From an uncultured Phycisphaeraceae bacterium (GTDB lineage Bacteria; Planctomycetota; Phycisphaerae; Phycisphaerales; UBA1924): DNA of 64,000 nt. Numbering within the stretch: position 1 is the first letter of the stretch; each line of letters starts with the position of its first letter. The position numbers and the translations under genes were made by a program. The notes below the pieces were generated by a model, which saw nothing but the letters and a program-made list of their open reading frames with translations, was not told where the DNA came from and made no database searches. The stretch lies in the NCBI GenBank assembly GCA_937899905.1, contig CALCCF010000073.1, positions 1-64,000 of the forward strand. Direction: 5' to 3'. Positions 1 through 64,000 of this stretch are shown here, in pieces.

Positions 1-219
1 GCCCTTGCCACCGCCGGCCTGAGCTGGCGGCGTCGATGCTTCCATGGCCGCATCGATCTGCTTCGATAGCTCGTCGCTCAGGGGCTGCGCCTGCGGCATA
101 GCGGCTTCCGCCGGCTTGGGCTCGGGTGAGGACGGAGCACTCGGCTCGGGCGCGGCCGTGGTGGCCTCGGGCTCGGGCGTGCTCTGCGGTGCGGGCGTGG
201 TGGTCTGCTCTTCGGCCAT
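1..219 (-). CDS. N-terminal fragment of an unidentified Ala/Pro/Glu-rich protein (runs off the window)
   Basis: An ATG at 219 opens a frame of 73 codons that leaves the window at base 1. The translation starts MAEEQTTTPAPQ, continues as a low-complexity run of Ala, Pro, Glu and Thr for about 40 residues, and then shows a short helical-looking stretch (LSDELSKQIDAAM) before the cut. The leader looks cytoplasmic and disordered. No family can be named from this fragment. It lies in the same direction as the upstream oxidoreductase and thioredoxin genes, 147 bases after the oxidoreductase stop, so co-transcription is possible but not shown. The codon usage is the same GC-rich style as its neighbours. 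Confidence 0.6.
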   Translation of the reverse strand, partial: MAEEQTTTPAPQSTPEPEATTAAPEPSAPSSPEPKPAEAAMPQAQPLSDELSKQIDAAMEASTPPAQAGGGKG

Positions 220-366
220 GGCTTTGGATTCCGGGCCCTGCGAGTCGCGTGTTCGATCGGGGCCCCACGAGGCGGGCTGGACGGATTGGTCGGCTCGGTT
301 TCCTCACGCACACGCGGCGCGAGGGGCCCCAAGTCTAGCGAGGATGAGCGTCCGTGCGCGAATCGA

Positions 367-1500
367 TCAGCGGCCGACGGGCGCATCCTGGCCCGGGCTC
401 TCGACGATGGCGGGCGATTCGGCCGCACCGGAAAGCGTCCCGCCCATGGTCGCGCGGATCGCGTCGACGATGCGCTGGGCCGTGCGGACATTGGCGAACC
501 CAGCCCCTGCGTCGATCGGTGGCGGCGTCCCGGTGCGTACCGCGTCGAGGAACGCACGGATCTCCATCACAATCGGCTCGCCGTCGTCGATCTCCAACTG
601 CTCAACGTTGACCAATTCGTCCCATTTCAGGTCTGTCAAGTCGGCGCCGCCACGAAGCTGAGAACGGATCTCACGCATCTGCAACTCGTTGGCCGTGCGG
701 CGGATGATCACGCCGGACTTCGTGCCATAGTCGAGCTTGATGTAGGCCTTCTCGCCGGTGATGCGTGTGACGCGCTCGGTCTTGAGCGCGAGGCGGCTGG
801 CGGTGATGTTCGCCACGCACGTGCCGTAGGGCTTGTGCCACGTCAGCCGTGCGTTGCAGATGTCCTCGTGCTCGGTCACGACGGCGACACCCGAGGCCTG
901 GATCTCGTCGGGTTCCTGTCCGCCCATGAGCATCAGCACAACGTCTAGGTCATGGATCATCATGTCCATGACCACGCCGATGTCGACGCTGCGGAACGTC
1001 ATCGGGCTGACGCGGTGCACCTCGATGAACCGCGGCGTGATCGACTCGTCGGCCGCCGTCGCCCGCTGCATCGCACGCATGATCGGGTTGAACCGCTCGA
1101 TGTGGCCAACCATCAGCACGACGCCCCGCTCCTCGGCTAGGTTGCGGATCGCGTCGGCGTCCTCGGCCGAGCCTGCCAGCGGCTTCTCGATCAGGCAATG
1201 CACGCCCGCGTTGATGCAACGCTCGGCCAGATCTCGGTGGGCCGTCGTCGGCGCCGCGATCGAGACCGCATCTACGCCGGCATCGATCAGCTCATCGAGC
1301 GTCGCGTACGCCTTGCCACCAAACTGCTCGGCCATATCGGCGGCACGCTCGACGTCGGCATCGACCACGCCGACGAGCTCGGTGTCCTCGAGCTGGCCGT
1401 ACACGCGAGCATGGTGTCGGCCCATGCGACCAACACCAACAGCCCCGCATCGCAGGCGGGCACCGTTGGACTGTCCGTTTTCGGGGGTCTTGTCGCTCAA
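367..1500 (-). CDS. Gfo/Idh/MocA family NAD(P)-dependent oxidoreductase
   Basis: This 377-residue protein has an N-terminal Rossmann fold with the nucleotide-binding signature GVGRMGRHH at about residues 22-30 and the family hallmark EKPLA near residue 110, whose lysine is catalytic in the family. The C-terminal half is the alpha/beta substrate domain (GHIERFNP followed by MTFRSVDIGVVMDMMIHDLD). Relatives act on sugars, inositols or bile pigments; the substrate cannot be told here. The best start is a TTG, 14 bases after the thioredoxin stop, because no ATG or GTG precedes the Rossmann motif in frame. The close spacing suggests an operon with the thioredoxin gene. Confidence 0.9.
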   Translation of the reverse strand: MSDKTPENGQSNGARLRCGAVGVGRMGRHHARVYGQLEDTELVGVVDADVERAADMAEQFGGKAYATLDELIDAGVDAVSIAAPTTAHRDLAERCINAGVHCLIEKPLAGSAEDADAIRNLAEERGVVLMVGHIERFNPIMRAMQRATAADESITPRFIEVHRVSPMTFRSVDIGVVMDMMIHDLDVVLMLMGGQEPDEIQASGVAVVTEHEDICNARLTWHKPYGTCVANITASRLALKTERVTRITGEKAYIKLDYGTKSGVIIRRTANELQMREIRSQLRGGADLTDLKWDELVNVEQLEIDDGEPIVMEIRAFLDAVRTGTPPPIDAGAGFANVRTAQRIVDAIRATMGGTLSGAAESPAIVESPGQDAPVGR

Positions 1501-1514
1501 CGGAGAGGTACTGC

Positions 1515-1853
1515 TTAGGCCGCGCCGACGGCGCCGTTCATGGCCGCTGCGAGCTCGTCGCGGTTCTTCAAGCCGATGAACTTTTCAACGGGCTCGCCAC
1601 CCTTGAACAGGATGATCGTTGGGATGGCGTGGATCCCAAACTTGACGGCCACGTCGCGGTTGGCGTCGGTGTCGAGCTTGCCGACTTTGACCTTGCCGGC
1701 GAACTCCTCGGCCAACTCATCAACGACCGGGGCCAGCATGCGGCACGGCATGCACCACTCGGCCCAGAAATCCACCAGCACGGGCTGGTCGCTGCTGAGC
1801 ACCTCGGCATCAAAGTTAGCGTCGGTAAACTCTTGCACGTGCTCGTTGGCCAT
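1515..1853 (-). CDS. trxA: thioredoxin
   Basis: A 112-residue single-domain thioredoxin, the usual length for the family. The redox centre is W-C-M-P-C at residues 33-37. The second residue between the cysteines is the usual proline, but methionine replaces the usual glycine. The cis-proline loop (GIHAIPT) and the FKGGEPVEKFIG strand are present. There is no signal peptide, so it should act in the cytoplasm as a disulfide reductant, for example for the Bcp-type peroxidase at 6040. The ATG start is clear. The oxidoreductase gene follows after 14 bases in the same direction. Confidence 0.96.
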   Translation of the reverse strand: MANEHVQEFTDANFDAEVLSSDQPVLVDFWAEWCMPCRMLAPVVDELAEEFAGKVKVGKLDTDANRDVAVKFGIHAIPTIILFKGGEPVEKFIGLKNRDELAAAMNGAVGAA

Positions 1854-1996
1854 TGCGGCGCTCCTTGGGAAGGTGGGGCCGGCGGTGCCGACTCCTCAGT
1901 CTGACTCGTGCCAGAATCGAACAACCGATCCTAGCGATCACCCGTTGCCCTTCCACCGATGGCGTCCGGGGCGATGGGGCTCCCTAGGTAAACGCT

Positions 1997-2845
1997 TCAG
2001 TCCGGCCGCCCATTCCACGCCGCGAGCACCGATAAAGCCTGCACATGCGCGGCCACGTCGTGAACCCGGTGCAGCATCGCGCCGGCCTGCGCCCCCAAGA
2101 CCGTCGCTGCGATCGAGCCGGCCAGGCGGTCCGAGGGCTCGCTCGAAGCGCCGATGGAAAGCCGGCCGACAAACCGCTTCCGGCTGGCACCGATGTACAC
2201 CGGCAGGCCTTCGGGCGAGAGGTCGGAGGCCGACCTCAGCAACTCAAGGTTCTGGCCCACGCTCTTGCCAAAGCCCAGGCCCGGATCAATGGACAGGCAC
2301 TCTCGACGCACACCCGCATCCAGTGCCAGCCGTACACGGTCGCGTAGGTACGATCGCACCGCAGCCACGACTCCGCCGTCGAACTGGGGCTCTGCGGCGT
2401 ACTCGTCGGCGTATCGATCCTCTGGAGGCGGTGCCGCTCGGTGCATGAGCACGAGCCCCGCGCCCGCATCGGCTGCGACACCCAGGAGCTGCGGATCCTC
2501 CGTGCCGCCCGATACGTCGTTGATCGCATCTGCTCCGGCCTCGATCGCCGCGATCGCAACACTCGCGCGTGTCGTATCGACGCTGATCGGGATGTTGGCC
2601 ACGCGATCGTCCGCATGCGAGCGGATCGCCTCGATGATCGGGACCACGCGCGCGATCTGGTCGAACGCCTCGACACGCTCGGCCCCGGGACGCGTGCTCT
2701 CGCCACCGATGTCGAGCATCGCCGCACCGGCGTGTACCGCAGCCTGGGCGCGCGCCGTCGCGATGTCGAAGTCGGCGAGTTGGCCACCATCAAAGAAGCT
2801 ATCCGGAGTGGCGTTGAGTATGGCAACGACGCGCGGCCGCTCCAA
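1997..2845 (-). CDS. folP: dihydropteroate synthase
   Basis: This enzyme of folate synthesis condenses p-aminobenzoate with hydroxymethyl-dihydropterin pyrophosphate in the cytoplasm. The 282-residue product carries the family motifs in order: ILNATPDSFFDGG near the N-terminus, DIGGESTRPGA at about 45-55, DPGLGFGKS at about 190, and GASRKRF at about 220. Length is typical. The start is a TTG just before ERPRVVAILN; no ATG or GTG is available in frame close upstream. It lies 56 bases after the stop of the exported DUF3352-like gene and 143 bases before trxA, all in one direction, but no functional link to either is evident. Confidence 0.95.
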   Translation of the reverse strand: MERPRVVAILNATPDSFFDGGQLADFDIATARAQAAVHAGAAMLDIGGESTRPGAERVEAFDQIARVVPIIEAIRSHADDRVANIPISVDTTRASVAIAAIEAGADAINDVSGGTEDPQLLGVAADAGAGLVLMHRAAPPPEDRYADEYAAEPQFDGGVVAAVRSYLRDRVRLALDAGVRRECLSIDPGLGFGKSVGQNLELLRSASDLSPEGLPVYIGASRKRFVGRLSIGASSEPSDRLAGSIAATVLGAQAGAMLHRVHDVAAHVQALSVLAAWNGRPD

Positions 2846-2901
2846 AGCGACCGCGCGTCCATGGGCGAGTGCCCAAGCTTGTTTCGGGGGCGTGCGCGTG
2901 C

Positions 2902-4632
2902 TCAGAACGCCGGCCCGCCCTCGTCCTCATCCTCGAAGTCCATGCCCGGGCCGCCCATGCCGCCCATCGCGCCGAACATCGTGCCGAGTTCCATGCCCTG
3001 CGCGATAACCGCCGGAGAGATGTGCAGCGCGATCTCGGCGGTGTTGCCACCGCTGGCGGCGACGATGCCGATCGGCGGCATCGGCGGGATCTCGCCGAGG
3101 AAAGCCGCGCCCACACCCAGCAGGCGATCGACGCCGATGTACATCTCGAACGCGCGGTTGTCCGGGAGCTTGCCGGAGATGGCCGAGAGTTCGGCGTTCG
3201 TGCCCAGCCCGCCGCCGTTGTTGGCCGACTCGAGCGCCTGCGTCAGCATCTGGCTGTTGCGCGACATGGTCATGACCACGCCGTTGTCGCTCGAGGCGAG
3301 GTACCCGCCCAGGCCGTTGCTGCCCATGACCATGGTCATGGCCATCTGGGCCTGCATGGCCTGCTCGTTGGCCTCGCCGGCGATGTTGGTCGTGACGCCC
3401 CACTCATCGACGGTCACGCCCTCGATGGTCCGTGCCTCTGGGCGATACGTCGTCGACGTGGTGAACGACATGCCCTCTTGCTCGGTGACCTGGCCGTCGG
3501 CGGCCTTGAGCCCCTGGGCCATGCCCTGCTTGAAGGCGGCCGGGTCATCGGAGCGGTAGTACGCCGCACTGCGCACGAACGCGCCCGCGCCGATGGTCAT
3601 CTCCTGCATCGATGGTGCGCCCATGACGAACGAGCCGCCCGAGGAACTCGTCAGCAACGCCATCATGGCCTGCGTCTGCGCGTCCTGGCCCTCAGGCAGG
3701 CTCGCCTGGATCATGCCCAGGATGCTCTGCACGCCGGGCGACGACGAGTCGTACGCCGCCGCGATGCCAAACGGCATGTCCGGCACACGGTCCAGCAAAC
3801 CCTCGGTGCTCGACTGGCCCGCGAACAGGCCCGAGAGCATCGAGCCCTCCTTGAACTTGCTGAGCAGGCGAGCGGTCACGCCATCGCCAGCAAAGTCGAG
3901 CGTGATCACTCCGGTCTGCGCGTCGTTGAGGAACGACGTCACGAGCGGATCGACACCAGCGAAGCCCTGCGCGGCCTCGGGGCCGCCGAACATCATCGCC
4001 ATGCCCTTCATGCCCTCGTAGGCCTCCTTCCAATCGCCCGCGAGCGCGGCGATGGAGCCAATGACGAACACGTCGGCACTCTCGGAGGCATCCAGCGAGC
4101 GCGAACCCATCGAGGCAACGTGGGTGTCGAGGTTGCCGCCGGCGGGCTGCCAACCCTCGAGCACGTTGTCGGCGTCGCTCATCGCGGCGTATCCATTGCC
4201 CACGCTCTTGACGAACGCGTCCTGGCCGCCGAACTCGATCTCCTCAACGCCAGCGCCGACTCCGCCACGCGACGTCACGAAGGCCTCGTAGTCGGTCACG
4301 GGGATCAGCATGATGCTCTCGCCCGGGCCATCGCCGAGCAAGAAGAACGCCGCCGAGGCGTCGCCACGAACGGCCTCACCCTCGACCTCCGAGAGGATCA
4401 ACTCCAGGTCACCACCGAGGGTCGGGATCGTGCTGGCCTCCATGAAAGCCAGCACGTCGGCCTTGGCCGCGCCGAGGTTGTTGATCGCCACGACGCCAGC
4501 GGCGTTTTCGGGCACGAGGTCGAGCACATCCGGGCCGGCCATTGCCGGGGCCGAGATCGCCAGCCCGCACGCGGCCACCATGCATCCGAGCCGGCCGACC
4601 AGGCCATCGGTAGAGCGAGTCGTTGAGAGCAT
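2902..4632 (-). CDS. large exported protein, DUF3352-like
   Basis: A 576-residue protein starting with a signal peptide (hydrophobic stretch MVAACGLAISAPAMAG ending at about residue 33). The mature part begins PDVLDLVPENAAGVVAI, which is the style of the DUF3352 family, where a variable secreted domain is introduced by a conserved statement of the protein's low-value range. That assignment is from memory of the family and is moderate. Otherwise it is a mixed alpha/beta protein with no catalytic motif I recognise; the C-terminus is Gly/Met-rich and then acidic (DFEDEDEGG). The start at 4632 was chosen because AGGAGG lies six bases upstream and the signal peptide begins there; an upstream ATG lacks both. 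Confidence 0.75.
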   Translation of the reverse strand: MLSTTRSTDGLVGRLGCMVAACGLAISAPAMAGPDVLDLVPENAAGVVAINNLGAAKADVLAFMEASTIPTLGGDLELILSEVEGEAVRGDASAAFFLLGDGPGESIMLIPVTDYEAFVTSRGGVGAGVEEIEFGGQDAFVKSVGNGYAAMSDADNVLEGWQPAGGNLDTHVASMGSRSLDASESADVFVIGSIAALAGDWKEAYEGMKGMAMMFGGPEAAQGFAGVDPLVTSFLNDAQTGVITLDFAGDGVTARLLSKFKEGSMLSGLFAGQSSTEGLLDRVPDMPFGIAAAYDSSSPGVQSILGMIQASLPEGQDAQTQAMMALLTSSSGGSFVMGAPSMQEMTIGAGAFVRSAAYYRSDDPAAFKQGMAQGLKAADGQVTEQEGMSFTTSTTYRPEARTIEGVTVDEWGVTTNIAGEANEQAMQAQMAMTMVMGSNGLGGYLASSDNGVVMTMSRNSQMLTQALESANNGGGLGTNAELSAISGKLPDNRAFEMYIGVDRLLGVGAAFLGEIPPMPPIGIVAASGGNTAEIALHISPAVIAQGMELGTMFGAMGGMGGPGMDFEDEDEGGPAF

Positions 4633-4805
4633 TGGATTCCTCCTGGCCGGCGGAGTGCGGGCCGTGGTTGTCATGTGTCCGTGCGCGAGGCGAGCCCCGG
4701 CGGTCCGTTCCAAAGTCTATCGGAACTCTTGCCTCGGCCTTCCAGGGGCTGCGGGAGCCCACCGACGCCTTTTTGTTATCGGATGTAGCGAGAGCCGCAC
4801 AGAGG

Positions 4806-5351
4806 CTATCCAGCCCCGCCCAGGATCTTCCGGATCGCCTCGTGGCTCTCCTGGGCAGACTCCATCGTGGTCCGCCTCGCCTGCTTCATAAAGGCTCGCC
4901 ACGCGAAGGGGATCGGGATGATCGTGAGCGGGTAGTACCACCACATGATCGAGCCCCAGCCCCACGAGCCTGGGATCATCAATTCCAGGAAGTACCGGCC
5001 CGGCTCGACGGTGGCCACCATCGCGGCCACGAAGAGGATGGGCATCTTCTTTCGCCACCGCAGGCCGAAGCTCAGGCGGATCCCATCCCCGTCGGGCTCG
5101 GCCCAGGCCACCAGGTCGCGATCGAACGGCTGGCCCAGGGCGCTGGCACGGAACAGGGCGTTCTCGGGCCCACCATTAGAGAATTCCGGCAGCTTGCCCC
5201 GCCTGGCCGCCTGGCCCAGCGTCTTGAGGGTGGTGGCCTGATCAAACGGAACCCGAATATCGACTAGCTCGCCGTCAGCGTTGCCCGGAACGGTGCCGGC
5301 CGACGCGTCGGCCTGTGACGGCTGGTTGGGTTGATCATCCCCTTCGCTCAT
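4806..5351 (-). CDS. small membrane protein of unknown function
   Basis: A 181-residue protein that I do not recognise. The first 35 residues are polar and probably disordered (many Gln, Ser, Asp). A central soluble part of about 70 residues (DIRVPFDQATTLKTLGQAAR onwards) is followed by two hydrophobic segments at about residues 100-118 and 128-148, the second rich in Trp/Tyr (MWWYYPLTIIPIPF), and a short basic-to-acidic C-terminal tail. The ATG at 5351 is preferred over an upstream in-frame ATG because it lies beside the divergent gene start at 5415. The two genes are divergent and separated by only 63 bases, so they must share a promoter region. Confidence 0.6.
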   Translation of the reverse strand: MSEGDDQPNQPSQADASAGTVPGNADGELVDIRVPFDQATTLKTLGQAARRGKLPEFSNGGPENALFRASALGQPFDRDLVAWAEPDGDGIRLSFGLRWRKKMPILFVAAMVATVEPGRYFLELMIPGSWGWGSIMWWYYPLTIIPIPFAWRAFMKQARRTTMESAQESHEAIRKILGGAG

Positions 5352-5414
5352 CGCACCCAGTGTATCGGCCGGCCGGGCCGCCTTCGGCACGGCATATGCA
5401 CCCTCGCTCTAGCG

Positions 5415-5975
5415 ATGTCGGATCCAGCCGGAACAAGCCCAACGTTGCGTCTCGTCGGCGCTTCCAGTGGCCGAGGGTCAACGGTGTTGCCCCAACGCAA
5501 CGTCGCCCGCATGGCCGCCGCGTTGGCGTCCGCGCCGTCAGCCGGGGCTTCGACGGGCGGTCCCAGCGAAGCCGCCAAGCGTGCCGCGCTCGAACTCGAG
5601 GTGGCCCAGGCGAATCGGCAGGCCGCCAGCATCGACGCCCTTGACGCCCGCTGGGTGTTCGCGTGCCGGGTGGCCACGAGCATCGAGGGCGGCCGGGCGG
5701 CCATCCTCCGACCCGAAGCCCGAGACCGACTCCTGGCGCAGGCAAGCCGGCTCGGCTTGCGGCAATTCGACGCCAACCTGATCATCGCCATCGTGCAGGA
5801 CTCTGCCCGGTGCGGACACGAGCCCCTCGGCTTGCCCACCGCCGAGCGCGTGCCGCTCATCCGCCCGGCCCACCAAGCCCGGCCCGCGTCCCTACCCATT
5901 CCGGCCCGCGTTGCGATCGCGGCCGTGGTGGGGATCGTCCTCGCGGCGGTCATGGTCCAGTGGGTGGTTTCCTGA
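5415..5975 (+). CDS. hypothetical protein with a C-terminal membrane anchor
   Basis: A 186-residue protein with no recognised domain. It starts MSDPAGTSPTLRLVG, has an Ala/Gln-rich probable helix at about residues 50-75, a compact alpha-helical region of about 60 residues containing LDARWVFACRVATSIEGG, and a single hydrophobic segment at the extreme C-terminus (VAIAAVVGIVLAAVMVQWVV), the layout of a tail-anchored protein facing the cytoplasm. It is divergent from the membrane protein gene at 5351 and is followed 64 bases later by the peroxiredoxin gene in the same direction. The start was set at the ATG that falls outside the divergent neighbour. Confidence 0.6.
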   Translation: MSDPAGTSPTLRLVGASSGRGSTVLPQRNVARMAAALASAPSAGASTGGPSEAAKRAALELEVAQANRQAASIDALDARWVFACRVATSIEGGRAAILRPEARDRLLAQASRLGLRQFDANLIIAIVQDSARCGHEPLGLPTAERVPLIRPAHQARPASLPIPARVAIAAVVGIVLAAVMVQWVVS

Positions 5976-6039
5976 GGGCAATCCTCACGCCGCGCGGCTC
6001 TCGTAATCTCCGGCCGGACCCCGGCAGAGGAGACACGCC

Positions 6040-6549
6040 ATGCCCGCCACCGCGAACGAACCGATCAAGGCCGGCCGCAAGGCCCCGGCGTTCAAGCTGA
6101 AGGACCAGGACGGCAACACGCACGCGCTGTCCGACTACGCCGGCCGGCCCGTCGTGCTGTTCTTCTACCCCAAGGACAATACCAGCGGCTGCACCAAGGA
6201 AGCCTGCGACTTCCGCGATCAGCTACCCGCTTTCGAGAAGCTCGACGCGGCCGTCCTGGGCATGAGCATCCTCGACGTCAAGAGCAAGGCCAAGTTCGCG
6301 ACCAAGCACGACCTGAACTTCCCGATCCTCGCCGATGACCGCGAGGGCGACGACGGCAAGCCCGACCCCGCGATCGCCCAGAAGTACGGCGTGTGGGTCG
6401 AGAAGAGCATGTACGGCAAGACCTACATGGGCATCGAACGCACCACGTTCCTGATCGATGCGCAGGGCAAGGTCGCCCAGGTGTGGAGCAAGGTCAAGGT
6501 GCCCGGCCACGTTGACGAGGTTGCCGAAGCATTGCGCGAGCTGTCCTGA
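6040..6549 (+). CDS. bcp: thioredoxin-dependent thiol peroxidase (Bcp/PrxQ type)
   Basis: A 169-residue peroxiredoxin that reduces hydrogen and organic peroxides in the cytoplasm. The peroxidatic cysteine is Cys51 in TSGCTKEACDFRD and a resolving cysteine lies five residues on at Cys56, the classic atypical 2-Cys PrxQ arrangement. The FFYPKDNT motif before it and the GIERTTFLID strand near the C-terminus are family typical. It is regenerated by thioredoxin in relatives, and a thioredoxin gene lies 4 kb away. The start ATG is preceded by GAGGAG at a good distance. It converges on the PEP-CTERM gene with only four bases between the two stops. Confidence 0.95.
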   Translation: MPATANEPIKAGRKAPAFKLKDQDGNTHALSDYAGRPVVLFFYPKDNTSGCTKEACDFRDQLPAFEKLDAAVLGMSILDVKSKAKFATKHDLNFPILADDREGDDGKPDPAIAQKYGVWVEKSMYGKTYMGIERTTFLIDAQGKVAQVWSKVKVPGHVDEVAEALRELS

Positions 6550-6553
6550 TCGC

Positions 6554-8077
6554 TCAGCGTCGACGCCGCATCGTGGCCAAACCACCCAACCCCATCACCG
6601 CGAGTGCGCCGGGCGAGGGGATCTGCGTTACGACAACCAGCACGCCATTGGGGTTCAAGAAAACGTCGACCGAGCCCGCGGCGCCCAAGCCATTGACATC
6701 GATATCGGTGAACACGCCGTCGATCCCATCGGCAAGGATGATCTGGAACTGATCGCCGGTCTGAATCGGCGGCTCGCCGCTGAAGGGCGCGAAATCCAGT
6801 TGCAGGGACCCGTTGAAGAGCGCGATCCCACGGACCTCGAGCACATCGTGCGTCAAGCCGGCCGTGCGGCCCTCGATCTCGATGAGCAGGGTTCCGCTGC
6901 CGGTCTGCTCAAACACGTGGTTCGCGCCCGAGGCGCTCTCGGTGACGAGGATGCCCGGCGAGCTGCCCGGGCTGACGACGCCATTGTTCATGAACGTCTG
7001 GGCGACAATCGTGCCGACGCCCTGCGCGAGCCCCTCGTTCACGACGCCCACGCCGCCGGTAACGATCCGGCCACCGCCGTCGACAGTCAGTGCGCCGCTG
7101 CTGGTATTCACGACACTCCCGACCGTCGAGATGATCGAGCCCGGGCCCAGCGCCGCGAGGTCGCCCTCGTTGTTGAACGCACCGGCCCCAGAGAACGGGA
7201 CACTCGCGCCGCCCGCGGCGAGCACGAGACCCTCATTGAGGTCCACGCCCGACAGCTGCGAGAAGCTGGCATCCGGGCCGTTGAAGAACACGTCGGCCTG
7301 ATTCGTGCTGAGGGTGGTGCCCGAGAAGTCCAGCACCGCGCCCGCCTCGATCTCGTATGTTGCCGGCCCAAGCACGCCGAGCGCGGGCAGCACGGGGTCG
7401 GTCACCTCGAGGGCGCCCTGCTGGACGACGACGGTGCCGTTGTTCTCGAAGGCGATGTCCTCGATGAGCGTCAGGCCGGGGCTGTCCTTCGTGAAAATGC
7501 CGTTGTTGATGAGGCGAGCGGTGGAATCGCCGACGAAGTCGCCGGAGTTCTCGATGGTGAAGGTTGTCCCAGAGGAGAACTCGATGATCGATGACCCGGT
7601 GAGGGACACATCGCCCGTCCCAGTTTTCCGAGCGATTGAGCCCACGTGGCAGAGCGGGGTGTCATCGATCTCGGCGATGAGGTCGCCCGTGAATAGCAGC
7701 GTGCCCTCGCTCATCAATTCCGCGACCGCTCTGGCCGTTCCATCGCCGAACTCGAGCTCGGAGCGGACCACGATGGTGCCCGATCCGCCGCCGTCGATGG
7801 TGGCATCGCTGCTGGTGAACACCAGGGAGTCCAGGTCGATGGCTTGGCTTACCGAGATGGTGTACAACCCACCGGAATCGAAGTCGATGATCGCGCGATA
7901 GCGGTCCGGTCCTCGAGCGGAGGGGAACTCGGGTGTGCTCCACCTCGCGGCATCTTCCCAGATGCCCGAGGTGTCATCGATCCAAGTGGAGTCGATGACC
8001 TGGCCGTAGCAGGTTTGCGAAATCAAGGCGACCACGCCTGTCGCGCAGGTTGCGCGAACGAACCCCGAGTAGGTCAT
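6554..8077 (-). CDS. PEP-CTERM-type exported beta-repeat protein
   Basis: A 507-residue surface protein. It opens with a signal peptide (about residues 1-26, ending CYGQ) and continues with a Gly/Asn/Val-rich repetitive region typical of beta-solenoid adhesins, starting with an SGIWEDAARWS-like segment. The last 22 residues form the sorting signal: IPSPGALAVMGLGG followed by a short hydrophobic run and TMRRRR. The tripeptide is PSP rather than PEP, within known variation for planctomycetes. Proteins of this class are thought to be handled by an exosortase, not found in the window. The ATG has AGGAG upstream. It converges on the bcp gene. Function beyond surface display is unknown. Confidence 0.85.
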   Translation of the reverse strand: MTYSGFVRATCATGVVALISQTCYGQVIDSTWIDDTSGIWEDAARWSTPEFPSARGPDRYRAIIDFDSGGLYTISVSQAIDLDSLVFTSSDATIDGGGSGTIVVRSELEFGDGTARAVAELMSEGTLLFTGDLIAEIDDTPLCHVGSIARKTGTGDVSLTGSSIIEFSSGTTFTIENSGDFVGDSTARLINNGIFTKDSPGLTLIEDIAFENNGTVVVQQGALEVTDPVLPALGVLGPATYEIEAGAVLDFSGTTLSTNQADVFFNGPDASFSQLSGVDLNEGLVLAAGGASVPFSGAGAFNNEGDLAALGPGSIISTVGSVVNTSSGALTVDGGGRIVTGGVGVVNEGLAQGVGTIVAQTFMNNGVVSPGSSPGILVTESASGANHVFEQTGSGTLLIEIEGRTAGLTHDVLEVRGIALFNGSLQLDFAPFSGEPPIQTGDQFQIILADGIDGVFTDIDVNGLGAAGSVDVFLNPNGVLVVVTQIPSPGALAVMGLGGLATMRRRR

Positions 8078-8164
8078 CTTCTCTCCTCTCGCCGCCTTCG
8101 CGGCGCGTCTCTATCTACCCACGGTACCAGAGAACGCCCGGCGGCTCAAGGCAAAATGGCTGCC

Positions 8165-10852
8165 TTAACCCGCCGACAGCTTCTCTCGTACGGTTTCGAT
8201 ACGGGCGTCAATGGTGGAAAGCGCCGCGTTATCGGCACTCATGCCTGCATCCTGCTGCTGCTCGATGTACCCACGTGCCCGCTCGAATGCGGCGAGGGCC
8301 TCGCGGAGCGTCGATTCCTGCCCGCTCTGGTCGGCCTGGCCCTCACGCAACACTCCAACGTAGTACCAGCCGACCATCGCATCCCTCAGGTGTTGCCCGG
8401 TCGGATCCGCGGCGGCGAGCATGTCACGAATCGACGCCGACTCCAAATAGTCGATTTCAGCCCGGTCTGTAGAGCCGTCCGAATCGAAGATGCGTGCGCG
8501 CTTGTTGAGCAGTTGTGAGAGCGTTCGATGCGACGTAACCACGGACTCGTCCGAGTTAACAATCCTTCGCGCGATTTCGATCGCCGAGCTAAGCACTTCG
8601 ATCGCAAGTGCTTTGTCAGCCTCTGCGCTCGCGAGCATCGCCTGAGCATCTCCCGACTCACTTGCGTGCGCTTCCCAGATACGCGCTCGAAGGCGCAGCG
8701 CCTGAGCCCAGGCGTCGTAGGCGACACACTTGTCCGCCGGATATCTCGCGTTGGCTGGGTGCGCTGCCGCGAGCGTCGCCAACTCGTCCACGGCTTGCCC
8801 AAGCAGATCGAGTGCCCGCTCCAGCGACCGAATGGCATTGTCGGCTTGCGCGCCGTCCGCGACGGCGGGCTCGCTTTCGCGGATGAGCATCAGTGCTTGT
8901 CGCACCTGCGCTCGCGTCCTTCCGAGAACGGCGCGATCGGCATTCTCGCGCTCCAACGACTCAGAGAGCCGGTCAAACGCGGCCAATCCTCTGGCGTAGG
9001 TCGATTCTGCACGAGAACGGATGCGAGCGACAACGTCGGCGTCCTCGGCGAGTCGGGCCTGATTGACGAGCGTGTTGCCAAGTTCCAGGAGCGTGTCGGC
9101 GTACGCGAGTCGGAGCTTGGCGTCTTCTTCGGAGGCTGTCTCGGCAGCATCGATCGCCTTGTCATAGGAAACGAGGCTGTCCTCATACGAGGTTACCGAC
9201 TCGTCGAGCTTGGTCATCAAGCGGTGGATGTGTCCAAGCGATGCCTGGGCGTGTGCTCTGAGGGCCAGAGCTTCGGGTCTGCCTGGATCGTCCGCAAGCA
9301 GCCCATCCGCCAAGTCCAAGGCACGCGAGTACAGCTCGAGACCCCGCTCCGGCTGACCAATCCGCGAGACATCACCTCGGCCGGCGTACAGATTGCCGAG
9401 CCGCAAGCGCCCGCGCCCGATCAGCAGCAGCCGCTGCGGATCGCCCGCTGCTTCGGCCTCCAACTCGTCGAGCGTCTCCACCGCGCTTTCGGCAAGCGCA
9501 ACCTTGGCCTCTGTTGCCCCACGGAGCTCGCGGATCGCGTCGTAGTACTCCGTCACCATCGTGCCGGCGAGGTCATAGGCATTTTCGAGCCGAGCCTCGG
9601 CCAGCTGTCGCTGCTCTGCCTCGGCTTGGAGCGCTTTCTCGGCCACCACGGTCTTGTCCTCGGCGATGCCCCGCGCGCCCTCGGCTTCCCGATACAGCAC
9701 GGTGATCACGATCGCGAACACGACCAATGCCACGAGCGAGCCCGCTCCGACGGCCACCGGCCCGCGGTACCGCCGCAGCGTCTTGCTAATGACGTACCAG
9801 CCGCTGTCACGTTTGGCCTCGATGGGTTGTCCCTCGAGGAATCGCTGCACGTCCCGGCCGAGCTCGCCGGCGCTCTGGTACCGCCGATCGCGCTGCTTGG
9901 CCAGCGCCTTGAGCACGATGGTCTCGACCTCATCGTTGATCTTGCGGCGGATCGTGCTGGGGCGCGCCGGCTCCGCACGCATGATGTTGTCCAGCACATC
10001 GCGCATGTTCCCCAAGACCTCGTAGGGAAACTTGCTCGTGAGCAGCTGATAGAGGATGACGCCCAGCGAGTACACATCCGTGCGCACATCGATGTTGGTC
10101 GGCGAGCCGTCCGCCTGCTCGGGGCTGGCCCACGGCAGCGAGCCGATGAACTGGCCGGTCATGCTCATCAGCCGGCCGCTGCCCTCGCCCTCGAGGTCCG
10201 GCACCGCCAGCTTTGCGAGGCCAAAGTCGACGACGATCGGCTCGCCGTGCTTGTCGATGCGGATGTTGCCCGGCTTGAGGTCGCGGTGGATCACGCCCTT
10301 CAGGTGTGCCGCATTGACGGCCTCGCAGATCTTGGCGAACAGCCGCAGCGCCTCTCGAATCGGCAGCTGCCCGTCATTCATGACGCGATCGAGCGGCTTC
10401 CCGCTGATGTAATCCATGACGTAGTAGCACGACCCGTCTTTGGTCACGCCGCTGTCGTGGATACTCACGATGTTGGGGTGGTCGAGCTGGCCGAGGACTT
10501 GCACCTCACGCTCGAACCGCGCCCGGCCGGCCGAGCCCATGAACGGGCCCGAATGCATGACCTTGAGCGCCACATGCCGACGCGTGCTGAGCTGCACCGC
10601 CTGATACACCACGCCCTGGCCGCCGCGGTGGATCTCCCGGACGATGTCGTACCCAGGAAACGCGCCGTGGGGCGGCAACTGGTCGCCCTCGAACCACGCG
10701 CTGGAGCTCTCGGGCCACCCGCTCCCCGGCTCGGCACCCTCGAGCGCTGCCTCGATCAGCTTGCGTTCGTCACGCTTGTCCTGCGACTCGGGCGCACCGC
10801 CGTCGCTCGGCGTCGCCTCGTCGTTCGGTCCGTTGTCTGGCGTGTCGTCCAT
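8165..10852 (-). CDS. membrane Ser/Thr protein kinase with TPR-like sensor region
   Basis: An 895-residue PknB-type kinase. After a 65-residue acidic disordered head the kinase domain spans about residues 70-340, with all key residues visible: Lys97 in HVALKVMH, HRDLKPGN with catalytic Asp191, DFG with Asp209, and the SPEQ element of the activation segment. The glycine-rich loop reads IHRGGQGVVYQ. A single membrane segment at about 365-387 separates it from a 500-residue helical region resembling degenerate TPR repeats, predicted to lie outside the cytoplasm. The sigma factor gene ends 33 bases upstream in the same direction, so the pair probably forms one transcription unit. Confidence 0.93.
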   Translation of the reverse strand: MDDTPDNGPNDEATPSDGGAPESQDKRDERKLIEAALEGAEPGSGWPESSSAWFEGDQLPPHGAFPGYDIVREIHRGGQGVVYQAVQLSTRRHVALKVMHSGPFMGSAGRARFEREVQVLGQLDHPNIVSIHDSGVTKDGSCYYVMDYISGKPLDRVMNDGQLPIREALRLFAKICEAVNAAHLKGVIHRDLKPGNIRIDKHGEPIVVDFGLAKLAVPDLEGEGSGRLMSMTGQFIGSLPWASPEQADGSPTNIDVRTDVYSLGVILYQLLTSKFPYEVLGNMRDVLDNIMRAEPARPSTIRRKINDEVETIVLKALAKQRDRRYQSAGELGRDVQRFLEGQPIEAKRDSGWYVISKTLRRYRGPVAVGAGSLVALVVFAIVITVLYREAEGARGIAEDKTVVAEKALQAEAEQRQLAEARLENAYDLAGTMVTEYYDAIRELRGATEAKVALAESAVETLDELEAEAAGDPQRLLLIGRGRLRLGNLYAGRGDVSRIGQPERGLELYSRALDLADGLLADDPGRPEALALRAHAQASLGHIHRLMTKLDESVTSYEDSLVSYDKAIDAAETASEEDAKLRLAYADTLLELGNTLVNQARLAEDADVVARIRSRAESTYARGLAAFDRLSESLERENADRAVLGRTRAQVRQALMLIRESEPAVADGAQADNAIRSLERALDLLGQAVDELATLAAAHPANARYPADKCVAYDAWAQALRLRARIWEAHASESGDAQAMLASAEADKALAIEVLSSAIEIARRIVNSDESVVTSHRTLSQLLNKRARIFDSDGSTDRAEIDYLESASIRDMLAAADPTGQHLRDAMVGWYYVGVLREGQADQSGQESTLREALAAFERARGYIEQQQDAGMSADNAALSTIDARIETVREKLSAG

Positions 10853-10885
10853 CAGCCGCGTCCCAGTAAGCGTGTCGAGTCGGGT

Positions 10886-11554
10886 TCAGCCGCCGGGCCG
10901 CGAGAAGTACTGGCCCTCGTCGCCCATGGCCTCGCGCAAGCGGTCGTGCGCACGGGCCCGCAGCATGAAGATCGCCCCCGTCGACCGGCCCATCTCCTTG
11001 GCAACCTCCTCGACGGCGTGCCCCGCCAGATCGTACAGGCGGATGACCTTGGCGTAGTCGCCGGGCAATGTCGCGAGCATGCGCTCCATAGCCATGACCG
11101 CTTCGCCGCGCGCGACGAATCGTGACGGTGTTGCCTTGCTATCGCCTGCGAGCACATCGATCAGCGTTGCCGCCGAGTCGTCGGCGTTGCGCGGCGAGTG
11201 CGCGCGCTTGGCCGGATCTGGCCGCTTCGCCGCTGTCGCGGCACGGATCGCATCGAGAAGGTTGTTCTCCGCAACGCGGTTCACCCACGCGCGGAATCCC
11301 GAGTACCCGCCCGTCTTGAATTGGCCGATGCGGCCCACAACCTCGATGTAGGTGACCTGCAGCACGTCGTCGGCCTCGACGGTCGTGCGGAGCGTCGCGG
11401 GAACCTTCGAGTCAAGCCGGATGCGCAACGCGGGTGCGAGCCCCTCGAGCAATTGCACGAGGGCCGCACGGTCTCCGCGGATCGCCTTGGCGAGCGCCGC
11501 TTCGTTCGGGTCCGCGTCGTGTGGTGGTGCGTGGTTGTTCGTTTCGGTCGCCAT
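10886..11554 (-). CDS. ECF-type RNA polymerase sigma factor paired with a kinase
   Basis: A 222-residue sigma-70 family protein. Region 2 is seen at about residues 50-105 (DDVLQVTYIEVVGRIGQF, FRAWVNRVAENNLLDAIRA) and region 4 at about 160-210 (LPGDYAKVIRLYDLAG, VEEVAKEMGRSTGAIFMLRARA). It should direct RNA polymerase to a small regulon. The family knowledge that matters is that planctomycetes have several ECF groups encoded beside Ser/Thr kinases, where phosphorylation rather than an anti-sigma factor is thought to control activity. Here the kinase follows after 33 bases. No anti-sigma gene is next to it. The ATG at 11554 is chosen; longer readings run into the neighbouring transporter gene. 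Confidence 0.9.
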   Translation of the reverse strand: MATETNNHAPPHDADPNEAALAKAIRGDRAALVQLLEGLAPALRIRLDSKVPATLRTTVEADDVLQVTYIEVVGRIGQFKTGGYSGFRAWVNRVAENNLLDAIRAATAAKRPDPAKRAHSPRNADDSAATLIDVLAGDSKATPSRFVARGEAVMAMERMLATLPGDYAKVIRLYDLAGHAVEEVAKEMGRSTGAIFMLRARAHDRLREAMGDEGQYFSRPGG

Positions 11555-11631
11555 GGCACGGAGTCCCCCGGTGTTGTGCCGAAGCCGATTGTAACCGAGG
11601 TGGGGCGGATTCCCCGCATGATCCTGGCTTT

Positions 11632-12690
11632 TCAGGCGGGCTGGCGGGGTTCTGTGGGCGACCATGCCCCTTGGAGCGACGATCCAGCGGCCGACTCACG
11701 CCCGGTTTCCGAAGATTCTGGCGATTCTGGCCCATCGCTGTCCAAGACCGCCGGCAGCAGGGCCAGGATCGCCACGCCGCAGACCGCAACGAACGCCCCA
11801 AGCACCGCCCGAGGCGACACCTTCTCGCCCTGTATCGCGACCATCGGGAGGATCATGACCGGGGCCAGCGAGCACAGCGTCTGTGCGACGGCCACCGGCG
11901 TCAGGTCGGCGGTCACTAGGCTCATCCACATGCCCAGGAACGGGCCGACGAACGCGCCAAGCGCCGTGAAGGCCAGCCCGATCTTCAGTGTCCGCTTCGG
12001 GATCGGCAGCGCCTGCCGCTGGGACTGGATCCGCCACCGAACCAGCAGCACGGGCGTCATACACAGGATCGCCACCGCGATGCGGACCTGCGTGGCCGCG
12101 AGCGGGCCGACGTGGTCCTCCTCGGGCATCCAGCCGTGGCCCATGCCCGCCTTGCTGATGAGCAGCCCGCCGCCCTGGCACATCGAGCCGATGAGCGCGA
12201 GCACAATGCCGCGCAAACGGTGGGGGTGTTCTTGCTCGTCGGCCTTCACCGACCTCCTTTCCATGATGACCCAGGCAACGCCGCCAATGGTGACGGCGAT
12301 GCCGATCATGGCCGGCCAGGCCAGCGTCTCACCCAGCACCATCCACCCAAGCACGGCCGCCCAGATCGGGGCCGTGCTCATGAGCAGCAGGCTCAGCCGC
12401 GGCCCGATGTCGACGAACGCCGTGAACAGCGCCTGGTCGCCGATGACGATGCCGATGAGCGAGGACAGCGCGAGCAGCAAGAGCTGGCGATCGTTCAGAG
12501 CCGGCCACCAGTCGCCGCTCGTGAAGAACACCATCAGCGTCAGCAGCACGATGGCGACGTACAGCCGCAGCCCGTTGACCAGCGTCGGCCCGATCCGCCG
12601 CCCGCCAGCCGCAAAGCACAGGCTTGTGAGCGCCCACAGCAGGCTGGTGACCAGCCCGGCGGCGAAGCCGGCGTAAAAGGTGGCGTCCAA
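11632..12690 (-). CDS. DMT-superfamily (EamA) transporter
   Basis: A 352-residue integral membrane protein with about ten hydrophobic segments arranged as two EamA repeats (first repeat about 5-145, second about 180-320), the drug/metabolite exporter layout. A charged inter-repeat loop (ERRSVKADEQEHPHR) lies in the middle. The substrate cannot be inferred; relatives export amino acids, nucleosides or sugars. The C-terminal 30 residues are Ser/Glu/Pro-rich and disordered. The start is a TTG at the beginning of the first membrane segment (LDATFYAGFAAGLVTSLLWA). The sigma factor gene begins 78 bases downstream in the same direction. Confidence 0.85.
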   Translation of the reverse strand: MDATFYAGFAAGLVTSLLWALTSLCFAAGGRRIGPTLVNGLRLYVAIVLLTLMVFFTSGDWWPALNDRQLLLLALSSLIGIVIGDQALFTAFVDIGPRLSLLLMSTAPIWAAVLGWMVLGETLAWPAMIGIAVTIGGVAWVIMERRSVKADEQEHPHRLRGIVLALIGSMCQGGGLLISKAGMGHGWMPEEDHVGPLAATQVRIAVAILCMTPVLLVRWRIQSQRQALPIPKRTLKIGLAFTALGAFVGPFLGMWMSLVTADLTPVAVAQTLCSLAPVMILPMVAIQGEKVSPRAVLGAFVAVCGVAILALLPAVLDSDGPESPESSETGRESAAGSSLQGAWSPTEPRQPA

Positions 12691-12800
12691 GGGCGGGAAC
12701 TCCGGCGATCGGGCGGTGGGCCCGGCTGAGGGCGAATCGGGAGCATAGAACAGGACGACGCATCCGGGCCTCGCCCTATTGGTTTACGCAGGGAGATTGC

Positions 12801-13814
12801 ATGTCACTGCTTACTCGTATGTTCTTCGCGTGTGTACTGGCGGGAGTCGCCGCGATTGGCGGAGGTTGCACGATCGGCCCGTATGGCTCCCCGATCCCAC
12901 CGAGTTCGATGCAGGCCGCAGCCAAATCGCATCCCGACGCCCGCTTCTTTGACGGTCAATCCGGAGAAAAGCTGCACAACCGGGATGTGTTTGAAAAGGT
13001 CAAGCGTGCCGACGTCGTCGTCTTCGGCGAACTCCACGGCCACCCCGTCGGTCTGCCCGTCGCCGCCGCCATCTGGGAGGACATGCTCCGTGTTCGTGAC
13101 CGCGACGAGACTCCTGCCCTGCTCCTCGAGTTCTTCGAGCGCGACCAGCAGCTGGCCATCGACGAGTACCTCGGCGGCATGATCGACAAAGAGACGTTCA
13201 TCAAGGACGCGGGCCGCAGCGCGTCGAACTTCCCCGACGCGCACCAGGCGATGTTCAACGCGACCAAGGAGGCCGGCGGCGTGGTCATCGCTGCAAACGC
13301 GCCGCGTCGTTATGTCCGCCTGGCGCGCACGGAGGGCTACGACCGCCTTCGGGCGATGTCGCCCGCGCAGCAAGCCACGTTCGAGCTGCCACCGACCGAA
13401 CACGGGCCCGAGGCCTACCGCGCGCGCTTCGTGGAGATCATGGGCGGCATGCGATCCGCCAGTGGCTCGGGCAAGGAAGGCGCCAGCGAGCCGCGGCCGG
13501 GCATGAGCGTGATGGACTTCCTCCGCGCCCAGCTCGTGTGGGACGCAACGATGGCCGACAGCGTCGCCGACGCGCTCAAGGCCGGCCATGAACCCGTCGC
13601 GCTCGTCATCGGCCGCTTCCACGTCGGTTTCGACGGCGCCACGGTCGAGTACATCCGCCGCACCAGGCCTGGCGCCGATGTTCTCACGATCGTGATCGTC
13701 GATAGCTGGAGCGATGAGCTGGCCGAGGAAGACCGGGGCCGTGGCGACATCGTGATCTACGCCGGGCCCATCGATCGGGGCGAGCCCGCCGGCGCAAGCG
13801 AGAGCGAAGACTGA
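12801..13814 (+). CDS. ChaN-like (DUF399) lipoprotein
   Basis: A 337-residue predicted lipoprotein: a hydrophobic leader ends in AAIGGGC with the lipidated cysteine at about residue 23. The mature part has the ChaN/DUF399 signature VVVFGELHGHP at about residue 75, a later LLLEFFERDQQ, and the C-terminal histidine segment VIGRFHVGFD. Family members bind haem or iron and some are iron-regulated in Campylobacter and Pseudomonas; their enzymatic role is unsettled. Iron regulation here is not visible in the upstream bases. GGGAG lies six bases before the ATG. The Nudix gene starts two bases after the stop, so the two are surely co-transcribed. Confidence 0.85.
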   Translation: MSLLTRMFFACVLAGVAAIGGGCTIGPYGSPIPPSSMQAAAKSHPDARFFDGQSGEKLHNRDVFEKVKRADVVVFGELHGHPVGLPVAAAIWEDMLRVRDRDETPALLLEFFERDQQLAIDEYLGGMIDKETFIKDAGRSASNFPDAHQAMFNATKEAGGVVIAANAPRRYVRLARTEGYDRLRAMSPAQQATFELPPTEHGPEAYRARFVEIMGGMRSASGSGKEGASEPRPGMSVMDFLRAQLVWDATMADSVADALKAGHEPVALVIGRFHVGFDGATVEYIRRTRPGADVLTIVIVDSWSDELAEEDRGRGDIVIYAGPIDRGEPAGASESED

Positions 13815-13816
13815 GC

Positions 13817-14290
13817 ATGCGCACGCGCAACACCGCGCGCGTCATCCTCATCGACGAGCACGACCGCGTGCTGCTGGTCAAGTACCACGAGCAGACACCA
13901 TCGGACCCCAAGCTCACCGGGCCGATGTCGTTCTGGGTGCCACCGTGCGGTGGCGTGCACGAAGGCGAGACATTCGAGGCGGCCATCATTCGTGAGATCG
14001 CAGAAGAAACCGGGATCGAGCTCGCGGGCGATCTTCCGTGGATCTGGACGCGCGATCACGAGCTCATGCACAGCGGCGAACTGAAGCACTTCCACGAACG
14101 GTACTTCGTCTCGCGCATCCAGGCACACGCCACACTGCACAACAGCACGGACGAGCCAATCATCGACATGCGCTGGTGGGCGCTCGATGACATCGCGAGA
14201 TCCGGCGAGACCTTCTTCCCCCAGGGCCTGGCAGAACTCTTGGTTCCAGTGCTCGAAGGGAGACCGCCCGCATCACCGATCGCGATCTAG
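13817..14290 (+). CDS. Nudix hydrolase
   Basis: A 157-residue Nudix-fold hydrolase. The Nudix box is complete at about residues 45-67: GGVHEGETFEAA then REIAEETGIEL, giving the metal-binding REXXEE glutamates. It would hydrolyse a nucleoside diphosphate linked to another moiety; the substrate is not evident. A second conserved patch is MRWWALDDI near residue 120. The gene begins two bases after the ChaN-like lipoprotein gene. Its TAG stop shares the bases CTAG with the stop of the convergent coaC gene, so the two genes overlap by four bases. Confidence 0.92.
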   Translation: MRTRNTARVILIDEHDRVLLVKYHEQTPSDPKLTGPMSFWVPPCGGVHEGETFEAAIIREIAEETGIELAGDLPWIWTRDHELMHSGELKHFHERYFVSRIQAHATLHNSTDEPIIDMRWWALDDIARSGETFFPQGLAELLVPVLEGRPPASPIAI

Positions 14291-14865
14291 CCGCGGTGCA
14301 ACGCCTCGGCGACCACCTCGATCAGCGTCTCGGGCTCGGGCAATCGCCCCGGCCCGACATGCCGGCACGCCTGCCAGCCGCTCTCGGCGTCGAGCACGTG
14401 GTACCCGTCGTCACGCAGCTGCGCAAGATTCCGCTGCGTGGTCGGCTGCGCCAGCATCACGCTGTTCATTGAGGGCGCGAGAAGCACCGTCGTGTTCGTT
14501 CGATCGATCGCGCTCAAGATCAGCGTCACCGGATCGCTCGCGTGCCCGTGCGCCAAACGCGCGAGGCAGTCCATCGAGCACGGCGCGATCAGCGCGACCT
14601 CGGTTCGGTCGGCAAGGTTGATGTGCTGCACGTCGCCCGGGTCGTGATGGCCCCAGATGCCAGTCACAACCGGGTGCCCGCTCAGCGCCTCGAACGTCAG
14701 CGGCGTCACGAACTTCGCGGCCGCCTCGGTCATGGCAACGCGAACATCGCAGCCGCGCTGGCTCAGGCGGCTGACAACGGTGGCGGTCTTGTACGCGGCG
14801 ATCCCACCCGTCACGCCGACGAGCACGCGGCGGCCGGCGAGATCGGGAGTCGGTGCGTCAGCCAT
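14287..14865 (-). CDS. coaC: phosphopantothenoylcysteine decarboxylase (CoaC-type flavoprotein)
   Basis: This is the flavin-dependent decarboxylase of coenzyme A synthesis, or a close flavoprotein relative. The 192-residue product has the N-terminal GVTGGIAAYKTA flavin-binding segment, the active-site histidine in HINLADRTEVALIAPCS, and the PSMN motif at about residue 133 (family consensus PXMNXXM). It stops where bifunctional CoaBC proteins would continue into the CoaB synthetase domain, so CoaB must be encoded elsewhere. It follows rpoZ by 12 bases; rpoZ next to coaBC is a widespread arrangement, which supports the call. Confidence 0.88.
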   Translation of the reverse strand: MADAPTPDLAGRRVLVGVTGGIAAYKTATVVSRLSQRGCDVRVAMTEAAAKFVTPLTFEALSGHPVVTGIWGHHDPGDVQHINLADRTEVALIAPCSMDCLARLAHGHASDPVTLILSAIDRTNTTVLLAPSMNSVMLAQPTTQRNLAQLRDDGYHVLDAESGWQACRHVGPGRLPEPETLIEVVAEALHRG

Positions 14866-14877
14866 CGCGATGGGGTG

Positions 14878-15132
14878 TTAGAGCAGCGCCTCTTGCGAGC
14901 GCGTCGGCGCGGGCGGCAGCTCTTCGGCCGCCATCGGCTCGATCCACTCCAGCGTGATCTTGTCCTGCATGATCTCCTCGATCACAACCTCGAGGTCGCT
15001 GCGGCCGTTGCGGTCGACCAGCGGGCGCGAGCCGTCGAGCAGCTCGACGAGCCGGCGCTGGATGAGCACGGTCAGCTTGAAGCGGCCGCCGACCTTCTCG
15101 GCGATCTCGTTGCTCTTGAGGGCTTCGATCAT
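14878..15132 (-). CDS. rpoZ: DNA-directed RNA polymerase omega subunit
   Basis: An 84-residue protein matching the omega subunit in length, sequence style and context. It begins MIEALKSNEIAEKVGGRFKL, with the family pattern of a helix leading to FKLTVLIQRRLVELLDG, and later VVIEEIMQDKITLEW in place of the usual AL-REI segment. Omega stabilises assembly of the beta-prime subunit. Overall it is divergent from proteobacterial omega, and the identification leans on the coaC neighbour 12 bases downstream. GGAG lies upstream of the ATG. The gene is divergent from the DUF3553-like gene, with 215 bases between their starts. Confidence 0.8.
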   Translation of the reverse strand: MIEALKSNEIAEKVGGRFKLTVLIQRRLVELLDGSRPLVDRNGRSDLEVVIEEIMQDKITLEWIEPMAAEELPPAPTRSQEALL

Positions 15133-15347
15133 GGGCGTGGGGGCTCCAATAACGAGACGGGGGCAGCCCGCGTCCGGACGGCCGGACGCGTGATCGGCTT
15201 TCCATCAACGCGAGAGCAAGTCTAGGCCTGTCCCTAGTCGGGCGGGCCGCTACCATCGGCTCAACGCGGCCGGGCAACCAGCCCAAGCAGGACGCGATAT
15301 CGAACGAAACTTGGCCAAGCGAACCCACCAGCGGCAAGGAGGCGGGG

Positions 15348-15914
15348 GTGTCGAGCAGCGTGATCGAAGTCAAGAAGGGCGATCGGGTCCGCCTCGCGAC
15401 GAGGCCCGAGTGGGGGCACGGCGAGGTGCTCTCGGTTATCTCCACCATCGTCGACAACGAGCCGACCAGGAAGGTCCGCATCCGCTTCGCCCGGGCCGGC
15501 GTGCGCGAGGTCATCGACTCGCCCTCGCTCACCCACGACGAGGACGGCCCGGTCAACATGGACCCCGCCGCCCTCAACGAGCGGATGACCACGCTGCCCC
15601 AGCCGCTGCGGGACCCGCTGCGAAGCAACGCCGACCGATTCCGTGAGACTGGGGCCATGTTCCGCTTCAACGGCCGCGGCGGCTCGCTCATCGACTGGGC
15701 GGCCACGCAGACGGGGCTGGTCGATCCGTTATCGGCCCTGCCCCGCCACGAGATCGAGGACGCCTTCGCCCGCTTCCGCCGCTCGCTCGAGGAGCACCTG
15801 TGGTCGCTGGGCCGCCAGATGAAGCAGGAGAACGAGGCCGAGTTCCGCCGCATCGCGTTGCAGATGCCCGACGACGCCCAGTCCGTGTTGCGCGGACGCA
15901 ACGCCCGCCGTTGA
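15348..15914 (+). CDS. DUF3553-like protein
   Basis: A 188-residue soluble protein. Residues about 7-60 (KKGDRVRLATRPEWGHGEVL, followed by a KVRIRFARAGVREV strand) match the DUF3553 pattern, a small beta-barrel found alone or at the end of UvrD-like helicases and thought to bind partner proteins or RNA polymerase. The rest is helical, with EIEDAFARFRRSLEEHLWSL as the most conserved-looking helix. Function is unknown. The GTG start is used because no ATG precedes the domain. A strong terminator hairpin begins 72 bases after the stop, ending this unit. Confidence 0.7.
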   Translation: MSSSVIEVKKGDRVRLATRPEWGHGEVLSVISTIVDNEPTRKVRIRFARAGVREVIDSPSLTHDEDGPVNMDPAALNERMTTLPQPLRDPLRSNADRFRETGAMFRFNGRGGSLIDWAATQTGLVDPLSALPRHEIEDAFARFRRSLEEHLWSLGRQMKQENEAEFRRIALQMPDDAQSVLRGRNARR

Positions 15915-15986
15915 GCCCGGGCAACGGCCCGCACCAGCGTCCGGCCTTGCCCAGTTTCGCCGATCCGCACAGATGGACCGAGAATC

Positions 15987-16016
15987 CGCCCTAGGCAGCC
16001 CTGGGGCGTTTTTTAT
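15987..16016 (+). terminator. Rho-independent terminator after the DUF3553-like gene
   Basis: A nine-base-pair stem (CGCCCTAGG against CCTGGGGCG, one T-G wobble) closes a four-base CAGC loop and is followed directly by six T residues. It lies 72 bases after the stop at 15914 and before the start of the coiled-coil gene at 16129, so it separates the two genes. Confidence 0.85.
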
Positions 16017-16128
16017 TGGACCATTGCAGTTTTCTGGCACGCCGGCCCGCTTTGGGCGCGGCGGTTGTACTTGTCCCCACAAGGCCGCGGGGGCGGACAG
16101 CTCAAGAAACAGAGAATCGGAGGCAGCC

Positions 16129-16404
16129 ATGAACGATCGCGACTTCCACGCACGCCTGGGCGAACTGCTCACCAAGATCAACGACATGCCCGAGGGCGAG
16201 CGCGATCGCCTCCGCAAGCTGGCGGACGAGACCAAGGGCCGCCATGACCGCGTGAAGAAGGCCATCGGCGAGATGCAGGAGTCCCTCGACTACCTGCGCC
16301 TGAGCGTGAAGTACCTCGTGTTCGATCTCGAGGCCACCCGCCGCGAGAACCGCTACCTCAAGGAAATGCTCGCCCGCTCGGCCGGCGACGAGAGCTCCGA
16401 GTAA
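16129..16404 (+). CDS. small coiled-coil protein
   Basis: A 91-residue, highly charged, wholly helical protein (MNDRDFHARLGELLTKIND at the start; ESLDYLRLSVKYLVFDLEAT and RRENRYLKEMLA at the end) with heptad-like hydrophobic spacing, so a coiled coil is likely. No membrane segment or signal is present. I do not recognise the family; the sequence is orderly and well conserved in appearance rather than random. GGAGG lies six bases before the ATG, which fixes the start, and a terminator follows about 70 bases after the stop. It is therefore a single-gene unit bounded by terminators on both sides. Confidence 0.75.
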   Translation: MNDRDFHARLGELLTKINDMPEGERDRLRKLADETKGRHDRVKKAIGEMQESLDYLRLSVKYLVFDLEATRRENRYLKEMLARSAGDESSE

Positions 16405-16421
16405 GCGACACACCCAGGGCT

Positions 16422-16508
16422 CTCACGCCGAAAGGCATGAGCGCACCATTGCAACCAACTGATTGCAGCCCTCCGCACGCCCGGTCTGGACGCAGGCCGG
16501 GCGTTGCT
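16422..16508. repeat. copy A of a terminator-containing repeat
   Basis: The segment starts CTCACGCC, forms a GNRA-looped hairpin (CTCACGCC GAAA GGCATGAG with one mismatch), a small second hairpin (TGCAA against TTGCA), and ends with the terminator stem. The final 30 bases recur exactly at 17233-17262, and the 5' half recurs imperfectly from 17160. The two copies flank the lower-GC gene at 16583-16876. Confidence 0.8.
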
Positions 16509-16515
16509 TTTTTTG
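16477..16515 (+). terminator. Rho-independent terminator after the coiled-coil gene
   Basis: An eight-base-pair perfect stem (ACGCCCGG with CCGGGCGT) closes a 12-base loop and is followed by TGC and seven T residues. It ends the unit containing the coiled-coil gene at 16129. The same stem without the T run occurs in copy B near 17233. Confidence 0.85.
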
Positions 16516-16582
16516 TGTCGTGGGCACTGTCATGCCTGATTCGGTTTGTACTTGTGCTTCGGTCGCGCGTGCGCCTCGGGTA

Positions 16583-16876
16583 TCAAATGCGATTGGCATA
16601 GTCGACGAAGTAGTAGATGGAGATAGCGAGCGCGGTAAGGCATATGAGCAATAGCAACAAGGCAGCAATGAGCCCGTTTCGTCCCCGCCTGGCAATCGAG
16701 ATCGTCATCCAGAGCATAAAGAGAGATATCGCGCTCCAAAAGGGTGGAGGCAGAACCATACCTGAAATCGGGATGGGTACATTCTTCGAAAGCACATCAT
16801 GCTGCCACCACGCTTGCATGGATATCGCGATCACAGCGCCACAAACCCCACACACCAAGGCCTGGGGGTTTAACAC
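16583..16876 (-). CDS. small three-span membrane protein in a lower-GC segment
   Basis: A 97-residue protein made almost entirely of three hydrophobic segments (about residues 5-22, 42-60 and 68-92; the last contains GLIAALLLLLICLTALAI), so an integral membrane protein. It is not recognised. The GTG at 16876 is chosen because AAGGAGG sits six bases upstream, which no other candidate has; a reading extended to an ATG at 17017 would add 47 polar residues with a single CxxC and no ribosome-binding site. The base composition of the gene and its surroundings is visibly less GC-rich than everything around it, and repeats flank it on both sides, so it may be an acquired cassette. Confidence 0.6.
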   Translation of the reverse strand: MLNPQALVCGVCGAVIAISMQAWWQHDVLSKNVPIPISGMVLPPPFWSAISLFMLWMTISIARRGRNGLIAALLLLLICLTALAISIYYFVDYANRI

Positions 16877-17274
16877 CCATAGACCTCCTTGCTGAGTACG
16901 TTCGGGCTTCGTGGTCACTCTTTGCTCCCGAATGGGTCGGCTAGCGATCGGGACTAGGTTGTTGCACGAGACACACTCACGGTGCATGGAATCGTTGGCC
17001 CGATCGGCTGCCGCCATGTCTTGAATTCTGTGCTAGGAGCAATTGACAGCCTTCTAAGCACGCACGAGCTAATTCGTCTGTGTATATGTACGCCCGACTC
17101 AAAGAGAAAGCGCGTCAGGCTGTTTATGACAGCTCCAATTAGGCACTGACACAAGTGAGCTCACGCCAAAGAGCTTAAGCGGACGCCATTTCTACCATCA
17201 AATGGCAACGAACTGATTCGAGCCCGGTACTTGCCCGGTCTGGACGCAGGCCGGGCGTTGCTCCATTGGGTGAG
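16877..17274. other. 398-base non-coding stretch of lower GC content
   Basis: Between the start of the small membrane gene and the end of cheA I see no convincing gene. The left 280 bases are the lower-GC upstream region of the membrane gene, with its probable promoter somewhere within. The right end carries copy B of the terminator-like repeat. Confidence 0.6.
17160..17262. repeat. copy B of the terminator-containing repeat, T run lost
   Basis: This copy has the same order as copy A: CTCACGCC start, a second hairpin (here GCCATTT with AAATGGC, a different sequence making an equivalent stem), the shared AACTGATT segment and a final 30-base block identical to 16479-16508. After the stem it continues CCATTGGG rather than a T run, so it is unlikely to terminate well on this strand. 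It lies 13 bases beyond the cheA stop. Confidence 0.75.
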
Positions 17275-19599
17275 TCAGAACCCGCGGCTCTTCGCGATCC
17301 GGAACAGCTCGATCACGTCGACGATCAGCGACACGCCGCCGTCTTCGCGGACGGTGGCACCGCTGACGGCGCTGGGCTCGTCGTGCATCTCGCCGAGTGG
17401 CTTGACCACGATCTCGCGCTGGCCGATGAGCTCGCTGACCATCAGGCCCAGGCGGCGATGTCCGCTGTGCATGACCACGGCGAACGGCGCGTCCTCGCGC
17501 TGGCCGTCGGGCACATCGAAGATGTTGTTCGCCTGGATGAGCGGCAGCACGTCGTCGCGCAAACGCATGACGGGGTGCTCGCGGATGGTCGAGAGCTGCT
17601 CGTCGGTGGGGCGGACGATCTCGACGATGTTGGACAGCGGAACGGCGTACCGCTCCGAGCCGACGCGCACCATCATGGCCTGCATGATGGCGATCGTCAG
17701 CGGGATGGCGACGGTGAGTGTCGTGCCCTTGCCCTTCTCGCTGTCGATCGACAGCGTGCCCTTGAGCTTTTCGATGTTTGTGCGCACGACGTCCATGCCC
17801 ACGCCGCGGCCCGACAGGTCGCTGACCTGGTCGGCCGTGGAGAATCCGGCTTCGAGGATGTAGCGGAAGACTTCGCTGTCGGTCTTGCTGGCGATCTCGG
17901 CTTCTGTCGCCAAGCCGCGCTCGACGGCCTTGGCGCCGATGACCTCGCGGTCGAGGCCCTTGCCATCGTCGGCAATCTGCACTTGCACGAAGGAGCCCTC
18001 GTGGCTCGCGGTCAGGCGGATGGTGCCCTCTTCGGGCTTGCCCGCCGCAGCACGGACGTCGGGCATCTCGATGCCGTGGTCGCCGCTGTTGCGCAGGATG
18101 TGCACGAGCGGGTCGCCGAGCTCTTCGATGACAGACTTATCGACCTCGGTGTCGCCGCCCTCGACGACGAGGCGGATCTTCTTGTTGGTCTTGCCCGCCA
18201 GGTCGCGGATGAGCCTTGGGTACTTGCCGAAGAGCTTGTCCAGCGGCTGCATGCGCGTGCGCATGACGGCGACCTGGATGTCACCCGCCACGCGATCGAG
18301 CGCGGCCGAGGCGCCGATCAGGTGCTCGCCGAGTTCCTGGTCGGCGTGCTGCGCGAGCGATTCGTCGGCCTGGCGAGAGAGCGCGCCGATGCGGTTCTTC
18401 TGGAGCACAAGTTCGCCGACGAGGTTCATCAGCGTCTCGAGGCGACCGACCTCGACTCGGACGGTCTGCTCCACGACCGGGCGTCCGCCCGACTCCTTGC
18501 CCTCGGCCTTCTTCGGCTCGGGCTTGGAGTCCTTGGGAGCGGGCGTGGGATCTGCCGCGACGGCGGGCTCGGTGGATGCGGGTTCCGCTGGCGTTGTTGT
18601 CTCGGCCGGGGCGGTGGCCTCGGGCTCTTGTGGCGTCGCGGCGCTCTCGGTGTCTGAGGATCCCAGGATTCCGTCGACTGCCATCGTGTCCTTCACCGAC
18701 GCGTTGGCGGGGAGCTGGTCCTCGGATTCGATGCTGCCGCCATCAACGAGCACGCGGATGCGCTCGCAGAGCGTCTCGACCTGCCAGATGTGGCGCTCGC
18801 CGGAGGCCAGGGCCTCGGCTTGGTCTCCCAGCACGTACAGGGCGGTCCGGAATCGGGGGAGGAACTGGTCGTACGCCGCCGCGAGGGTGTTCGCGCCGTG
18901 CTCGCCGGCCTCCTCGATCACCCGGGCCAGATCCGTCATGTCCTGGAAGTCGAAGAAATCGACGGCCTTGCACAGCTCGCTGCCGATCCCACCGATCTCC
19001 GCGAACGCGGCGTCTGCCCCGTGCTCGAGCTTGTCGATCGCCTCGGCCAGGTGCTTCAGGCTGGTTTGGACGTCGTCGACAAGGAAGTCGAGAAGTGCGG
19101 CCTTGTTGTCCGGCAGGTCGAGCGGCTCGGTCGTGTAGCCGTTGCCCGAGTCGCTCGCCGACGAGACGTCAGCCGATACCGACTCGGCCTCGGCTTCTTC
19201 CGGATCGCCCGAACCCAGGTTGGCCAGGCGATCGACCAGCGTCGGATCGGCCTCGGTGAGATCCGTGTTGCCCGCGTTGAGTTCGTCAAACTGGGTGCGA
19301 AGCGCGTCCGTGGCGGCCAAGAGATCGTCCATCACCTCGGGTGTGATGGAGAGCTTGCCGCTCCGTGCCGCGTTTAGCGCAGTCTCGGAGGCGTGCGCAA
19401 TCGCGACCAGCGGCGTCAGCGCCAGGAACGAGGCACTCCACTTGATCGTGTGGAGCGCACGGAAGATCGTATTGATAAGGTCGAGGTCATCGCACGCCTG
19501 CTCGAGCGAAACCAGATCGCCCTCGAGTTGCTCGAGAAGCTCGCCAGATTCGGTGAGGAAGTCCTGGATGATCTCTGAGTCGAAGCCGCCGATCTGCAC
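17275..19599 (-). CDS. cheA: chemotaxis-type histidine kinase CheA
   Basis: A 774-residue chemosensory kinase. An N-terminal HPt domain carries the phospho-accepting His50 in FRALHTIKWSASF; a second helical HPt-like region lies at about 200-300; a Pro/Glu/Ala-rich linker follows (about 330-390). The dimerisation helices and the kinase domain show the N-box LVHILRNSGDHGIE, G boxes IADDGKGLD and GRGVGMDVVR, and the GKGTTLTVAIPL segment. The C-terminal 130 residues are a CheW-like coupling domain. The start is a GTG with AGGAG upstream, 23 bases after the cheR stop. It is the last gene of the cheB-cheW-cheR-cheA unit. Confidence 0.95.
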   Translation of the reverse strand: MQIGGFDSEIIQDFLTESGELLEQLEGDLVSLEQACDDLDLINTIFRALHTIKWSASFLALTPLVAIAHASETALNAARSGKLSITPEVMDDLLAATDALRTQFDELNAGNTDLTEADPTLVDRLANLGSGDPEEAEAESVSADVSSASDSGNGYTTEPLDLPDNKAALLDFLVDDVQTSLKHLAEAIDKLEHGADAAFAEIGGIGSELCKAVDFFDFQDMTDLARVIEEAGEHGANTLAAAYDQFLPRFRTALYVLGDQAEALASGERHIWQVETLCERIRVLVDGGSIESEDQLPANASVKDTMAVDGILGSSDTESAATPQEPEATAPAETTTPAEPASTEPAVAADPTPAPKDSKPEPKKAEGKESGGRPVVEQTVRVEVGRLETLMNLVGELVLQKNRIGALSRQADESLAQHADQELGEHLIGASAALDRVAGDIQVAVMRTRMQPLDKLFGKYPRLIRDLAGKTNKKIRLVVEGGDTEVDKSVIEELGDPLVHILRNSGDHGIEMPDVRAAAGKPEEGTIRLTASHEGSFVQVQIADDGKGLDREVIGAKAVERGLATEAEIASKTDSEVFRYILEAGFSTADQVSDLSGRGVGMDVVRTNIEKLKGTLSIDSEKGKGTTLTVAIPLTIAIMQAMMVRVGSERYAVPLSNIVEIVRPTDEQLSTIREHPVMRLRDDVLPLIQANNIFDVPDGQREDAPFAVVMHSGHRRLGLMVSELIGQREIVVKPLGEMHDEPSAVSGATVREDGGVSLIVDVIELFRIAKSRGF

Positions 19600-19622
19600 T
19601 TTTCTTCTCCTGCCCTTGGCGT

Positions 19623-20471
19623 TCAGGCCTTGCGATAGCAGAACCCACTCCGCTCCGAGCGTGCCACGAAGGGCGCGTCCTCGGGGCGAACGATCTCGGA
19701 GTGACCGATGAACAGCGTGCCGTCTTCGGCGAGCTGGTCGTGGAAGGTCCGCAGCACCTGCTTCTTCATGTCGTCGTCGAAGTAGATCATCGCGTTGCGA
19801 CAGAAGATGATGTCCCAAGTGCCGTGGCGCTTGGCGGCCATCCGGTCCTTGAGGTTGTGCAGCTCGAAGCCGACCATCTGGCGGATCTCATCGCTGAGAA
19901 CCCACTGGTTGCCCTTCTGCGTGAAGTACTTGCGCTTGATGAGGTCGGGTGTTGTGCGGACGGCGTAATCGCTGTACGTTCCGCTGCCGGCGATGTCGAG
20001 GCAGCGCTCGGAGATGTCCGTGCCCAGGATCTCGATGTGCCAGTCCGCCAGGCGAACGCCTAACGTCCGGTGCACCATCATCGCCAGCGTGTGGGGCTCC
20101 TCGCCCGACGAGCACGCCGCGGACCAGATCCTCAGGCGCTTGGTGTTCTTTCGGGCCTCGAGCATCTCGCCGAGAACGACACGCTCGAAGACCTCGAGCT
20201 GGGCGTCGTGGCGGAAGAAGCTGGTCTCGTTGATGGTGATGCGGTTGAACATCTCCTGGAACTCGTCGTTCTGGTACGGGCCCATGCTGAGCAACGCCAC
20301 GTACTGATCGAAACTCTCGAGCTCGAGCTCACGCAAGCGGTGACCGAGCCGAGACTCGAGCACGTACCGCCGATTCACCTGGAAGCGGATGCCAGAGCGG
20401 TCGTAGATGATCTTCGCGAGCGCCTCGAACTCCGACTCGTTGAGCTTTGGCATCGATGCGGTGGATGGCAT
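19623..20471 (-). CDS. cheR: chemoreceptor glutamate methyltransferase CheR
   Basis: A 282-residue SAM-dependent methyltransferase that methylates receptor glutamates. The N-terminal helical CheR domain (about 8-80, containing GIRFQVNRRYVLESRLGHRL) is followed by ITINETSFFRHD and the Rossmann-like domain with the SAM motif WSAACSSGEEPHTLAM, then GTDISERCLDIA and FCRNAMIYFD, all family hallmarks. Length is standard. It lies 42 bases after cheW and 23 before cheA on the same strand. Confidence 0.96.
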   Translation of the reverse strand: MPSTASMPKLNESEFEALAKIIYDRSGIRFQVNRRYVLESRLGHRLRELELESFDQYVALLSMGPYQNDEFQEMFNRITINETSFFRHDAQLEVFERVVLGEMLEARKNTKRLRIWSAACSSGEEPHTLAMMVHRTLGVRLADWHIEILGTDISERCLDIAGSGTYSDYAVRTTPDLIKRKYFTQKGNQWVLSDEIRQMVGFELHNLKDRMAAKRHGTWDIIFCRNAMIYFDDDMKKQVLRTFHDQLAEDGTLFIGHSEIVRPEDAPFVARSERSGFCYRKA

Positions 20472-20513
20472 GGTGTGCGCCTCGGTTTCTGGGCTGGGCC
20501 CGTGCGGTCAGGC

Positions 20514-21026
20514 TTAGGCCTGCATGGATTCGGTGACGTTGTCGATGGCTTCGGCCAGCTGCCCGCTGAGCAGGTGGTCGAGGTCGAGCAGGATCAGCAG
20601 CCGGTCGGGCAGCTTGCCAACGCCCGAGATGAACTGGGAGTCGATGGTCGCGACCATGTCGGGGGCCGGCTCCACGATCGAGCGGCTGATGGGCAGCACC
20701 TGACGGACGCGGTCGACGATGAAGCCGATGACCCGGCCGTCGACCTCGACGACGATGATGCGGGTCTGGTCGTCTCGCTCGCGCGTTTCCAGGCCGAAAC
20801 GCTGGCGGAGGTCCATCACCGGGATGATCTTGCCACGCAGGTTGATCACGCCCTCGATCTCGGGCGGCGCCTGCGGCACACGGGTGAGATCCATCATCCG
20901 GTTGATCTCTTGCACGGCGAGGATGTCGACGGCAAACTCCTCCTCGGCGATCTCGAAGGTGACCAGCTGCAGGCTGTCGCCGAGCTGAGTCGCGTCGTCG
21001 GTGGCGGTCGGGGTCGCAGTTGTCAT
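20514..21026 (-). CDS. cheW: chemotaxis coupling protein CheW
   Basis: A 170-residue single-domain CheW that links receptors to CheA. The domain reads QLVTFEIAEEEFAVDILAVQ, then GVINLRGKIIPVMDLRQRFG and VVEVDGRVIGFIVDRVRQVL, all typical. The first 16 residues (MTTATPTATDDATQLG) are a flexible head. I set the start at the ATG with GGAG about nine bases upstream; a GTG 12 codons earlier is possible. It sits between cheB and cheR in one operon. Confidence 0.95.
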   Translation of the reverse strand: MTTATPTATDDATQLGDSLQLVTFEIAEEEFAVDILAVQEINRMMDLTRVPQAPPEIEGVINLRGKIIPVMDLRQRFGLETRERDDQTRIIVVEVDGRVIGFIVDRVRQVLPISRSIVEPAPDMVATIDSQFISGVGKLPDRLLILLDLDHLLSGQLAEAIDNVTESMQA

Positions 21027-21151
21027 CGCGGTGGCTCCAGAGTTGGTTTCCGATGGACTCACGCGTCAAAGGCCGGCACGATGCCGCCTCGATCCCTGCT
21101 TATCGACCCGCTGCGGGCGCGCGTTCAGTCGCGTCGTGCGAAGTGTGCGAG

Positions 21152-22219
21152 CTAGGCCGCGGAACGAAGTCCGATAGCACCCAGCGTGTCGGCAAGGCCG
21201 CTGGGGTCCAGCGAGGCCGAGCTGATGCCCAGATCGTCTACCGCCTTGGGCATGCCATACACCACGCAGCTGGCTTCCGACTGCGTCAGCACGCTGCCGC
21301 CGGCCTTGACCATCTCCTCAGCGCCGTCGGCTCCATCTCGGCCCATGCCGGTGAGCATGATGCCCAGCGCGCCCGAGCCGGCGACCTTGGCCGCACCGCT
21401 GAAGAGCACATCGACACTCGGCTTGTAGAGGTGTTCCACCGGCTCGTCGCTGGTCGTGAGGATGATCGAGCCGGCCGGGCTGCGCTTCATGTGCGTGTGG
21501 GTGCCGCCCGGCGCGATGTACACGACGCCGCGCTCACATGTTGTGCGGCCCTCGACGTGGCGCACATCGAGCCCGGTAACCTCGCGCAGCCTGCTGGACA
21601 TGCGCTCGGTGAAGGGGCGTGGCATGTGCTGGGCGACGACCACGGGCATGCGAAAGCCGGGCTTGAGCGCCATGAGGAGTTGCTCCAGCACCGGGGGCCC
21701 GCCGGTTGACGACCCGATGACCAGGAGCGTCGGCTTGAGATCTCGCCAGATGCTCGCGGAATCCGGACGCTTGATCGACCCCGCGGTTGCGGCTTGCGTG
21801 CTCGATGCCTTGAGCGTGCGGCGGCGCCGGGCGCTCTGTCCGATAGCCAGCACCTTCTCGATGAGCTCGGGGCCCATGTTGCCCATGCCCGAGCCGGGTG
21901 GTGCCTTGGCGATGACATCCGCCGCGCCCGCAGCGAGCGCCCGCAGGGCGGCATCGCTGCCCTCGGCGGTCAGGCTCGAGCACATGAGCACCGCGGGCGC
22001 ATCGGGGAGCTTGACGATCTCCTCCAGGGCGCCGATTCCATCGAGGACGGGCATTTCCACGTCCAGCGTGACGACGTCGGGCTTCAGCGTGCGAGCCTGC
22101 TTGATCGCCTCGCGACCGTCCTGGGCCTCGCCGACCACGGTGATCTTGGGATCCGCCTGGAGCACTCGCTTCAGGGCCGAACGCATGAACTTCGAGTCAT
22201 CCACGATCAGAATGCGCAC
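21152..22219 (-). CDS. cheB: chemoreceptor methylesterase CheB
   Basis: A 355-residue two-domain protein. The receiver domain (about 1-120) starts VRILIVDDSKFMRSAL, with the phospho-acceptor Asp53 in TLDVEMPVLDG. After a linker the methylesterase/deamidase domain shows the catalytic triad: Ser in GSSTGGPP, His in AQHMPRPF and Asp in MGRDGADG. It removes methyl groups from receptors when phosphorylated by CheA. The GTG start is preferred because AGGAG lies eight bases upstream and the receiver begins at once. It is the first gene of the che unit; cheW follows after 125 bases. Confidence 0.95.
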   Translation of the reverse strand: MRILIVDDSKFMRSALKRVLQADPKITVVGEAQDGREAIKQARTLKPDVVTLDVEMPVLDGIGALEEIVKLPDAPAVLMCSSLTAEGSDAALRALAAGAADVIAKAPPGSGMGNMGPELIEKVLAIGQSARRRRTLKASSTQAATAGSIKRPDSASIWRDLKPTLLVIGSSTGGPPVLEQLLMALKPGFRMPVVVAQHMPRPFTERMSSRLREVTGLDVRHVEGRTTCERGVVYIAPGGTHTHMKRSPAGSIILTTSDEPVEHLYKPSVDVLFSGAAKVAGSGALGIMLTGMGRDGADGAEEMVKAGGSVLTQSEASCVVYGMPKAVDDLGISSASLDPSGLADTLGAIGLRSAA

Positions 22220-22344
22220 CGAGCTTCTCCTCACGGCATGGCCGCGGATGGGGTTTGGTAAAACCACCAGGAGAATCGGCCGATCGGCACGGCTTGTTGA
22301 GCTTGGATGGAATGGTGGGAGACGACCTAAGTCGCCGAGGGAAA

Positions 22345-22428
22345 TGCCCAGGAGAGGACTCGAACCTCCACCCCGTTGCCGGGACTACCACCTCAAGGTA
22401 GCGCGTCTGCCAGTTCCGCCACCTGGGC
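22345..22428 (-). tRNA. tRNA-Leu (anticodon GAG)
   Basis: On the minus strand a complete cloverleaf can be folded: acceptor stem GCCCAGG with CCTGGGC, D-arm with GGCAGACGCGC, anticodon stem CTACC/GGTAG with loop TTGAGGT (anticodon GAG), a long variable arm (TCCCGGCAACGGGG) as expected of a class II tRNA, and T-arm GGAGGTTCGAGTCCTCC. The discriminator base is A and CCA is not encoded. It reads CUC leucine codons. It lies 125 bases upstream of cheB on the same strand. Confidence 0.95.
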
Positions 22429-22569
22429 TAGGGGCGAGGCCGGGAAACCCGGCGCGGGGTGAGCATAGCGACCGATCCAACGGCTGTCGAGCGTACCATT
22501 GCTTGCCGGGTCGATGTACGTCTGATTCCGATCCGAGCATTCCGTTTCAGGGCACCGAGTGGAGGATCC

Positions 22570-23073
22570 ATGTCCCAGCCAGGTTCGACACCAGATATCG
22601 CACCCGCGAGCTTCACCGCCTTGCTCGAGCAGTTGCGGGATCGTGCGGACTCCGCCGGGGTCTTTGGCGAGTGTGCCGTGCTCGATGGTCGCCTGGAGTG
22701 CAAGGCCGACGGCTCGGCCGAGGACGCGTGGTATCGGGTGTGCTGGGACGGCGGCCGCGTCTGGGTCAGCCTTGAGATGAGCGACCGCTGGCAGAGCGAG
22801 TCCATCGAGGCCGACTTGGTGCACACGGGGGACAAGCTCGACGAACTGCTGGAGGAGGAGATGGTCGAGCTCGGCTATGAGGGCGCTCGGCCGTCTTTCG
22901 AGCACTTCCGCTCGGACGACATGCTCTTCGTGTTCCGCACCCCCGTCTCGATGCCCGCCGATGCGATGACTGACGCGAAGACCGTCGACGACGTTGCTTT
23001 GGTGCTGCTCGGCTACGAGGCGTGCTTCCGCCAATTGGGCGACATGGATGCGGAGAACAGCGAGGACGAGTGA
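22570..23073 (+). CDS. hypothetical acidic cytoplasmic protein
   Basis: A 167-residue acidic protein with no signal or membrane segment. It starts MSQPGSTPDIAPASFTALLE; the core alternates strands and helices (GECAVLDGRLECKADG, WYRVCWDGGRVWVSLEMSDR) and ends in a helix containing VALVLLGYEACFRQLGDMD before an acidic tail. The alpha/beta layout brings small chaperone-like folds such as YbjN or type III chaperones to mind, but no motif supports this and I do not assign it. GGAGG stands four bases before the ATG, fixing the start; the longer frame upstream has no ribosome-binding site. Confidence 0.6.
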   Translation: MSQPGSTPDIAPASFTALLEQLRDRADSAGVFGECAVLDGRLECKADGSAEDAWYRVCWDGGRVWVSLEMSDRWQSESIEADLVHTGDKLDELLEEEMVELGYEGARPSFEHFRSDDMLFVFRTPVSMPADAMTDAKTVDDVALVLLGYEACFRQLGDMDAENSEDE

Positions 23074-23231
23074 GGGTTCCAGCCTCGCATTCAACACGAT
23101 GGGGCAGTAGCAGGGCGCTGTCGCCTCCGCCGCGCTCCATTTGGCAACCACGATAAAACGGCCGCTGGAGGTCCCCCCTCAGCGGCCTGCTATTGCTCCG
23201 TGCTGTTTGGCTCGACTGAACGCGAGGTGGC

Positions 23232-23546
23232 TCAGGCCCCGCCAACAACACCGCCGCGGCGGATGTACTCTTCTTCCTCGCGCTGGAGGCGCTCCATGCG
23301 CTCCTTCTTCTCAGCCTCGGTCTGGACTTGGGGCTGATACTCGATGACGTTGCCGTCACCGTCGCGGGTGCTCCCGCCGAATGGCGAAGGAATCAAGCCG
23401 AATTGCATGGCGAGCACAGCGCCAGCCACCAAGAAAAGGACGCCCGCGATGACGCCCTTAATGACCTTGGGGTCCGGGCCGCCGGAAGACTTCTTCTTCG
23501 AGCCTCCGGAATCGCCAACGTCGATGCCGTCGAGTAGGGATGACAT
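23232..23546 (-). CDS. small single-span membrane protein
   Basis: A 104-residue protein with a short Ser/Gly/Lys-rich cytoplasmic head (SSLLDGIDVGDSGGSKKKSS), one hydrophobic segment at about residues 30-52 (VIKGVIAGVLFLVAGAVLAM) and a charged extracytoplasmic part with a Glu/Arg-rich helix (EKKERMERLQREEEEYIRRG). It is not recognised. GGAGG lies upstream of the ATG at 23546; longer readings lack a ribosome-binding site. It is on the same strand as the ABC permease gene that ends 160 bases upstream, but a common unit is not evident. Confidence 0.6.
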   Translation of the reverse strand: MSSLLDGIDVGDSGGSKKKSSGGPDPKVIKGVIAGVLFLVAGAVLAMQFGLIPSPFGGSTRDGDGNVIEYQPQVQTEAEKKERMERLQREEEEYIRRGGVVGGA

Positions 23547-23706
23547 GTACCGCCTCCGAAGTTCGGTCGTTTGTTCGTGCCCCCGAGCGGGGGTCGCAGG
23601 GCCGCGATGATATCCGAAAGCACGCCCTGCGTATGAGAGTTTAGTCGGTTTTCTACGAAGAGAGAATACGTATTTCAGCGAATCAGGGATGCTAGGGACA
23701 TCCCTA

Positions 23707-25062
23707 CTATCCAACGTCACGCCGCTGGAACAGCGCGACGGCGAGCGCCAGGAACGCGGCGATCTGGAGCACGGCGTAGATCGCGATCCGTGCCAGGTGG
23801 CCAGCCGGAATGTCTCGGTTCTGGGTCACCGCATCGAGCAGCCAGTAATAGTGCATGTTCGGGACCACAGCCCACAGCGTCGCCGACACAGGCTGCACTG
23901 TCGTGGGGGTGATGAACACGAAGTCGTCGCGCTCGGGCAAGCGGGCTAGCGGGAGCGGATCTCGCCCGATATTCATGACCTCAAGCGTCTTTTCATCGAT
24001 CCCTCGGACCATGAGGCCGCTGGGTGAGCCGGGATCGAACAGCCGCGGCGTGTCCGAGAAGTCGCCCTCGAACGGCTGGAAGTTCGTGGAGGTCAGCGCG
24101 ACCCCGTTTGGGTTGGGCCCGAAGTAGAACGGGTCGCCAACCTCGATTTCCTCGCGCGGCAGTTCGCGGAGCGTGACCTCCATGATGGCCCCGCGCGTTG
24201 ATGGATCTGGATTGCTGGTCTCAAGCATGCGGGTCTCGAGCACCACGCCGACGATCTCGTTGTTGAAGGCCTGCCGACCCAGGAAGTAGTTCGAGAGCAA
24301 TCCGCCGACGAACACGCCCGCGCAGATCACGATGGTCATGACCTGGCCGAGGCGGGTCGAGGCCGCCGTCGCCACGGATGCCAAGACCAGGATCGCGAAG
24401 ACCATCGCCAGGCAGGCGACCACGATCTTGACCGGCAGATCGGTCCGTAACGGCTGGGGCTCCCAGTCCTTCGAGAAGAGCAAGACGCCCAAGTAGGCGA
24501 GGAGCACCAGCGGAAGCATGGCCGTGGCCGCCGTCTGGTTGAACGACCAGCCGTACATGTAGTTGGCGGCGGCGGCCAGCACGAGGGACCCGATGACGGC
24601 ACCAAAGCCGAACAGGACCACGGGCATGTCGAGGTTGTCGGCTGCTGTGGTCATCACCCCATGGCGGATGGCCATGAGCAGGAAGACGAGCATGACAATC
24701 GTGGCACCGGTCAACGCACCGGCCACGCCCAGGTACTTGCCGAGGACGACCCACGCCCGAGAGATGGGCTTGCTGACCACCGTGAGCATGGTCTTGCGTT
24801 CGATCTCGCTGGACACAACGGCCGTGGCCAGGAATGCCGCCATGACGACGCCGGCCCCGAAGATGGTGGCTAAACCTACGTCCAGCAAGAGTTTGTTGTC
24901 GCCGTAGACCTCAGCCGAACTGGTCCGACCCATGCTGAAGGCCGCGGTCCACGTATTGAAGGCCTGCAGGAGCCCGCTGGCCAAGATGAGCAGGATCAGC
25001 ACCGGCTGGCGGACGCTCTCGACGAAGGTATTGCGAGCAATGGTGAGGATCTGGCTCAGCAT
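23707..25062 (-). CDS. ABC-2 type transporter permease
   Basis: A 451-residue membrane protein with the ABC-2 permease layout: a short cytoplasmic helix (MLSQILTIARNTFVESVRQP), a first span, then five more spans between about residues 60 and 265, including the GKYLGVAGALTGATIVMLVF stretch seen at the head of the second unit in such proteins. A long extracytoplasmic domain (about 280-400) and a last span near the C-terminus follow. No ATPase gene adjoins it on this strand; the nearest is at 30101, across the divergent SPFH cluster. The start ATG begins the conserved helix. Confidence 0.8.
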   Translation of the reverse strand: MLSQILTIARNTFVESVRQPVLILLILASGLLQAFNTWTAAFSMGRTSSAEVYGDNKLLLDVGLATIFGAGVVMAAFLATAVVSSEIERKTMLTVVSKPISRAWVVLGKYLGVAGALTGATIVMLVFLLMAIRHGVMTTAADNLDMPVVLFGFGAVIGSLVLAAAANYMYGWSFNQTAATAMLPLVLLAYLGVLLFSKDWEPQPLRTDLPVKIVVACLAMVFAILVLASVATAASTRLGQVMTIVICAGVFVGGLLSNYFLGRQAFNNEIVGVVLETRMLETSNPDPSTRGAIMEVTLRELPREEIEVGDPFYFGPNPNGVALTSTNFQPFEGDFSDTPRLFDPGSPSGLMVRGIDEKTLEVMNIGRDPLPLARLPERDDFVFITPTTVQPVSATLWAVVPNMHYYWLLDAVTQNRDIPAGHLARIAIYAVLQIAAFLALAVALFQRRDVG

Positions 25063-25422
25063 GGTCCTTCTTTGGTCCTCGTGAGTGCGGCGGAGTGGAG
25101 CGCGGCTCGGCGAGCGGCAGGGACGCGAGGCAATGATTCGCCGCGTGTGGCCTCTGGGGTCGGTCTGTTGGGCGATTTTCTTGCCACCCGTCTCGAACCC
25201 TGCGGCCGGGCCGGCGTAGCTGCCGATTGCCGACCCACGTCTTTCTGGGGTTGGCTGCGCCGACGGAGGAATGAGGAGAGCATCGGAATCGCCCGCTGTG
25301 GGGTAGATCACCTACCTTCCGCGTGCGAGAATGGGCGGTCTTGGGGTGCGGTGGGCTCGCGGTAGCCGTAGCGCTCCCTCGGCCTGAGTCTGGGCGACAC
25401 CGTGCGGCTTCGGAGTCTTTGC
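25063..25422. other. 360-base divergent intergenic region between the ABC permease and the SPFH cluster
   Basis: This must hold the promoters of both the leftward permease gene and the rightward SPFH-ABC unit. I found no sequence close to a sigma-70 consensus, no clear inverted repeat and no convincing gene. It is GC-rich throughout. Confidence 0.5.
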
Positions 25423-27540
25423 ATGTCGGGCGACTTCAACACCTATCGGCGTGCGGCGAATCACAGCATTCTCGGTCTGGTCTTCCAGGGCGTGTTTGGC
25501 GTGGGGCTGCTCTTGTACGGCATCGTCGGCCGGGAGCCGACCGCGGTTACAGGGGCCATCTTCGCCCTCGTGGGCGTCTTCCCATGGATCGTGCTGCTGA
25601 TCCTCTTCGACCAGCACCGGCGAGAACGCATCGAAGCAATGGAAGCCGAGGCGTTCGCCGCGACCGATGCAGCAACGAGCTCGGTGTTCGATGAAGCCGA
25701 GGGCGGGCTGCGTGTTGCCGGGCGGCGGCTCAAGCTCATCCGGACCATCGCCGTTCCCGCAGTTGGGCTCGCGTTTGCCGCCGCGTTGATCCTCGCCGGC
25801 TCGCTGCGGATTGGTCCCGGCCGGGAGATGGCCAATCCCGATGAGTTCGTCGCGCCGCAGTTCGAGCTCGTTGGCTTGACGCTCGGCCTCGCGGTCGCGG
25901 TCATCGGATTCATGTTCAGCCGCTACACGGCCGGCATGGCCAAGCGGCCGGCGTGGCAGGCGTTGCAAGGCGGCGCGACCGTCGCCGCCGGCACTGCGGT
26001 CTTCGGTCTGCTCTTGGGTGTCGGCCACATCGTCGATCAGTTGGGCGCCGATGAGGTCATCCGGGCGATGCTGTACGTGTCGCCGATCCTGCTCGTCGTC
26101 TTTGGTGCCGAAGCCGTCCTGAACTTCCTGCTCGAGCTCTATCGGCCGCGGAAGCCCGACGAGGGGTTCCGCCCGCCGTTCGCCTCGCGACTGCTCGGCC
26201 CGGTTGCCTCGCCCGAGGTCGTCGCCGAGTCGGTCAGCGGCGCCATCGACTACCAGTTTGGCTACGAGGTGTCGCGCAGCTGGATGTACCAGCTCCTGAC
26301 GCGGCGGGCGTGGGTGCTCGTGTTGTTCGCCGGCCTGGTGTTCTGGGCCATGTCCGCGTTCGTGGTCGTCAAGCCCGACCAGGTGGGGATCCACACACGC
26401 TTCGGCCGCATCGTGGAGGCGAACGTCCAGCCCGGCTTGCGATTCAAGCTGCCGTGGCCGATCGACCGCATCGAGGTCCCCGGCTTCTACGACTACGACG
26501 AGGAGCGCGTGCCTCGACTGACCGGCTTCTCGACCGGTGCCGTCCGAGAGATCATGGGCGCGAGCGCGCCGCGGTCGCTCGAGAACGAGGCGTTCCTGTG
26601 GTCGAACCTGATGACCGAGGACGAGTCCACGATGCTGGTGCAGCCGGCGCTCGACCAGTTCGAGGTGCTGTCGGACGCGGAGGTGGGCCGAGACCTCAGC
26701 CTCATGCGTGTCGAGGTGCCCATTCGCTACACGATCGACGACGTCGAGGCATGGGAGCTCCTGACCCAGGATGCTGCGCACCTGGACATGTTCCACCGCG
26801 TGACCCAGAAGGTCGTCATGCGGTACCTCGTCCGCTCGCGCGTCGACGAGTTGCTCGGGCCGAAGCGGGCGTCGATGGCAGAGGAGATCCGCGAGAGGCT
26901 CGAGGCCGAGTTCGTCGCGATCAACCCCAAGCAGAACGGCGAGCCCGTCGTTCGCATCCTCTCGGTCGGTGTGTCGGGGGTGGCGCCGCCATCGTCGGTA
27001 CAGCTGCAGTTCGAGCAGGTCGTGGAGCAGGAGCAGAAGTACCAGGCCCAGCTCAACGCGGCCGAGGCCGACGCGATCCGGACGCTGACGGAGGTCGTCG
27101 GATCCGTGGAGCTGGCCGACGAGATCGTCGCGGAGATCGAGGCTCTCGACGCGCTCCAGGCCCAGCGCCAACCGGGGCCGGACGACGAGGACCTCGAAGC
27201 GGAGATCCGAGCCCAGGAACTGACGATCGATGCCCTCCTGGCCGAAGCCGGCGGCGAGGCCGCATCGCTGATCGCGATGGCCCAGGCCGAGCGGTGGCAG
27301 CGGCACATGGGGCAGTGGGGCGAGGCGCAACTGGCGATCGGCCAAGCCGCCTCGGATCGCGCGAATCGGCCGTACTTCAGGGCCCAGCTGTATCTCGACC
27401 GGTTCTTTGAGGCGTTGCAAGGCAAGCGGCTCACGATCGTGCCCGGTGGCCAAGACGTTTCGATGCAGGTCGACCTCAAGCACGGTCGGCAATCAACAAG
27501 CATGCTCGAAGACGACTTCCAGTCGTCTGGCGGTGAGTGA
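25423..27540 (+). CDS. multi-spanning SPFH (band 7/HflK-like) protein
   Basis: A 705-residue protein with two parts. The first 300 residues hold about six hydrophobic segments, unlike ordinary HflK. A further span (WVLVLFAGLVFWAMSAFVVV) leads into an SPFH/band 7 domain (about 315-500: QVGIHTRFGRIVEANVQPGL, LRFKLPWPIDRIEVPGFYDY, then SLMRVEVPIRYTIDDVE). Downstream is a long coiled-coil region rich in Ala, Glu and Gln (about 500-640) as in flotillins and prohibitins. SPFH proteins form large rings that organise membranes and control the FtsH protease. Preferred start is the ATG with GGAG upstream; a GTG seven codons earlier is possible. First of three SPFH genes; the next starts after 60 bases. 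Confidence 0.85.
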   Translation: MSGDFNTYRRAANHSILGLVFQGVFGVGLLLYGIVGREPTAVTGAIFALVGVFPWIVLLILFDQHRRERIEAMEAEAFAATDAATSSVFDEAEGGLRVAGRRLKLIRTIAVPAVGLAFAAALILAGSLRIGPGREMANPDEFVAPQFELVGLTLGLAVAVIGFMFSRYTAGMAKRPAWQALQGGATVAAGTAVFGLLLGVGHIVDQLGADEVIRAMLYVSPILLVVFGAEAVLNFLLELYRPRKPDEGFRPPFASRLLGPVASPEVVAESVSGAIDYQFGYEVSRSWMYQLLTRRAWVLVLFAGLVFWAMSAFVVVKPDQVGIHTRFGRIVEANVQPGLRFKLPWPIDRIEVPGFYDYDEERVPRLTGFSTGAVREIMGASAPRSLENEAFLWSNLMTEDESTMLVQPALDQFEVLSDAEVGRDLSLMRVEVPIRYTIDDVEAWELLTQDAAHLDMFHRVTQKVVMRYLVRSRVDELLGPKRASMAEEIRERLEAEFVAINPKQNGEPVVRILSVGVSGVAPPSSVQLQFEQVVEQEQKYQAQLNAAEADAIRTLTEVVGSVELADEIVAEIEALDALQAQRQPGPDDEDLEAEIRAQELTIDALLAEAGGEAASLIAMAQAERWQRHMGQWGEAQLAIGQAASDRANRPYFRAQLYLDRFFEALQGKRLTIVPGGQDVSMQVDLKHGRQSTSMLEDDFQSSGGE

Positions 27541-27600
27541 TCAACGCACGATGTATGGACGGCCCATCAGTGGCCCCAGTCAGCAGGAAGGTATTGCGAA

Positions 27601-28614
27601 ATGCCGAAGCAGAAGTTCATCCTGACGTCCGCTGTGGCGTTCTTGTTCATCGTCGTGCTGCTGGTCTACGCGATGACCTACACGGTGCGGTTCACCGAGG
27701 CGGCGGTTGTGACCCGATTCGGCGACGTCCAGACGGAGGCCACCGAGCCGGGTCTGCGGTTCAAGTGGTTCTACCCGGTCGAGGGTGTGACCAAGTACGA
27801 GACGACGAACCGCCTGTCCCAGGCTCGCATCGAGACGTACCAGACGCGTGATGACCGCCAGCTGATCGTCGGCGCGTTCGCCATCTGGCGCGTCAAGCCC
27901 GAAGAGGTCGGCACGTTCTACCGCCGCTTCAGCAACGCGGGAACGCGTGCGGCCGACCACTATCGGGCGGCGGCCACGCTCGTCGAGGACACGCTGCGGA
28001 GCTCGATGTCGGAGATCAGCGCGTACAGCATGAGCGAGCTCTTCACGCCCGTCGAGGGCGCATCACGGCTCGAGGAACTCGAAGGCCGCGTGCTCGCGCA
28101 AATGCAGGCGACACTCGAGGGCCAGGGCGAGCGCGCCTTTGGCATCGAGGTCGTAACCGCGGGCATCGCCCGGACCAGCCTGCCGCAGACCACCAGCGAG
28201 GCCGCCCTCGAGCGCATGCGTCAGGATCGTGCCCGCATCGTGACCGGCCTCCAGGAGCGCGGCCAGAGCGAGGCGCTCCAGATCCGCTCAACGGCCGAGA
28301 GCAACGCCGCGACGATCCTCGAATTCGCGCAGGGGCGTGCTCGCCAGATCCGGGCCCGTGGCGATGAGGAAGCCGCCCGCTACCTCGCCCAGATGACCGA
28401 GGTGCCAGGGCTGGCGATCTACCTAAAGAACCTTGAGCTTCTCGAGGACGCGATGTTCAGCCGGGCAACGCTCCTGTTCTCGACCGACACGCCCGGCTTG
28501 AACCTGCTCGATCCCGAGCTGTTCCAGGCGGTCGAGCCCGGCGAGATCCCCGGCACCGCGATCTTCACGGGTTCTTCGGACGGCTCCGAGTCGCAGGGGC
28601 GTGGCGATGAGTGA
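27601..28614 (+). CDS. SPFH protein, HflC-like
   Basis: A 337-residue protein of HflC size and layout: a single N-terminal membrane span (FILTSAVAFLFIVVLLVYAM) and an SPFH domain starting FTEAAVVTRFGDV and continuing EPGLRFKWFYPVEGVTKYET, where HflC has GLHFKIPF. The domain is followed by a coiled coil with the ERGQSEALQIRSTAESNAAT segment (HflC: ARAEAERIRAEG-like). The last 50 residues are polar. HflC normally pairs with HflK in a cage around FtsH, outside the cytoplasm. Here the partners would be the SPFH proteins before and after it. It overlaps the next gene by eight bases. No FtsH gene is present in the window. Confidence 0.88.
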   Translation: MPKQKFILTSAVAFLFIVVLLVYAMTYTVRFTEAAVVTRFGDVQTEATEPGLRFKWFYPVEGVTKYETTNRLSQARIETYQTRDDRQLIVGAFAIWRVKPEEVGTFYRRFSNAGTRAADHYRAAATLVEDTLRSSMSEISAYSMSELFTPVEGASRLEELEGRVLAQMQATLEGQGERAFGIEVVTAGIARTSLPQTTSEAALERMRQDRARIVTGLQERGQSEALQIRSTAESNAATILEFAQGRARQIRARGDEEAARYLAQMTEVPGLAIYLKNLELLEDAMFSRATLLFSTDTPGLNLLDPELFQAVEPGEIPGTAIFTGSSDGSESQGRGDE

Positions 28615-30067
28615 TACCGGCGGAAGCAACCAGAACGGCGATCCCGCGGGCGGACGCGACTCGCTGGAGTCCATGCTGCCCGCGCTCCGCGAGGAGGCCT
28701 CGGCGAAGGCCACCGGCCGCGAGGCGTCGGTGCGCTTGCGCTCGGAGAGCGGCGGCGGTGAGCAGGCCATCAACGACATGCACGCCGCGAATGAGTCACT
28801 CGCGGCGGCCTTCCGCACGATGTACCGCGTACTCCAGTTCGCCATTGTTGGCTTGTTGGTGATCTACGGCCTGAGCGGCTTCCGCACGGTCGGGGCCGGC
28901 GAGGCGGGCATCAAGGTGGTGTTCGGCCGGCCATCGGCCGAGGTCGTGCCGGCCGGGTTCACGCTGAATTGGCCCTACCCGCTCGGCCAGCTCGTTCGCG
29001 TGCAGACCGGCCAGCGGACGATCCAGCTCGAGCAGGAGTTCTGGTTCCGGATGGAGGATCGAGATCAGGGCCGCTCGCTCGAGGATCTGGCGCGAGCGCC
29101 ACGCAATTCGCTCGATCCGTTGCGTGATGGTTCGCTCATCACGAGCGACCAGAACCTCGTGCACACGCAGTGGACGGTCGTGTACCGGCGCGAGGATCCG
29201 CGCGAGTTCGCCAGCAACATCGCGGCGCGGCAAGAAGAACAGATCGTCCGCACGGCGGTCTCTCGAGGGGTCGTCCGGGCGGTCTCCACAACGGCCATCG
29301 ACGATCTGCTGCGTGAGACGGTCGCGGCTGGTGGTGTGGCGAGCCGCGCGCAGCGCATCGCCCAGGAAATGCTGGAGGACATCGATGCCGGCCTCGTGGT
29401 CGAGCAGCTGACCATGCGAACCCGCACGCCGCCACTCAGCGTGTGGCGGGCGTTCACTGAGGTCCAGACCGCAGAGAGCCAGAGCCAGACGCAGCGCGTG
29501 CAGGCCCAGAGCTTCGCCTCTAACGAGCTGAACCGCGTCGCCGGCGCGGCTGCAGAGCCCTTGCTCGCCCAGATCGGCCTGTATGAGCAGGCCATCGAGT
29601 TGGGCGAACCCGAGGAGCAAGCGGAGATCCTCGCGACCATCCACGGGCTGCTTGACGGCGAGCCGGTGGAGATCGATGGCGAGATCCAGACCTTCCCGGT
29701 GAGCGGTCAGGTCTCGCAAATCCTCAACGAGGCCCAGCGTCAGCGGGTGGAGACCGAGCTCTCGGCCCGACGCATCCTCGCCTTGTATCAGGTCAAGCTG
29801 CCGCAGTTCCGTCAGAATCCGGACCTCGTGCTGCAGAGCGACTGGGCCCGCGTGTTCAGCGGTCTGCTGGCTCGCGATACCGTCGAGGTCTTGAAGCTGC
29901 CAAGCGGCGCCATCAACCTGCTCGTGAATCCGGATCCGGACATCCGGCGGGCGATCGACGAGATCGCCCAGGAGGAGCTCAACGAGGAGGCGCAGCGTCG
30001 TCGTGATCGACGCCAGCGGGAACAGCAGTTCCGCACCGATACGGATCTGCGTGAGCGGCAAGGCTGA
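28607..30067 (+). CDS. SPFH protein, HflK-like
   Basis: A 486-residue protein of HflK layout: an 80-residue polar cytoplasmic head, one span (LQFAIVGLLVIYGLSGF), an SPFH domain (GEAGIKVVFGRPSAEVVPAG, FTLNWPYPLGQLVRVQTGQR; then LITSDQNLVHTQWTVVYRRE, the HflK signature region), and a long helical C-terminal part containing ESQSQTQRVQAQSFASNELN. The ATG overlaps the stop of the HflC-like gene (ATGAGTGA), so translation is coupled; a GTG two codons earlier is the alternative. It ends 33 bases before the ABC ATPase gene. The order HflC-like then HflK-like reverses the usual hflK-hflC order. Confidence 0.88.
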   Translation: MSDTGGSNQNGDPAGGRDSLESMLPALREEASAKATGREASVRLRSESGGGEQAINDMHAANESLAAAFRTMYRVLQFAIVGLLVIYGLSGFRTVGAGEAGIKVVFGRPSAEVVPAGFTLNWPYPLGQLVRVQTGQRTIQLEQEFWFRMEDRDQGRSLEDLARAPRNSLDPLRDGSLITSDQNLVHTQWTVVYRREDPREFASNIAARQEEQIVRTAVSRGVVRAVSTTAIDDLLRETVAAGGVASRAQRIAQEMLEDIDAGLVVEQLTMRTRTPPLSVWRAFTEVQTAESQSQTQRVQAQSFASNELNRVAGAAAEPLLAQIGLYEQAIELGEPEEQAEILATIHGLLDGEPVEIDGEIQTFPVSGQVSQILNEAQRQRVETELSARRILALYQVKLPQFRQNPDLVLQSDWARVFSGLLARDTVEVLKLPSGAINLLVNPDPDIRRAIDEIAQEELNEEAQRRRDRRQREQQFRTDTDLRERQG

Positions 30068-30100
30068 CCGGTACGGTCGCGGCCAGCGGAAGGTGTGCGC

Positions 30101-31351
30101 ATGACACAAGCGACGATCGAGTCGGCCAAGCCGGAAGGGCGCAGCGACGCCGGGGCGAACGGCTCGGCGAAGCCCGTGGTGGCCGTGCAGGGCCTTTCCA
30201 AGACGTTCCGGGACTTCTGGATGCGGCCTCGCGCTCGTGCCGTGGCCGACGTTACGTTTGAGATCAGGCCACACGAGATCTTCGGGCTGCTCGGTCCCAA
30301 CGGGTCAGGCAAGAGCACGACCATCAAGATCCTTCTCGGCCTACTCAAGCCCACGAAGGGCCGCGTCGCGGTGTTCAGCAAGTCGCCCACCGATGTGATG
30401 ATCAAGAAGCGGATCGGGTACCTGCCCGAGGAGAGCTATCTCTACCCGTTCCTCACGGCGCGCGAGACGCTGGACTACTACGGTCGCCTGTTCGGGCTCG
30501 ACCACGGCACCCGCCAGAAGCGCATCGACGAGCTGCTAGAGATGGTCGGCCTCCAGGCCGCCCAGTATCGGCAGGTTCGTGAGTACTCCAAGGGCATGCA
30601 GCGCCGCATCGGCTTGGCGCAGGCGTTGATCAACGATCCCGATCTTCTGATCCTCGACGAGCCGACCACCGGCTTGGATCCGATCGGCACGCGCCAGGTG
30701 AAGGACCTGATCATCGAGCTGGGCCGGCGCGGCAAGACCGTCTTGCTTTCGAGCCACCTGCTTGCGGACGTGGAGGACGTGGTCGACCGGATGGTCGTGC
30801 TCTACGGCGGGCGCATCCGCAAGGAAGGCTCGCGCGAGCAGATGCTCGAGGCGACCGATCGCACCACGATCGAGACCGATCAGCTCGACGAGCAGACCCT
30901 CGCCGAGATCGACGAGCTCATCCGGCGCCGCACGGGCGGCACCAAGGCCGTGCAGCGCGTCTCGCACCCTCGCCAGAAGCTCGAAGAGCTGTTCCTTCAG
31001 ATCGTCGAAGACGCGCAGGCCGAGCGCCTCGAGACCGCCGGCGCCACGCACGGCGGGACGACGGCCGAGTTCTTGCGCGCCGATGGCGATTCCGAGGCTG
31101 GGCCAGAGGGTGCCCAGCTCATCAGCGATCTGGTGCGAGAAGAGCCCGAGCCCGAGCCCGAAGAAGCCCAGAAGGCCGAGTCCGAGCCTGAGCCCGAAGC
31201 CGTCGATGAGGTCGTGGTCGAGGAGCTACTCGAGCAGGCACCCGAGCGTGAGCCCGAGGTCGTCGACGAGTCGGTGGACCTTGGCGTCATCGACTCTCTG
31301 CTCGATGAGTCGACCTCGGACGAAGAGCGACCGAAGGAAGGCGGCCGATGA
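30101..31351 (+). CDS. ABC transporter ATP-binding protein with acidic C-terminal extension
   Basis: A 416-residue ATPase. Walker A GPNGSGKST (Lys71), signature YSKGMQRR, Walker B LLILDEP and the switch histidine in LLSSHLLADVED are all present, giving a full ABC-2 (NatA/CcmA type) domain over about residues 28-250. After an accessory helical domain to about 320 comes a tail of some 95 residues rich in Glu, Pro and Asp (EEPEPEPEEAQ, ESEPEPEAVDEVVVEELLEQ), long and acidic compared with the family. It belongs with the permease gene that overlaps its stop by four bases (ATGA). GGAAGG precedes the ATG. It powers export or membrane work of unknown substrate. Confidence 0.92.
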   Translation: MTQATIESAKPEGRSDAGANGSAKPVVAVQGLSKTFRDFWMRPRARAVADVTFEIRPHEIFGLLGPNGSGKSTTIKILLGLLKPTKGRVAVFSKSPTDVMIKKRIGYLPEESYLYPFLTARETLDYYGRLFGLDHGTRQKRIDELLEMVGLQAAQYRQVREYSKGMQRRIGLAQALINDPDLLILDEPTTGLDPIGTRQVKDLIIELGRRGKTVLLSSHLLADVEDVVDRMVVLYGGRIRKEGSREQMLEATDRTTIETDQLDEQTLAEIDELIRRRTGGTKAVQRVSHPRQKLEELFLQIVEDAQAERLETAGATHGGTTAEFLRADGDSEAGPEGAQLISDLVREEPEPEPEEAQKAESEPEPEAVDEVVVEELLEQAPEREPEVVDESVDLGVIDSLLDESTSDEERPKEGGR

Positions 31352-33321
31352 GCGCACTCTGGGGCCGCATCGACCGGTTGCAGAAGTCGCGCGGTTTCAA
31401 GATCGTCGCGTCGGTGCTTGCACTTGTCGTCGTGGTTGCGATTGGCATCGTGTACGTTGCCCAGCTCAATTCTGCGGGCGGCGCGAGCGAGCGGATCGAG
31501 TTCTTCGACACCTCAGCCATCGAGGATCCCGAGATCCGGGCGCAGGTCGAACGCCAGCAACGCGTCGTCCAGGACGTGCTCTCACAAGATCGCAGCCCCG
31601 CCGCCGTGTCGATCGGGCTGACGGTTGGCCTTGGCGTTGCCCTGATTGTGATCTGGCTCGGCCTCTTGCTGACGTATCTCGCGCTGGGTTTGGGTGTGAT
31701 GCTTGTGGCGGGGCCGATGCTGCTGCTCTCGTACTACGAGAGAGCGGGGCCGTCCATAGGGGCGCTCGGACGGATCATCGTCGGCGCCGCCGCGCTGACC
31801 GTGTGCTTCACGGCGGTGCTGGAGGTCCTTCGGCTGCTGCTGTCCGTGCCGTCGGGCCCGGTGTTCGCGGTCGCGCGCAACGTGCTGGCCGAGGCGGTCC
31901 GCATGAAGGTCTCGTTGGTCTTCATCGTGCTGCTTATCTTCGGCCTGGCGGCGGTGCCCATGCTGCTCAACGAGGGCACACCGCTGCGGTATCGCATGCA
32001 GGCGTTCCTCCAGTATGGCACGGCGGGCGCGTTCTGGATGATCGCGATCCTCACGCTGCTGCTGTCGGCCGCCACGCTGACGTTCGAGCAGCGCGACAAG
32101 ATCATCTGGCAGACGATGACCAAGCCGGTCTCGGTGTGGAAGTACTTGCTGGGCAAGTGGCTGGGTGTCATCACGCTCAATGCCGCGTTGCTCGTGGTGT
32201 GCGGCTCAGCCATCTTCTTGTTCGCCGAGTACCTGAGGCAGCAGCCCGCCGATGGCGAGCGTGAGGCATACGTCTCCCGCACGGCCGAGACGGGCGGCCC
32301 GATCCTGAGCGAGGACCGGCGGATCTTGCACAACCAGGTGTTGCAGGCCCGGAAGGCCCGCGACATCGACGTGCCCATGGCCAAGAACAGCGAGCAATTC
32401 GCCGGCATCGTCGATCAGTTCATCGAGCAGCGTGAGGCGTTGGACTCGTTCGACGAGTTGGCTGAGGCGCCACAGTCGCGCAGCAAGGTTGCCGACGATC
32501 TGTACAAGGACTACATCTCGCGTTTGCGAGCGATCGATCCGGGCCAGAACAAGACGTACGTCTTCAGCGGGCTTGAGGAGGCTGCCAAGCAGGATGCGCC
32601 GCTCCTGCTGCGGTATCGCGTGGAGTCTGGGGCGAATCTGCCCGACGAGTTCTACCGGATCATCTTCGACTTCGGCGGCGGGCTGCGCTTCGATCGCGAG
32701 GTCGGCCTGGCCCAGACACTCATCATCGATGACATCCCGCCGGCGGCGATCAACGAGAACGGCCAGCTCGAGCTGACCATCGTCAACGGCGCCGTCATGC
32801 AGAACCAGCGTGGCGAGCTTGGCATCATGGCCAACCCAAGGGCGATCTCGTTCCCGCCCGGCGGGCTCGAGCTGAGCTATAGCGTCGGTGGCTATCGGAT
32901 GAACTTCGTTCGCGTCGTGGCCGTGCTATGGATCAAGCTGGCATTCCTGTCGCTGCTGGCGATCGCCGCATCCACGGCCCTGAGCTTCCCGGTTGCCTGC
33001 CTGGTGGCGTTCGGCGCCTTCTTTGCGGCCGAGAGCGCGATGTTCCTCCAAGACTCGATGGAAGTGTACAACCCGTTCTTCGGCGAGGGCATCGGTCCAT
33101 ACATCCTCGCCGTCGTCGAGATCGTCTCTGCCGGCGTGATCTGGATCTTCCGCGTGTACGCCGAGCTGAACCCGATCGAGAGGCTGGTGCAGGGCGAGCA
33201 CGTGTCCTGGGGTAGCGTGGCCCAGGGCGTTGCCGTGCTGGGGGTGTGGTGCGTGGTCCTGTTCGGCGTGGGGTGGATGGTCTTCCGCTCGCGCGAGCTG
33301 GCGATCTATTCGGGCCAATAG
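31348..33321 (+). CDS. ABC-2 type permease, large
   Basis: A 657-residue integral membrane protein with some ten or eleven spans. It starts with one span (KIVASVLALVVVVAIGIVYV), then a group of spans between about 85 and 300 including VSLVFIVLLIFGLAAVPMLL and AFWMIAILTLLLSAATL. The segment EQRDKIIWQTMTKPVSVWKY beside a span is the coupling-helix style of ABC-2 permeases. A 200-residue extracytoplasmic domain follows (about 305-510), then four more spans. The start ATG overlaps the ATPase stop, so the two are translationally coupled. It ends 93 bases before the TPR-like gene. Substrate unknown. Confidence 0.85.
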   Translation: MSALWGRIDRLQKSRGFKIVASVLALVVVVAIGIVYVAQLNSAGGASERIEFFDTSAIEDPEIRAQVERQQRVVQDVLSQDRSPAAVSIGLTVGLGVALIVIWLGLLLTYLALGLGVMLVAGPMLLLSYYERAGPSIGALGRIIVGAAALTVCFTAVLEVLRLLLSVPSGPVFAVARNVLAEAVRMKVSLVFIVLLIFGLAAVPMLLNEGTPLRYRMQAFLQYGTAGAFWMIAILTLLLSAATLTFEQRDKIIWQTMTKPVSVWKYLLGKWLGVITLNAALLVVCGSAIFLFAEYLRQQPADGEREAYVSRTAETGGPILSEDRRILHNQVLQARKARDIDVPMAKNSEQFAGIVDQFIEQREALDSFDELAEAPQSRSKVADDLYKDYISRLRAIDPGQNKTYVFSGLEEAAKQDAPLLLRYRVESGANLPDEFYRIIFDFGGGLRFDREVGLAQTLIIDDIPPAAINENGQLELTIVNGAVMQNQRGELGIMANPRAISFPPGGLELSYSVGGYRMNFVRVVAVLWIKLAFLSLLAIAASTALSFPVACLVAFGAFFAAESAMFLQDSMEVYNPFFGEGIGPYILAVVEIVSAGVIWIFRVYAELNPIERLVQGEHVSWGSVAQGVAVLGVWCVVLFGVGWMVFRSRELAIYSGQ

Positions 33322-33414
33322 GCGATTGGTCGCCGGCGCGACCCGTGGTCGGATTCGTGGCGTAGCAGTTTGGCGGGTCGTGGGTGGCCCGAGATCGACA
33401 GGAGGCAACGAGCC

Positions 33415-35379
33415 ATGCCCCAGGGCCGAATGACCCAGCTGATCGCCATCGTCGTGTGCTTTGCGCTTTTTGGGCTTTCGGGCTTCGTCTCGGCAGACCT
33501 GACGGCGTCGGCCGGCCGTCACAAGCTCTCGTACACCGAGACCGCCGAGGAGGGCGACCCGCCGCAAGTCGCGCTGGGCATCGCGATGGGCGCGTTCCGC
33601 GGGCTCTTCGTGAACATCCTCTGGATCCGCGCCAACGAGCTCAAGGAAGAGGGCAAGTACTACGAAGCGGTCGATCTCGCCCGCGCGATCACGCGCTTGC
33701 AACCACGCTTCCCGCAGGTGTGGGCGTTCCACGCCTGGAACATGGCGTACAACATCTCGGTCACGACCAACACGCCGAGCGAGCGTTGGAACTGGGTGAG
33801 CCAGGGCATCGATCTGCTGCGCTCTGAGGGCATCGTGCACAACCCCACCGACATGGTGGTGCACAAGGAACTGGCCTGGCTGTTCCTGCACAAGGTGCAG
33901 GCGTTCGCCGACGACGCGCACTGGTACTACAAGCTCCAGCTGGCCGCCGAGTGGCACGAGACGCTCGGCCCGCCGCCGATGCCCGATCCCGGTAACAACA
34001 CGCGCGCCGAGAGGATCGCGCTGTTCGAGGCATGGCTCCAGCCGATCGTGGACGCGCCGTCAACGATGCCCGAGGTTGTTCAGGCCAACCCCAAGGTCGA
34101 GGAGCTGGTCGATCGCATCGCGGCTTTAGACTTCGATCCCTCCGGGCAGCGCCTCCTGAGGAACGTCACGCGCGTTCGTGTTGCGAGGGCATCTGCCGTG
34201 TGGCCCGAGCTGCGCGACTCGGCCGACGACCGCTTCTTGAACATCACCGAGCTCGTGCACGATCCCGAGTTCGAGCAAGCATGGGCCGACCTGCTCGCCT
34301 TCACACGCCGAAGGGTGCTCACCGAGAGGTACAATATGGAGCCGCGGCGCATGCTGCGGTATACGAGCACCTACGGCCCGCTCGATTGGCGCCACCCCGC
34401 GAGCCACGCGCTCTACTGGGGGCAGAAGGGTGTCGAGGGCGCCATGACGCGCTTCGACTTCGTGAACAGCCAGAACTACGACTTCATCAACACCGATCGC
34501 ATGGTCGTGCACTCCATCCAGGAGCTGTGGCGCACCGGCAATCTCTGGTTCGACTACAACGGCATGATGCTCAATCGAGACCAGCAGCCGTTCTATCTCG
34601 GTATTCCCGACACGGCCTACATCCCCGTCTACGGCGAGATCCTCGGTGACGTGAGCGAGCGCAGCTACTACGAGGGCGACGAGCGGGCCTACAGCTCTTA
34701 CGCGGCCGGCTACGAGAACTTCATGAAGGACGCCATCCGCTTCGTGTATCGCCGCGGCCAGCGAGAGATCGCCAATCGCATGAAGAACGAACTGGCGACC
34801 TTCGAGTTCGCCAACCTGAACGACGCCCGGCGGGCCCAGTGGCTCGCCCAGGACATCGATCGGTTCGTGCAGGCGGAGGTCGCGGATCGCATCGGCTCGC
34901 CGTCGGTGGCGCTGCAGGAGGTCACCGGCTCGCTCCAAGAGGCGATCCTGACCGGCCTCGTCGGCGGCGATACAGATGTCTTCGAGTCGGCGATGGGTTA
35001 TGCCCAGCAGTTCCACGCTGCGTACCTGACACAGCAGCTGCGTGAGAATGCGCAGGGCGGCATCGGTCGCATGGAGTTCCTCGACCGCCGGTTCGACTTC
35101 GTAGCCGGCCAGGTCTTCGCCAGCATCCTGCCGATGCTCGACATCGATCTTGCGCAGCAGGCCTATTACAACGCCCCCGAGGACATGCGTCGCTGGGCCT
35201 ACGACGAGCTCGTCATGCGATTCCGCCCGGTCTTCGACGATGAGGAGGGCAACCCGCTGGTCGAGGGGCGAGGCTTCGACGCGGTGTTCCCCGAGCCGGC
35301 TGGAATGCCCCAGTTCCGCGAGATGGTCGATCGCGAGTTCAATTCGAGGCGACGCGACCTGCAGCGTGAGCTGAAGTAG
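33415..35379 (+). CDS. membrane-anchored TPR-like protein of the SPFH-ABC unit
   Basis: A 654-residue protein with one N-terminal hydrophobic segment (LIAIVVCFALFGLSGFVSA), probably an uncleaved anchor or signal. The next 120 residues fit TPR-like helical pairs (ANELKEEGKYYEAVDLARAI, RFPQVWAFHAWNMAYNI). The rest is helical and rich in Trp, Tyr and Arg (WRHPASHALYWGQKGVEGAM). I do not recognise the family. AGGAGG lies nine bases before the ATG, fixing this start. It is last in the rightward unit and ends 16 bases before the stop of convergent purC. A role in binding the exported substrate or scaffolding is a guess from position only. Confidence 0.7.
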   Translation: MPQGRMTQLIAIVVCFALFGLSGFVSADLTASAGRHKLSYTETAEEGDPPQVALGIAMGAFRGLFVNILWIRANELKEEGKYYEAVDLARAITRLQPRFPQVWAFHAWNMAYNISVTTNTPSERWNWVSQGIDLLRSEGIVHNPTDMVVHKELAWLFLHKVQAFADDAHWYYKLQLAAEWHETLGPPPMPDPGNNTRAERIALFEAWLQPIVDAPSTMPEVVQANPKVEELVDRIAALDFDPSGQRLLRNVTRVRVARASAVWPELRDSADDRFLNITELVHDPEFEQAWADLLAFTRRRVLTERYNMEPRRMLRYTSTYGPLDWRHPASHALYWGQKGVEGAMTRFDFVNSQNYDFINTDRMVVHSIQELWRTGNLWFDYNGMMLNRDQQPFYLGIPDTAYIPVYGEILGDVSERSYYEGDERAYSSYAAGYENFMKDAIRFVYRRGQREIANRMKNELATFEFANLNDARRAQWLAQDIDRFVQAEVADRIGSPSVALQEVTGSLQEAILTGLVGGDTDVFESAMGYAQQFHAAYLTQQLRENAQGGIGRMEFLDRRFDFVAGQVFASILPMLDIDLAQQAYYNAPEDMRRWAYDELVMRFRPVFDDEEGNPLVEGRGFDAVFPEPAGMPQFREMVDREFNSRRRDLQRELK

Positions 35380-35395
35380 CGGGGCGGCAAGCGCT

Positions 35396-36349
35396 TCATT
35401 CGCGTGTCAATAGCTCCAGGGCCGTCGCGTACCGCTCGGCGGTCTGCGCGACGATCTCGCTGGGCAGCTCGGGCCCGGGGTCGCTCTTGTCCCAACGCCC
35501 GGCCTTCACGAGGCCGTCCAGATACTCACGCACGAACTGCTTGTCGAAGCTCGGCTGGCTGTGCCCCGGCTCGAATTGATCGGCCGGCCAGAACCGAGAG
35601 CTGTCGGGCGTCAGCACCTCGTCGGCCAGCATCGGTGAACGATCGCCGCCCTGGCGATCGAGCGGGAAGGCAAACTCGAACTTCGTGTCCGCCTGGATGA
35701 TGCCGCGAGAGAGCGCGTGCGCGGCGGCGGCCGTGTAGATCGCCAGCGAACGGTCCCGCAGCTCGGCGACGAGGTCGGCTCCGAGCAAGGCCGAAGCCGC
35801 CTCAATGGAGATGGGCTCGTCGTGCTCGGGCGGCTCGGCCTTGGTGCTCGGCGTGAAGATGGGCTCGGGCAGCCGGTCGCACTGGCGGAGGCCAGCTGGT
35901 AGTTCTACACCGCTTACGGCACCGGTTGCGGTGTAATCGCGCCACCCCGAGCCCTCGAGGTACCCACGTACGACGCACTCCAGCCGGACGATCTCGCCGC
36001 GTCTGGCGATCGTGGTTCGCCCCGCGAGTGCTGAGGCATCCGTCGCGCCGTCGATGCCGAACGCAGACCCGGGAAGCTCGGGCGTGTCGCTCAGGAAGTG
36101 CGTGGGCCCCAAGGCCCGGGACTCGAGCCACCGGAACCACCACGAGGACAGCGCGGTGAGCACCGCACCCTTTCCAGGGATCGGGGTTGGCAGCACAACG
36201 TCGAAGGCCGACAGCCGGTCGGTGGCGATGATCGCAACCTGGCCGCCGCCCAGGTCGTACACCTCGCGGACCTTGCCCCGATGGAGGAGTGGGAGGGCAA
36301 GGCGGGTCTGGGCTATGGTGGGGCCCCCGGCCGGCTCGGTGTGTGGCAT
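35396..36349 (-). CDS. purC: SAICAR synthetase (phosphoribosylaminoimidazole-succinocarboxamide synthase)
   Basis: A 317-residue enzyme of purine synthesis that joins CAIR and aspartate with ATP. Motifs in order: LLHRGKVREVYDLGG (ATP-binding start), ATDRLSAFDVVLP, IPGKGAVLTALSSWWF, VRGYLEGSGWRDY with its ECVVRGY lead, and FEFAFPLDRQGG then LADEVLTPDSSRFWP in the C-terminal half. Length matches the long (eukaryote-like) form also found in many bacteria. The ATG at 36349 begins just before the first motif. It converges on the SPFH-ABC unit and is divergent from the GH10-like gene, 82 bases away. Confidence 0.95.
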   Translation of the reverse strand: MPHTEPAGGPTIAQTRLALPLLHRGKVREVYDLGGGQVAIIATDRLSAFDVVLPTPIPGKGAVLTALSSWWFRWLESRALGPTHFLSDTPELPGSAFGIDGATDASALAGRTTIARRGEIVRLECVVRGYLEGSGWRDYTATGAVSGVELPAGLRQCDRLPEPIFTPSTKAEPPEHDEPISIEAASALLGADLVAELRDRSLAIYTAAAAHALSRGIIQADTKFEFAFPLDRQGGDRSPMLADEVLTPDSSRFWPADQFEPGHSQPSFDKQFVREYLDGLVKAGRWDKSDPGPELPSEIVAQTAERYATALELLTRE

Positions 36350-36431
36350 GGCCGTATCGTAGAGCGATGGGCCGGACGGCTGGCGAGGCCGATTCGTGAT
36401 CGGCGGCCCAGGGTGGAGAGAATCCGGCCTC

Positions 36432-38072
36432 ATGCTGAAGTTCTTGGTGCATCGCGATGGAGGCCCGGCCGAAGGCTGGCCGCTGGCCCACGCGGGCATC
36501 ATCGCGCCCGATGGCTCGACCGCCCCCGGTGAGATCCGCATCACCCACGGCGAGCTCACGGTGGTCCCCAAGGATCAGGGGCCGGTCTCGCTGGAGATCC
36601 TCTTCCCGCTCTCCGAGAGCGATGCCAACACCAAGGCCGACCGGAAGTTGTTGCTGACCACAACGCTGCTGCCGCAGCGCGACCGACCGTACTTGCTCTC
36701 GCTCGAGCTCGCACGCAAGCAGCTGATGCGCTTCCTCAACGCGCTCGAGGAGTGGAACCTGGCCATGCTGCCGGCCGACCACGAGGCGATTCGTACCTTC
36801 GAGCGCGCCCGCGAGGACTTCTCTTCGGCGCTCGTCTCCTGGCGCAGCGTCGAGGGCCACGGCGCTCAGCCGGACGATCCCGCTTTGGTGACGGCCGAGT
36901 CCAAGGCCCGCCGGGCGCTCATCGACGCTTCGGATGCCGGCGAGCTGCTGGTGCGCGAGGCGGCGGGGCAGGGGCTCAAGGCCCGCGCCGATGGCTCGTG
37001 GTTCAGCGATGCCATGGCGCGCGCCGAGCGGTCCATCGGCCGGCCGGCGGGCAAGGCGATCGCCGTTGTCAAGGCACCCGAGGCGCACGGGGTGACGCTT
37101 GCTGGCGTCGCTCGCGTGGGAGGCGCCGTAGACCCACGGGTGTTCGCCGAGCCCGGGCAAGCCGCGCTCGTGAAGTCGGCCGACTTCGTAACGGTGCCGA
37201 TGCCGTGGTCCGCCGTCGAGCCCGACGAGGGCAAGTACCAGTTCGCGACGACCGACCGCTGGATCGAGTGGGCGGTGCGCAAGGCCAAGCTTCCCGTGGT
37301 GGTCGGCCCCGTGCTCGACTTCGCGCCTGGCATGCTGCCCGAGTGGTTGTTTATCTGGGAGAACGACCACGAGACGCTGCGCGAGCTGGTGTACGAGCAC
37401 ATGCGGCAGGTCGTCACGCGATACCGGCGCACCGCCCAGTGGTGGACGCTCGCCAGCGCCCTGGGCGTCGAGGGCGCGTTGTCGCTCAGATTTGAACAGA
37501 TCGCCGACCTGCTCCGTGTCGCATCGACCGTCACCCGAAAGCTCCATCCCCAGGGCCGCGTGCAGATCGAGATCACCGACCCGTTCGCGCTGTACGCCGC
37601 ACGCACCCCACGGTCGGTCCCGCCGCTGTTGCTCGGTGAGCTCATCGCCCAGAGTGGCACGCACGTCGACGCCATCGGCCTTCGCGTGGACCTCACGGAT
37701 CCGGGCGTCGCCGGCGTTGCGCGCGACACGATGGCCTTCTCAGAGATCCTCGACCGCTACGCCGGCCTCGATCGTCCGGTGTCCGTGACGTTCGCCACCT
37801 GCCCTTCAGTGTCCACCGAACAAGAGCGCGAGCAGGGCACCTGGGACGGGCCTTGGTCACCCGCATCACAGGCCGAGTGGATCACGCGAGTGTTCGCCGT
37901 TGCTGCTGCCAAGCCCTACGTGCACTCCATCTGCTGGGGCCTGGTACAGGACACGCCGAAGTCGATCGCCGGCGCGGGCCTCGTCGATGCGCAGGGCGCT
38001 GCTCGCCCGTCGCTCTCGGCACTCGCGCACCTGCGTGAGTCCGTTCGCGCCGGTCGGCAGGCCGAGGCATGA
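36432..38072 (+). CDS. GH10-fold protein lacking recognisable catalytic glutamates
   Basis: A 546-residue soluble protein. Residues about 1-190 form an N-terminal beta-rich domain beginning MLKFLVHRDGG. The rest looks like a glycoside hydrolase family 10 barrel: FVTVPMPWSAVEPDEGKYQF corresponds to the xylanase motif for the first strand, and GTHVDAIGLRVDLTD to the IDGIGxQxH strand. However, where xylanases have WDVVNE this protein reads WWTLASALG, and where they have the ITELD nucleophile it reads VSVTFATCPS. It is therefore probably not a xylanase, though a different active site is possible. No signal peptide. The comEA-like gene overlaps its stop by four bases. Confidence 0.7.
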   Translation: MLKFLVHRDGGPAEGWPLAHAGIIAPDGSTAPGEIRITHGELTVVPKDQGPVSLEILFPLSESDANTKADRKLLLTTTLLPQRDRPYLLSLELARKQLMRFLNALEEWNLAMLPADHEAIRTFERAREDFSSALVSWRSVEGHGAQPDDPALVTAESKARRALIDASDAGELLVREAAGQGLKARADGSWFSDAMARAERSIGRPAGKAIAVVKAPEAHGVTLAGVARVGGAVDPRVFAEPGQAALVKSADFVTVPMPWSAVEPDEGKYQFATTDRWIEWAVRKAKLPVVVGPVLDFAPGMLPEWLFIWENDHETLRELVYEHMRQVVTRYRRTAQWWTLASALGVEGALSLRFEQIADLLRVASTVTRKLHPQGRVQIEITDPFALYAARTPRSVPPLLLGELIAQSGTHVDAIGLRVDLTDPGVAGVARDTMAFSEILDRYAGLDRPVSVTFATCPSVSTEQEREQGTWDGPWSPASQAEWITRVFAVAAAKPYVHSICWGLVQDTPKSIAGAGLVDAQGAARPSLSALAHLRESVRAGRQAEA

Positions 38073-38548
38073 CCTACCACCCGACCACGCACGGCGCACG
38101 TTGGGTCGCGGCGTTGCTGGTCTCGGGGGTCGGTCTGGCGGGTCTGGGATACAGCCTCGCGACGCGGCCAACGCCCGCACCGAATCCGGTCGTGTTCCTG
38201 ACCGAGCCGGCAGAACCGCGCACCGGGCCGATCGACTCTGGATCCCAGCGCACGAGTGCGTCGACCAAGCCGCGGCTCCCGGCTGCCGACGAAGACGCCG
38301 AGCCTTCCACCGCCGATGTTCCGACGAGCTCTGGATTGCTCATCGACCTCAATGCCGCGCCGGCGACGCAACTCGAACTCCTGCCGGGCATCGGCCCCGC
38401 CCGCGCCGCGGCCATCGTCGCCAACCGCCAGGCTTTGGGCCCATTCCAAACCATCGACGATCTTGAACGCATCCGCGGTATCGGCCCTGCCACCGTCGAG
38501 GGTTTACGCCCGTTCGTGACGCTCGGGCTGGCGGGCGAGGGCGGCTGA
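38069..38548 (+). CDS. ComEA-like helix-hairpin-helix protein
   Basis: A 159-residue protein with an N-terminal membrane span (WVAALLVSGVGLAGLGYSLA), a 60-residue Pro/Thr-rich linker, and a C-terminal helix-hairpin-helix domain of the ComEA type: IDLNAAPATQLELLPGIGPA then IVANRQALGPFQTIDDLERI, ending IRGIGPATVEGLRPF. Such anchored HhH proteins bind double-stranded DNA without sequence preference and take part in DNA uptake in competent bacteria; in this organism the role is not known. It overlaps the GH10-like gene (ATGA), so expression is coupled, and mfd starts 21 bases after its stop. Confidence 0.85.
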   Translation: MTYHPTTHGARWVAALLVSGVGLAGLGYSLATRPTPAPNPVVFLTEPAEPRTGPIDSGSQRTSASTKPRLPAADEDAEPSTADVPTSSGLLIDLNAAPATQLELLPGIGPARAAAIVANRQALGPFQTIDDLERIRGIGPATVEGLRPFVTLGLAGEGG

Positions 38549-38569
38549 TCCGCTATCATCTCCCCGCGC

Positions 38570-41500
38570 TTGCACGAGTTGCTCGAACAACTCGGCGGAC
38601 TCGATGCGTTGACCCAGGCCATCCGCGGCCAGGGACGGCCACGCGTGCGCGGCGCGATCGGGGCGTCGCCCAGCTTCACTGCGGCGGCCCTCGCGAACTC
38701 GCTCGAGCGCCCGGTGGTGCTCATCCACGCCCACGTTGAGGACGCCCAGCATGCCGCCGACGAGATGGAGGGCCTGGGCCTTCAGGTCGTGGAGTTGCCC
38801 GCCATCGAGGCCGAGGCGACCGCCCAAACCCTGGCCGGCCGCGTTGCGGCGGTGCGGCGCGTGCAGACGCTCAGCGACCAGGGTGGTCCTTTCGCGATCG
38901 TGGGTTCGATCCACGCGTGGATGCAAGCCGCGCCAGCGGCCGATGCGATCGATGCGCTGAGCCGGATGGTGCGCAAGGGCGATCGTGTCGATCCGACCGA
39001 ACTCGCACGCTGGCTGGGCGAGGCGGGGTACGACCGTGTCGACGCGGTCGAAGAACCGGGCCAGTTCGCCCAGCGCGGCGGCATCGTCGACGTGTTTCCC
39101 GCCGCGCCCGGTGCCGATCAGGACAGCGCCGTGCCCGTCCGGCTGGACTTCTTTGGCGATGAGGTCGATCGCCTCGCCGAGATCGACGTGCAGAGCCTGG
39201 CGAGCGTGTCGGCGTTGGACTCGGTCGAGCTTCCCGCAGCGTCTGAATCCGAGGGCGCGCCGACCGAGGGCGTGTGCTTCCTCGAGCATTGCCCAAAAGA
39301 CGGATTCGGACTCTTGATCGAGACGCTCGAGGTGAGCGAGCAGGGGCGCGGTTACTTCGAGCGTGTGAAGGCCGACTCGGGGATCATCGCGCACACCGAC
39401 GTGGTCAAGCAAGCCCAGAAACGCCTGCACGCCTTCGCCGAGCTGAACCAATACTCAAGCACGGGCGACGCCGAGGAGATCTCGCTGCCCATCGAGCGGC
39501 CGCCGGACTTCCGCGGTGAGGCGGGCACGAGCGCGATCGATGCGATCACGGCGGTGGGGGCGTGGGCGAGCAGTGAGAATGCGCGGGTGCTCGTGCCGTG
39601 CGCGACGCCCGGCGAGATCAGCCGCCTCGGCGAGCTCATGGCCGAGGCGGGTGTCAAGAACCTCGAACCCTGGCACGCCGCCATCGCGCATGGGTTCGTA
39701 TGGCGTCAAGAAAACACGCTCGCCGTGCTGCCGCTGCACGAGCTGCTCGGTCGTGCGCCAGTGCGTCGTCGGCACGCGCGGCTGAAGGGCCACCGCACGG
39801 TCGACGCGTTCCTCGATTTCGCGCCCGGCGATCATGTCGTGCATGCCGATCATGGCATCGCGAGGTTCATCGGCCTGAACCTCATGGCAATCGAAGGCTC
39901 GGGTTCACGAACGAGCAAGGGTGGCAAGAAGGGCGTAAAGAAGAAGCGGACGGACGATCCGAACGTCGAGGAGTTCTTGACGCTCGAGTTCAAGGACAAG
40001 GCCCGTTTGCACGTGCCGGCAACGCAGATCGACCTCGTGCAGAAGTACGTCGGCGGGTTCAGCGGCTCGCCGCCGCTCAGCCAGCTCGGCGGGCAGCGTT
40101 GGAAGGGCCAAAAGCAGAAGGTCGCCGAGTCGGTGAAGGACCTTGCCGGTGAGCTGCTCCGCGTACGCGCCGCGCGTGAGGCGAGCCCTGGCATCTCGTA
40201 CCCAGCCGACACCACGTGGCAGATGGAGTTCGAGGCCGAATTCCCGTACCAAGAGACCGACGACCAGCTCGCGGCACTCAGCGCCATCAAGCGCGACATG
40301 GCCAGCGGGCGCCCGATGGACCGGCTCATCTGCGGCGACGTCGGCTTCGGCAAGACCGAGCTGGCGATCCGAGCCGCCTTCAAGGCCGCCGAGTACGGCA
40401 AGCAGGTCGCCGTGCTCGTACCCACGACGGTGCTTGCCGAGCAGCACGAGCGCACGTTCCGCGAGCGCTTTGCGGCCTATCCGTTCCGGGTCGAGAGCAT
40501 CTCGCGATACAAGACGACCAAGGAGAGCAACGCCACGCTCAAGGCGTTGCGTCAGGGCGAGGTCGACGTCATCATCGGCACGCACCGCCTGCTCAGCAAG
40601 GACGTGCGATTCAGCGATCTCGGGATGGTCATCATCGACGAGGAGCAACGCTTCGGCGTCGAGCACAAGGAGAAGCTCCTCCAACTGCGTACCGAGGCCG
40701 ACGTGCTCACGCTCAGCGCGACGCCCATCCCGCGCACGCTGCACATGGCTATGCTGGGCTTGCGCGACATCTCGAGCCTGACGACGCCGCCGGCCGAGCG
40801 GCAGAGCGTGGTCACCGAGGTCATGCCGTTCGATCGATCACGCATCGAGCAGGCCATCGCGCGAGAGCTGGCACGCGAGGGCCAGGTGTTCTTCGTGCAC
40901 AACCGGGTGAAGGACATCAAGGCGAGGGCCGCCGAGGTCCAGGGGCTGGCTCCTGAGGCCAACATCGTCATCGGCCACGGCCAGATGCCGGGCGGCGAGC
41001 TCGAGGAGGTCATGCTCAAGTTCGTGCGCCGCGAGGCGGACATCCTCGTGAGCACGACCATCATCGAGAGCGGCATCGACCAGCCCAGCGCGAACACGAT
41101 GGTCATCGCCGACGCTGACAACTTCGGATTAGCCGACCTGCACCAGCTCCGCGGACGCGTCGGACGGTCGAGCCGTCGCGCGTACTGCTATTTGCTCTTG
41201 CCCGAGGACGGCATCCTGAGCGCGGTCGCCAAGAAGCGTCTGGCCGCCGTCGAGCAGTACGCCATGCTCGGGGCGGGCTTCAAGATCGCGATGCGCGACC
41301 TGGAGATCCGCGGCGCGGGCAATCTGCTTGGCTCGGAGCAGTCCGGCCACATCGCCGTTGTCGGGTACGACATGTACTGCCGATTGCTCGAACAGGCCGT
41401 CCACGAGATGACCGGCCAGCGTGTCGTGACGCACAGCCGGATCGCGCTGGACGTTGGCCTCAAGGGCTTCATCCCCGAGAGCTACATACCCGGCGATGTG

Positions 41501-41944
41501 CGCCGAATGGCCGCGTACCGACGCATGGCACTCGCGGCGAGCGTCGAGGATGTGCAGGCGGTCCGCGACGACCTGGCCGAGGCGTACGGCGATCCGCCGA
41601 AGTCGGTCGATCGCCTGCTCGCGCTCGCCGAGCTCCGCGTGGCGCTCGCGGCCGCCGGCGTCAGCAGCGCGGCGGTGCGTGGCGCCGACGTGATCCTGTT
41701 CGCCGCGAATCCGGAGCCCGCGCTGCAGAAGCTCGACGGCATTGCCGGCACGCTCACCAGCCTGGCGCCCAGTGCGGGCGGCGGCAAGCGCCGCGACGGC
41801 GACACGGGTGAGCCGCTGCACGAGATCTTCTGGCGCCCGCCTGAGCAGTATCGGCAGGGGCGCACACTCGTGGACGTGCTGTGCCGGCGTCTCATGGATG
41901 GCGCATTCAACGATCAGCCGCAAGCAAACGCCAGGCTCGCGTAG
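38570..41944 (+). CDS. mfd: transcription-repair coupling factor
   Basis: This 1124-residue protein releases stalled RNA polymerase and recruits UvrA. The UvrB-like region occupies about residues 1-330. The RNA-polymerase-interacting CarD-like domain is at about 410-500 (PGDHVVHADHGIARFIGL), with an unusual lysine/glycine-rich insertion near 445-465. The helicase core follows: ICGDVGFGKTELAIRAAF (Walker A, about 587-605), DEEQRFGVEHKEKLL (Walker B), LSATPIPRTLHMAM, and the RGRVGRSSRRAY element. A typical C-terminal domain ends the protein. The start is a TTG, because no ATG or GTG stands before the conserved region. It lies 21 bases after the ComEA-like gene. Confidence 0.95.
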   Translation: MHELLEQLGGLDALTQAIRGQGRPRVRGAIGASPSFTAAALANSLERPVVLIHAHVEDAQHAADEMEGLGLQVVELPAIEAEATAQTLAGRVAAVRRVQTLSDQGGPFAIVGSIHAWMQAAPAADAIDALSRMVRKGDRVDPTELARWLGEAGYDRVDAVEEPGQFAQRGGIVDVFPAAPGADQDSAVPVRLDFFGDEVDRLAEIDVQSLASVSALDSVELPAASESEGAPTEGVCFLEHCPKDGFGLLIETLEVSEQGRGYFERVKADSGIIAHTDVVKQAQKRLHAFAELNQYSSTGDAEEISLPIERPPDFRGEAGTSAIDAITAVGAWASSENARVLVPCATPGEISRLGELMAEAGVKNLEPWHAAIAHGFVWRQENTLAVLPLHELLGRAPVRRRHARLKGHRTVDAFLDFAPGDHVVHADHGIARFIGLNLMAIEGSGSRTSKGGKKGVKKKRTDDPNVEEFLTLEFKDKARLHVPATQIDLVQKYVGGFSGSPPLSQLGGQRWKGQKQKVAESVKDLAGELLRVRAAREASPGISYPADTTWQMEFEAEFPYQETDDQLAALSAIKRDMASGRPMDRLICGDVGFGKTELAIRAAFKAAEYGKQVAVLVPTTVLAEQHERTFRERFAAYPFRVESISRYKTTKESNATLKALRQGEVDVIIGTHRLLSKDVRFSDLGMVIIDEEQRFGVEHKEKLLQLRTEADVLTLSATPIPRTLHMAMLGLRDISSLTTPPAERQSVVTEVMPFDRSRIEQAIARELAREGQVFFVHNRVKDIKARAAEVQGLAPEANIVIGHGQMPGGELEEVMLKFVRREADILVSTTIIESGIDQPSANTMVIADADNFGLADLHQLRGRVGRSSRRAYCYLLLPEDGILSAVAKKRLAAVEQYAMLGAGFKIAMRDLEIRGAGNLLGSEQSGHIAVVGYDMYCRLLEQAVHEMTGQRVVTHSRIALDVGLKGFIPESYIPGDVRRMAAYRRMALAASVEDVQAVRDDLAEAYGDPPKSVDRLLALAELRVALAAAGVSSAAVRGADVILFAANPEPALQKLDGIAGTLTSLAPSAGGGKRRDGDTGEPLHEIFWRPPEQYRQGRTLVDVLCRRLMDGAFNDQPQANARLA

Positions 41945-41959
41945 CCCGCACAAAGAATC

Positions 41960-41996
41960 GACGCCCCGGAGTGCCGCGTTCGCACCCCGGAGCGTC
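41960..41996. terminator. probable bidirectional hairpin between mfd and the symporter gene
   Basis: A 15-base-pair stem with two mismatches (GACGCCCCGGAGTGC against GCACCCCGGAGCGTC) closes a seven-base loop. It sits between two convergent genes and could terminate both, although no T run follows on either side, so it may act with Rho or simply be a structured spacer. Confidence 0.45.
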
Positions 41997-42039
41997 TGTG
42001 TCAACCATGCTGGTTCCGAGAAAGCCCGTAACTTGCGGA

Positions 42040-43905
42040 CTACGCCTCGATCTCGTGCGCTTCACCCGCGCCCTTGGGTAGGCGGATGCTCTCGACGAGG
42101 TCCTGCACGTCCTTCGGTGGCGGCTTGGTGATGTAGCTCACAAAGAACGCCACGAAGAAGTTGATGGCCATGCCCACGGTACCGATGCCCTCTGGGCTGA
42201 TGCCAAGGAACCAGTTGTCCGAGCTGCCGCCCAGGAACTTGAAGTAGATGATGTACGCGGCGGTGAACGTGATGCCTGAGATCATGCCCAGGATCACGCC
42301 CTCGCGGTTGGCCCGCTTGACGAAGATGCCCAGGATGATCGCCGGGAAGAAGCTGCTGGCCGCCAGGCCGAAGGCGAAGGCGACCGTTGCCGCGACGTAA
42401 TCGGGCGGGTTGATACCCAGGTAGCCCGCGCCACACACCGCGACCGCCGCGGCGATGCGCGCCGCCAGCAGTTCTTGCTTATCGGTGATGTTGGGCGCGA
42501 CCATCTTCTTGAGCAGGTCGTGGCTGATGGCCGTCGAGACCACGAGCAACAAGCCCGCGGCCGTCGAGAGCGCGGCGGCGAGCCCGCCCGCGGCGACGAG
42601 CCCGATGACCCAGTTCGGCAGCTGCGCGATCTCCGGATTGGCCAGCACCATGATGTCCTGGTCGACGAACAGCTCGTTGTCGTTCTCGTTGAGCGTGTTC
42701 GAGAGCAGGGCTTCGCCGTGCGCGCCGCGCAGGATGTCGCCGTTCTCGTCGCGGGTGAAGTCGGGCCTTCCCGCGAAGGGGTCGACCTTCGCGCCGTCCT
42801 GGCCCAGGTACTGGATGCGTCCGTCGCCGTTCTTGTCGACCCAGGCGAGCAAGCCCGACCGCTCCCAGGTCTTGAACCACTCGGGGATGACCTTGGGTTC
42901 TTCGATGCCGGCGACTTCCGCCGATTCGGCGCTGTACCACGCGTCGGTCACGGCGTCGAGAAGGTTCACTCGCCCGAACGCGCCCACAGCGGGGGCGGTC
43001 GTGTAGAGGATGGCGATGAACAGCAGCGCCCAGCCCGCGCTGATGCGAGCATCGCGGACCTTGGGCACCGTGTAGAAGCGGATGATGACGTGGGGCAGCC
43101 CGGCGGTGCCGACCATCAGCGCCGCGGTGATGCAGAAGATGTCGATCATGCTCTTTGTGCCTTGCGTGTAGGCGGTGAAGCCCAGCTCTTCGTTCAAGCC
43201 GTCGAGCTTGTCCAGCAAGGAGATGCTCTCGCCCGCGGCGATGCGGTTGCCGATATCGCCGGCGAGGTCGCCGCCGAAGCCGATCTGCGGGATCGGGTTG
43301 TTGGTGAGCATAATCGACAGGAAGAACGCGGGCACCATGAACGCGAAGATCAGCACGCAATACTGCGCGACCTGCGTGTACGTGATGCCCTTCATGCCGC
43401 CGAGCACGGCGTAGAAGAACACCAGCCCCATGCCGATGAGCACGCCGTACGTGACGTCGACCTCGAGGAATCGACTGAACACAACGCCCACGCCTCGCAT
43501 CTGGCCGGCGACGTAGGTGAAGCTCACGAACACGGCGCAGATGACCGCGACGAGGCGCGCGATGTTGGAGTAGTACCGATCGCCGACAAAGTCGGGCACG
43601 GTGAACTTGCCGAACTTGCGGAGGTACGGCGCGAGCAGCAACGCGAGCAGCACATAGCCGCCCGTCCATCCCATGAGGTAGACCGAGCCGCCGTAGCCGA
43701 GGAAGCTAATAGCCCCGGCCATGCCCAGGAAGGACGCGGCCGACATCCAGTCGGCTCCGGTCGCCATGCCGTTGGCCAGCGGCGGAACGCCGCCGCCGGC
43801 GACGTAGAACTCCTTGGTGCTCCCCGCGCGCGCCCACAGGGCGATGCCGATGTACAGCGCGAAGGTGAGCCCGACGATGATGAATGTCCATGCTTGTACG
43901 TCCAT
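42040..43905 (-). CDS. sodium:solute symporter (SSS family, acetate/pyruvate-type)
   Basis: A 621-residue integral membrane protein of the SSS family with about 13 spans. Motifs include ANGMATGADWMSAASFLGMAG near the N-terminus, GYVLLALLLAPYLRKFGKFT, DRYYSNIARLVAVICAVFVS and GLAAALSTAAGLLLVVSTAI, as in cation/acetate symporters (ActP) and actinobacterial pyruvate permeases. A soluble insert at about 320-420 contains a Ca-binding-like loop (WVDKNGDGRIQYLGQDG). The small DUF4212 protein encoded six bases upstream is a known companion of this subgroup. GGAGG precedes the ATG. The substrate is probably a short organic acid. Confidence 0.9.
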   Translation of the reverse strand: MDVQAWTFIIVGLTFALYIGIALWARAGSTKEFYVAGGGVPPLANGMATGADWMSAASFLGMAGAISFLGYGGSVYLMGWTGGYVLLALLLAPYLRKFGKFTVPDFVGDRYYSNIARLVAVICAVFVSFTYVAGQMRGVGVVFSRFLEVDVTYGVLIGMGLVFFYAVLGGMKGITYTQVAQYCVLIFAFMVPAFFLSIMLTNNPIPQIGFGGDLAGDIGNRIAAGESISLLDKLDGLNEELGFTAYTQGTKSMIDIFCITAALMVGTAGLPHVIIRFYTVPKVRDARISAGWALLFIAILYTTAPAVGAFGRVNLLDAVTDAWYSAESAEVAGIEEPKVIPEWFKTWERSGLLAWVDKNGDGRIQYLGQDGAKVDPFAGRPDFTRDENGDILRGAHGEALLSNTLNENDNELFVDQDIMVLANPEIAQLPNWVIGLVAAGGLAAALSTAAGLLLVVSTAISHDLLKKMVAPNITDKQELLAARIAAAVAVCGAGYLGINPPDYVAATVAFAFGLAASSFFPAIILGIFVKRANREGVILGMISGITFTAAYIIYFKFLGGSSDNWFLGISPEGIGTVGMAINFFVAFFVSYITKPPPKDVQDLVESIRLPKGAGEAHEIEA

Positions 43906-43911
43906 GGCGGG

Positions 43912-44238
43912 TCAGTCCTCCTGCACGCCGTAGCGGCGGTCCAACCGGTTCATGAGCACGACGTACACGAAGATGAGCACGACGAACGTGTAGATGGAGC
44001 CCTGCTGGGCGAACCAGAAGCCGAGCTTGAAGCCCGATCCGGGGATGCGGATCCGGTTGAGCACGTCGGCGAGCAAGATGCCAAAGCCGAACGATACCGT
44101 GAACCAGATGGCCAGCAAGATCATCAGGATTCTGATGTTGGCCTGCCAGTATTCGGCGGTATTTGTCGAACCACTGTCGTCATTGGTCGGTGTCGGCGTG
44201 CTCGACGGTGTCGTGTCCGGTGCTGGTTGCTCGGCCAT
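43912..44238 (-). CDS. DUF4212 small symporter subunit
   Basis: A 108-residue membrane protein with two spans (IRILMILLAIWFTVSFGFGI at about 33-52 and IYTFVVLIFVYVVLMNRL at about 80-98) preceded by a Thr/Ser/Pro-rich head. The YWQANIRI entry and FGFGILLADVLN segment are the DUF4212 style. Family members are encoded directly before SSS symporters and are thought to form a complex with them, as here. The ATG at 44238 is chosen; upstream readings are low-quality frame. The porin gene ends 71 bases upstream on the same strand, so the three form a likely unit. Confidence 0.85.
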   Translation of the reverse strand: MAEQPAPDTTPSSTPTPTNDDSGSTNTAEYWQANIRILMILLAIWFTVSFGFGILLADVLNRIRIPGSGFKLGFWFAQQGSIYTFVVLIFVYVVLMNRLDRRYGVQED

Positions 44239-44308
44239 GCCATGCTCCCACGTGGTTTCGGGCGGGTTTGCCAGTAAAGAGCGGCGCTGTGCAGCGCCGC
44301 ATCGTGTT

Positions 44309-45568
44309 TCAGAAAATGAACTGGAACTGCGCGCGGAGCGCGAGCTGGTCGTCCTGGCCGTCCAGCAGGCCCGTGCCCGCGTTGGGCCCAAACCCGATGA
44401 CGCCGGTGTCATCCGGCGGGCCAAACGAGTACACCGCGTCGACCGACAGCTTGGCCGAGTGCCCGCGGATGTACCAGTTCAGGCCGCCAGTGATGGCGTG
44501 GTACGTGTCGTCGGCAATGACATCGCTGTCTGGAACGATGAACTCGTAGCGGCCGAAGACCTCCAAGTCCTCGCGCACCATGTAGCCGCCCTGGGCAAGC
44601 CCGCCAAAGGAGAGTTCTTCCTCACCGGCCGATGGCTCAAGCAGACGCACAACGCCAGCAGCCATGAGCGCGAGATCGCCGACCTCCCACGACACGTCGG
44701 CGGTGGCCTGCGTGAGGTGATCGATCGAAGCCCCGCGGAAGCTCTCGGTCTCGCCCTGGTGGTGGACGGCCGCGCCGAACATCAACGCGTCCTGTTCGGC
44801 GTTCAGCGCCGTCGCATCAGAAAACTGGCCCCACTCACCGAACGCTAGGTACTCGCCGCGAGCCGTAAGCGCATAGTCCGCTTCGGCGTCGTTGTTAAAC
44901 GCCGTGTTGAACGATCGCAGGCCGTCGCTGAACGCGAAGTTGGCCCGTACGTTGCCGTCGTTGAATCCCACCTGCACGCCCTGCGCGTAGATCGACGCGT
45001 AGGTCGCCGTCACCTCGCTGCGCTCGATCGGCAGGATGAACCGCTCGCTGATCAGCCACTCGCGCCAGAACGGAAGCTTGAACTGGCCGGCCTGCACCGT
45101 CCAGTGCTCCTCCGCTCGCCAGCGAACCCAGGCGTCGAGTATGCTCCACGTGCCGCTCGGCCCCGTGAAGGGAAGCAGCAGGTAGTCGAACGTTGGCCCG
45201 CCCTCTTCGTCGCCGCCGATGCTGCCGCGAACGATGATGCGCGCCCGCTGCAGCTGGAAGCCATTGGCGAAGTCTTCACCGCCGGCGTCGTCGAAGGCCG
45301 TGGACAGATACCGAAACTGGATGTACCCGCCGATGATGGGGCCCTGCTGCTCGGGCTGTACCGAAGCCGCCGAGACGCGCTCGCCGAGCGCCCGCGTCTC
45401 GGCCTCGAAAGCGCCGCGGAACAGGCCCTCGGTGTTCGAGGTCGCCTCTTCGGCTAGCGCCGGCCCGCCTGCTGCCAAGAGCGCGAGGCCGGCCCCGATC
45501 TGTCGAACGGCACGCCTCGGGCGTCGACTCTCTCGCTCCTCCAACAAACGTCGAGCGGATTGAAACAT
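44309..45568 (-). CDS. OprP/OprO-like outer-membrane porin
   Basis: A 419-residue beta-barrel protein. A basic N-terminus and hydrophobic stretch (QIGAGLALLAAGGPALAEEA) form a signal peptide cleaved at about residue 38. The mature part starts with a helical spacer and then GGYIQFRYL, and ends with strands finishing in aromatic residues (final LRAQFQFIF, the C-terminal Phe recognised by the Bam machinery). Phosphate-selective porin O/P is the closest family by layout (QLQRARIIVRGSI, AGQFKLPFWREWLISERF). It is encoded upstream of the symporter pair on the same strand, so it may admit the symporter's substrate through the outer membrane. The ATG has GGGGGA upstream. Confidence 0.88.
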   Translation of the reverse strand: MFQSARRLLEERESRRPRRAVRQIGAGLALLAAGGPALAEEATSNTEGLFRGAFEAETRALGERVSAASVQPEQQGPIIGGYIQFRYLSTAFDDAGGEDFANGFQLQRARIIVRGSIGGDEEGGPTFDYLLLPFTGPSGTWSILDAWVRWRAEEHWTVQAGQFKLPFWREWLISERFILPIERSEVTATYASIYAQGVQVGFNDGNVRANFAFSDGLRSFNTAFNNDAEADYALTARGEYLAFGEWGQFSDATALNAEQDALMFGAAVHHQGETESFRGASIDHLTQATADVSWEVGDLALMAAGVVRLLEPSAGEEELSFGGLAQGGYMVREDLEVFGRYEFIVPDSDVIADDTYHAITGGLNWYIRGHSAKLSVDAVYSFGPPDDTGVIGFGPNAGTGLLDGQDDQLALRAQFQFIF

Positions 45569-45880
45569 CAGGTTTCCCCCCAATTGCAGCGCTGGCATAC
45601 CAGCGCATCGATGACCTCACTACCGCTCTATAGCCAACCTGTTACGGAAAAATCTAGTTGTTTATAGATTTCCAGAGAATATCGATGCGAATTACAGGAG
45701 ACCCCCAAGCCAGCCCCGCTCGGCCGGATGAGGGAAAGCTCGAAGCCTCAGCACGGGTGCGTTTCTGTGGACGCGAATCGCCGGCCTTCGCCGCACGACG
45801 CTGTCCGAGGGCGGCGGCGTTCGGTCCTTCGCCGGCTCGCCGCTGCACGGGCCCGTCCCGCCACGCTCTACCCTGCGCGC
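45569..45880. other. 312-base divergent intergenic region between the porin and SDR genes
   Basis: It should carry promoters for the leftward porin-symporter unit and the rightward SDR gene. The only notable content is the AT-rich island near 45640-45690, listed separately; the rest is GC-rich with no gene that I can support. Confidence 0.5.
45650..45671. promoter_or_regulatory. AT-rich island with an inverted repeat upstream of the porin gene
   Basis: AAATCTA and TAGATTT form a perfect seven-base inverted repeat with an eight-base spacer inside the only AT-rich stretch of this divergent region. TATAAA on the minus strand overlaps it and could be a -10 element for the porin unit about 90 bases away. 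The arrangement fits an operator for a dimeric regulator, but the regulator is unknown. Confidence 0.35.
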
Positions 45881-46672
45881 ATGAACACGAACCTCTCCGG
45901 ACGCACCGCCCTCGTCTGCGGCTCGAGCCAGGGCATCGGCCTCGCCTCAGCCATCGCGCTCACGCAGCTGGGCTGCCGCGTCACGCTCTTTGCGCGTGAT
46001 CCAGACCGCCTCGCTCAGGCCAAGAACGCCTTGGCGGAAGTCGATGACGCCCACCACGACACGGCATCCGCCGACTTCCACCAACCCGAATCCGTGCTCG
46101 GTGCCGCGAGCGCCGCGATGGAGCGCGCGGGCGGCGCCTTCGACATCCTGGTCAACAACACCGGCGGCCCACCCGGCGGGCCCATCGCCGAGGCCGATGG
46201 GCAGGCATTCCTCAAGGGCATGACGAGCCACCTCGTCAACAACCAGAACCTCGCTCGCCTCGTCCTGCCCGGAATGAAGGCCAACGCCTTCGGCCGAATC
46301 GTCAACATCACCAGCACGTCGGTGAAGTGCCCGATCCCCGGCCTTGGGGTCAGCAACACCGTTCGGGCCGCCGTCACGGCCTGGGCCAAGACGCTCGCGG
46401 GCGAGGTCGCGGCCGACGGCATCACGGTGAACAGCGTGCTCCCGGGCTTCACAGACACCGCCCGGCTGGCGAGCCTCTTCGATGCCAAGGCCACCCGACA
46501 GGGCGTGGGGGCGGACCAGGTCCGAGACGACGCCATCGCGTCCATCCCAATGGGCCGGTTGGGCACGGCCGAGGAGGTCGCCGCGGCGGTCGCCTTCTAC
46601 TGCACGCCCGCGGCCGGATACATCACCGGCACCGTTCTGGCGGTCGATGGCGGCCGGACGCCCGCGTTTTAG
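45881..46672 (+). CDS. short-chain dehydrogenase/reductase, variant active site
   Basis: A 263-residue SDR. The cofactor motif ALVCGSSQGIGLASA (TGxxxGIG style) and NNTGGPPGG (NNAG style) are clear, and the C-terminus ends TVLAVDGGRTPAF like FabG-related proteins. The catalytic region reads NITSTSVKCPIPGLGVSNTV: a serine is present, but the usual YxxxK is replaced by SNTVRAAVTAW, as in a known SDR subgroup whose members have SNTxR in its place. Whether it is an active oxidoreductase is uncertain. The ATG at 45881 begins right before the cofactor motif. Confidence 0.85.
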   Translation: MNTNLSGRTALVCGSSQGIGLASAIALTQLGCRVTLFARDPDRLAQAKNALAEVDDAHHDTASADFHQPESVLGAASAAMERAGGAFDILVNNTGGPPGGPIAEADGQAFLKGMTSHLVNNQNLARLVLPGMKANAFGRIVNITSTSVKCPIPGLGVSNTVRAAVTAWAKTLAGEVAADGITVNSVLPGFTDTARLASLFDAKATRQGVGADQVRDDAIASIPMGRLGTAEEVAAAVAFYCTPAAGYITGTVLAVDGGRTPAF

Positions 46673-46998
46673 GCGGACGATCGGGCCGCGAAACACGCGT
46701 CAGACCGTGCGGATTGCCTTGTGCGCCCGGCGATTTCGTGGTATCCTTCACGATCAGCCTTGGGCGGTACGGGTTGGCCCGCCTGTCTTCGATGCCCCTT
46801 CACACGCCCAGCGATCGCTTCCAGTTCCGACCCGTCGACCCGCAGGCCCGTACACCGACAATCGTGTCCCTCGGCCGCATGGCTGTCGGGCCAGATTCGA
46901 GACCCATGCGTCCTTTGCATCGACATTGACCCTTTTGGATTGAACCGAATCGGCTCGTACCGACCAAACCCAACGCGACCCCTTCAGGAGCACTCCAC
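46673..46998. other. 326-base leader region before the GxxExxY gene
   Basis: No supported gene lies here. It contains the promoter-like pair listed separately and a long untranslated stretch of about 250 bases before the GTG start; AGGAG is found seven bases before that start. Nothing else is evident. Confidence 0.5.
46719..46747 (+). promoter_or_regulatory. sigma-70-like promoter candidate
   Basis: TTGTGC and TATCCT are separated by exactly 17 bases. This would drive the GxxExxY and cysteine desulfurase genes with a long 5' leader. The match is partial (four of six bases in each box, counting against TTGACA and TATAAT), so chance is possible. Confidence 0.35.
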
Positions 46999-47736
46999 GT
47001 GAGCAACGACAGGCGAGACTACAACGAGCGAGGTGAGTACCGAGGCGGCCGTGGCCGCGGCCGCGGTGGTCATGGTGGTGGCCACGGCGGTGGTCGTGGT
47101 CGAGGCCGTGGCCGCGGACGCCACGGAGGCCATGGCGGTCACCACGGTGGTGGGCACGATCGCCAGGGCATCCCGCTCAGCGCGCTCGACCCCGAGCTGA
47201 CCGACATCAGCCGCCGCGTCATCGGCTGCGCCATCGAGGTGCACAAGGCGCTCGGCCCGGGCCTTCCCATCGAGACGTACAACAAGGCCCTGCAGATCGA
47301 GATGAAGGCCGCCGACATCGATCACGTGGCCAACAAGTCGATCGACATTCGCTACCAGGACACGTTGGTCGGCGAGGTCACCGCGTCGCTCTTCGTCGAG
47401 GATCGCTTCATCGTCGACCTCGTCGCGCGCCCCGGTGACGTTGGTACCGGCGAGCGTCTGCAGACGCGCGCCAAGCTTCGCGCCCTGGAGCTGGAGCTCG
47501 GCCTCATCATCAACTTCGCCCAGCGCCGCCTCAAGGACGGCCTCGTCCGTGTGCTGAACCCCGACCAGCTCAAGGAGCTGCTCGAGGAGCGCCAGAAGGC
47601 CGAGGACCAGCACGACGAGTACGAGAGCGACGAGTACGAAGACGAGGACGATGACGAGTACGAAGACGACGAGGAAGACGAAGACGACGACGAGTACGAA
47701 GATGAAGAAGAGGAAGAGGACGACGACGATCGCTGA
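46999..47736 (+). CDS. GxxExxY-family protein with GHGG/GRG-rich head and acidic tail
   Basis: A 245-residue protein in three parts. Residues about 12-55 are an almost pure Gly/Arg/His repeat (GGRGRGRGG, GHGGGHGGG). Residues about 58-200 form the GxxExxY domain of the PD-(D/E)XK nuclease superfamily: VIGCAIEVHKALGPGLPIET, then SLFVEDRFIVDLVARPGD and LGLIINFAQRRLKDGLVRVL. The name motif is shifted (ExY rather than ExxY) and the usual ELK of the active site reads DLV, so nuclease activity is doubtful. The last 45 residues are nearly all Asp, Glu and Tyr. The GTG start has AGGAG upstream. The desulfurase gene follows after 38 bases. Confidence 0.85.
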   Translation: MSNDRRDYNERGEYRGGRGRGRGGHGGGHGGGRGRGRGRGRHGGHGGHHGGGHDRQGIPLSALDPELTDISRRVIGCAIEVHKALGPGLPIETYNKALQIEMKAADIDHVANKSIDIRYQDTLVGEVTASLFVEDRFIVDLVARPGDVGTGERLQTRAKLRALELELGLIINFAQRRLKDGLVRVLNPDQLKELLEERQKAEDQHDEYESDEYEDEDDDEYEDDEEDEDDDEYEDEEEEEDDDDR

Positions 47737-47774
47737 TCGCCGAGCACGTTGAAGGGAAAGGGTCGGCCCAGCCG

Positions 47775-48947
47775 TTGAACGCCTACCTGGACAACAACGC
47801 CACCACGCAACCGCTGCCCGAAGTGGTCGCTGCTGTCAGCGAGTGCCTGGAGAATTGCTGGGCGAACCCGTCGAGCGTGCACCGTCCGGGACAGGCTTCG
47901 CGAGCGCGCATCGAGAAGGCCCGTCGTTCGGTGGCGGATCTCATCGGCGCTGGGCATCGAGAGGTGGTGTTCTGCTCGGGTGGCACCGAAAGCTGCCAGA
48001 TGGCAATCCGCGGTGCGCTGGACTGGATCCGTTCCCAGTCAGATAACGGCGAAGCACGCAACGTCCTCGTGACGAGCCCCGTCGAGCACTCAGCCGTGCG
48101 CGATCTGGCCAAGGGCATGGGCGAGTGCGGCCAGGCCGAGGTCCGCTGGCTGCCCATCGGCTGCGGCGGCATCATCGATGCCGAGGCCTCCCGTTCCCTC
48201 TTCGACGATCGCGTCGCTGTGCTCAGCGTGCAGTGGGCCAACAACGAGACGGGCGCCATCCAGCCCGCGATCGAGCTTGCACACATGGCCAAGGAAGCCG
48301 GCGCGATCGTGCACGTCGACGGCACGCAGTGGGTCGGCCGTTTGGAGACCGACGTCCGTGAGCTGCCGTTCGATCTGCTGACCTTCAGCGCCCACAAGTT
48401 CCACGGTCCGAAGGGCATTGGAGCGCTGTGGATCCGCAAGGGCGTGAAGCTCTGCAAGCAGACCCCCGGCTCGCAAGAGCTCGGCCGCCGCGGCGGCACC
48501 GAGAACGTGCCGGGCATTGTCGGCCTGGGCGAAGCGGCCAAGGGTGCCGCGTCTTGGCTGGCCGATCCGAGCAACCGGGTACGAATCGCCGAGCTGCGCG
48601 ACATGCTCGAAGCCGGCGTGCTCGAACGCGTCGAGGGCGCGTGCGTCAACGGCACGACCGATCCCGACAAGCGATTGTGGAATACGACCAACCTCGCCCT
48701 ACCGGGCGTCGACGCTGAGATCATGCTGCTCACGCTCGCCGAAATGGGCGTGTGCGTGTCGGCCGGCTCCGCGTGCAGCAGCGGCTCGCTCGAGCCCAGC
48801 CCCGTGCTCTGCGCGATGGGGCTCGATAAGGCCCAGGCTGCCGGCTCATTGCGGCTCAGCCTGTCACGGTTCTCGACGGAAGCCGAGGTCCGCTCCGCAG
48901 TCGACTCGATCGTCGAGGCCTGGCACGCCGTGACAGCCAGCGTCTGA
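47775..48947 (+). CDS. cysteine desulfurase (NifS/IscS family)
   Basis: A 390-residue PLP enzyme that takes sulfur from cysteine for Fe-S cluster or tRNA work. It starts LDNNATTQPLPEVV, with CSGGTESCQMAIRG for PLP phosphate binding, Lys208 in FSAHKFHGPKG as the PLP Schiff base and Cys334 in SAGSACSSGS as the persulfide carrier. The family's group I (NifS/IscS) signature is intact. The start is a TTG just before the conserved N-terminus. It lies 38 bases after the GxxExxY gene, so the two are likely co-transcribed. No IscU scaffold gene is near; the YggX-like protein at 61917 is the only other iron-sulfur-related gene in the window. Confidence 0.94.
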   Translation: MNAYLDNNATTQPLPEVVAAVSECLENCWANPSSVHRPGQASRARIEKARRSVADLIGAGHREVVFCSGGTESCQMAIRGALDWIRSQSDNGEARNVLVTSPVEHSAVRDLAKGMGECGQAEVRWLPIGCGGIIDAEASRSLFDDRVAVLSVQWANNETGAIQPAIELAHMAKEAGAIVHVDGTQWVGRLETDVRELPFDLLTFSAHKFHGPKGIGALWIRKGVKLCKQTPGSQELGRRGGTENVPGIVGLGEAAKGAASWLADPSNRVRIAELRDMLEAGVLERVEGACVNGTTDPDKRLWNTTNLALPGVDAEIMLLTLAEMGVCVSAGSACSSGSLEPSPVLCAMGLDKAQAAGSLRLSLSRFSTEAEVRSAVDSIVEAWHAVTASV

Positions 48948-49014
48948 CCGCGCTACGCCACAATCGCGAGTCGGCCGGTCGGCTCCCCCGCGGCTTGGCG
49001 GGCTATCCTCGGGC

Positions 49015-49806
49015 ATGGCCGACAACCCCTATGCCCAGCCCCAGGACTTCGCCGGCGAGGCCCAGTACCTCGAGCCCAAGACGAGCATCCTGGCGATCTT
49101 CGCGTTCGTCATCTCGCTCGTAGGCCTGCTCGTCTGTTGCATCCCCGGCATCGGCCCGCTGGGCCTGCTGCTCGGCGTTGTTTCACTTGTGCTCATCAGC
49201 ACATCCGGCGGACGCAAGAAGGGCGGGGGGTTCGCGATCGCGGCGATCATCATCGGCCTTATCTCCGGTGCCATCAACATCGCGGTCGTCTACGGCATGG
49301 CCGTGGCCGGCAGGGAGTACTCCGCGCTCGGTGGTCTCGTCGAAGCGGTCGAGAACCGCGACTTGAACGAGACGCAGAGCTTCTTCATCAGCGCTGAAGC
49401 CCAGATGATCGACCAGGCAACCATCGAGGCCTGGGGTGGAGCGCTCAATGCCGACTACGGCGCGATGCAGCCGCGACCCACCGGCATGCTCGAACTCATC
49501 ATGCAGTTCGCCGACGTGGGCCAGCGGATCGAGTCGGTCCAGGCCGACGTCGAGCAGGAATACCCCTCCGGACAATTCGCGGGCCTGCCTCTCGCATTGC
49601 CGTTCGATCAAGGCTCGGTGCTCTTCATGCACATCATGCCAGCGGACGCCAACGGCATCGTCGGTAGCATCGTGAACTCCGCCTACGAGGCCCCCGACGG
49701 CTCGATCGTTTGGCTGCTCCCGCCGCCGAGCGGCCAGGGCACCGCCGCGCCCGCCGCACCGCCGGCTGGCACTCCCGACGCGGCCGATCAGTCGGGCGGA
49801 GGCTGA
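49015..49806 (+). CDS. DUF4190-like membrane protein upstream of the MlaF-type ATPase
   Basis: A 263-residue protein. Residues about 25-105 carry two or three spans (SILAIFAFVISLVGLLVCCI, LGLLLGVVSLVLIS, GFAIAAIIIGLISGAINIAV) with a Gly/Lys-rich turn, the DUF4190 layout. The remaining 150 residues form a soluble domain with no motif I can name, and the C-terminus is Ala/Pro-rich. Only three bases separate its stop from the ATPase start, so it is part of the Mla-like unit and may stand where MlaE would be expected. It does not resemble MlaE in sequence. The first ATG is used. Confidence 0.7.
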   Translation: MADNPYAQPQDFAGEAQYLEPKTSILAIFAFVISLVGLLVCCIPGIGPLGLLLGVVSLVLISTSGGRKKGGGFAIAAIIIGLISGAINIAVVYGMAVAGREYSALGGLVEAVENRDLNETQSFFISAEAQMIDQATIEAWGGALNADYGAMQPRPTGMLELIMQFADVGQRIESVQADVEQEYPSGQFAGLPLALPFDQGSVLFMHIMPADANGIVGSIVNSAYEAPDGSIVWLLPPPSGQGTAAPAAPPAGTPDAADQSGGG

Positions 49807-49809
49807 GCC

Positions 49810-50766
49810 GTGCCGACTCGCGCCGACGAGCCCACGCCCGTCGTCAGCGTGCGAGGCCTGCGCAAGAGCTTCGACGGACGCGAGATCCTGCAGGGCATCG
49901 ACCTCGACGTCATGCCCGGCGAGACCATGGTCATCATGGGAGGCTCAGGCTCGGGCAAGAGCACGCTCCTGCGCCTCATGATCGGCTCGATCAAGAGCGA
50001 CCAAGGCTCCATCAGGATGTTCGGCCAAAACATCTGCGGCATGGAAGAGGACGACCTCAACAAGATCCGGCTCAAGTTCGGCATCCTCTTCCAGAGCGGC
50101 GCCCTCTTCAACAGCATGACCGTGGCCGAGAACGTCGCGCTGCTGCTGCAGGAGCACACGCGCCTCAGCCAAGAGATCATCGACATCCAGGTCAAGATCA
50201 AGCTCGAGCAGGTCCAGCTGCGCAACGCGGCCGACCTGTTCCCCGCGCAGATCTCCGGCGGCATGAAGAAGCGTGCCGGCCTGGCCCGCGCTATGGCCCT
50301 CGACCCCCAGCTGCTGTTCTGCGACGAGCCCAGCGCGGGCCTCGACCCGGTCACCAGCGCCCAGATCGATCGCCTCCTGCTCGACCTCACCAAGAAGCTC
50401 GGCATCGCGAACGTCGTCGTTACCCACGAGATGGACTCGGCCTTCACCATCGCCGACCGCATGGCCATGCTCGACAAGGGACGCATGCTTGCGGTGCAGC
50501 CGAAAGCGTGGTTCGAGCGGATCCGGGACGTCCCGGACGATGAGCTCCCGTCCCTGTCCGAGGACGAGCAACTCATCCGCCAGTTCCTGCGCGGCGCCGC
50601 CGAGGGCCCCCTGAGCGAGCGCATGAGCGAGAGCGACTGGGAACAGGACATCCTCGGCGCGCGCCGTAGCGTGCCGGGCATGAGGAGCGTCGAGCCCTCG
50701 CGTATCGTTCCACAGACCGAAGACGAAGGCCTGCTGCAAAGGCTCCGCCGCATGCTCCAGGCCTGA
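49810..50766 (+). CDS. MlaF-like ABC ATPase
   Basis: A 318-residue ATPase of the Mla/Mkl class that drives lipid transport between membranes. Walker A GGSGSGKST (Lys50), the Q-loop LFQSGALFNSMTVAENVA, signature ISGGMKKRAG, Walker B LLFCDEP and VVTHEMDSA are all intact. The GALFxSMTVxENV pattern is specific to MlaF. The C-terminal 70 residues are charged and unique. GTG start, three bases after the DUF4190-like gene; the MlaD-like gene follows after 62 bases. Confidence 0.92.
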   Translation: MPTRADEPTPVVSVRGLRKSFDGREILQGIDLDVMPGETMVIMGGSGSGKSTLLRLMIGSIKSDQGSIRMFGQNICGMEEDDLNKIRLKFGILFQSGALFNSMTVAENVALLLQEHTRLSQEIIDIQVKIKLEQVQLRNAADLFPAQISGGMKKRAGLARAMALDPQLLFCDEPSAGLDPVTSAQIDRLLLDLTKKLGIANVVVTHEMDSAFTIADRMAMLDKGRMLAVQPKAWFERIRDVPDDELPSLSEDEQLIRQFLRGAAEGPLSERMSESDWEQDILGARRSVPGMRSVEPSRIVPQTEDEGLLQRLRRMLQA

Positions 50767-50828
50767 TACCCCGATCCCCCGAGGCGTACCAACACCGGAA
50801 TCGCCTCCAAGAAAGGAACCCAGACACC

Positions 50829-52139
50829 ATGCCGGCGCCCGGTGGACGAAACGCGATCGTTGGTGCGTTTTTTATCTCGGCGGTGGCGCTCACCGTGGTT
50901 GTCGCGGCGATCCTGAGCGATCTCGGCGCCGCGCTGACGCCGACCACGCGGTATGTGGTCCGGTTCCAACTGTTCGACAACGCCGGCATGCTGGCGCCCG
51001 GTGCCGAGGTCCGCGTTGGTGGCATCCGTGTTGGGAGCGTCGAGCGTCTCGAACTCGCCGACGACGGCCAGTCGGATGCCGTCGACGTCATCATCGAGGT
51101 CGACGAAGACCTCGTGCTGCGACGCGACGCGATCGCCCGACTCGAGATCCCGCTGCTTGGCACCGGAACGGTGGTGAACTTCATCAGCACCGGGCAAGGC
51201 GAGCCCCTGTCCGAAGACGGCCGCCTCGTCGGATTGCCGTCACCGGGCCTCCTCGCGCAGACCGGGCTGAGCGACGAAGACCTCGAGAACATCCAGCGAT
51301 CGATCACGGCGCTCGCCGACTCCAGCGAACGCATCGGCCGCATCATCCAGGAGGTCGAGCCCAACGTCAGCGAGGCCGTCAATGGGCTCAACTCGACCAT
51401 CGACGACGCCCGGGCCATCGCCGAGGACCTACGCGGCCGCATGCCCCGCATCGGCGACGAGGTCGAGGGCGCGCTCGCCGACGTGCGCGAGAGCGTCGAG
51501 GTCTGGACCGGCCTGGCCGAACGCCTCGACGAGCGCACGGTCGAGCTGGCCGCCGTCATCGAGAGCGCCCGATCGACCATCGACGAAAACCGCCCCAACC
51601 TCGATCGCGTGATTGCCGACCTCGCGGACATCACCAGCCGGACCAGCGAAGAGATCATGCCCTCGGCCATCGAGACCGTAGAGAACGCGCGGCTTGCGTC
51701 GGCCGATGCCGCGGAACTCGCCGCCGACACCCGTGCGCTTCTCGATGCCGAGACCCCCGGCGTGCGTCGCGCGATGGCGAATCTCAGGCTCGCCACCGAC
51801 CAGGCCAAGCTCACCATGCTCGAGGTTCGCCGGAGCCCGTGGCGCCTGCTCCAGCGTCCGAGCACGCGCGAACTCGAAGGCGAGCTGATCTACGACTCCA
51901 CCCGCGCCTTCGCTCAGGCGGCAAGCGATCTGCGTGTCGCCAGCGAGAGCCTCATCGCGCTGAGCACCGACGAGGAGGGTCCCGTCGACGCGGCCAGCCG
52001 CCAACGCGCCATCGAGCGCCTGCACGAAGAACTCACGAACAGCTTCGCGCGATACCGCACGGCCGAGCAGAACCTGCTCGACCGCGCGCTGCGGCTGGGT
52101 ACCGGTGACGTCGCCGGACCGGATGGGACGGCGCCCTAA
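50829..52139 (+). CDS. MlaD-like MCE protein
   Basis: A 436-residue substrate-binding protein. A single N-terminal span (AIVGAFFISAVALTVVVAAI) anchors an MCE domain (about 38-130: YVVRFQLFDNAGMLAPGAEV, RVGGIRVGSVERLEL, LGTGTVVNFISTGQGEPL), followed by a long helical region (about 140-420) with heptad repeats, like the extended helices of MCE needles. It would bind lipid in the space outside the inner membrane. The MCE core and helical extension fit single-domain MlaD-type proteins of double-membrane bacteria. AAGGAA precedes the ATG. It converges with the haem peroxidase gene, 21 bases between stops. Confidence 0.9.
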   Translation: MPAPGGRNAIVGAFFISAVALTVVVAAILSDLGAALTPTTRYVVRFQLFDNAGMLAPGAEVRVGGIRVGSVERLELADDGQSDAVDVIIEVDEDLVLRRDAIARLEIPLLGTGTVVNFISTGQGEPLSEDGRLVGLPSPGLLAQTGLSDEDLENIQRSITALADSSERIGRIIQEVEPNVSEAVNGLNSTIDDARAIAEDLRGRMPRIGDEVEGALADVRESVEVWTGLAERLDERTVELAAVIESARSTIDENRPNLDRVIADLADITSRTSEEIMPSAIETVENARLASADAAELAADTRALLDAETPGVRRAMANLRLATDQAKLTMLEVRRSPWRLLQRPSTRELEGELIYDSTRAFAQAASDLRVASESLIALSTDEEGPVDAASRQRAIERLHEELTNSFARYRTAEQNLLDRALRLGTGDVAGPDGTAP

Positions 52140-52160
52140 AGAGCCGATCCGAACTCCGGA

Positions 52161-54071
52161 TCAATCGCAGCCGGCGTCGAAGGCGTTCTGGAACTCCAGG
52201 AAATCGAACACCGTCAGTGCGCCGTCGCCGTCGAAGTCGGCCCGAAGGTCGCCCGCGTCGAACAGCGTCTGGAACGCCAGGAAGTCGAAGATCGTCAGCT
52301 CAGTGTCGCCATCAAGGTCGGCGGCGCACCGCTCGGGCGCGATGAACGCGTTGTCACCGATCTCGTCGCCGATGCCCGTGTTCCGGCGGATGATCGTCGA
52401 GAGCGTCTGCGCGTTGACCAGGTCGATCATGTCCGCCGGCAGGTAGGCCTCGTACCAGAACCGGTCGCCGTCACGAACACGCACGAACTGATCGACGAGC
52501 GTCGCCTGAAGCGTCTCGCCGACCATGCCGCCATCGACGGCCGGCTCGGCCAGCATGCCAACCCATGGATCGACGTCATCGCACGTCGCGTACACCGAGG
52601 CCAGCTTGGCCTGCACCGCGGGATCGGGCGAGATGTCATCAAAGTCATCGACGGCCGCAAGGCCAAACGCCTGACGCACCGTGTTGTAGTCCGGAAGGCC
52701 GTGGTCGCGACCACGCTGGATGTTCAGCGACGCAAGATCGAACCCGCCCATGCCCGGCATGCCAAACAGAAAGTTGCGCACGTCGTCGATCATCAGGTGA
52801 TCGAGATTCTCCGCAATCGACAGGCAGGCCCCGCGCAACGCAGAATCGATGCCGTGATCGCCGATCTCCTCGGGCGCAAAGAACGCCTGACGGAGCGAGA
52901 GGTGGCCCTCGGTCGCCTCAAGGCCATTGCTGTCGAGCCGCTCAAGGAACGGCGGAAGCATCGAATGTCCCAGGCGGAACGAGGCCGTCGCGAACACGTT
53001 GCTGATGCCCGGATCGACGGTCGGGTCGTATCCACTGTACGCCGGGATCGCATCGGGTCCCAGCAGCAGGGGCAGGAACTCGTTGTACGTGATCGCCTGC
53101 ATGATGCCGGACATGATCGCGCGAGCGTGCTCGTATACCTCGTCGCCCGTGAAGTCCGGGTTCGCCGCACGGATCTCTCGGGCCCAGTGGTTGTGCTCAC
53201 GAACGAACAGCGTGTGGATCGCGATCAGCGTGACCGACTCGTTCGAACGCACGTCGCCGGCTAAGAACAGCGTCGGGTCGTCGGCGTCGTTCGCGTTCGG
53301 GAAGCCATCAGCGTTGTACGGCATGAGGTCGCCGTCGCTCGTCGCGAGCTCGCCGGTGCCGTCGTTTGCACGCAGCGCCGCCGCGCGCGCCGGATCGGAA
53401 CCGTAGATCAGCGACGCATCGATGAACGCCGTGATGCGGTTGACCTGTTCGCGCCGTCCGTCGACGAGCTGGTACCCCGAGCGATCGAGTGAGATCTGCC
53501 GCGTGCCGCTCGAACCGGGATCGAACCACGGGTCGCCCACCGGCACGGCGATATCGAACGGCTCCATGGGCATGGCGATCGGGGTCTCGTCCATGTCGTG
53601 GTCGAGGAACTGGCCCCAAAGCCAGAACATGTTCGAGTCGCCGAAGCGGCTGGGGATCAGCTCGTCTCCCAGATCGAGCACGGCCTGGCTCACCGCACGC
53701 GGGCTGGGCCCATCGATGCGCGCCGGGATACGGCCGGACGCGTCGCCGTACGCCGGCGATGCGATGCGGGTGAACGGGATGCCCGCCGAGCCCCACCAGG
53801 GCCGGGTCAGGTTGTTGAACCGGCCGTTGATGGTGCGGATGTCATCGGGGAAGGTCGCCGGATCATCCGTGCCTGGGCCGTCGGGCAAGCCCTCGGGCAT
53901 CGCGGGCACGATGCGCGTGAAGTAGCCCCGCTGGAACAGCGAACTCCGGCGCTCCGGGGACACCTTCTCGGCCCCATCCGTTTGGTGTTCGAGAGACTGC
54001 GCGGCGGCGGCCTGGCTCAAGCCAGCGGCCGCAATGAGCGCAGCGACAGCACGAGATCGTGTACGAGTCAT
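52161..54071 (-). CDS. exported animal-type haem peroxidase with GC-type dockerin
   Basis: A 636-residue secreted protein. A signal peptide (VAALIAAAGLSQAAAAQ) precedes a haem peroxidase domain of the animal (An_peroxidase) class: the distal histidine lies in WGQFLDHDMDETP, REHNHWAREI matches the REHNR motif, and TASFRLGHSMLPPF holds the proximal histidine. The C-terminal 55 residues are two dockerin-like repeats, AADLDGDTELTIFDFLAFQ and FDGDGALTVFDFLEFQNAFD, ending GCD. It may oxidise halides or phenols at the cell surface. The start ATG follows GGGGGA. First of three dockerin genes on this strand within 10 kb. Confidence 0.92.
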   Translation of the reverse strand: MTRTRSRAVAALIAAAGLSQAAAAQSLEHQTDGAEKVSPERRSSLFQRGYFTRIVPAMPEGLPDGPGTDDPATFPDDIRTINGRFNNLTRPWWGSAGIPFTRIASPAYGDASGRIPARIDGPSPRAVSQAVLDLGDELIPSRFGDSNMFWLWGQFLDHDMDETPIAMPMEPFDIAVPVGDPWFDPGSSGTRQISLDRSGYQLVDGRREQVNRITAFIDASLIYGSDPARAAALRANDGTGELATSDGDLMPYNADGFPNANDADDPTLFLAGDVRSNESVTLIAIHTLFVREHNHWAREIRAANPDFTGDEVYEHARAIMSGIMQAITYNEFLPLLLGPDAIPAYSGYDPTVDPGISNVFATASFRLGHSMLPPFLERLDSNGLEATEGHLSLRQAFFAPEEIGDHGIDSALRGACLSIAENLDHLMIDDVRNFLFGMPGMGGFDLASLNIQRGRDHGLPDYNTVRQAFGLAAVDDFDDISPDPAVQAKLASVYATCDDVDPWVGMLAEPAVDGGMVGETLQATLVDQFVRVRDGDRFWYEAYLPADMIDLVNAQTLSTIIRRNTGIGDEIGDNAFIAPERCAADLDGDTELTIFDFLAFQTLFDAGDLRADFDGDGALTVFDFLEFQNAFDAGCD

Positions 54072-54246
54072 CTCAATTCCCCCGCGACCGGGAACAGCCT
54101 GCAACGGCCGTGCGTCAATCCCGTTCGCCAGCGCAATATACCACGCTCGCGCGGCCCGTCCAAGCCCATTTTGCCGCGATATGGACCAAAACAGACTGGC
54201 TCGGCAACAAAACGAGCGATACGCGACAGATGGTCCAATAAGCCAC

Positions 54247-54990
54247 TCAGCAGCCCGCGTCGAACGCGTTCTGGTAGGCCAGAAAGTCGAACAAGCTGAG
54301 CATGAGATCTCCGTCGAAGTCGGCCTTCAGGTCGCCGGCATCGAAGGCGTTCTGGAACTCCAGGAAGTCGAAGACCGTTGCGCGGCCGTCGCCGTCGAGA
54401 TCGGCTGAGCAGCCAATAGCCTCGGCATTGGCGCGCACCATCCACGTCCCAGGAAACGGCCCGTCGGACATTCGCAAGATGAAGGGGGCTGCCCCGAGAT
54501 CGATGAGCAGTTCGCCGTCGTAGAACAGCCAGCTGTGGGTCCCCAGCGTGTCCTGATCCATACGCGCCACCGACTGGCGTTGCGGCACGAAAGCCGCGAT
54601 CGCGACAAAGAACCCAGGAGCATCGACCAGCGTTGGTCGGATGGCGTACGTCGCGAATTCGCTCGTCGACGTTGCCAGTGACTCGTGCGACGCCGCCAAT
54701 CTCAGTTCCGCGTTGGTCGGATCGCCATCACCATCAGGATCGGCGTACACCAGCACGGTGATCGGCGTGCCCTCCGGCAGGCTGCCCGCGAACGACACCT
54801 CGACTTCCGTAAGCCACGCGCAGCCGGCCGAGGGCTCGAAGTAGTTGCCCCAGGTCACCATCGCGTCGAAGTCGCTCGGGCCGATGGTGAATCCACCCGA
54901 GCCATCGTCCAGGGCATAGCCGGGGCATTGGGCCAGGCAGGGGGCCGAGAACAAGAGCGTGCAGAGCACGGCAAGGGCGGTGGGTTTCAT
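54247..54990 (-). CDS. small exported protein with GC-type dockerin
   Basis: A 247-residue secreted protein: signal peptide (LAVLCTLLFSAPCLAQ) then CPGYALDDGSGGFTIGPS, a beta-sandwich-like region (about 30-190) with Ala- and Thr-rich strands (VEVSFAGSLPEGTPITVLVY), and two dockerin repeats at the C-terminus (SADLDGDGRATVFDFLEFQN, KADFDGDLMLSLFDFLAYQ) ending DAGC. The role is probably structural or adhesive. The ATG is chosen at the signal peptide. It lies upstream of the peroxidase gene on the same strand with 175 bases between, and is divergent from the YHS gene at 55136. Confidence 0.85.
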   Translation of the reverse strand: MKPTALAVLCTLLFSAPCLAQCPGYALDDGSGGFTIGPSDFDAMVTWGNYFEPSAGCAWLTEVEVSFAGSLPEGTPITVLVYADPDGDGDPTNAELRLAASHESLATSTSEFATYAIRPTLVDAPGFFVAIAAFVPQRQSVARMDQDTLGTHSWLFYDGELLIDLGAAPFILRMSDGPFPGTWMVRANAEAIGCSADLDGDGRATVFDFLEFQNAFDAGDLKADFDGDLMLSLFDFLAYQNAFDAGC

Positions 54991-55066
54991 GGCCGAGCCT
55001 AGGCAATGGACTTTTTTTGAACGTTTGGGAATGGGACGCACGGGAGGGCTGTTCACCCTTTCAATG

Positions 55067-55084
55067 TTAGTAAATGCTTACTGA
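55067..55084. promoter_or_regulatory. short inverted repeat upstream of the YHS gene
   Basis: AGTAA and TTACT form a five-base inverted repeat with a four-base spacer (ATGC), flanked by T and G/A, in the divergent 145-base region between the dockerin gene and the YHS gene, 51 bases before the YHS start. Such a spaced palindrome resembles operators of TetR- and MarR-type regulators. Weak evidence. Confidence 0.35.
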
Positions 55085-55135
55085 AGACCGCCCGTTCATC
55101 GGGCCCCTCACCACCGACTCGAAAGGAAGCCCGAA

Positions 55136-55708
55136 ATGAACGCCAAGCTCGCCACCGCCGTCACCGTCCTAGCCGCCACCGCCGCCTTCTCGCTGGCCCC
55201 GGCCGCCTCCGCCCAGTCGACCCAACCCCAAGGTGGCCAGGCCACCCAAGAGGCCAAGCCCGAACCCGTCCGCAACACCAAAGAGTGGAACCTGCCCCGC
55301 CGAAACAAGCTAGCCATCAGCGGCTACGACCCGGTCGCCTACTTCCCCGAGGGCGGCGGCAAGGCCAAGAAGGGCTCGAAGAAGATCGAGTTCACGTACA
55401 AGGGCGTGACCTACCGCTTCGCCAGCGAGCGGAACCGGCAACTCTTCCAGAAGGCGCCCCTCCGCTACGAGCCGGCGCACGGCGGATGGTGCAGCTGGGC
55501 CATGGCCAGCGGCGGCACGACCGAAGCCAACCCCAAGAGCTTCATCGTCAAGGACGACCGGCTGTTCCTCTTCTACGACGGCCTCTTCGGCGACACCCGC
55601 AAGGATTGGCTAAAGGGCGACCACAATCAGCTGGCCGGTCAGGCCGACCGCGAGTGGAAGAAGCGCAGCCGCGAAGAGAAGCGTCAGGTCGCCAAGCCCG
55701 AGAGCTAA
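55136..55708 (+). CDS. exported YHS-domain protein
   Basis: A 190-residue protein: signal peptide (LATAVTVLAATAAFSLAPAA), a Gln/Pro-rich linker, and a YHS domain (about 60-150) with the family pattern ISGYDPVAYFPEGGGKAKKG, EFTYKGVTYRFASERNRQLF and YEPAHGGWCSWAMASGG. YHS domains are associated with metal, often copper or heme-linked, chemistry; the histidine and cysteine in AHGGWC are the likely ligands. The last 30 residues are basic. AAAGGAAG stands upstream of the ATG. Its stop is seven bases from that of the convergent zinc-ribbon gene. Confidence 0.88.
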   Translation: MNAKLATAVTVLAATAAFSLAPAASAQSTQPQGGQATQEAKPEPVRNTKEWNLPRRNKLAISGYDPVAYFPEGGGKAKKGSKKIEFTYKGVTYRFASERNRQLFQKAPLRYEPAHGGWCSWAMASGGTTEANPKSFIVKDDRLFLFYDGLFGDTRKDWLKGDHNQLAGQADREWKKRSREEKRQVAKPES

Positions 55709-55715
55709 TCTCTAC

Positions 55716-56093
55716 TCAAGGGATCAGCACGATCCAGAGCAGCGCCAGAAGCAGCCCCAGCGCCACAAACACGCCAACCACCACAACGCCCGACACCCGT
55801 CGGGCGTTGTGCGTGATGAGCGCTTCGTCGGAATCCCGATCGGGCCGGGCATCGGGGAAGTCGTACACCACGCCGCACCCCGCGCAGCGGCCGTCGTCCT
55901 GGAGCAGCTCCAGCGGAGTCTTGCAGTGTCGGCACCGCAGCATCTTGACCCGGGCGACCTCGCGAAGCTGGACGATGCGCGGCCGCGGATCGAGCTTCGG
56001 CGGCGGGGGGCGTTCGTAGCCACACTCCGGACACGTCAGGCCGGGCAGGCCCTCGACGGGGTATCGGCAGCGTGGGCACTCGGTAACCGCCAC
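55716..56093 (-). CDS. zinc-ribbon membrane protein
   Basis: A 125-residue protein with two zinc-ribbon pairs, CPRCRYPVEGLPGLTCPECG and CRHCKTPLELLQDDGRCAGC, followed by a polar region and one C-terminal span (VVVVGVFVALGLLLALLWIV). The ribbons face the cytoplasm. Its function is unknown; similar ribbon-plus-anchor proteins are common in planctomycetes. The GTG start stands just before the first ribbon. It ends seven bases from the YHS stop (convergent) and is divergent from the thiolase gene. Confidence 0.75.
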   Translation of the reverse strand: MAVTECPRCRYPVEGLPGLTCPECGYERPPPPKLDPRPRIVQLREVARVKMLRCRHCKTPLELLQDDGRCAGCGVVYDFPDARPDRDSDEALITHNARRVSGVVVVGVFVALGLLLALLWIVLIP

Positions 56094-56214
56094 GGGAGAC
56101 TCTACCTCCGATGAACCGTGGGAATGAAGGCTCTAGAATCTCCCTTACCCATAAACACCCAGCCAGACGCCCCGGCCTAGCGGCCCCCGCGTCCATTCAG
56201 GAGGCCCCCCGCCC

Positions 56215-57414
56215 ATGTCTAACCAGCCCGTGATCGTCGCCGCCAAGCGCACCCCCATCGGCAAGTTCTTCGGCAGCCTGGCCAGCACGCCCGCCCCCGT
56301 GCTGGGCGGCTACGCGATCGAGGCCGCCATGGCGGACGTGCCCGCGCTCAAGCCCGAGATGGTCGACGAGTGCGTCATGGGCTGCGTGCTTCAAGCCGGC
56401 CTGGGCCAGAACCCCGCGCGTCAGGCTGGACTCAAGGCCGGCCTGCCCGACACGCTGAGCGCCAAGACCATCAACAAGGTCTGCGGCTCGGGCCTCGAAG
56501 CCGTCATGATGGCCGCCCAGTCGATCAAGGCGGGCGACAACGACGTGGTCATCGCCGGCGGCATGGAGAACATGACCGCCGCGCCGCACTTCAGCCATGT
56601 GCGCCAGGGCGTGAAGTTCGGCGATACCAAGCTCACCGACGTCATGGCCCACGACGGCCTGACCTGCGCCTTCGAGCACTGGATGATGGGCAACGCCGCC
56701 GATCACATCGCCGAGAAGTACGGCATCAGCCGCGAGGAGCAGGACCGCTTCGCCGCCCAGAGCCACCAGCGCGCCGAGAAGGCGACCAGCGAGGGCTGGT
56801 TTAAGGACGAGATGGTTGCGCTCACCGGCCAACAAGTGGGTAACAGGAAGGTGCCCGGCCCCGAGGGCGGCTGTAGCGCTGATGCGGGCATCCGCCCCGG
56901 CAGCACCGCAGAAGGCCTGGCCAAGCTGCGCCCCGCGTTCGACAAGGCCGGCACCGTGACCGCCGGCAACGCGAGCCAGATCAACGACGGCGCCGCCGCC
57001 ACCATCGTCATGAGCGAGGGCAAGGCGAGCGAGCTCGGCATCGCGCCCATGGCCAAGGTGATCGCCTACGCCACCAGCGGCGTCGCGCCCAAGGACATCT
57101 TCGCCGCCCCGATCACCGGCGTGCAGGGCGTGCTCGAGAAGGCCGGCCTTGGCATCGACGACATCGACCTGTTCGAGCTGAACGAGGCCTTCGCCGCCCA
57201 GGTGCTGTGCAACATCAAGGAGCTTGGCATTAGCGAGGACAAGCTGAACGTCGCCGGCGGCGGCATCGCGCTGGGCCACCCCATCGGCGCCTCGGGCACC
57301 CGCGTGCTGACCACCCTGCTCTACCAGATGAAGCGCACCGGCGCCAAGCGCGGCCTGGCCGGCCTGTGCCTGGGCGGCGGCAACAGCGTGGCGATGGTGG
57401 TGGAAGCGGTGTGA
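56215..57414 (+). CDS. acetyl-CoA C-acetyltransferase (thiolase)
   Basis: A 399-residue biosynthetic-type thiolase that condenses or cleaves acetoacetyl-CoA. The active-site Cys90 lies in NKVCGSGLEAV, followed by the NEAFA motif, the histidine of GHPIGASGTR and the second cysteine in GLCLGGGNS. Length is standard. Its partners in fatty-acid or poly-hydroxybutyrate metabolism are not in the window. AGGAGG precedes the ATG. The CxCxxC gene starts on the last coding base group of this gene (GTG overlapping TGA), so the two are coupled. Confidence 0.94.
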   Translation: MSNQPVIVAAKRTPIGKFFGSLASTPAPVLGGYAIEAAMADVPALKPEMVDECVMGCVLQAGLGQNPARQAGLKAGLPDTLSAKTINKVCGSGLEAVMMAAQSIKAGDNDVVIAGGMENMTAAPHFSHVRQGVKFGDTKLTDVMAHDGLTCAFEHWMMGNAADHIAEKYGISREEQDRFAAQSHQRAEKATSEGWFKDEMVALTGQQVGNRKVPGPEGGCSADAGIRPGSTAEGLAKLRPAFDKAGTVTAGNASQINDGAAATIVMSEGKASELGIAPMAKVIAYATSGVAPKDIFAAPITGVQGVLEKAGLGIDDIDLFELNEAFAAQVLCNIKELGISEDKLNVAGGGIALGHPIGASGTRVLTTLLYQMKRTGAKRGLAGLCLGGGNSVAMVVEAV

Positions 57415-57902
57415 GCGTTGCGCGGGTAAAGTGGCTCGGGGAAGCGGACATCGCTGTCGATGTCGATGCGACCCGGGCACTCGCCGCTCGTATTGCCGAA
57501 CGAAACCAGCAGACCGCGCCGGCCGGCTTCGCCGGCTGCGACTGCGCCGAATGTCGAAACCTGGCGTTGTCATTCGATGAGCGATTCCCGGAATCACTCA
57601 AGAAGCCGCTGACTGAGATCGGGATTGACTGGAAGCAACCGCTCGAGGCCGCTCGATTGGTTTGCCACGAGGCTGAACGGGCGATATCGCACGCTTGCGA
57701 ATTCTTCTTCGTTGGCCATGCCCCGCCGCACCTTCACTTCGTGTCGTCGGGCGGTGACTACATCAACATCACCGGCGAGGATCCGCGATTTGGTGGGCTC
57801 CTCAGACAACTGCACGGCAGCGACTCGGCGTTCGGGAACATCAGCATCGATTTTCCTAATGTGCCCTGGCTCCTTCAAGAGCCCTTCCCGGAGTACGACT
57901 GA
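57411..57902 (+). CDS. hypothetical protein with a CxCxxC motif
   Basis: A 163-residue soluble protein. A cysteine cluster, GCDCAECRNLALSF, lies at about residues 44-57 and could bind a metal. The rest is alpha/beta (EIGIDWKQPLEAARLVCHEA, then HAPPHLHFVSSGGDY and NISIDFPNVPWLL). I do not recognise the family; the GCxCxxCRN pattern looks conserved. The GTG start overlaps the thiolase stop by four bases, which supports it. The 349-base region downstream has no gene before the RAYT. Confidence 0.65.
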   Translation: MSVARVKWLGEADIAVDVDATRALAARIAERNQQTAPAGFAGCDCAECRNLALSFDERFPESLKKPLTEIGIDWKQPLEAARLVCHEAERAISHACEFFFVGHAPPHLHFVSSGGDYINITGEDPRFGGLLRQLHGSDSAFGNISIDFPNVPWLLQEPFPEYD

Positions 57903-57991
57903 AGAGTCGCGTGCCTCATACCAAAACGCGGTGCGCGTGATTTTCGGAGCCTCGTCCGACGCCCCGGCGTCTCTGGCCCCCATAACCCAGC

Positions 57992-58098
57992 GCTGAGGTT
58001 CCATCAGGGGCCCCAAACACGCCATGAGGCACGCCTGACGCGTTGTTTGATAGGCCAAACACGCCATCTGGGTTCGCTGAGTGGCCGTCAGCGGCCCC
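57992..58098. repeat. 42-base degenerate tandem repeat, about 2.5 units
   Basis: Units start near 57992, 58034 and 58076. CCAAACACGCCAT is repeated exactly at 58013 and 58055 (42 bases apart) and a GCTGAG...CAG...GGCCCC pattern at 57992 and 58076 (84 bases apart). The units are otherwise diverged. It lies between the CxCxxC gene and the REP element. Confidence 0.6.
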
Positions 58099-58148
58099 AG
58101 TCGTGATCGAAGGGAACCCGAACGTCCTCTCTGCGGCCCACGATCCCT

Positions 58149-58185
58149 ACCAACGAGCCCCTCGCACGAGCGAGGGGAATAGACG
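58149..58185. repeat. REP-like palindrome, upstream copy
   Basis: A perfect eight-base stem, CCCCTCGC and GCGAGGGG, closes a four-base ACGA loop, preceded by ACCAACGAG. The RAYT start lies 66 bases downstream. Confidence 0.85.
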
Positions 58186-58251
58186 TCCAAGGCTCCGGTG
58201 CGTTGATCACTCCGCACCGGGCCCGAACGTCATCCTCCACAACACTCCGCC

Positions 58252-58722
58252 ATGGCGCTCATCGCGTACTTCCTGACGTGGACCACGTACGGCACCCGCG
58301 TCCACGGCGACGAGCGTGGTTCGATCGACGACAGCCATAACACGCCGGGAACGCCGCCACTGCCCGCCGATCCATCGCGACACGCGAGAGTTGCGGCGAT
58401 CATGGCCGAGGCTCCCTTCGTGATGGACGCGCCGATGCGTGATGTTGTCGAATCGGCGATCCGGGATCATGCCGGGTTGCGCCGTTGGCGGGTCGATGCG
58501 CTCAACGTGCGCTCGAACCACGTCCATGTCGTCGTCGCGGCAACGGGGCACGAGCCGGAGATTGTCGTGGCACAGTTCAAGTCGTGGGCGACGCGGCGGC
58601 TGCGAGAAGCCGGGCTCATTGGCGATCGCCGCCGGGTGTGGACGAAGATGGCGAGCACGCGCTACATCAATAGCGAGGCGTCCCGGGTTGCGGCTGTGGA
58701 CTACGTGAGCAATCATCAGTAG
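58252..58722 (+). CDS. REP-associated tyrosine transposase (RAYT, IS200-like Y1 family)
   Basis: A 156-residue single-strand DNA transposase. The N-terminus reads YFLTWTTYGTRVHGDERGSI; the metal-binding HUH motif is NHVHVVV at about residue 86; and the catalytic tyrosine is probably the one in TRYINSEAS at about 140. The TYGT and HGD elements and the size are RAYT typical, shorter than many. No ribosome-binding site is evident before the ATG, suggesting weak expression. Flanked by two inverted REP elements, it probably nicks such hairpins. Confidence 0.88.
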   Translation: MALIAYFLTWTTYGTRVHGDERGSIDDSHNTPGTPPLPADPSRHARVAAIMAEAPFVMDAPMRDVVESAIRDHAGLRRWRVDALNVRSNHVHVVVAATGHEPEIVVAQFKSWATRRLREAGLIGDRRRVWTKMASTRYINSEASRVAAVDYVSNHQ

Positions 58723-58743
58723 GGTGCGTATCTGTTGATCGTG

Positions 58744-58780
58744 CGTCCATACCCCTCGCTTGCGCGAGGGGCTCGTTGGT
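58744..58780. repeat. REP-like palindrome, downstream copy
   Basis: The stem CCCCTCGC and GCGAGGGG closes a TTGC loop, followed by CTCGTTGGT. It is the inverted partner of the copy at 58149 (33 of 37 bases) and ends two bases before the ATG of the next gene. Confidence 0.85.
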
Positions 58781-58782
58781 GT

Positions 58783-59490
58783 ATGAGTACCCAGCTCCAA
58801 CGCGCTCTGGAAGCATGCAAGCCCGAGAGATCCCCCGTGGCAAGAGCAAACCACACCGCTCCAGATGAGGCCAAGCTCGCGTACCGCGCGCTGCTGAAGC
58901 GTTCGAGGGACGTGCTCGTGCGCATGAGGTTCCTGGCGCAACCGATCGACAGCCACATGACGCCCTTCCGGCGATGCGCCGGCGCCTCGACGCAACTTGT
59001 CTGGTTCGAGCAGCGGAGGAACCGCGAGACCGCGGGACCGATCGAGTTCACGATCAACCTCGACCTGTTCGTCCACGAGATGGCGCCCGAGGTCGATCGA
59101 CTGGATCCCCCATGGGGCGAGTACCAGGGGCGCGCGAGGATCGGCAGGCTCTTGGATGAGCCTGGCGACTCGTGGTGGACGCTCTCGGGCGAGCCCGACC
59201 TCGAAGACCTCTGGAAGCGGATCGAGCGCATCCTCCGCGGCCCCGTGTCAGAGTGGTCGGAGCAGGCGACGACCATCGAAGGCCTGAAGGCGCTCGCTCG
59301 ATCACCGCTCTACACGCAGTCGTTTTCCAGCAATGAATTCGTTCGGTGGGCCGAAGCTAGCACCCCGCATCAAACGCGTTCTGAAAACACAGAAAGTCGA
59401 ACAGATCCAAAGACCCCGAAGCGTCGCAATCCGCCGAGGGATCGCCGCTATCGAAGAGATTCTGGAACTCGAGGAAATCGAAGATGGTGA
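58783..59490 (+). CDS. DUF4304-like protein, C-terminus reading into the next gene
   Basis: A 235-residue frame. Residues about 30-170 look like a DUF4304 domain (VRMRFLAQPIDSHMTPFRRC, EFTINLDLFVHEM, SWWTLSGEPDLEDLWKRIER), a family of unknown function often found in isolated genes. The last 45 residues or so are antisense to the dockerin coding end of the neighbouring gene (134-base overlap) and are very Arg/Pro-rich, so the natural end is probably lost. The ATG has no ribosome-binding site, and the REP palindrome ends two bases before it. The N-terminal 25 residues may not be native. It may be a decaying gene. Confidence 0.5.
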   Translation: MSTQLQRALEACKPERSPVARANHTAPDEAKLAYRALLKRSRDVLVRMRFLAQPIDSHMTPFRRCAGASTQLVWFEQRRNRETAGPIEFTINLDLFVHEMAPEVDRLDPPWGEYQGRARIGRLLDEPGDSWWTLSGEPDLEDLWKRIERILRGPVSEWSEQATTIEGLKALARSPLYTQSFSSNEFVRWAEASTPHQTRSENTESRTDPKTPKRRNPPRDRRYRRDSGTRGNRRW

Positions 59491-61714
59491 GCCGCCCATC
59501 GCCGTCGAGGTCGGCGTAGCAGCCGCCGGTGACCTCGAGCACGGGCGGGGGCATCAGCGTCACGGGCCGAGTTCCCGCGTCGTCGACGGTGATCGTGATC
59601 TCGGCCAGCCCGCCATCGCTGAATGACGACGCGGTCAGGTCGAACTCCCAGATGCCGCCGCCCAGCGACTGGGCCGCGCCAACGTCGATGCTGGGCGCGC
59701 CCGCGATCGAGATCTGAGGCTCCGCCGCGCTCATGCCCGCGGCGTTACCCTGCCAGTCGCGCAGCTCGATGCGCAGCGTCGACGTCTCACCACCGCCGAT
59801 GACCGGCGGGTCGAGCTCGGTCTCGCTCCGCACCGCGTCGGCCAGGCCAACCAGGTCGACCCGCCAGTCGTCGAACAGGTCGCGCAGCTGGAACACCGGG
59901 TCCGGATCGCCGCGGCTGGCGAACGCGACGTTGAAGTTCATGAAGTAGTCGCCCGCGCCGCAGCCCGGGCCGGGGGCGAGCGTTCCGCCCTCTGGACCGA
60001 CAACGTTGCCGATGACCGTGAGGTTGCCGCCCGTCGTGCCGACGAGCTCGTCGAAGCCGTCGCCCGTCAGGTCGGCCAGCTCGAAGTTCAGCGGGAGCAG
60101 CCCGGTGCCCACCGTGTCCACCAGTTCGAGCGTGCCCGCGTCGATCCGGTACACCAGGAGGTCGGCCGACAGGTCGCTCACGCGGACGACGACCTCGGTC
60201 GCGTCCGGGCTCGACACGCGGCCGACGTTCGCCCAGTTCGGCGAGCGCGGCACCGACGCGGTGACCTGCGTAAACGCCGCGCCCTCGAGGCTCGCGACGA
60301 CCACCTCGCTCCGCGTGCGGCTGACGCCCACCAGGTCGTCGTCGCCATCGCCGTCCATGTCGGCGGCCTGCAGCACGGTGCCGTCCATGTTGGTGATGCC
60401 CACCGGCCCCAGCGCGATGCCGCCCGCGCCATCGTTGAGCACCGCCGCGACGAGGCCGGAGTTGGTCACGTACGCGACGTCATCGAGGCCGTCGCCGTTC
60501 AGGTCTCCCACGGCCCATTGCCTGGGTGAGCCCGCGAACGCGAACGTCTCGATGTTGAAGTTGCCAGCGCCGTCATTGCGGAGCAGCGCCGCGTCGCCAC
60601 CAGAGCCCGCGCCTACGAACAAGTCCGTCGGCCCGCCATCGCCGTCGAGGTCGATCGCCAGCAACGCTCCCGGCACGATGTCGAGATCGGTCGACACCGG
60701 GTCGTCGAACACGCCCGAGCCATCGCCGATGCTCACCGCGATCGCGCCCGCGAGGCCGTCGTGGACGACCAGATCCGCGATGCCGTCGCCCGTCGCGTCG
60801 GCGACCAGCACGCGGTCGGCCGTCCCGCCGGTGGGGGCCGACCGCGGATCGAGCAGCACCGGCATGGTGCCGAGCGTTTCGCCGCCGAGGTTGTCTCGGA
60901 TCCGCAGTGCGCTGCCGCTCGACTCCGAGCTGATCACATCGGCGAACCCATCGCCATTGACATCGCCCAGCGCGATGTCACGCGCCACACCGATCGACTG
61001 GTAGATGCCGTTGCAGGCGTCGGTATCGCCCGTGCGCGCGATCATCATGTACCCGATGTCGGCGCTCTTGAGGAACCCGACCGGCGGCGTGCCGCACGGC
61101 ACGGGCAATGGCGTGCAGGAGCACCGCGCATCGCCACCGATCGCCTGCGCCGCCTCCATGCCCGCCATCAGCTTCTCGGCCAGGTCGCCCGGCGTCGCGA
61201 TGATCGCCGCGACCGCGTCATCCACAACTGCCGGCCCCGTGAGCAGGTTGCCCTGCACGGCGTAGAAGATGCCGTCGTCCATGCCCGTCAGCTCGCCCGT
61301 CGAGCCGCCCGCCCACGCACCGGCGCTGGTGCCGCTGAACGTGCCCGTGCCGCCGGTGACATCGACGATGCCGTACTGCCGCGTCTGGTGGCCCGTATCG
61401 AACGTCGAGAGGTCGGCAAAGATCTCCGCCGGCGTCAGCCCCTGCGCCAGCCCGTTGCGGATGCGAACGCGGTTGCGGCCGCTCGAGTCCACGAAGCTCT
61501 GGGCCGTCGCCGCTCCCACGCCCGTGATGATCACCGGCGTGTTGGCCCGCAAGTCGAAGCCCGTGAGGCACGTCGCCGAGCCCAGCGCGATCTCGCCGGT
61601 ACGTGTGTCGACCAGCAGGATCGACCACGTGGCGTTCGCGGTGCCGGCAGCGGACAGCAGTGCGGTGGCCGAGGCCAGGGCGAGGGTGTGATAACGACGG
61701 GCAAACAAGGCCAT
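59357..61714 (-). CDS. exported DUF1028/FG-GAP protein with GC-type dockerin
   Basis: A 785-residue secreted protein. After a signal peptide (HTLALASATALLSAAGTANA) comes a DUF1028 domain (about 27-230: TWSILLVDTRTGEIALGSAT, SFVDSSGRNRVRIRNGLAQG, Ntn-hydrolase-like). Then come at least six FG-GAP/VCBS repeats with calcium-binding D-x-N/D-G-D loops (ALGDVNGDGFADV, AVGDLNGDGLDDV, ELADLTGDGFDEL), a beta-sandwich of about 150 residues, and two dockerin repeats (YADLDGDGRLTIFDFLEFQN and a second with SGSLDLFDFL) ending DAGC. The second of two adjacent ATGs is used, six bases after GGAGG. It would act at the cell surface or outside. Confidence 0.9.
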   Translation of the reverse strand: MALFARRYHTLALASATALLSAAGTANATWSILLVDTRTGEIALGSATCLTGFDLRANTPVIITGVGAATAQSFVDSSGRNRVRIRNGLAQGLTPAEIFADLSTFDTGHQTRQYGIVDVTGGTGTFSGTSAGAWAGGSTGELTGMDDGIFYAVQGNLLTGPAVVDDAVAAIIATPGDLAEKLMAGMEAAQAIGGDARCSCTPLPVPCGTPPVGFLKSADIGYMMIARTGDTDACNGIYQSIGVARDIALGDVNGDGFADVISSESSGSALRIRDNLGGETLGTMPVLLDPRSAPTGGTADRVLVADATGDGIADLVVHDGLAGAIAVSIGDGSGVFDDPVSTDLDIVPGALLAIDLDGDGGPTDLFVGAGSGGDAALLRNDGAGNFNIETFAFAGSPRQWAVGDLNGDGLDDVAYVTNSGLVAAVLNDGAGGIALGPVGITNMDGTVLQAADMDGDGDDDLVGVSRTRSEVVVASLEGAAFTQVTASVPRSPNWANVGRVSSPDATEVVVRVSDLSADLLVYRIDAGTLELVDTVGTGLLPLNFELADLTGDGFDELVGTTGGNLTVIGNVVGPEGGTLAPGPGCGAGDYFMNFNVAFASRGDPDPVFQLRDLFDDWRVDLVGLADAVRSETELDPPVIGGGETSTLRIELRDWQGNAAGMSAAEPQISIAGAPSIDVGAAQSLGGGIWEFDLTASSFSDGGLAEITITVDDAGTRPVTLMPPPVLEVTGGCYADLDGDGRLTIFDFLEFQNLFDSGDPSADCDASGSLDLFDFLCFQNAFDAGC

Positions 61715-61831
61715 AGCCATCCTCCGTGCACGATTCTGGGCGGTGGTTCGGCCCCCTGGAAAGTCCAAAGCGGCCGATGGGGCGGGTCCGCTACAGCGTA
61801 CCACAAACCCCGCTTCGAGCCAACGCGATAT

Positions 61832-61849
61832 CCCCGCGCGGCAGCGGGG
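61832..61849. repeat. isolated REP-like palindrome
   Basis: CCCCGC and GCGGGG form a perfect six-base stem with a GCGGCA loop. The flanks (GATAT before, CTCATACC after) recall those of the REP elements at 58149 and 58744 (CCATA before, CTCGTTGG after), so it may be a shorter relative. It lies between the dockerin gene start and the TPR-YggX gene. Confidence 0.45.
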
Positions 61850-61916
61850 CTCATACCATGGCATTCGCCCCGGTGAGATGACCGGACGCCCTTCAAGAAC
61901 CACGAAAGAGGCCGCC

Positions 61917-62552
61917 ATGGACCTTGAGACCCGCATCGCCCAGTTCGAGAACATGTGCCGGGAGGACCCGGAAAACGACATGGCCCACTTCTCGCTCGCC
62001 GGTGCCTACGCCCAGGCCGGCCGCCCCGAGGACGCCGCCGCCAGCTACATGCGGTGCATCGAGCTCAACCCCGACATGAGCAAGGCCTTCCAGCTCGCCG
62101 GCGAGCAGCTCATCGAGGCGGGCAAGACCGAGGACGCCGCCGAACTGCTGACCACCGGCTTCACCAGCGCCAGCCAACGCGGCGACCGCATGCCCGCCAA
62201 CGCCATGAAGGACATGCTCGAGAAGCTCGGCACGCCCGTCCCCGAGGTCGAGGTGAAGAAGCCCACCGAGGCCGAGCTGGCCGAGGGCGACTTCATCTGC
62301 CAGCGCACCGGCAAGCGCGGCCACCAGCTACCACGGCCGCCCTTCAAGGGCCCGATTGGCCAGTGGATCTTCGAGAACATCAGCAAGCAGACCTGGGAAG
62401 ACTGGATCGGCCAGGGCACCAAGGTCATCAACGAGCTGCGCCTCGACCTCAGCCAGGACAAGGACGCCGAGGCCTACGACCAGCACATGTACGAGTACCT
62501 CGGCATCGACGAGTCCATGCTCGCCGAGTTCCAGAGCCAGTCCGCGTCCTAA
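61917..62552 (+). CDS. TPR protein fused to a YggX-like (Fe(II)-trafficking) domain
   Basis: A 211-residue protein. The first 95 residues form two to three TPR units (ENMCREDPENDMAHFSLAGA, GRPEDAAASYMRCIELNPDM, AGKTEDAAELLTTGF). After a Pro/Glu linker, the last 80 residues match YggX: FICQRTGKRGHQLPRPPFKG then GQWIFENISKQTWEDWIGQG and INELRLDLSQDKDAEAYDQH, with the single conserved cysteine in FICQ corresponding to the FCTFLQ of YggX. YggX proteins protect iron-sulfur clusters from oxidants. AAGAGG precedes the ATG. The stop overlaps the convergent ATPase stop by four bases. Confidence 0.85.
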   Translation: MDLETRIAQFENMCREDPENDMAHFSLAGAYAQAGRPEDAAASYMRCIELNPDMSKAFQLAGEQLIEAGKTEDAAELLTTGFTSASQRGDRMPANAMKDMLEKLGTPVPEVEVKKPTEAELAEGDFICQRTGKRGHQLPRPPFKGPIGQWIFENISKQTWEDWIGQGTKVINELRLDLSQDKDAEAYDQHMYEYLGIDESMLAEFQSQSAS

Positions 62553-63136
62553 GCCGACTCGTACCGGTCGTACATCTCGAACAGCACGCCCCGCAACGAC
62601 TCTGGCCCATTGGCGAGCATACGCGCGAGTTCTGCTGATGTGGGGCTCGCGCCGGGCTCCAATCGTTCGATGATGATTCTTGCCAGCTCCGGCGACACCG
62701 ATCTTGTGTGTAACTTCGGTAACCCAAGATCCACGTGCGTCGTCACGATCGGCACGACACCGCGCAATCGAAGCCACTTCCGTGCCGCTGCCCAGCCTGC
62801 GCGAGTTAGCACGTGTGCCCCATCGATGAACGCGATCGACCCTCGCCCCGCACCACCAAGCCGCGGCGCACGCGTCCGAGTCGCCGACAGCCCACGCTCG
62901 AGCGCACAACGGTGCAGGTGAACCAGCAGCGTTGTCTTCCCGCTGCCCATCGGGCCCTCGATCTGACCGCCGCCGGCTTCCAGCGCCCGATCGAGCAGCG
63001 ACTCGACCCACGCCGACCGCTCATCGCCCTCCTCATCAAGGAACGGAATCACCCCCGGCTGCACGCACTGTACCGCAAACGGATTCGCCGGCTTTCCGGT
63101 CCCCAGCGGCTTGCGACCCGTCGCGGCAGCGGTCAT
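62549..63136 (-). CDS. small P-loop ATPase of a planctomycete-type family
   Basis: A 195-residue protein. It begins NPFAVQCVQPGVIPFLDEEG, then the Walker A EGPMGSGKTTLLVHLH at about 58-73 and Walker B SIAFIDGAH at about 105, and later VVPIVTTHVDLGLPKLH. I recall similar short ATPases with an NPF...PG lead in other planctomycetes, function unknown; that memory is not checked. The ATG overlaps the stop of the arrestin-like gene (ATGA), so translation is coupled. A longer reading upstream overlaps that gene entirely and is rejected. Confidence 0.75.
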   Translation of the reverse strand: MTAAATGRKPLGTGKPANPFAVQCVQPGVIPFLDEEGDERSAWVESLLDRALEAGGGQIEGPMGSGKTTLLVHLHRCALERGLSATRTRAPRLGGAGRGSIAFIDGAHVLTRAGWAAARKWLRLRGVVPIVTTHVDLGLPKLHTRSVSPELARIIIERLEPGASPTSAELARMLANGPESLRGVLFEMYDRYESA

Positions 63137-63498
63137 AACAATTCGATCCGTTGCGTGTGCTTTGTGTCCAGCGCCATGGGCCGATCGAGCCGAACGCGCA
63201 TCTCCCAGAACAGCTTGATGAGCGGCCCGTTGTAGCTCGCCGGCGCGAGCGGCGCCTCGAACTCGAATGGGAACTCGCTGACGCCCACCGGCAACTCGGG
63301 CCCCTGACCGATCTCCATCTCCAGCGGCTTCTGGCGATCGCGATCGCCCCGGCCCGACGTCTCCCACCGAAGCTCCAGCATCACACGCCGGATCTTGATC
63401 GGCTTGGTCGCGTCGATGCGCACGACACCGGTCACCGGTGTGCCACGCAGTAGCGTGCTGCCGCCCTCGATCTCGATATCAAACTGCGTCGCACTCAC
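63133..63498 (-). CDS. arrestin-like beta-sandwich protein
   Basis: A 121-residue all-beta protein. The pattern FDIEIEGGSTLLRGTPVTGV, IKIRRVMLELRWETSG and VGVSEFPFEFEAPLAPASYN, with a final basic strand WEMRVRLDRPMALD, is like one arrestin domain (as in Spo0M and related bacterial proteins). No enzyme motif is present. It starts with an ATG that overlaps the stop of the partial upstream gene (ATGA), and its stop overlaps the ATPase start, so three genes form one tight unit. It may be the second half of a two-domain arrestin pair. Confidence 0.7.
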   Translation of the reverse strand: MSATQFDIEIEGGSTLLRGTPVTGVVRIDATKPIKIRRVMLELRWETSGRGDRDRQKPLEMEIGQGPELPVGVSEFPFEFEAPLAPASYNGPLIKLFWEMRVRLDRPMALDTKHTQRIELL

Positions 63499-64000
63499 GC
63501 CGCACCGCCCTGGCCCATCGCCCCATCAACCGACCCGCCAACCGCCGGCCGATCGCTGAACACGCCGCCCAAGTCCTCATCCATGCGCAGCACCAGCACG
63601 ATCGGATACACGTCGAACAGGTACTCCCCGGTGTGCTCGTGATCCGGCGGGAACACGCGCCGCACACGCAGCTCCCAGCGGATCTCATTGTTGCCTCCCG
63701 TGAACGAGTGCATCGCGTCCTCGGGGATCTGGACGTCGAACTCGAACACGTCCCCCGGTCCGACACGCTGCAAGCCGGTCGCCTCGAACACCGGCACGTC
63801 GACGACCTCTTCGGTTGCCGTCGTGCTGCTCGAACCCTGCCTATACGTCGCGCGCTCCTGGCACACCAGCGAGACATGGATCGAAGACAGCGCCCCGCCC
63901 TTCTTAAACCGCACCAGGCCCTGCACCGTCTCGCCCGGGCACACCGGGTCGGCTGACAGTTCCACCACGATCGGCCGACGCCACGCCCGGAACCCTCCGA
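63495..64000 (-). CDS. C-terminal part of an arrestin-like protein (5' end beyond the window)
   Basis: The frame is open to the end of the window (GFRAWRRPIVVELSADPVCP is the first visible stretch) and ends at 63495, so the start is missing. The visible 167 residues are all-beta: GETVQGLVRFKKGGALSSIH, SLVCQERATYRQGSS, then GPGDVFEFDVQIPEDAMHSF and EIRWELRVRRVFPPDHEH, the arrestin fold pattern in which the EIRWELRVR strand is diagnostic. A GTG near 63968 could be an internal start but the upstream frame continues without interruption. The last residues are Gly/Ala-rich. It overlaps the next gene by four bases. Confidence 0.7.
   Translation of the reverse strand, partial: GGFRAWRRPIVVELSADPVCPGETVQGLVRFKKGGALSSIHVSLVCQERATYRQGSSSTTATEEVVDVPVFEATGLQRVGPGDVFEFDVQIPEDAMHSFTGGNNEIRWELRVRRVFPPDHEHTGEYLFDVYPIVLVLRMDEDLGGVFSDRPAVGGSVDGAMGQGGAA

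Follow-up and report, generated by a model that had tools for sequence, protein, structure and literature searches.

The 64,000-nucleotide stretch of DNA analysed here (the window) carries a gene whose product joins a nuclease-like domain to two low-complexity arms of opposite charge. This raises the question of whether the protein is still a nuclease and, if not, what role it could play in the bacteria that keep it. The features on which the analysis draws are the following:

46999..47736, + strand: pseudo-nuclease gene, a GxxExxY/PDDEXK_3 descendant with two arms (open reading frame, PF13366 and TIGR04256 scores, alignment)
46999..47172, + strand: head, residues 1-58, rich in Gly, Arg and His, predicted to be disordered (pLDDT below 50 for residues 1-54)
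47173..47565, + strand: core with predicted PD-(D/E)XK fold, about residues 59-189
47416..47424, + strand: codons of Asp140-Leu141-Val142, where the catalytic E-L-K is expected (alignment)
47566..47733, + strand: C-terminal helix (predicted to about residue 209), followed by the acidic tail
45881..46672, + strand: short-chain dehydrogenase/reductase, an upstream neighbour only
47775..48947, + strand: cysteine desulfurase of the NifS/IscS type, a neighbour in the seven loci of the genus and outside the unit shared by the family

Family assignment and active site

The open reading frame starts with GTG at 46999, ends with its stop codon at 47736 and encodes 245 amino acids; four relatives from the same genus (L003, L005, L006 and L007) have ATG at the same start position. 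The window protein exceeded the curated cut-offs of both PF13366 (74.5 bits; cut-off 22) and the GxxExxY model TIGR04256 (76.9 bits; cut-off 35), which bears out the preliminary description of its central domain as a member of the GxxExxY family. PF13366 was matched by 68/68 orthologs at E ≤ 0.001, and no further PF13366 match was found in the window's genome. As judged from these scores, the pseudo-nuclease is a descendant of the GxxExxY/PDDEXK_3 family which, in the window, is without the name-giving Glu.

Catalytic residues were compared between 85 distinct orthologs, left after removal of duplicate cores, and 20 canonical paralogs from the same order, with the canonical L234 left out of the alignment. 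The E-x-K pair was present in 20/20 canonical paralogs and in 0/85 orthologs, and a D-x-K pair was also absent from all 85. Taken singly, the Glu of ELK was found in 25/85 orthologs and its Lys in 1/85, a protein with Asn at the Glu position (20/20 canonical proteins for either residue). The Asp of the RxD motif remained in 68/85 (20/20 canonical), the Glu of ExxY was in place in 17/85 (19/20 canonical) and absent in the window, and the Gln of the next motif was seen in 11/85 (19/20 canonical). Gly and Tyr of G-x-x-E-x-x-Y were kept by 85/85 orthologs. In the window protein, Ser occupies the Asp position, Asp the Glu position and Val the Lys position, and ELK accordingly reads D140-L141-V142, as had been noticed earlier; the shift of ExxY was also confirmed: in G-L-P-I-E-T-Y, Ile91 takes the canonical position and the Glu comes one residue later.

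Seven fold positions were invariant across all 105 aligned proteins (85 orthologs and 20 canonical). The catalytic motifs and adjacent positions are where residues conserved in the canonical proteins have been lost from the orthologs: E91, E140, L141, K142, A154, Q155 and Y159 (numbered as in the window protein). New invariants of the family include R153, R157 and R176. By this residue comparison, the nuclease active site is gone in every ortholog compared. The preliminary description had called the protein a pseudo-nuclease and had named an alignment of orthologs as the check on this; since the orthologs lack an intact catalytic set and possess the arms, the claim stands.

In a tree of 50 of the 85 orthologs and the 20 canonical proteins, built on 136 columns only, the orthologs formed one clade with support 100/100. 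Over 21 pairs within the window's genus pN/pS was 0.06-0.28, which indicates that the protein is maintained by purifying selection. Alignment A2 comprised the window protein and 67 of 79 usable loci with starts chosen by rule; the starts of L032 and L106 were shifted by hand, and L051 was left out because of a wrong frame.

Charged arms and predicted structure

Gene calling gave 55 genes in the window, and among these the pseudo-nuclease had both the richest Gly/Arg/His 45-mer (93%, against 42% for the runner-up) and the richest Asp/Glu 45-mer (80%, against 44%), so that the two arms of the preliminary description are real and extreme. Of 737 other genes around relatives, 12 reached 60% Gly/Arg/His, two reached 60% acidic residues and none reached both. 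The six further genomes of the genus carry both arms as well, which excludes an assembly error.

Across 68 orthologs the tail was net negative without exception (68/68; median -10.5, window -36). The head was net positive in 64/68, with a charge of zero or below in the other four, and was more variable: its median length was about 40 residues, with 20 residues or fewer in 15/68, and at least 20% Gly was found in 42/68. The RGG/RG tract is strong in the window, and at least three RG/GR pairs occurred in 48/68 orthologs. The tail, always acidic, is thus the arm that all these orthologs share, whereas the head varies and its long RGG-like form is an elaboration. The domain itself is near neutral to acidic (median net charge about -2, range -13 to +3 in the 68 orthologs). 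Given this charge and the short heads, RNA binding via an RGG head seems unlikely as a family-wide function.

AlphaFold2, run with the window protein and 67 orthologs, predicted a confident core (block means 91-98, residues 61-190) between arms of low confidence. Together with the charge counts this agrees with the earlier reading of the arms as disordered and oppositely charged. The predicted core runs helix, helix, three strands, helix, strand, and on this model it has the PD-(D/E)XK fold. Lambda exonuclease, Cas4 and other PD-(D/E)XK enzymes were the leading structural neighbours. The best match, SSO0001, which we take to be a Cas4-type protein, gave Z 9.2 and an rmsd of 4.3 Å over 101 residues, a modest match by the tool's own warning; a viral PD-(D/E)XK nuclease, itself a predicted model, matched at E 8.1e-8. 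Foldseek against the PDB returned no match at E ≤ 0.001, its leading rows nonetheless being PD-(D/E)XK enzymes, and a PDB sequence search with the domain gave chance matches only. Structural matches with Z near 7 included mitoribosomal proteins, a level that may mean only a common arrangement.

Ketosynthase neighbourhood

Gene neighbourhoods were studied in 81 loci, namely the window and the best 80 of 126 confirmed matches, a set that is uneven by genus. Clustering of the open reading frames around them revealed ketosynthase (KS) genes on both sides. The home-made gene caller chose a wrong-strand frame in some loci, and KS counts were therefore taken from tblastn. By this count the co-directional order KS1 - pseudo-nuclease - KS2 was present in 64/81 loci. 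One KS was found in 11/81 (KS1 only in five, KS2 only in four, KS2 with a contig end upstream in two), and neither adjoined the gene in 6/81: the window, L032 and L033, all from the window's genus, and L072, L089 and L093. Spacing was close, with a median of 86.5 bp from the KS1 stop to the chosen start of the pseudo-nuclease gene and of 27 bp between its stop and the point where the KS2 alignment begins. Long open reading frames that fuse the pseudo-nuclease region to KS2 (L071, L075) were taken as other reading frames.

The two ketosynthases differ in their catalytic residues. KS1 had lost the catalytic Cys in 69/69 proteins (Glu in 62, Asp in four, Gln, His and a gap in one each) as well as the second catalytic His in 69/69, and kept the first His in 15/69. 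KS2 had kept the Cys in 69/69 and both His in 67/69, with gaps in the remaining two. Judged by these residues, KS1 is a catalytically dead ketosynthase and KS2 an intact one. The new point is thus one of genomic context: in most loci of the family, the pseudo-nuclease gene lies between a dead KS1 and a live KS2.

Genes flanking the trio were far less constant than the trio itself, the most frequent ones being called in 26 and 24 of the 81 loci, and no conserved carrier-protein cluster was seen near it in these loci at a floor of 60 amino acids. In two genomes a third ketosynthase gene was found beside an acyl-carrier-protein-like gene, the carrier protein being recognised by eye; in the two genomes examined this ketosynthase is likely the housekeeping FabF. 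KS1 (e.g. L034:6590-7927 and its orthologs) and the intact KS2 form an order-wide pair distinct from the ketosynthase next to the carrier protein.

Distribution and origin of the arrangement

A profile search found clear orthologs of the pseudo-nuclease (E ≤ 1.2e-60) in 152/163 genomes of the window's family and in 112/112 family genomes that are at least 90% complete; a search with the single protein at E 0.001 gave a match in 158/163. At the level of the order (201 genomes), 68 family genomes scored 206-319 bits and the 47 matching genomes of other families at most 125 bits. In a search of 294 genomes of the phylum, which included seven of the family, matches in all other genomes stayed at or below 114 bits. 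Named records that matched were mostly Phycisphaerales or Planctomycetota metagenome bins, and a bin labelled Cyanobacteria and another labelled Isosphaera are probably mislabelled. One genome, G151, had two clear matches. The family may correspond to SM1A02 of GTDB (PMC11266412).

All 11 of the 163 family genomes without a clear ortholog were less than 90% complete. Six of them (G036, G043, G058, G086, G114 and G124) gave only weaker matches, at E 6e-31 to 2e-16, perhaps to paralogs or fragments, and in the other five (G118, G121, G130, G137 and G152) the profile search gave no match at all. In three of these five, KS1 is cut off at a contig end; in G118 no match to KS1 exceeded 95 bits, and in G152 KS1 occurs without the pseudo-nuclease gene and without a KS2 match above 218 bits. 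No clean loss was seen among the 163 family genomes. We conclude that the pseudo-nuclease descends from a GxxExxY gene of the PD-(D/E)XK fold and has been kept by vertical inheritance.

KS1 itself is found throughout the order, with a best match of E ≤ 2.1e-62 in 120/121 genomes and of only 3.7e-39 in G176; this count rests on match score, the Cys change having been scored only in the set of 69 proteins. In 12 loci from other families, picked from pairs already seen adjacent and partly for large gaps, KS1 precedes KS2, and no GxxExxY gene was called in the interval. Other genes lie between the two in three of the 12. In a thirteenth such locus (G188) KS1 and KS2 are about 7 kb apart. A GxxExxY gene considered for the KS1-KS2 gap of G230 was rejected, as the gene lies on contig C16 and the pair on C17. 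One of the intervening genes, in G166 from another family, encodes a four-helix-bundle protein (TIGR02436, 110.9 bits; L204:2767-3135, - strand). It is a separate insertion, and it indicates from one genome that the junction can take in unrelated genes. Because the pair is adjacent without the gene in the loci of other families, it is probably the older element. The ancestor of the family probably acquired a GxxExxY gene within it and domesticated this gene as a non-enzyme. The order of events would be insertion between KS1 and KS2, loss of catalysis, gain of arms and then dispersal in the window's genus.

Dispersal in the window's genus and the cysteine desulfurase

In the window's genus the pseudo-nuclease, KS1 and KS2 are dispersed and all three are kept. 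Four genomes of the genus have KS1 near TetR-, yidD- or rnpA-like genes (named by eye) and KS2 elsewhere; such genes also lie near the trio in many relatives. In two genomes KS2 stands beside a shared block that looks phage-structural by eye (L210:2800-7883 and L211:8964-14259).

Here the pseudo-nuclease gene adjoins a desulfurase block. The preliminary description had paired it with a cysteine desulfurase. The neighbour at 47775-48947 is indeed of the NifS/IscS type, and it is adjacent and co-directional in the seven loci of the genus; the pairing did not extend to the rest of the 81 loci, where the two genes are not adjacent. In 11 other loci the desulfurase cluster was called on the opposite strand some kilobases off, eight of them with the whole four-gene block, and the pairing within the genus therefore looks like a product of rearrangement. 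In the window, the desulfurase is followed (49015-52139) by an unnamed protein, an MlaF-like ATPase and an MCE protein, and these four genes form a unit, on the opposite strand, in eight relatives.

Possible role of the pseudo-nuclease

Our best explanation, put forward tentatively, is that a domesticated pseudo-nuclease from the KS1-KS2 operon serves as an accessory or regulatory partner of KS1 and KS2. It would be a non-catalytic binding protein that uses its folded core to dock on the surface of a protein (or nucleic acid) and its charged arms for electrostatic contacts, for example between the acidic tail and the basic carrier-protein dock that ketosynthases carry. Gene order, the short distances between the genes and a tail that is acidic throughout lead us to rank this role slightly above independent nucleic-acid binding. 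It is weakened by the loci that have retained the gene with no adjacent KS, namely those of the window's genus, L072, L089 and L093, by nine further loci in which one of the two KS genes is lacking, by the first catalytic His that KS1 still has in 15/69, and by other families, where the KS pair occurs without the gene. The KS1-gene-KS2 order could also persist by inertia inside an old operon.

It is conceivable, if somewhat doubtful, that the protein acts independently of the ketosynthases, with RNA or DNA bound by the dead groove together with the RGG-like head and with the tail tuning this binding or driving phase separation. The predicted PD-(D/E)XK fold, the family-invariant R153, R157 and R176, the many Gly-rich heads and the retention of the gene where KS neighbours are gone are consistent with such a function, whereas the near-neutral to acidic domain, the heads that are short (15/68) or not positively charged (4/68) and the gene order, which points to the ketosynthases, argue against it.

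An assembly of one live and two dead enzymes, in which KS1, the dead nuclease as third subunit and the live KS2 would combine and the tail would mimic a carrier protein to gate the live site, is a more specific and an unlikely form of the ketosynthase partnership. A functional pair with the cysteine desulfurase at the level of the genus is quite improbable, as the adjacent, co-directional genes of the seven genus loci are separated elsewhere and look rearranged. Still less probable is a nuclease whose catalytic residues have migrated within the fold: such migration is known in the PD-(D/E)XK superfamily and the RxD Asp is widely retained, but the window has Ser, Asp and Val at the three catalytic positions and neither an E-x-K nor a D-x-K pair occurs in the 85 orthologs. 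A functionless hitchhiker of the operon, for which the four-helix-bundle gene at the KS1-KS2 junction of one genome speaks, is the least probable reading in view of the low pN/pS, the invariant fold residues and the retention of the gene after leaving the operon.

Relation to known systems and implications

The pseudo-nuclease shares the curated score, the fold and the invariant fold residues with GxxExxY proteins (TIGR04256; PF13366, PDDEXK_3). It differs from them in that it has lost the catalytic D/E-x-K set and the Gln and has gained an acidic tail and a mostly basic head; moreover, it is a core gene of a whole family, whereas GxxExxY genes are scattered. The accessible literature on GxxExxY and PDDEXK_3/PF13366 yielded no functional work and mentioned GxxExxY in passing. 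In the accessible text of one study, RAP domains are described as a nuclease-like fold tied to RNA binding rather than cutting (PMC8190603). The pseudo-nuclease resembles these and other non-catalytic PD-(D/E)XK-like modules in fold; the mitoribosomal matches, at a Z of about 7, are too low to tell homology from a shared arrangement.

By its residues KS1 resembles the chain-length-factor half of a KS/chain-length-factor pair, such as those of type II polyketide and aryl polyene systems, in which a Cys-less protein likewise accompanies an intact ketosynthase. Chain-length factors usually carry Gln at the position of the catalytic Cys, whereas KS1 has Glu or Asp; in addition, a third gene lies between the KS genes, and no conserved carrier-protein cluster was seen near the trio. 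In the available part of the source, two FabF paralogs of Rhodopirellula baltica, RB3714 and RB4527, are described in which the active-site Cys163 is changed to Asp or Glu (PMC2649909). These dead paralogs resemble KS1 in the Cys change, and the same part of that source mentions no GxxExxY gene.

Across 74 genera of one family, a small nuclease-fold gene that was most likely inserted into a metabolic operon has lost catalysis, gained arms and become part of the core. It provides a uniform sequence set for testing the function of a domesticated pseudo-nuclease, and it points to a second ketosynthase pair, present throughout the order, in which one partner is dead.
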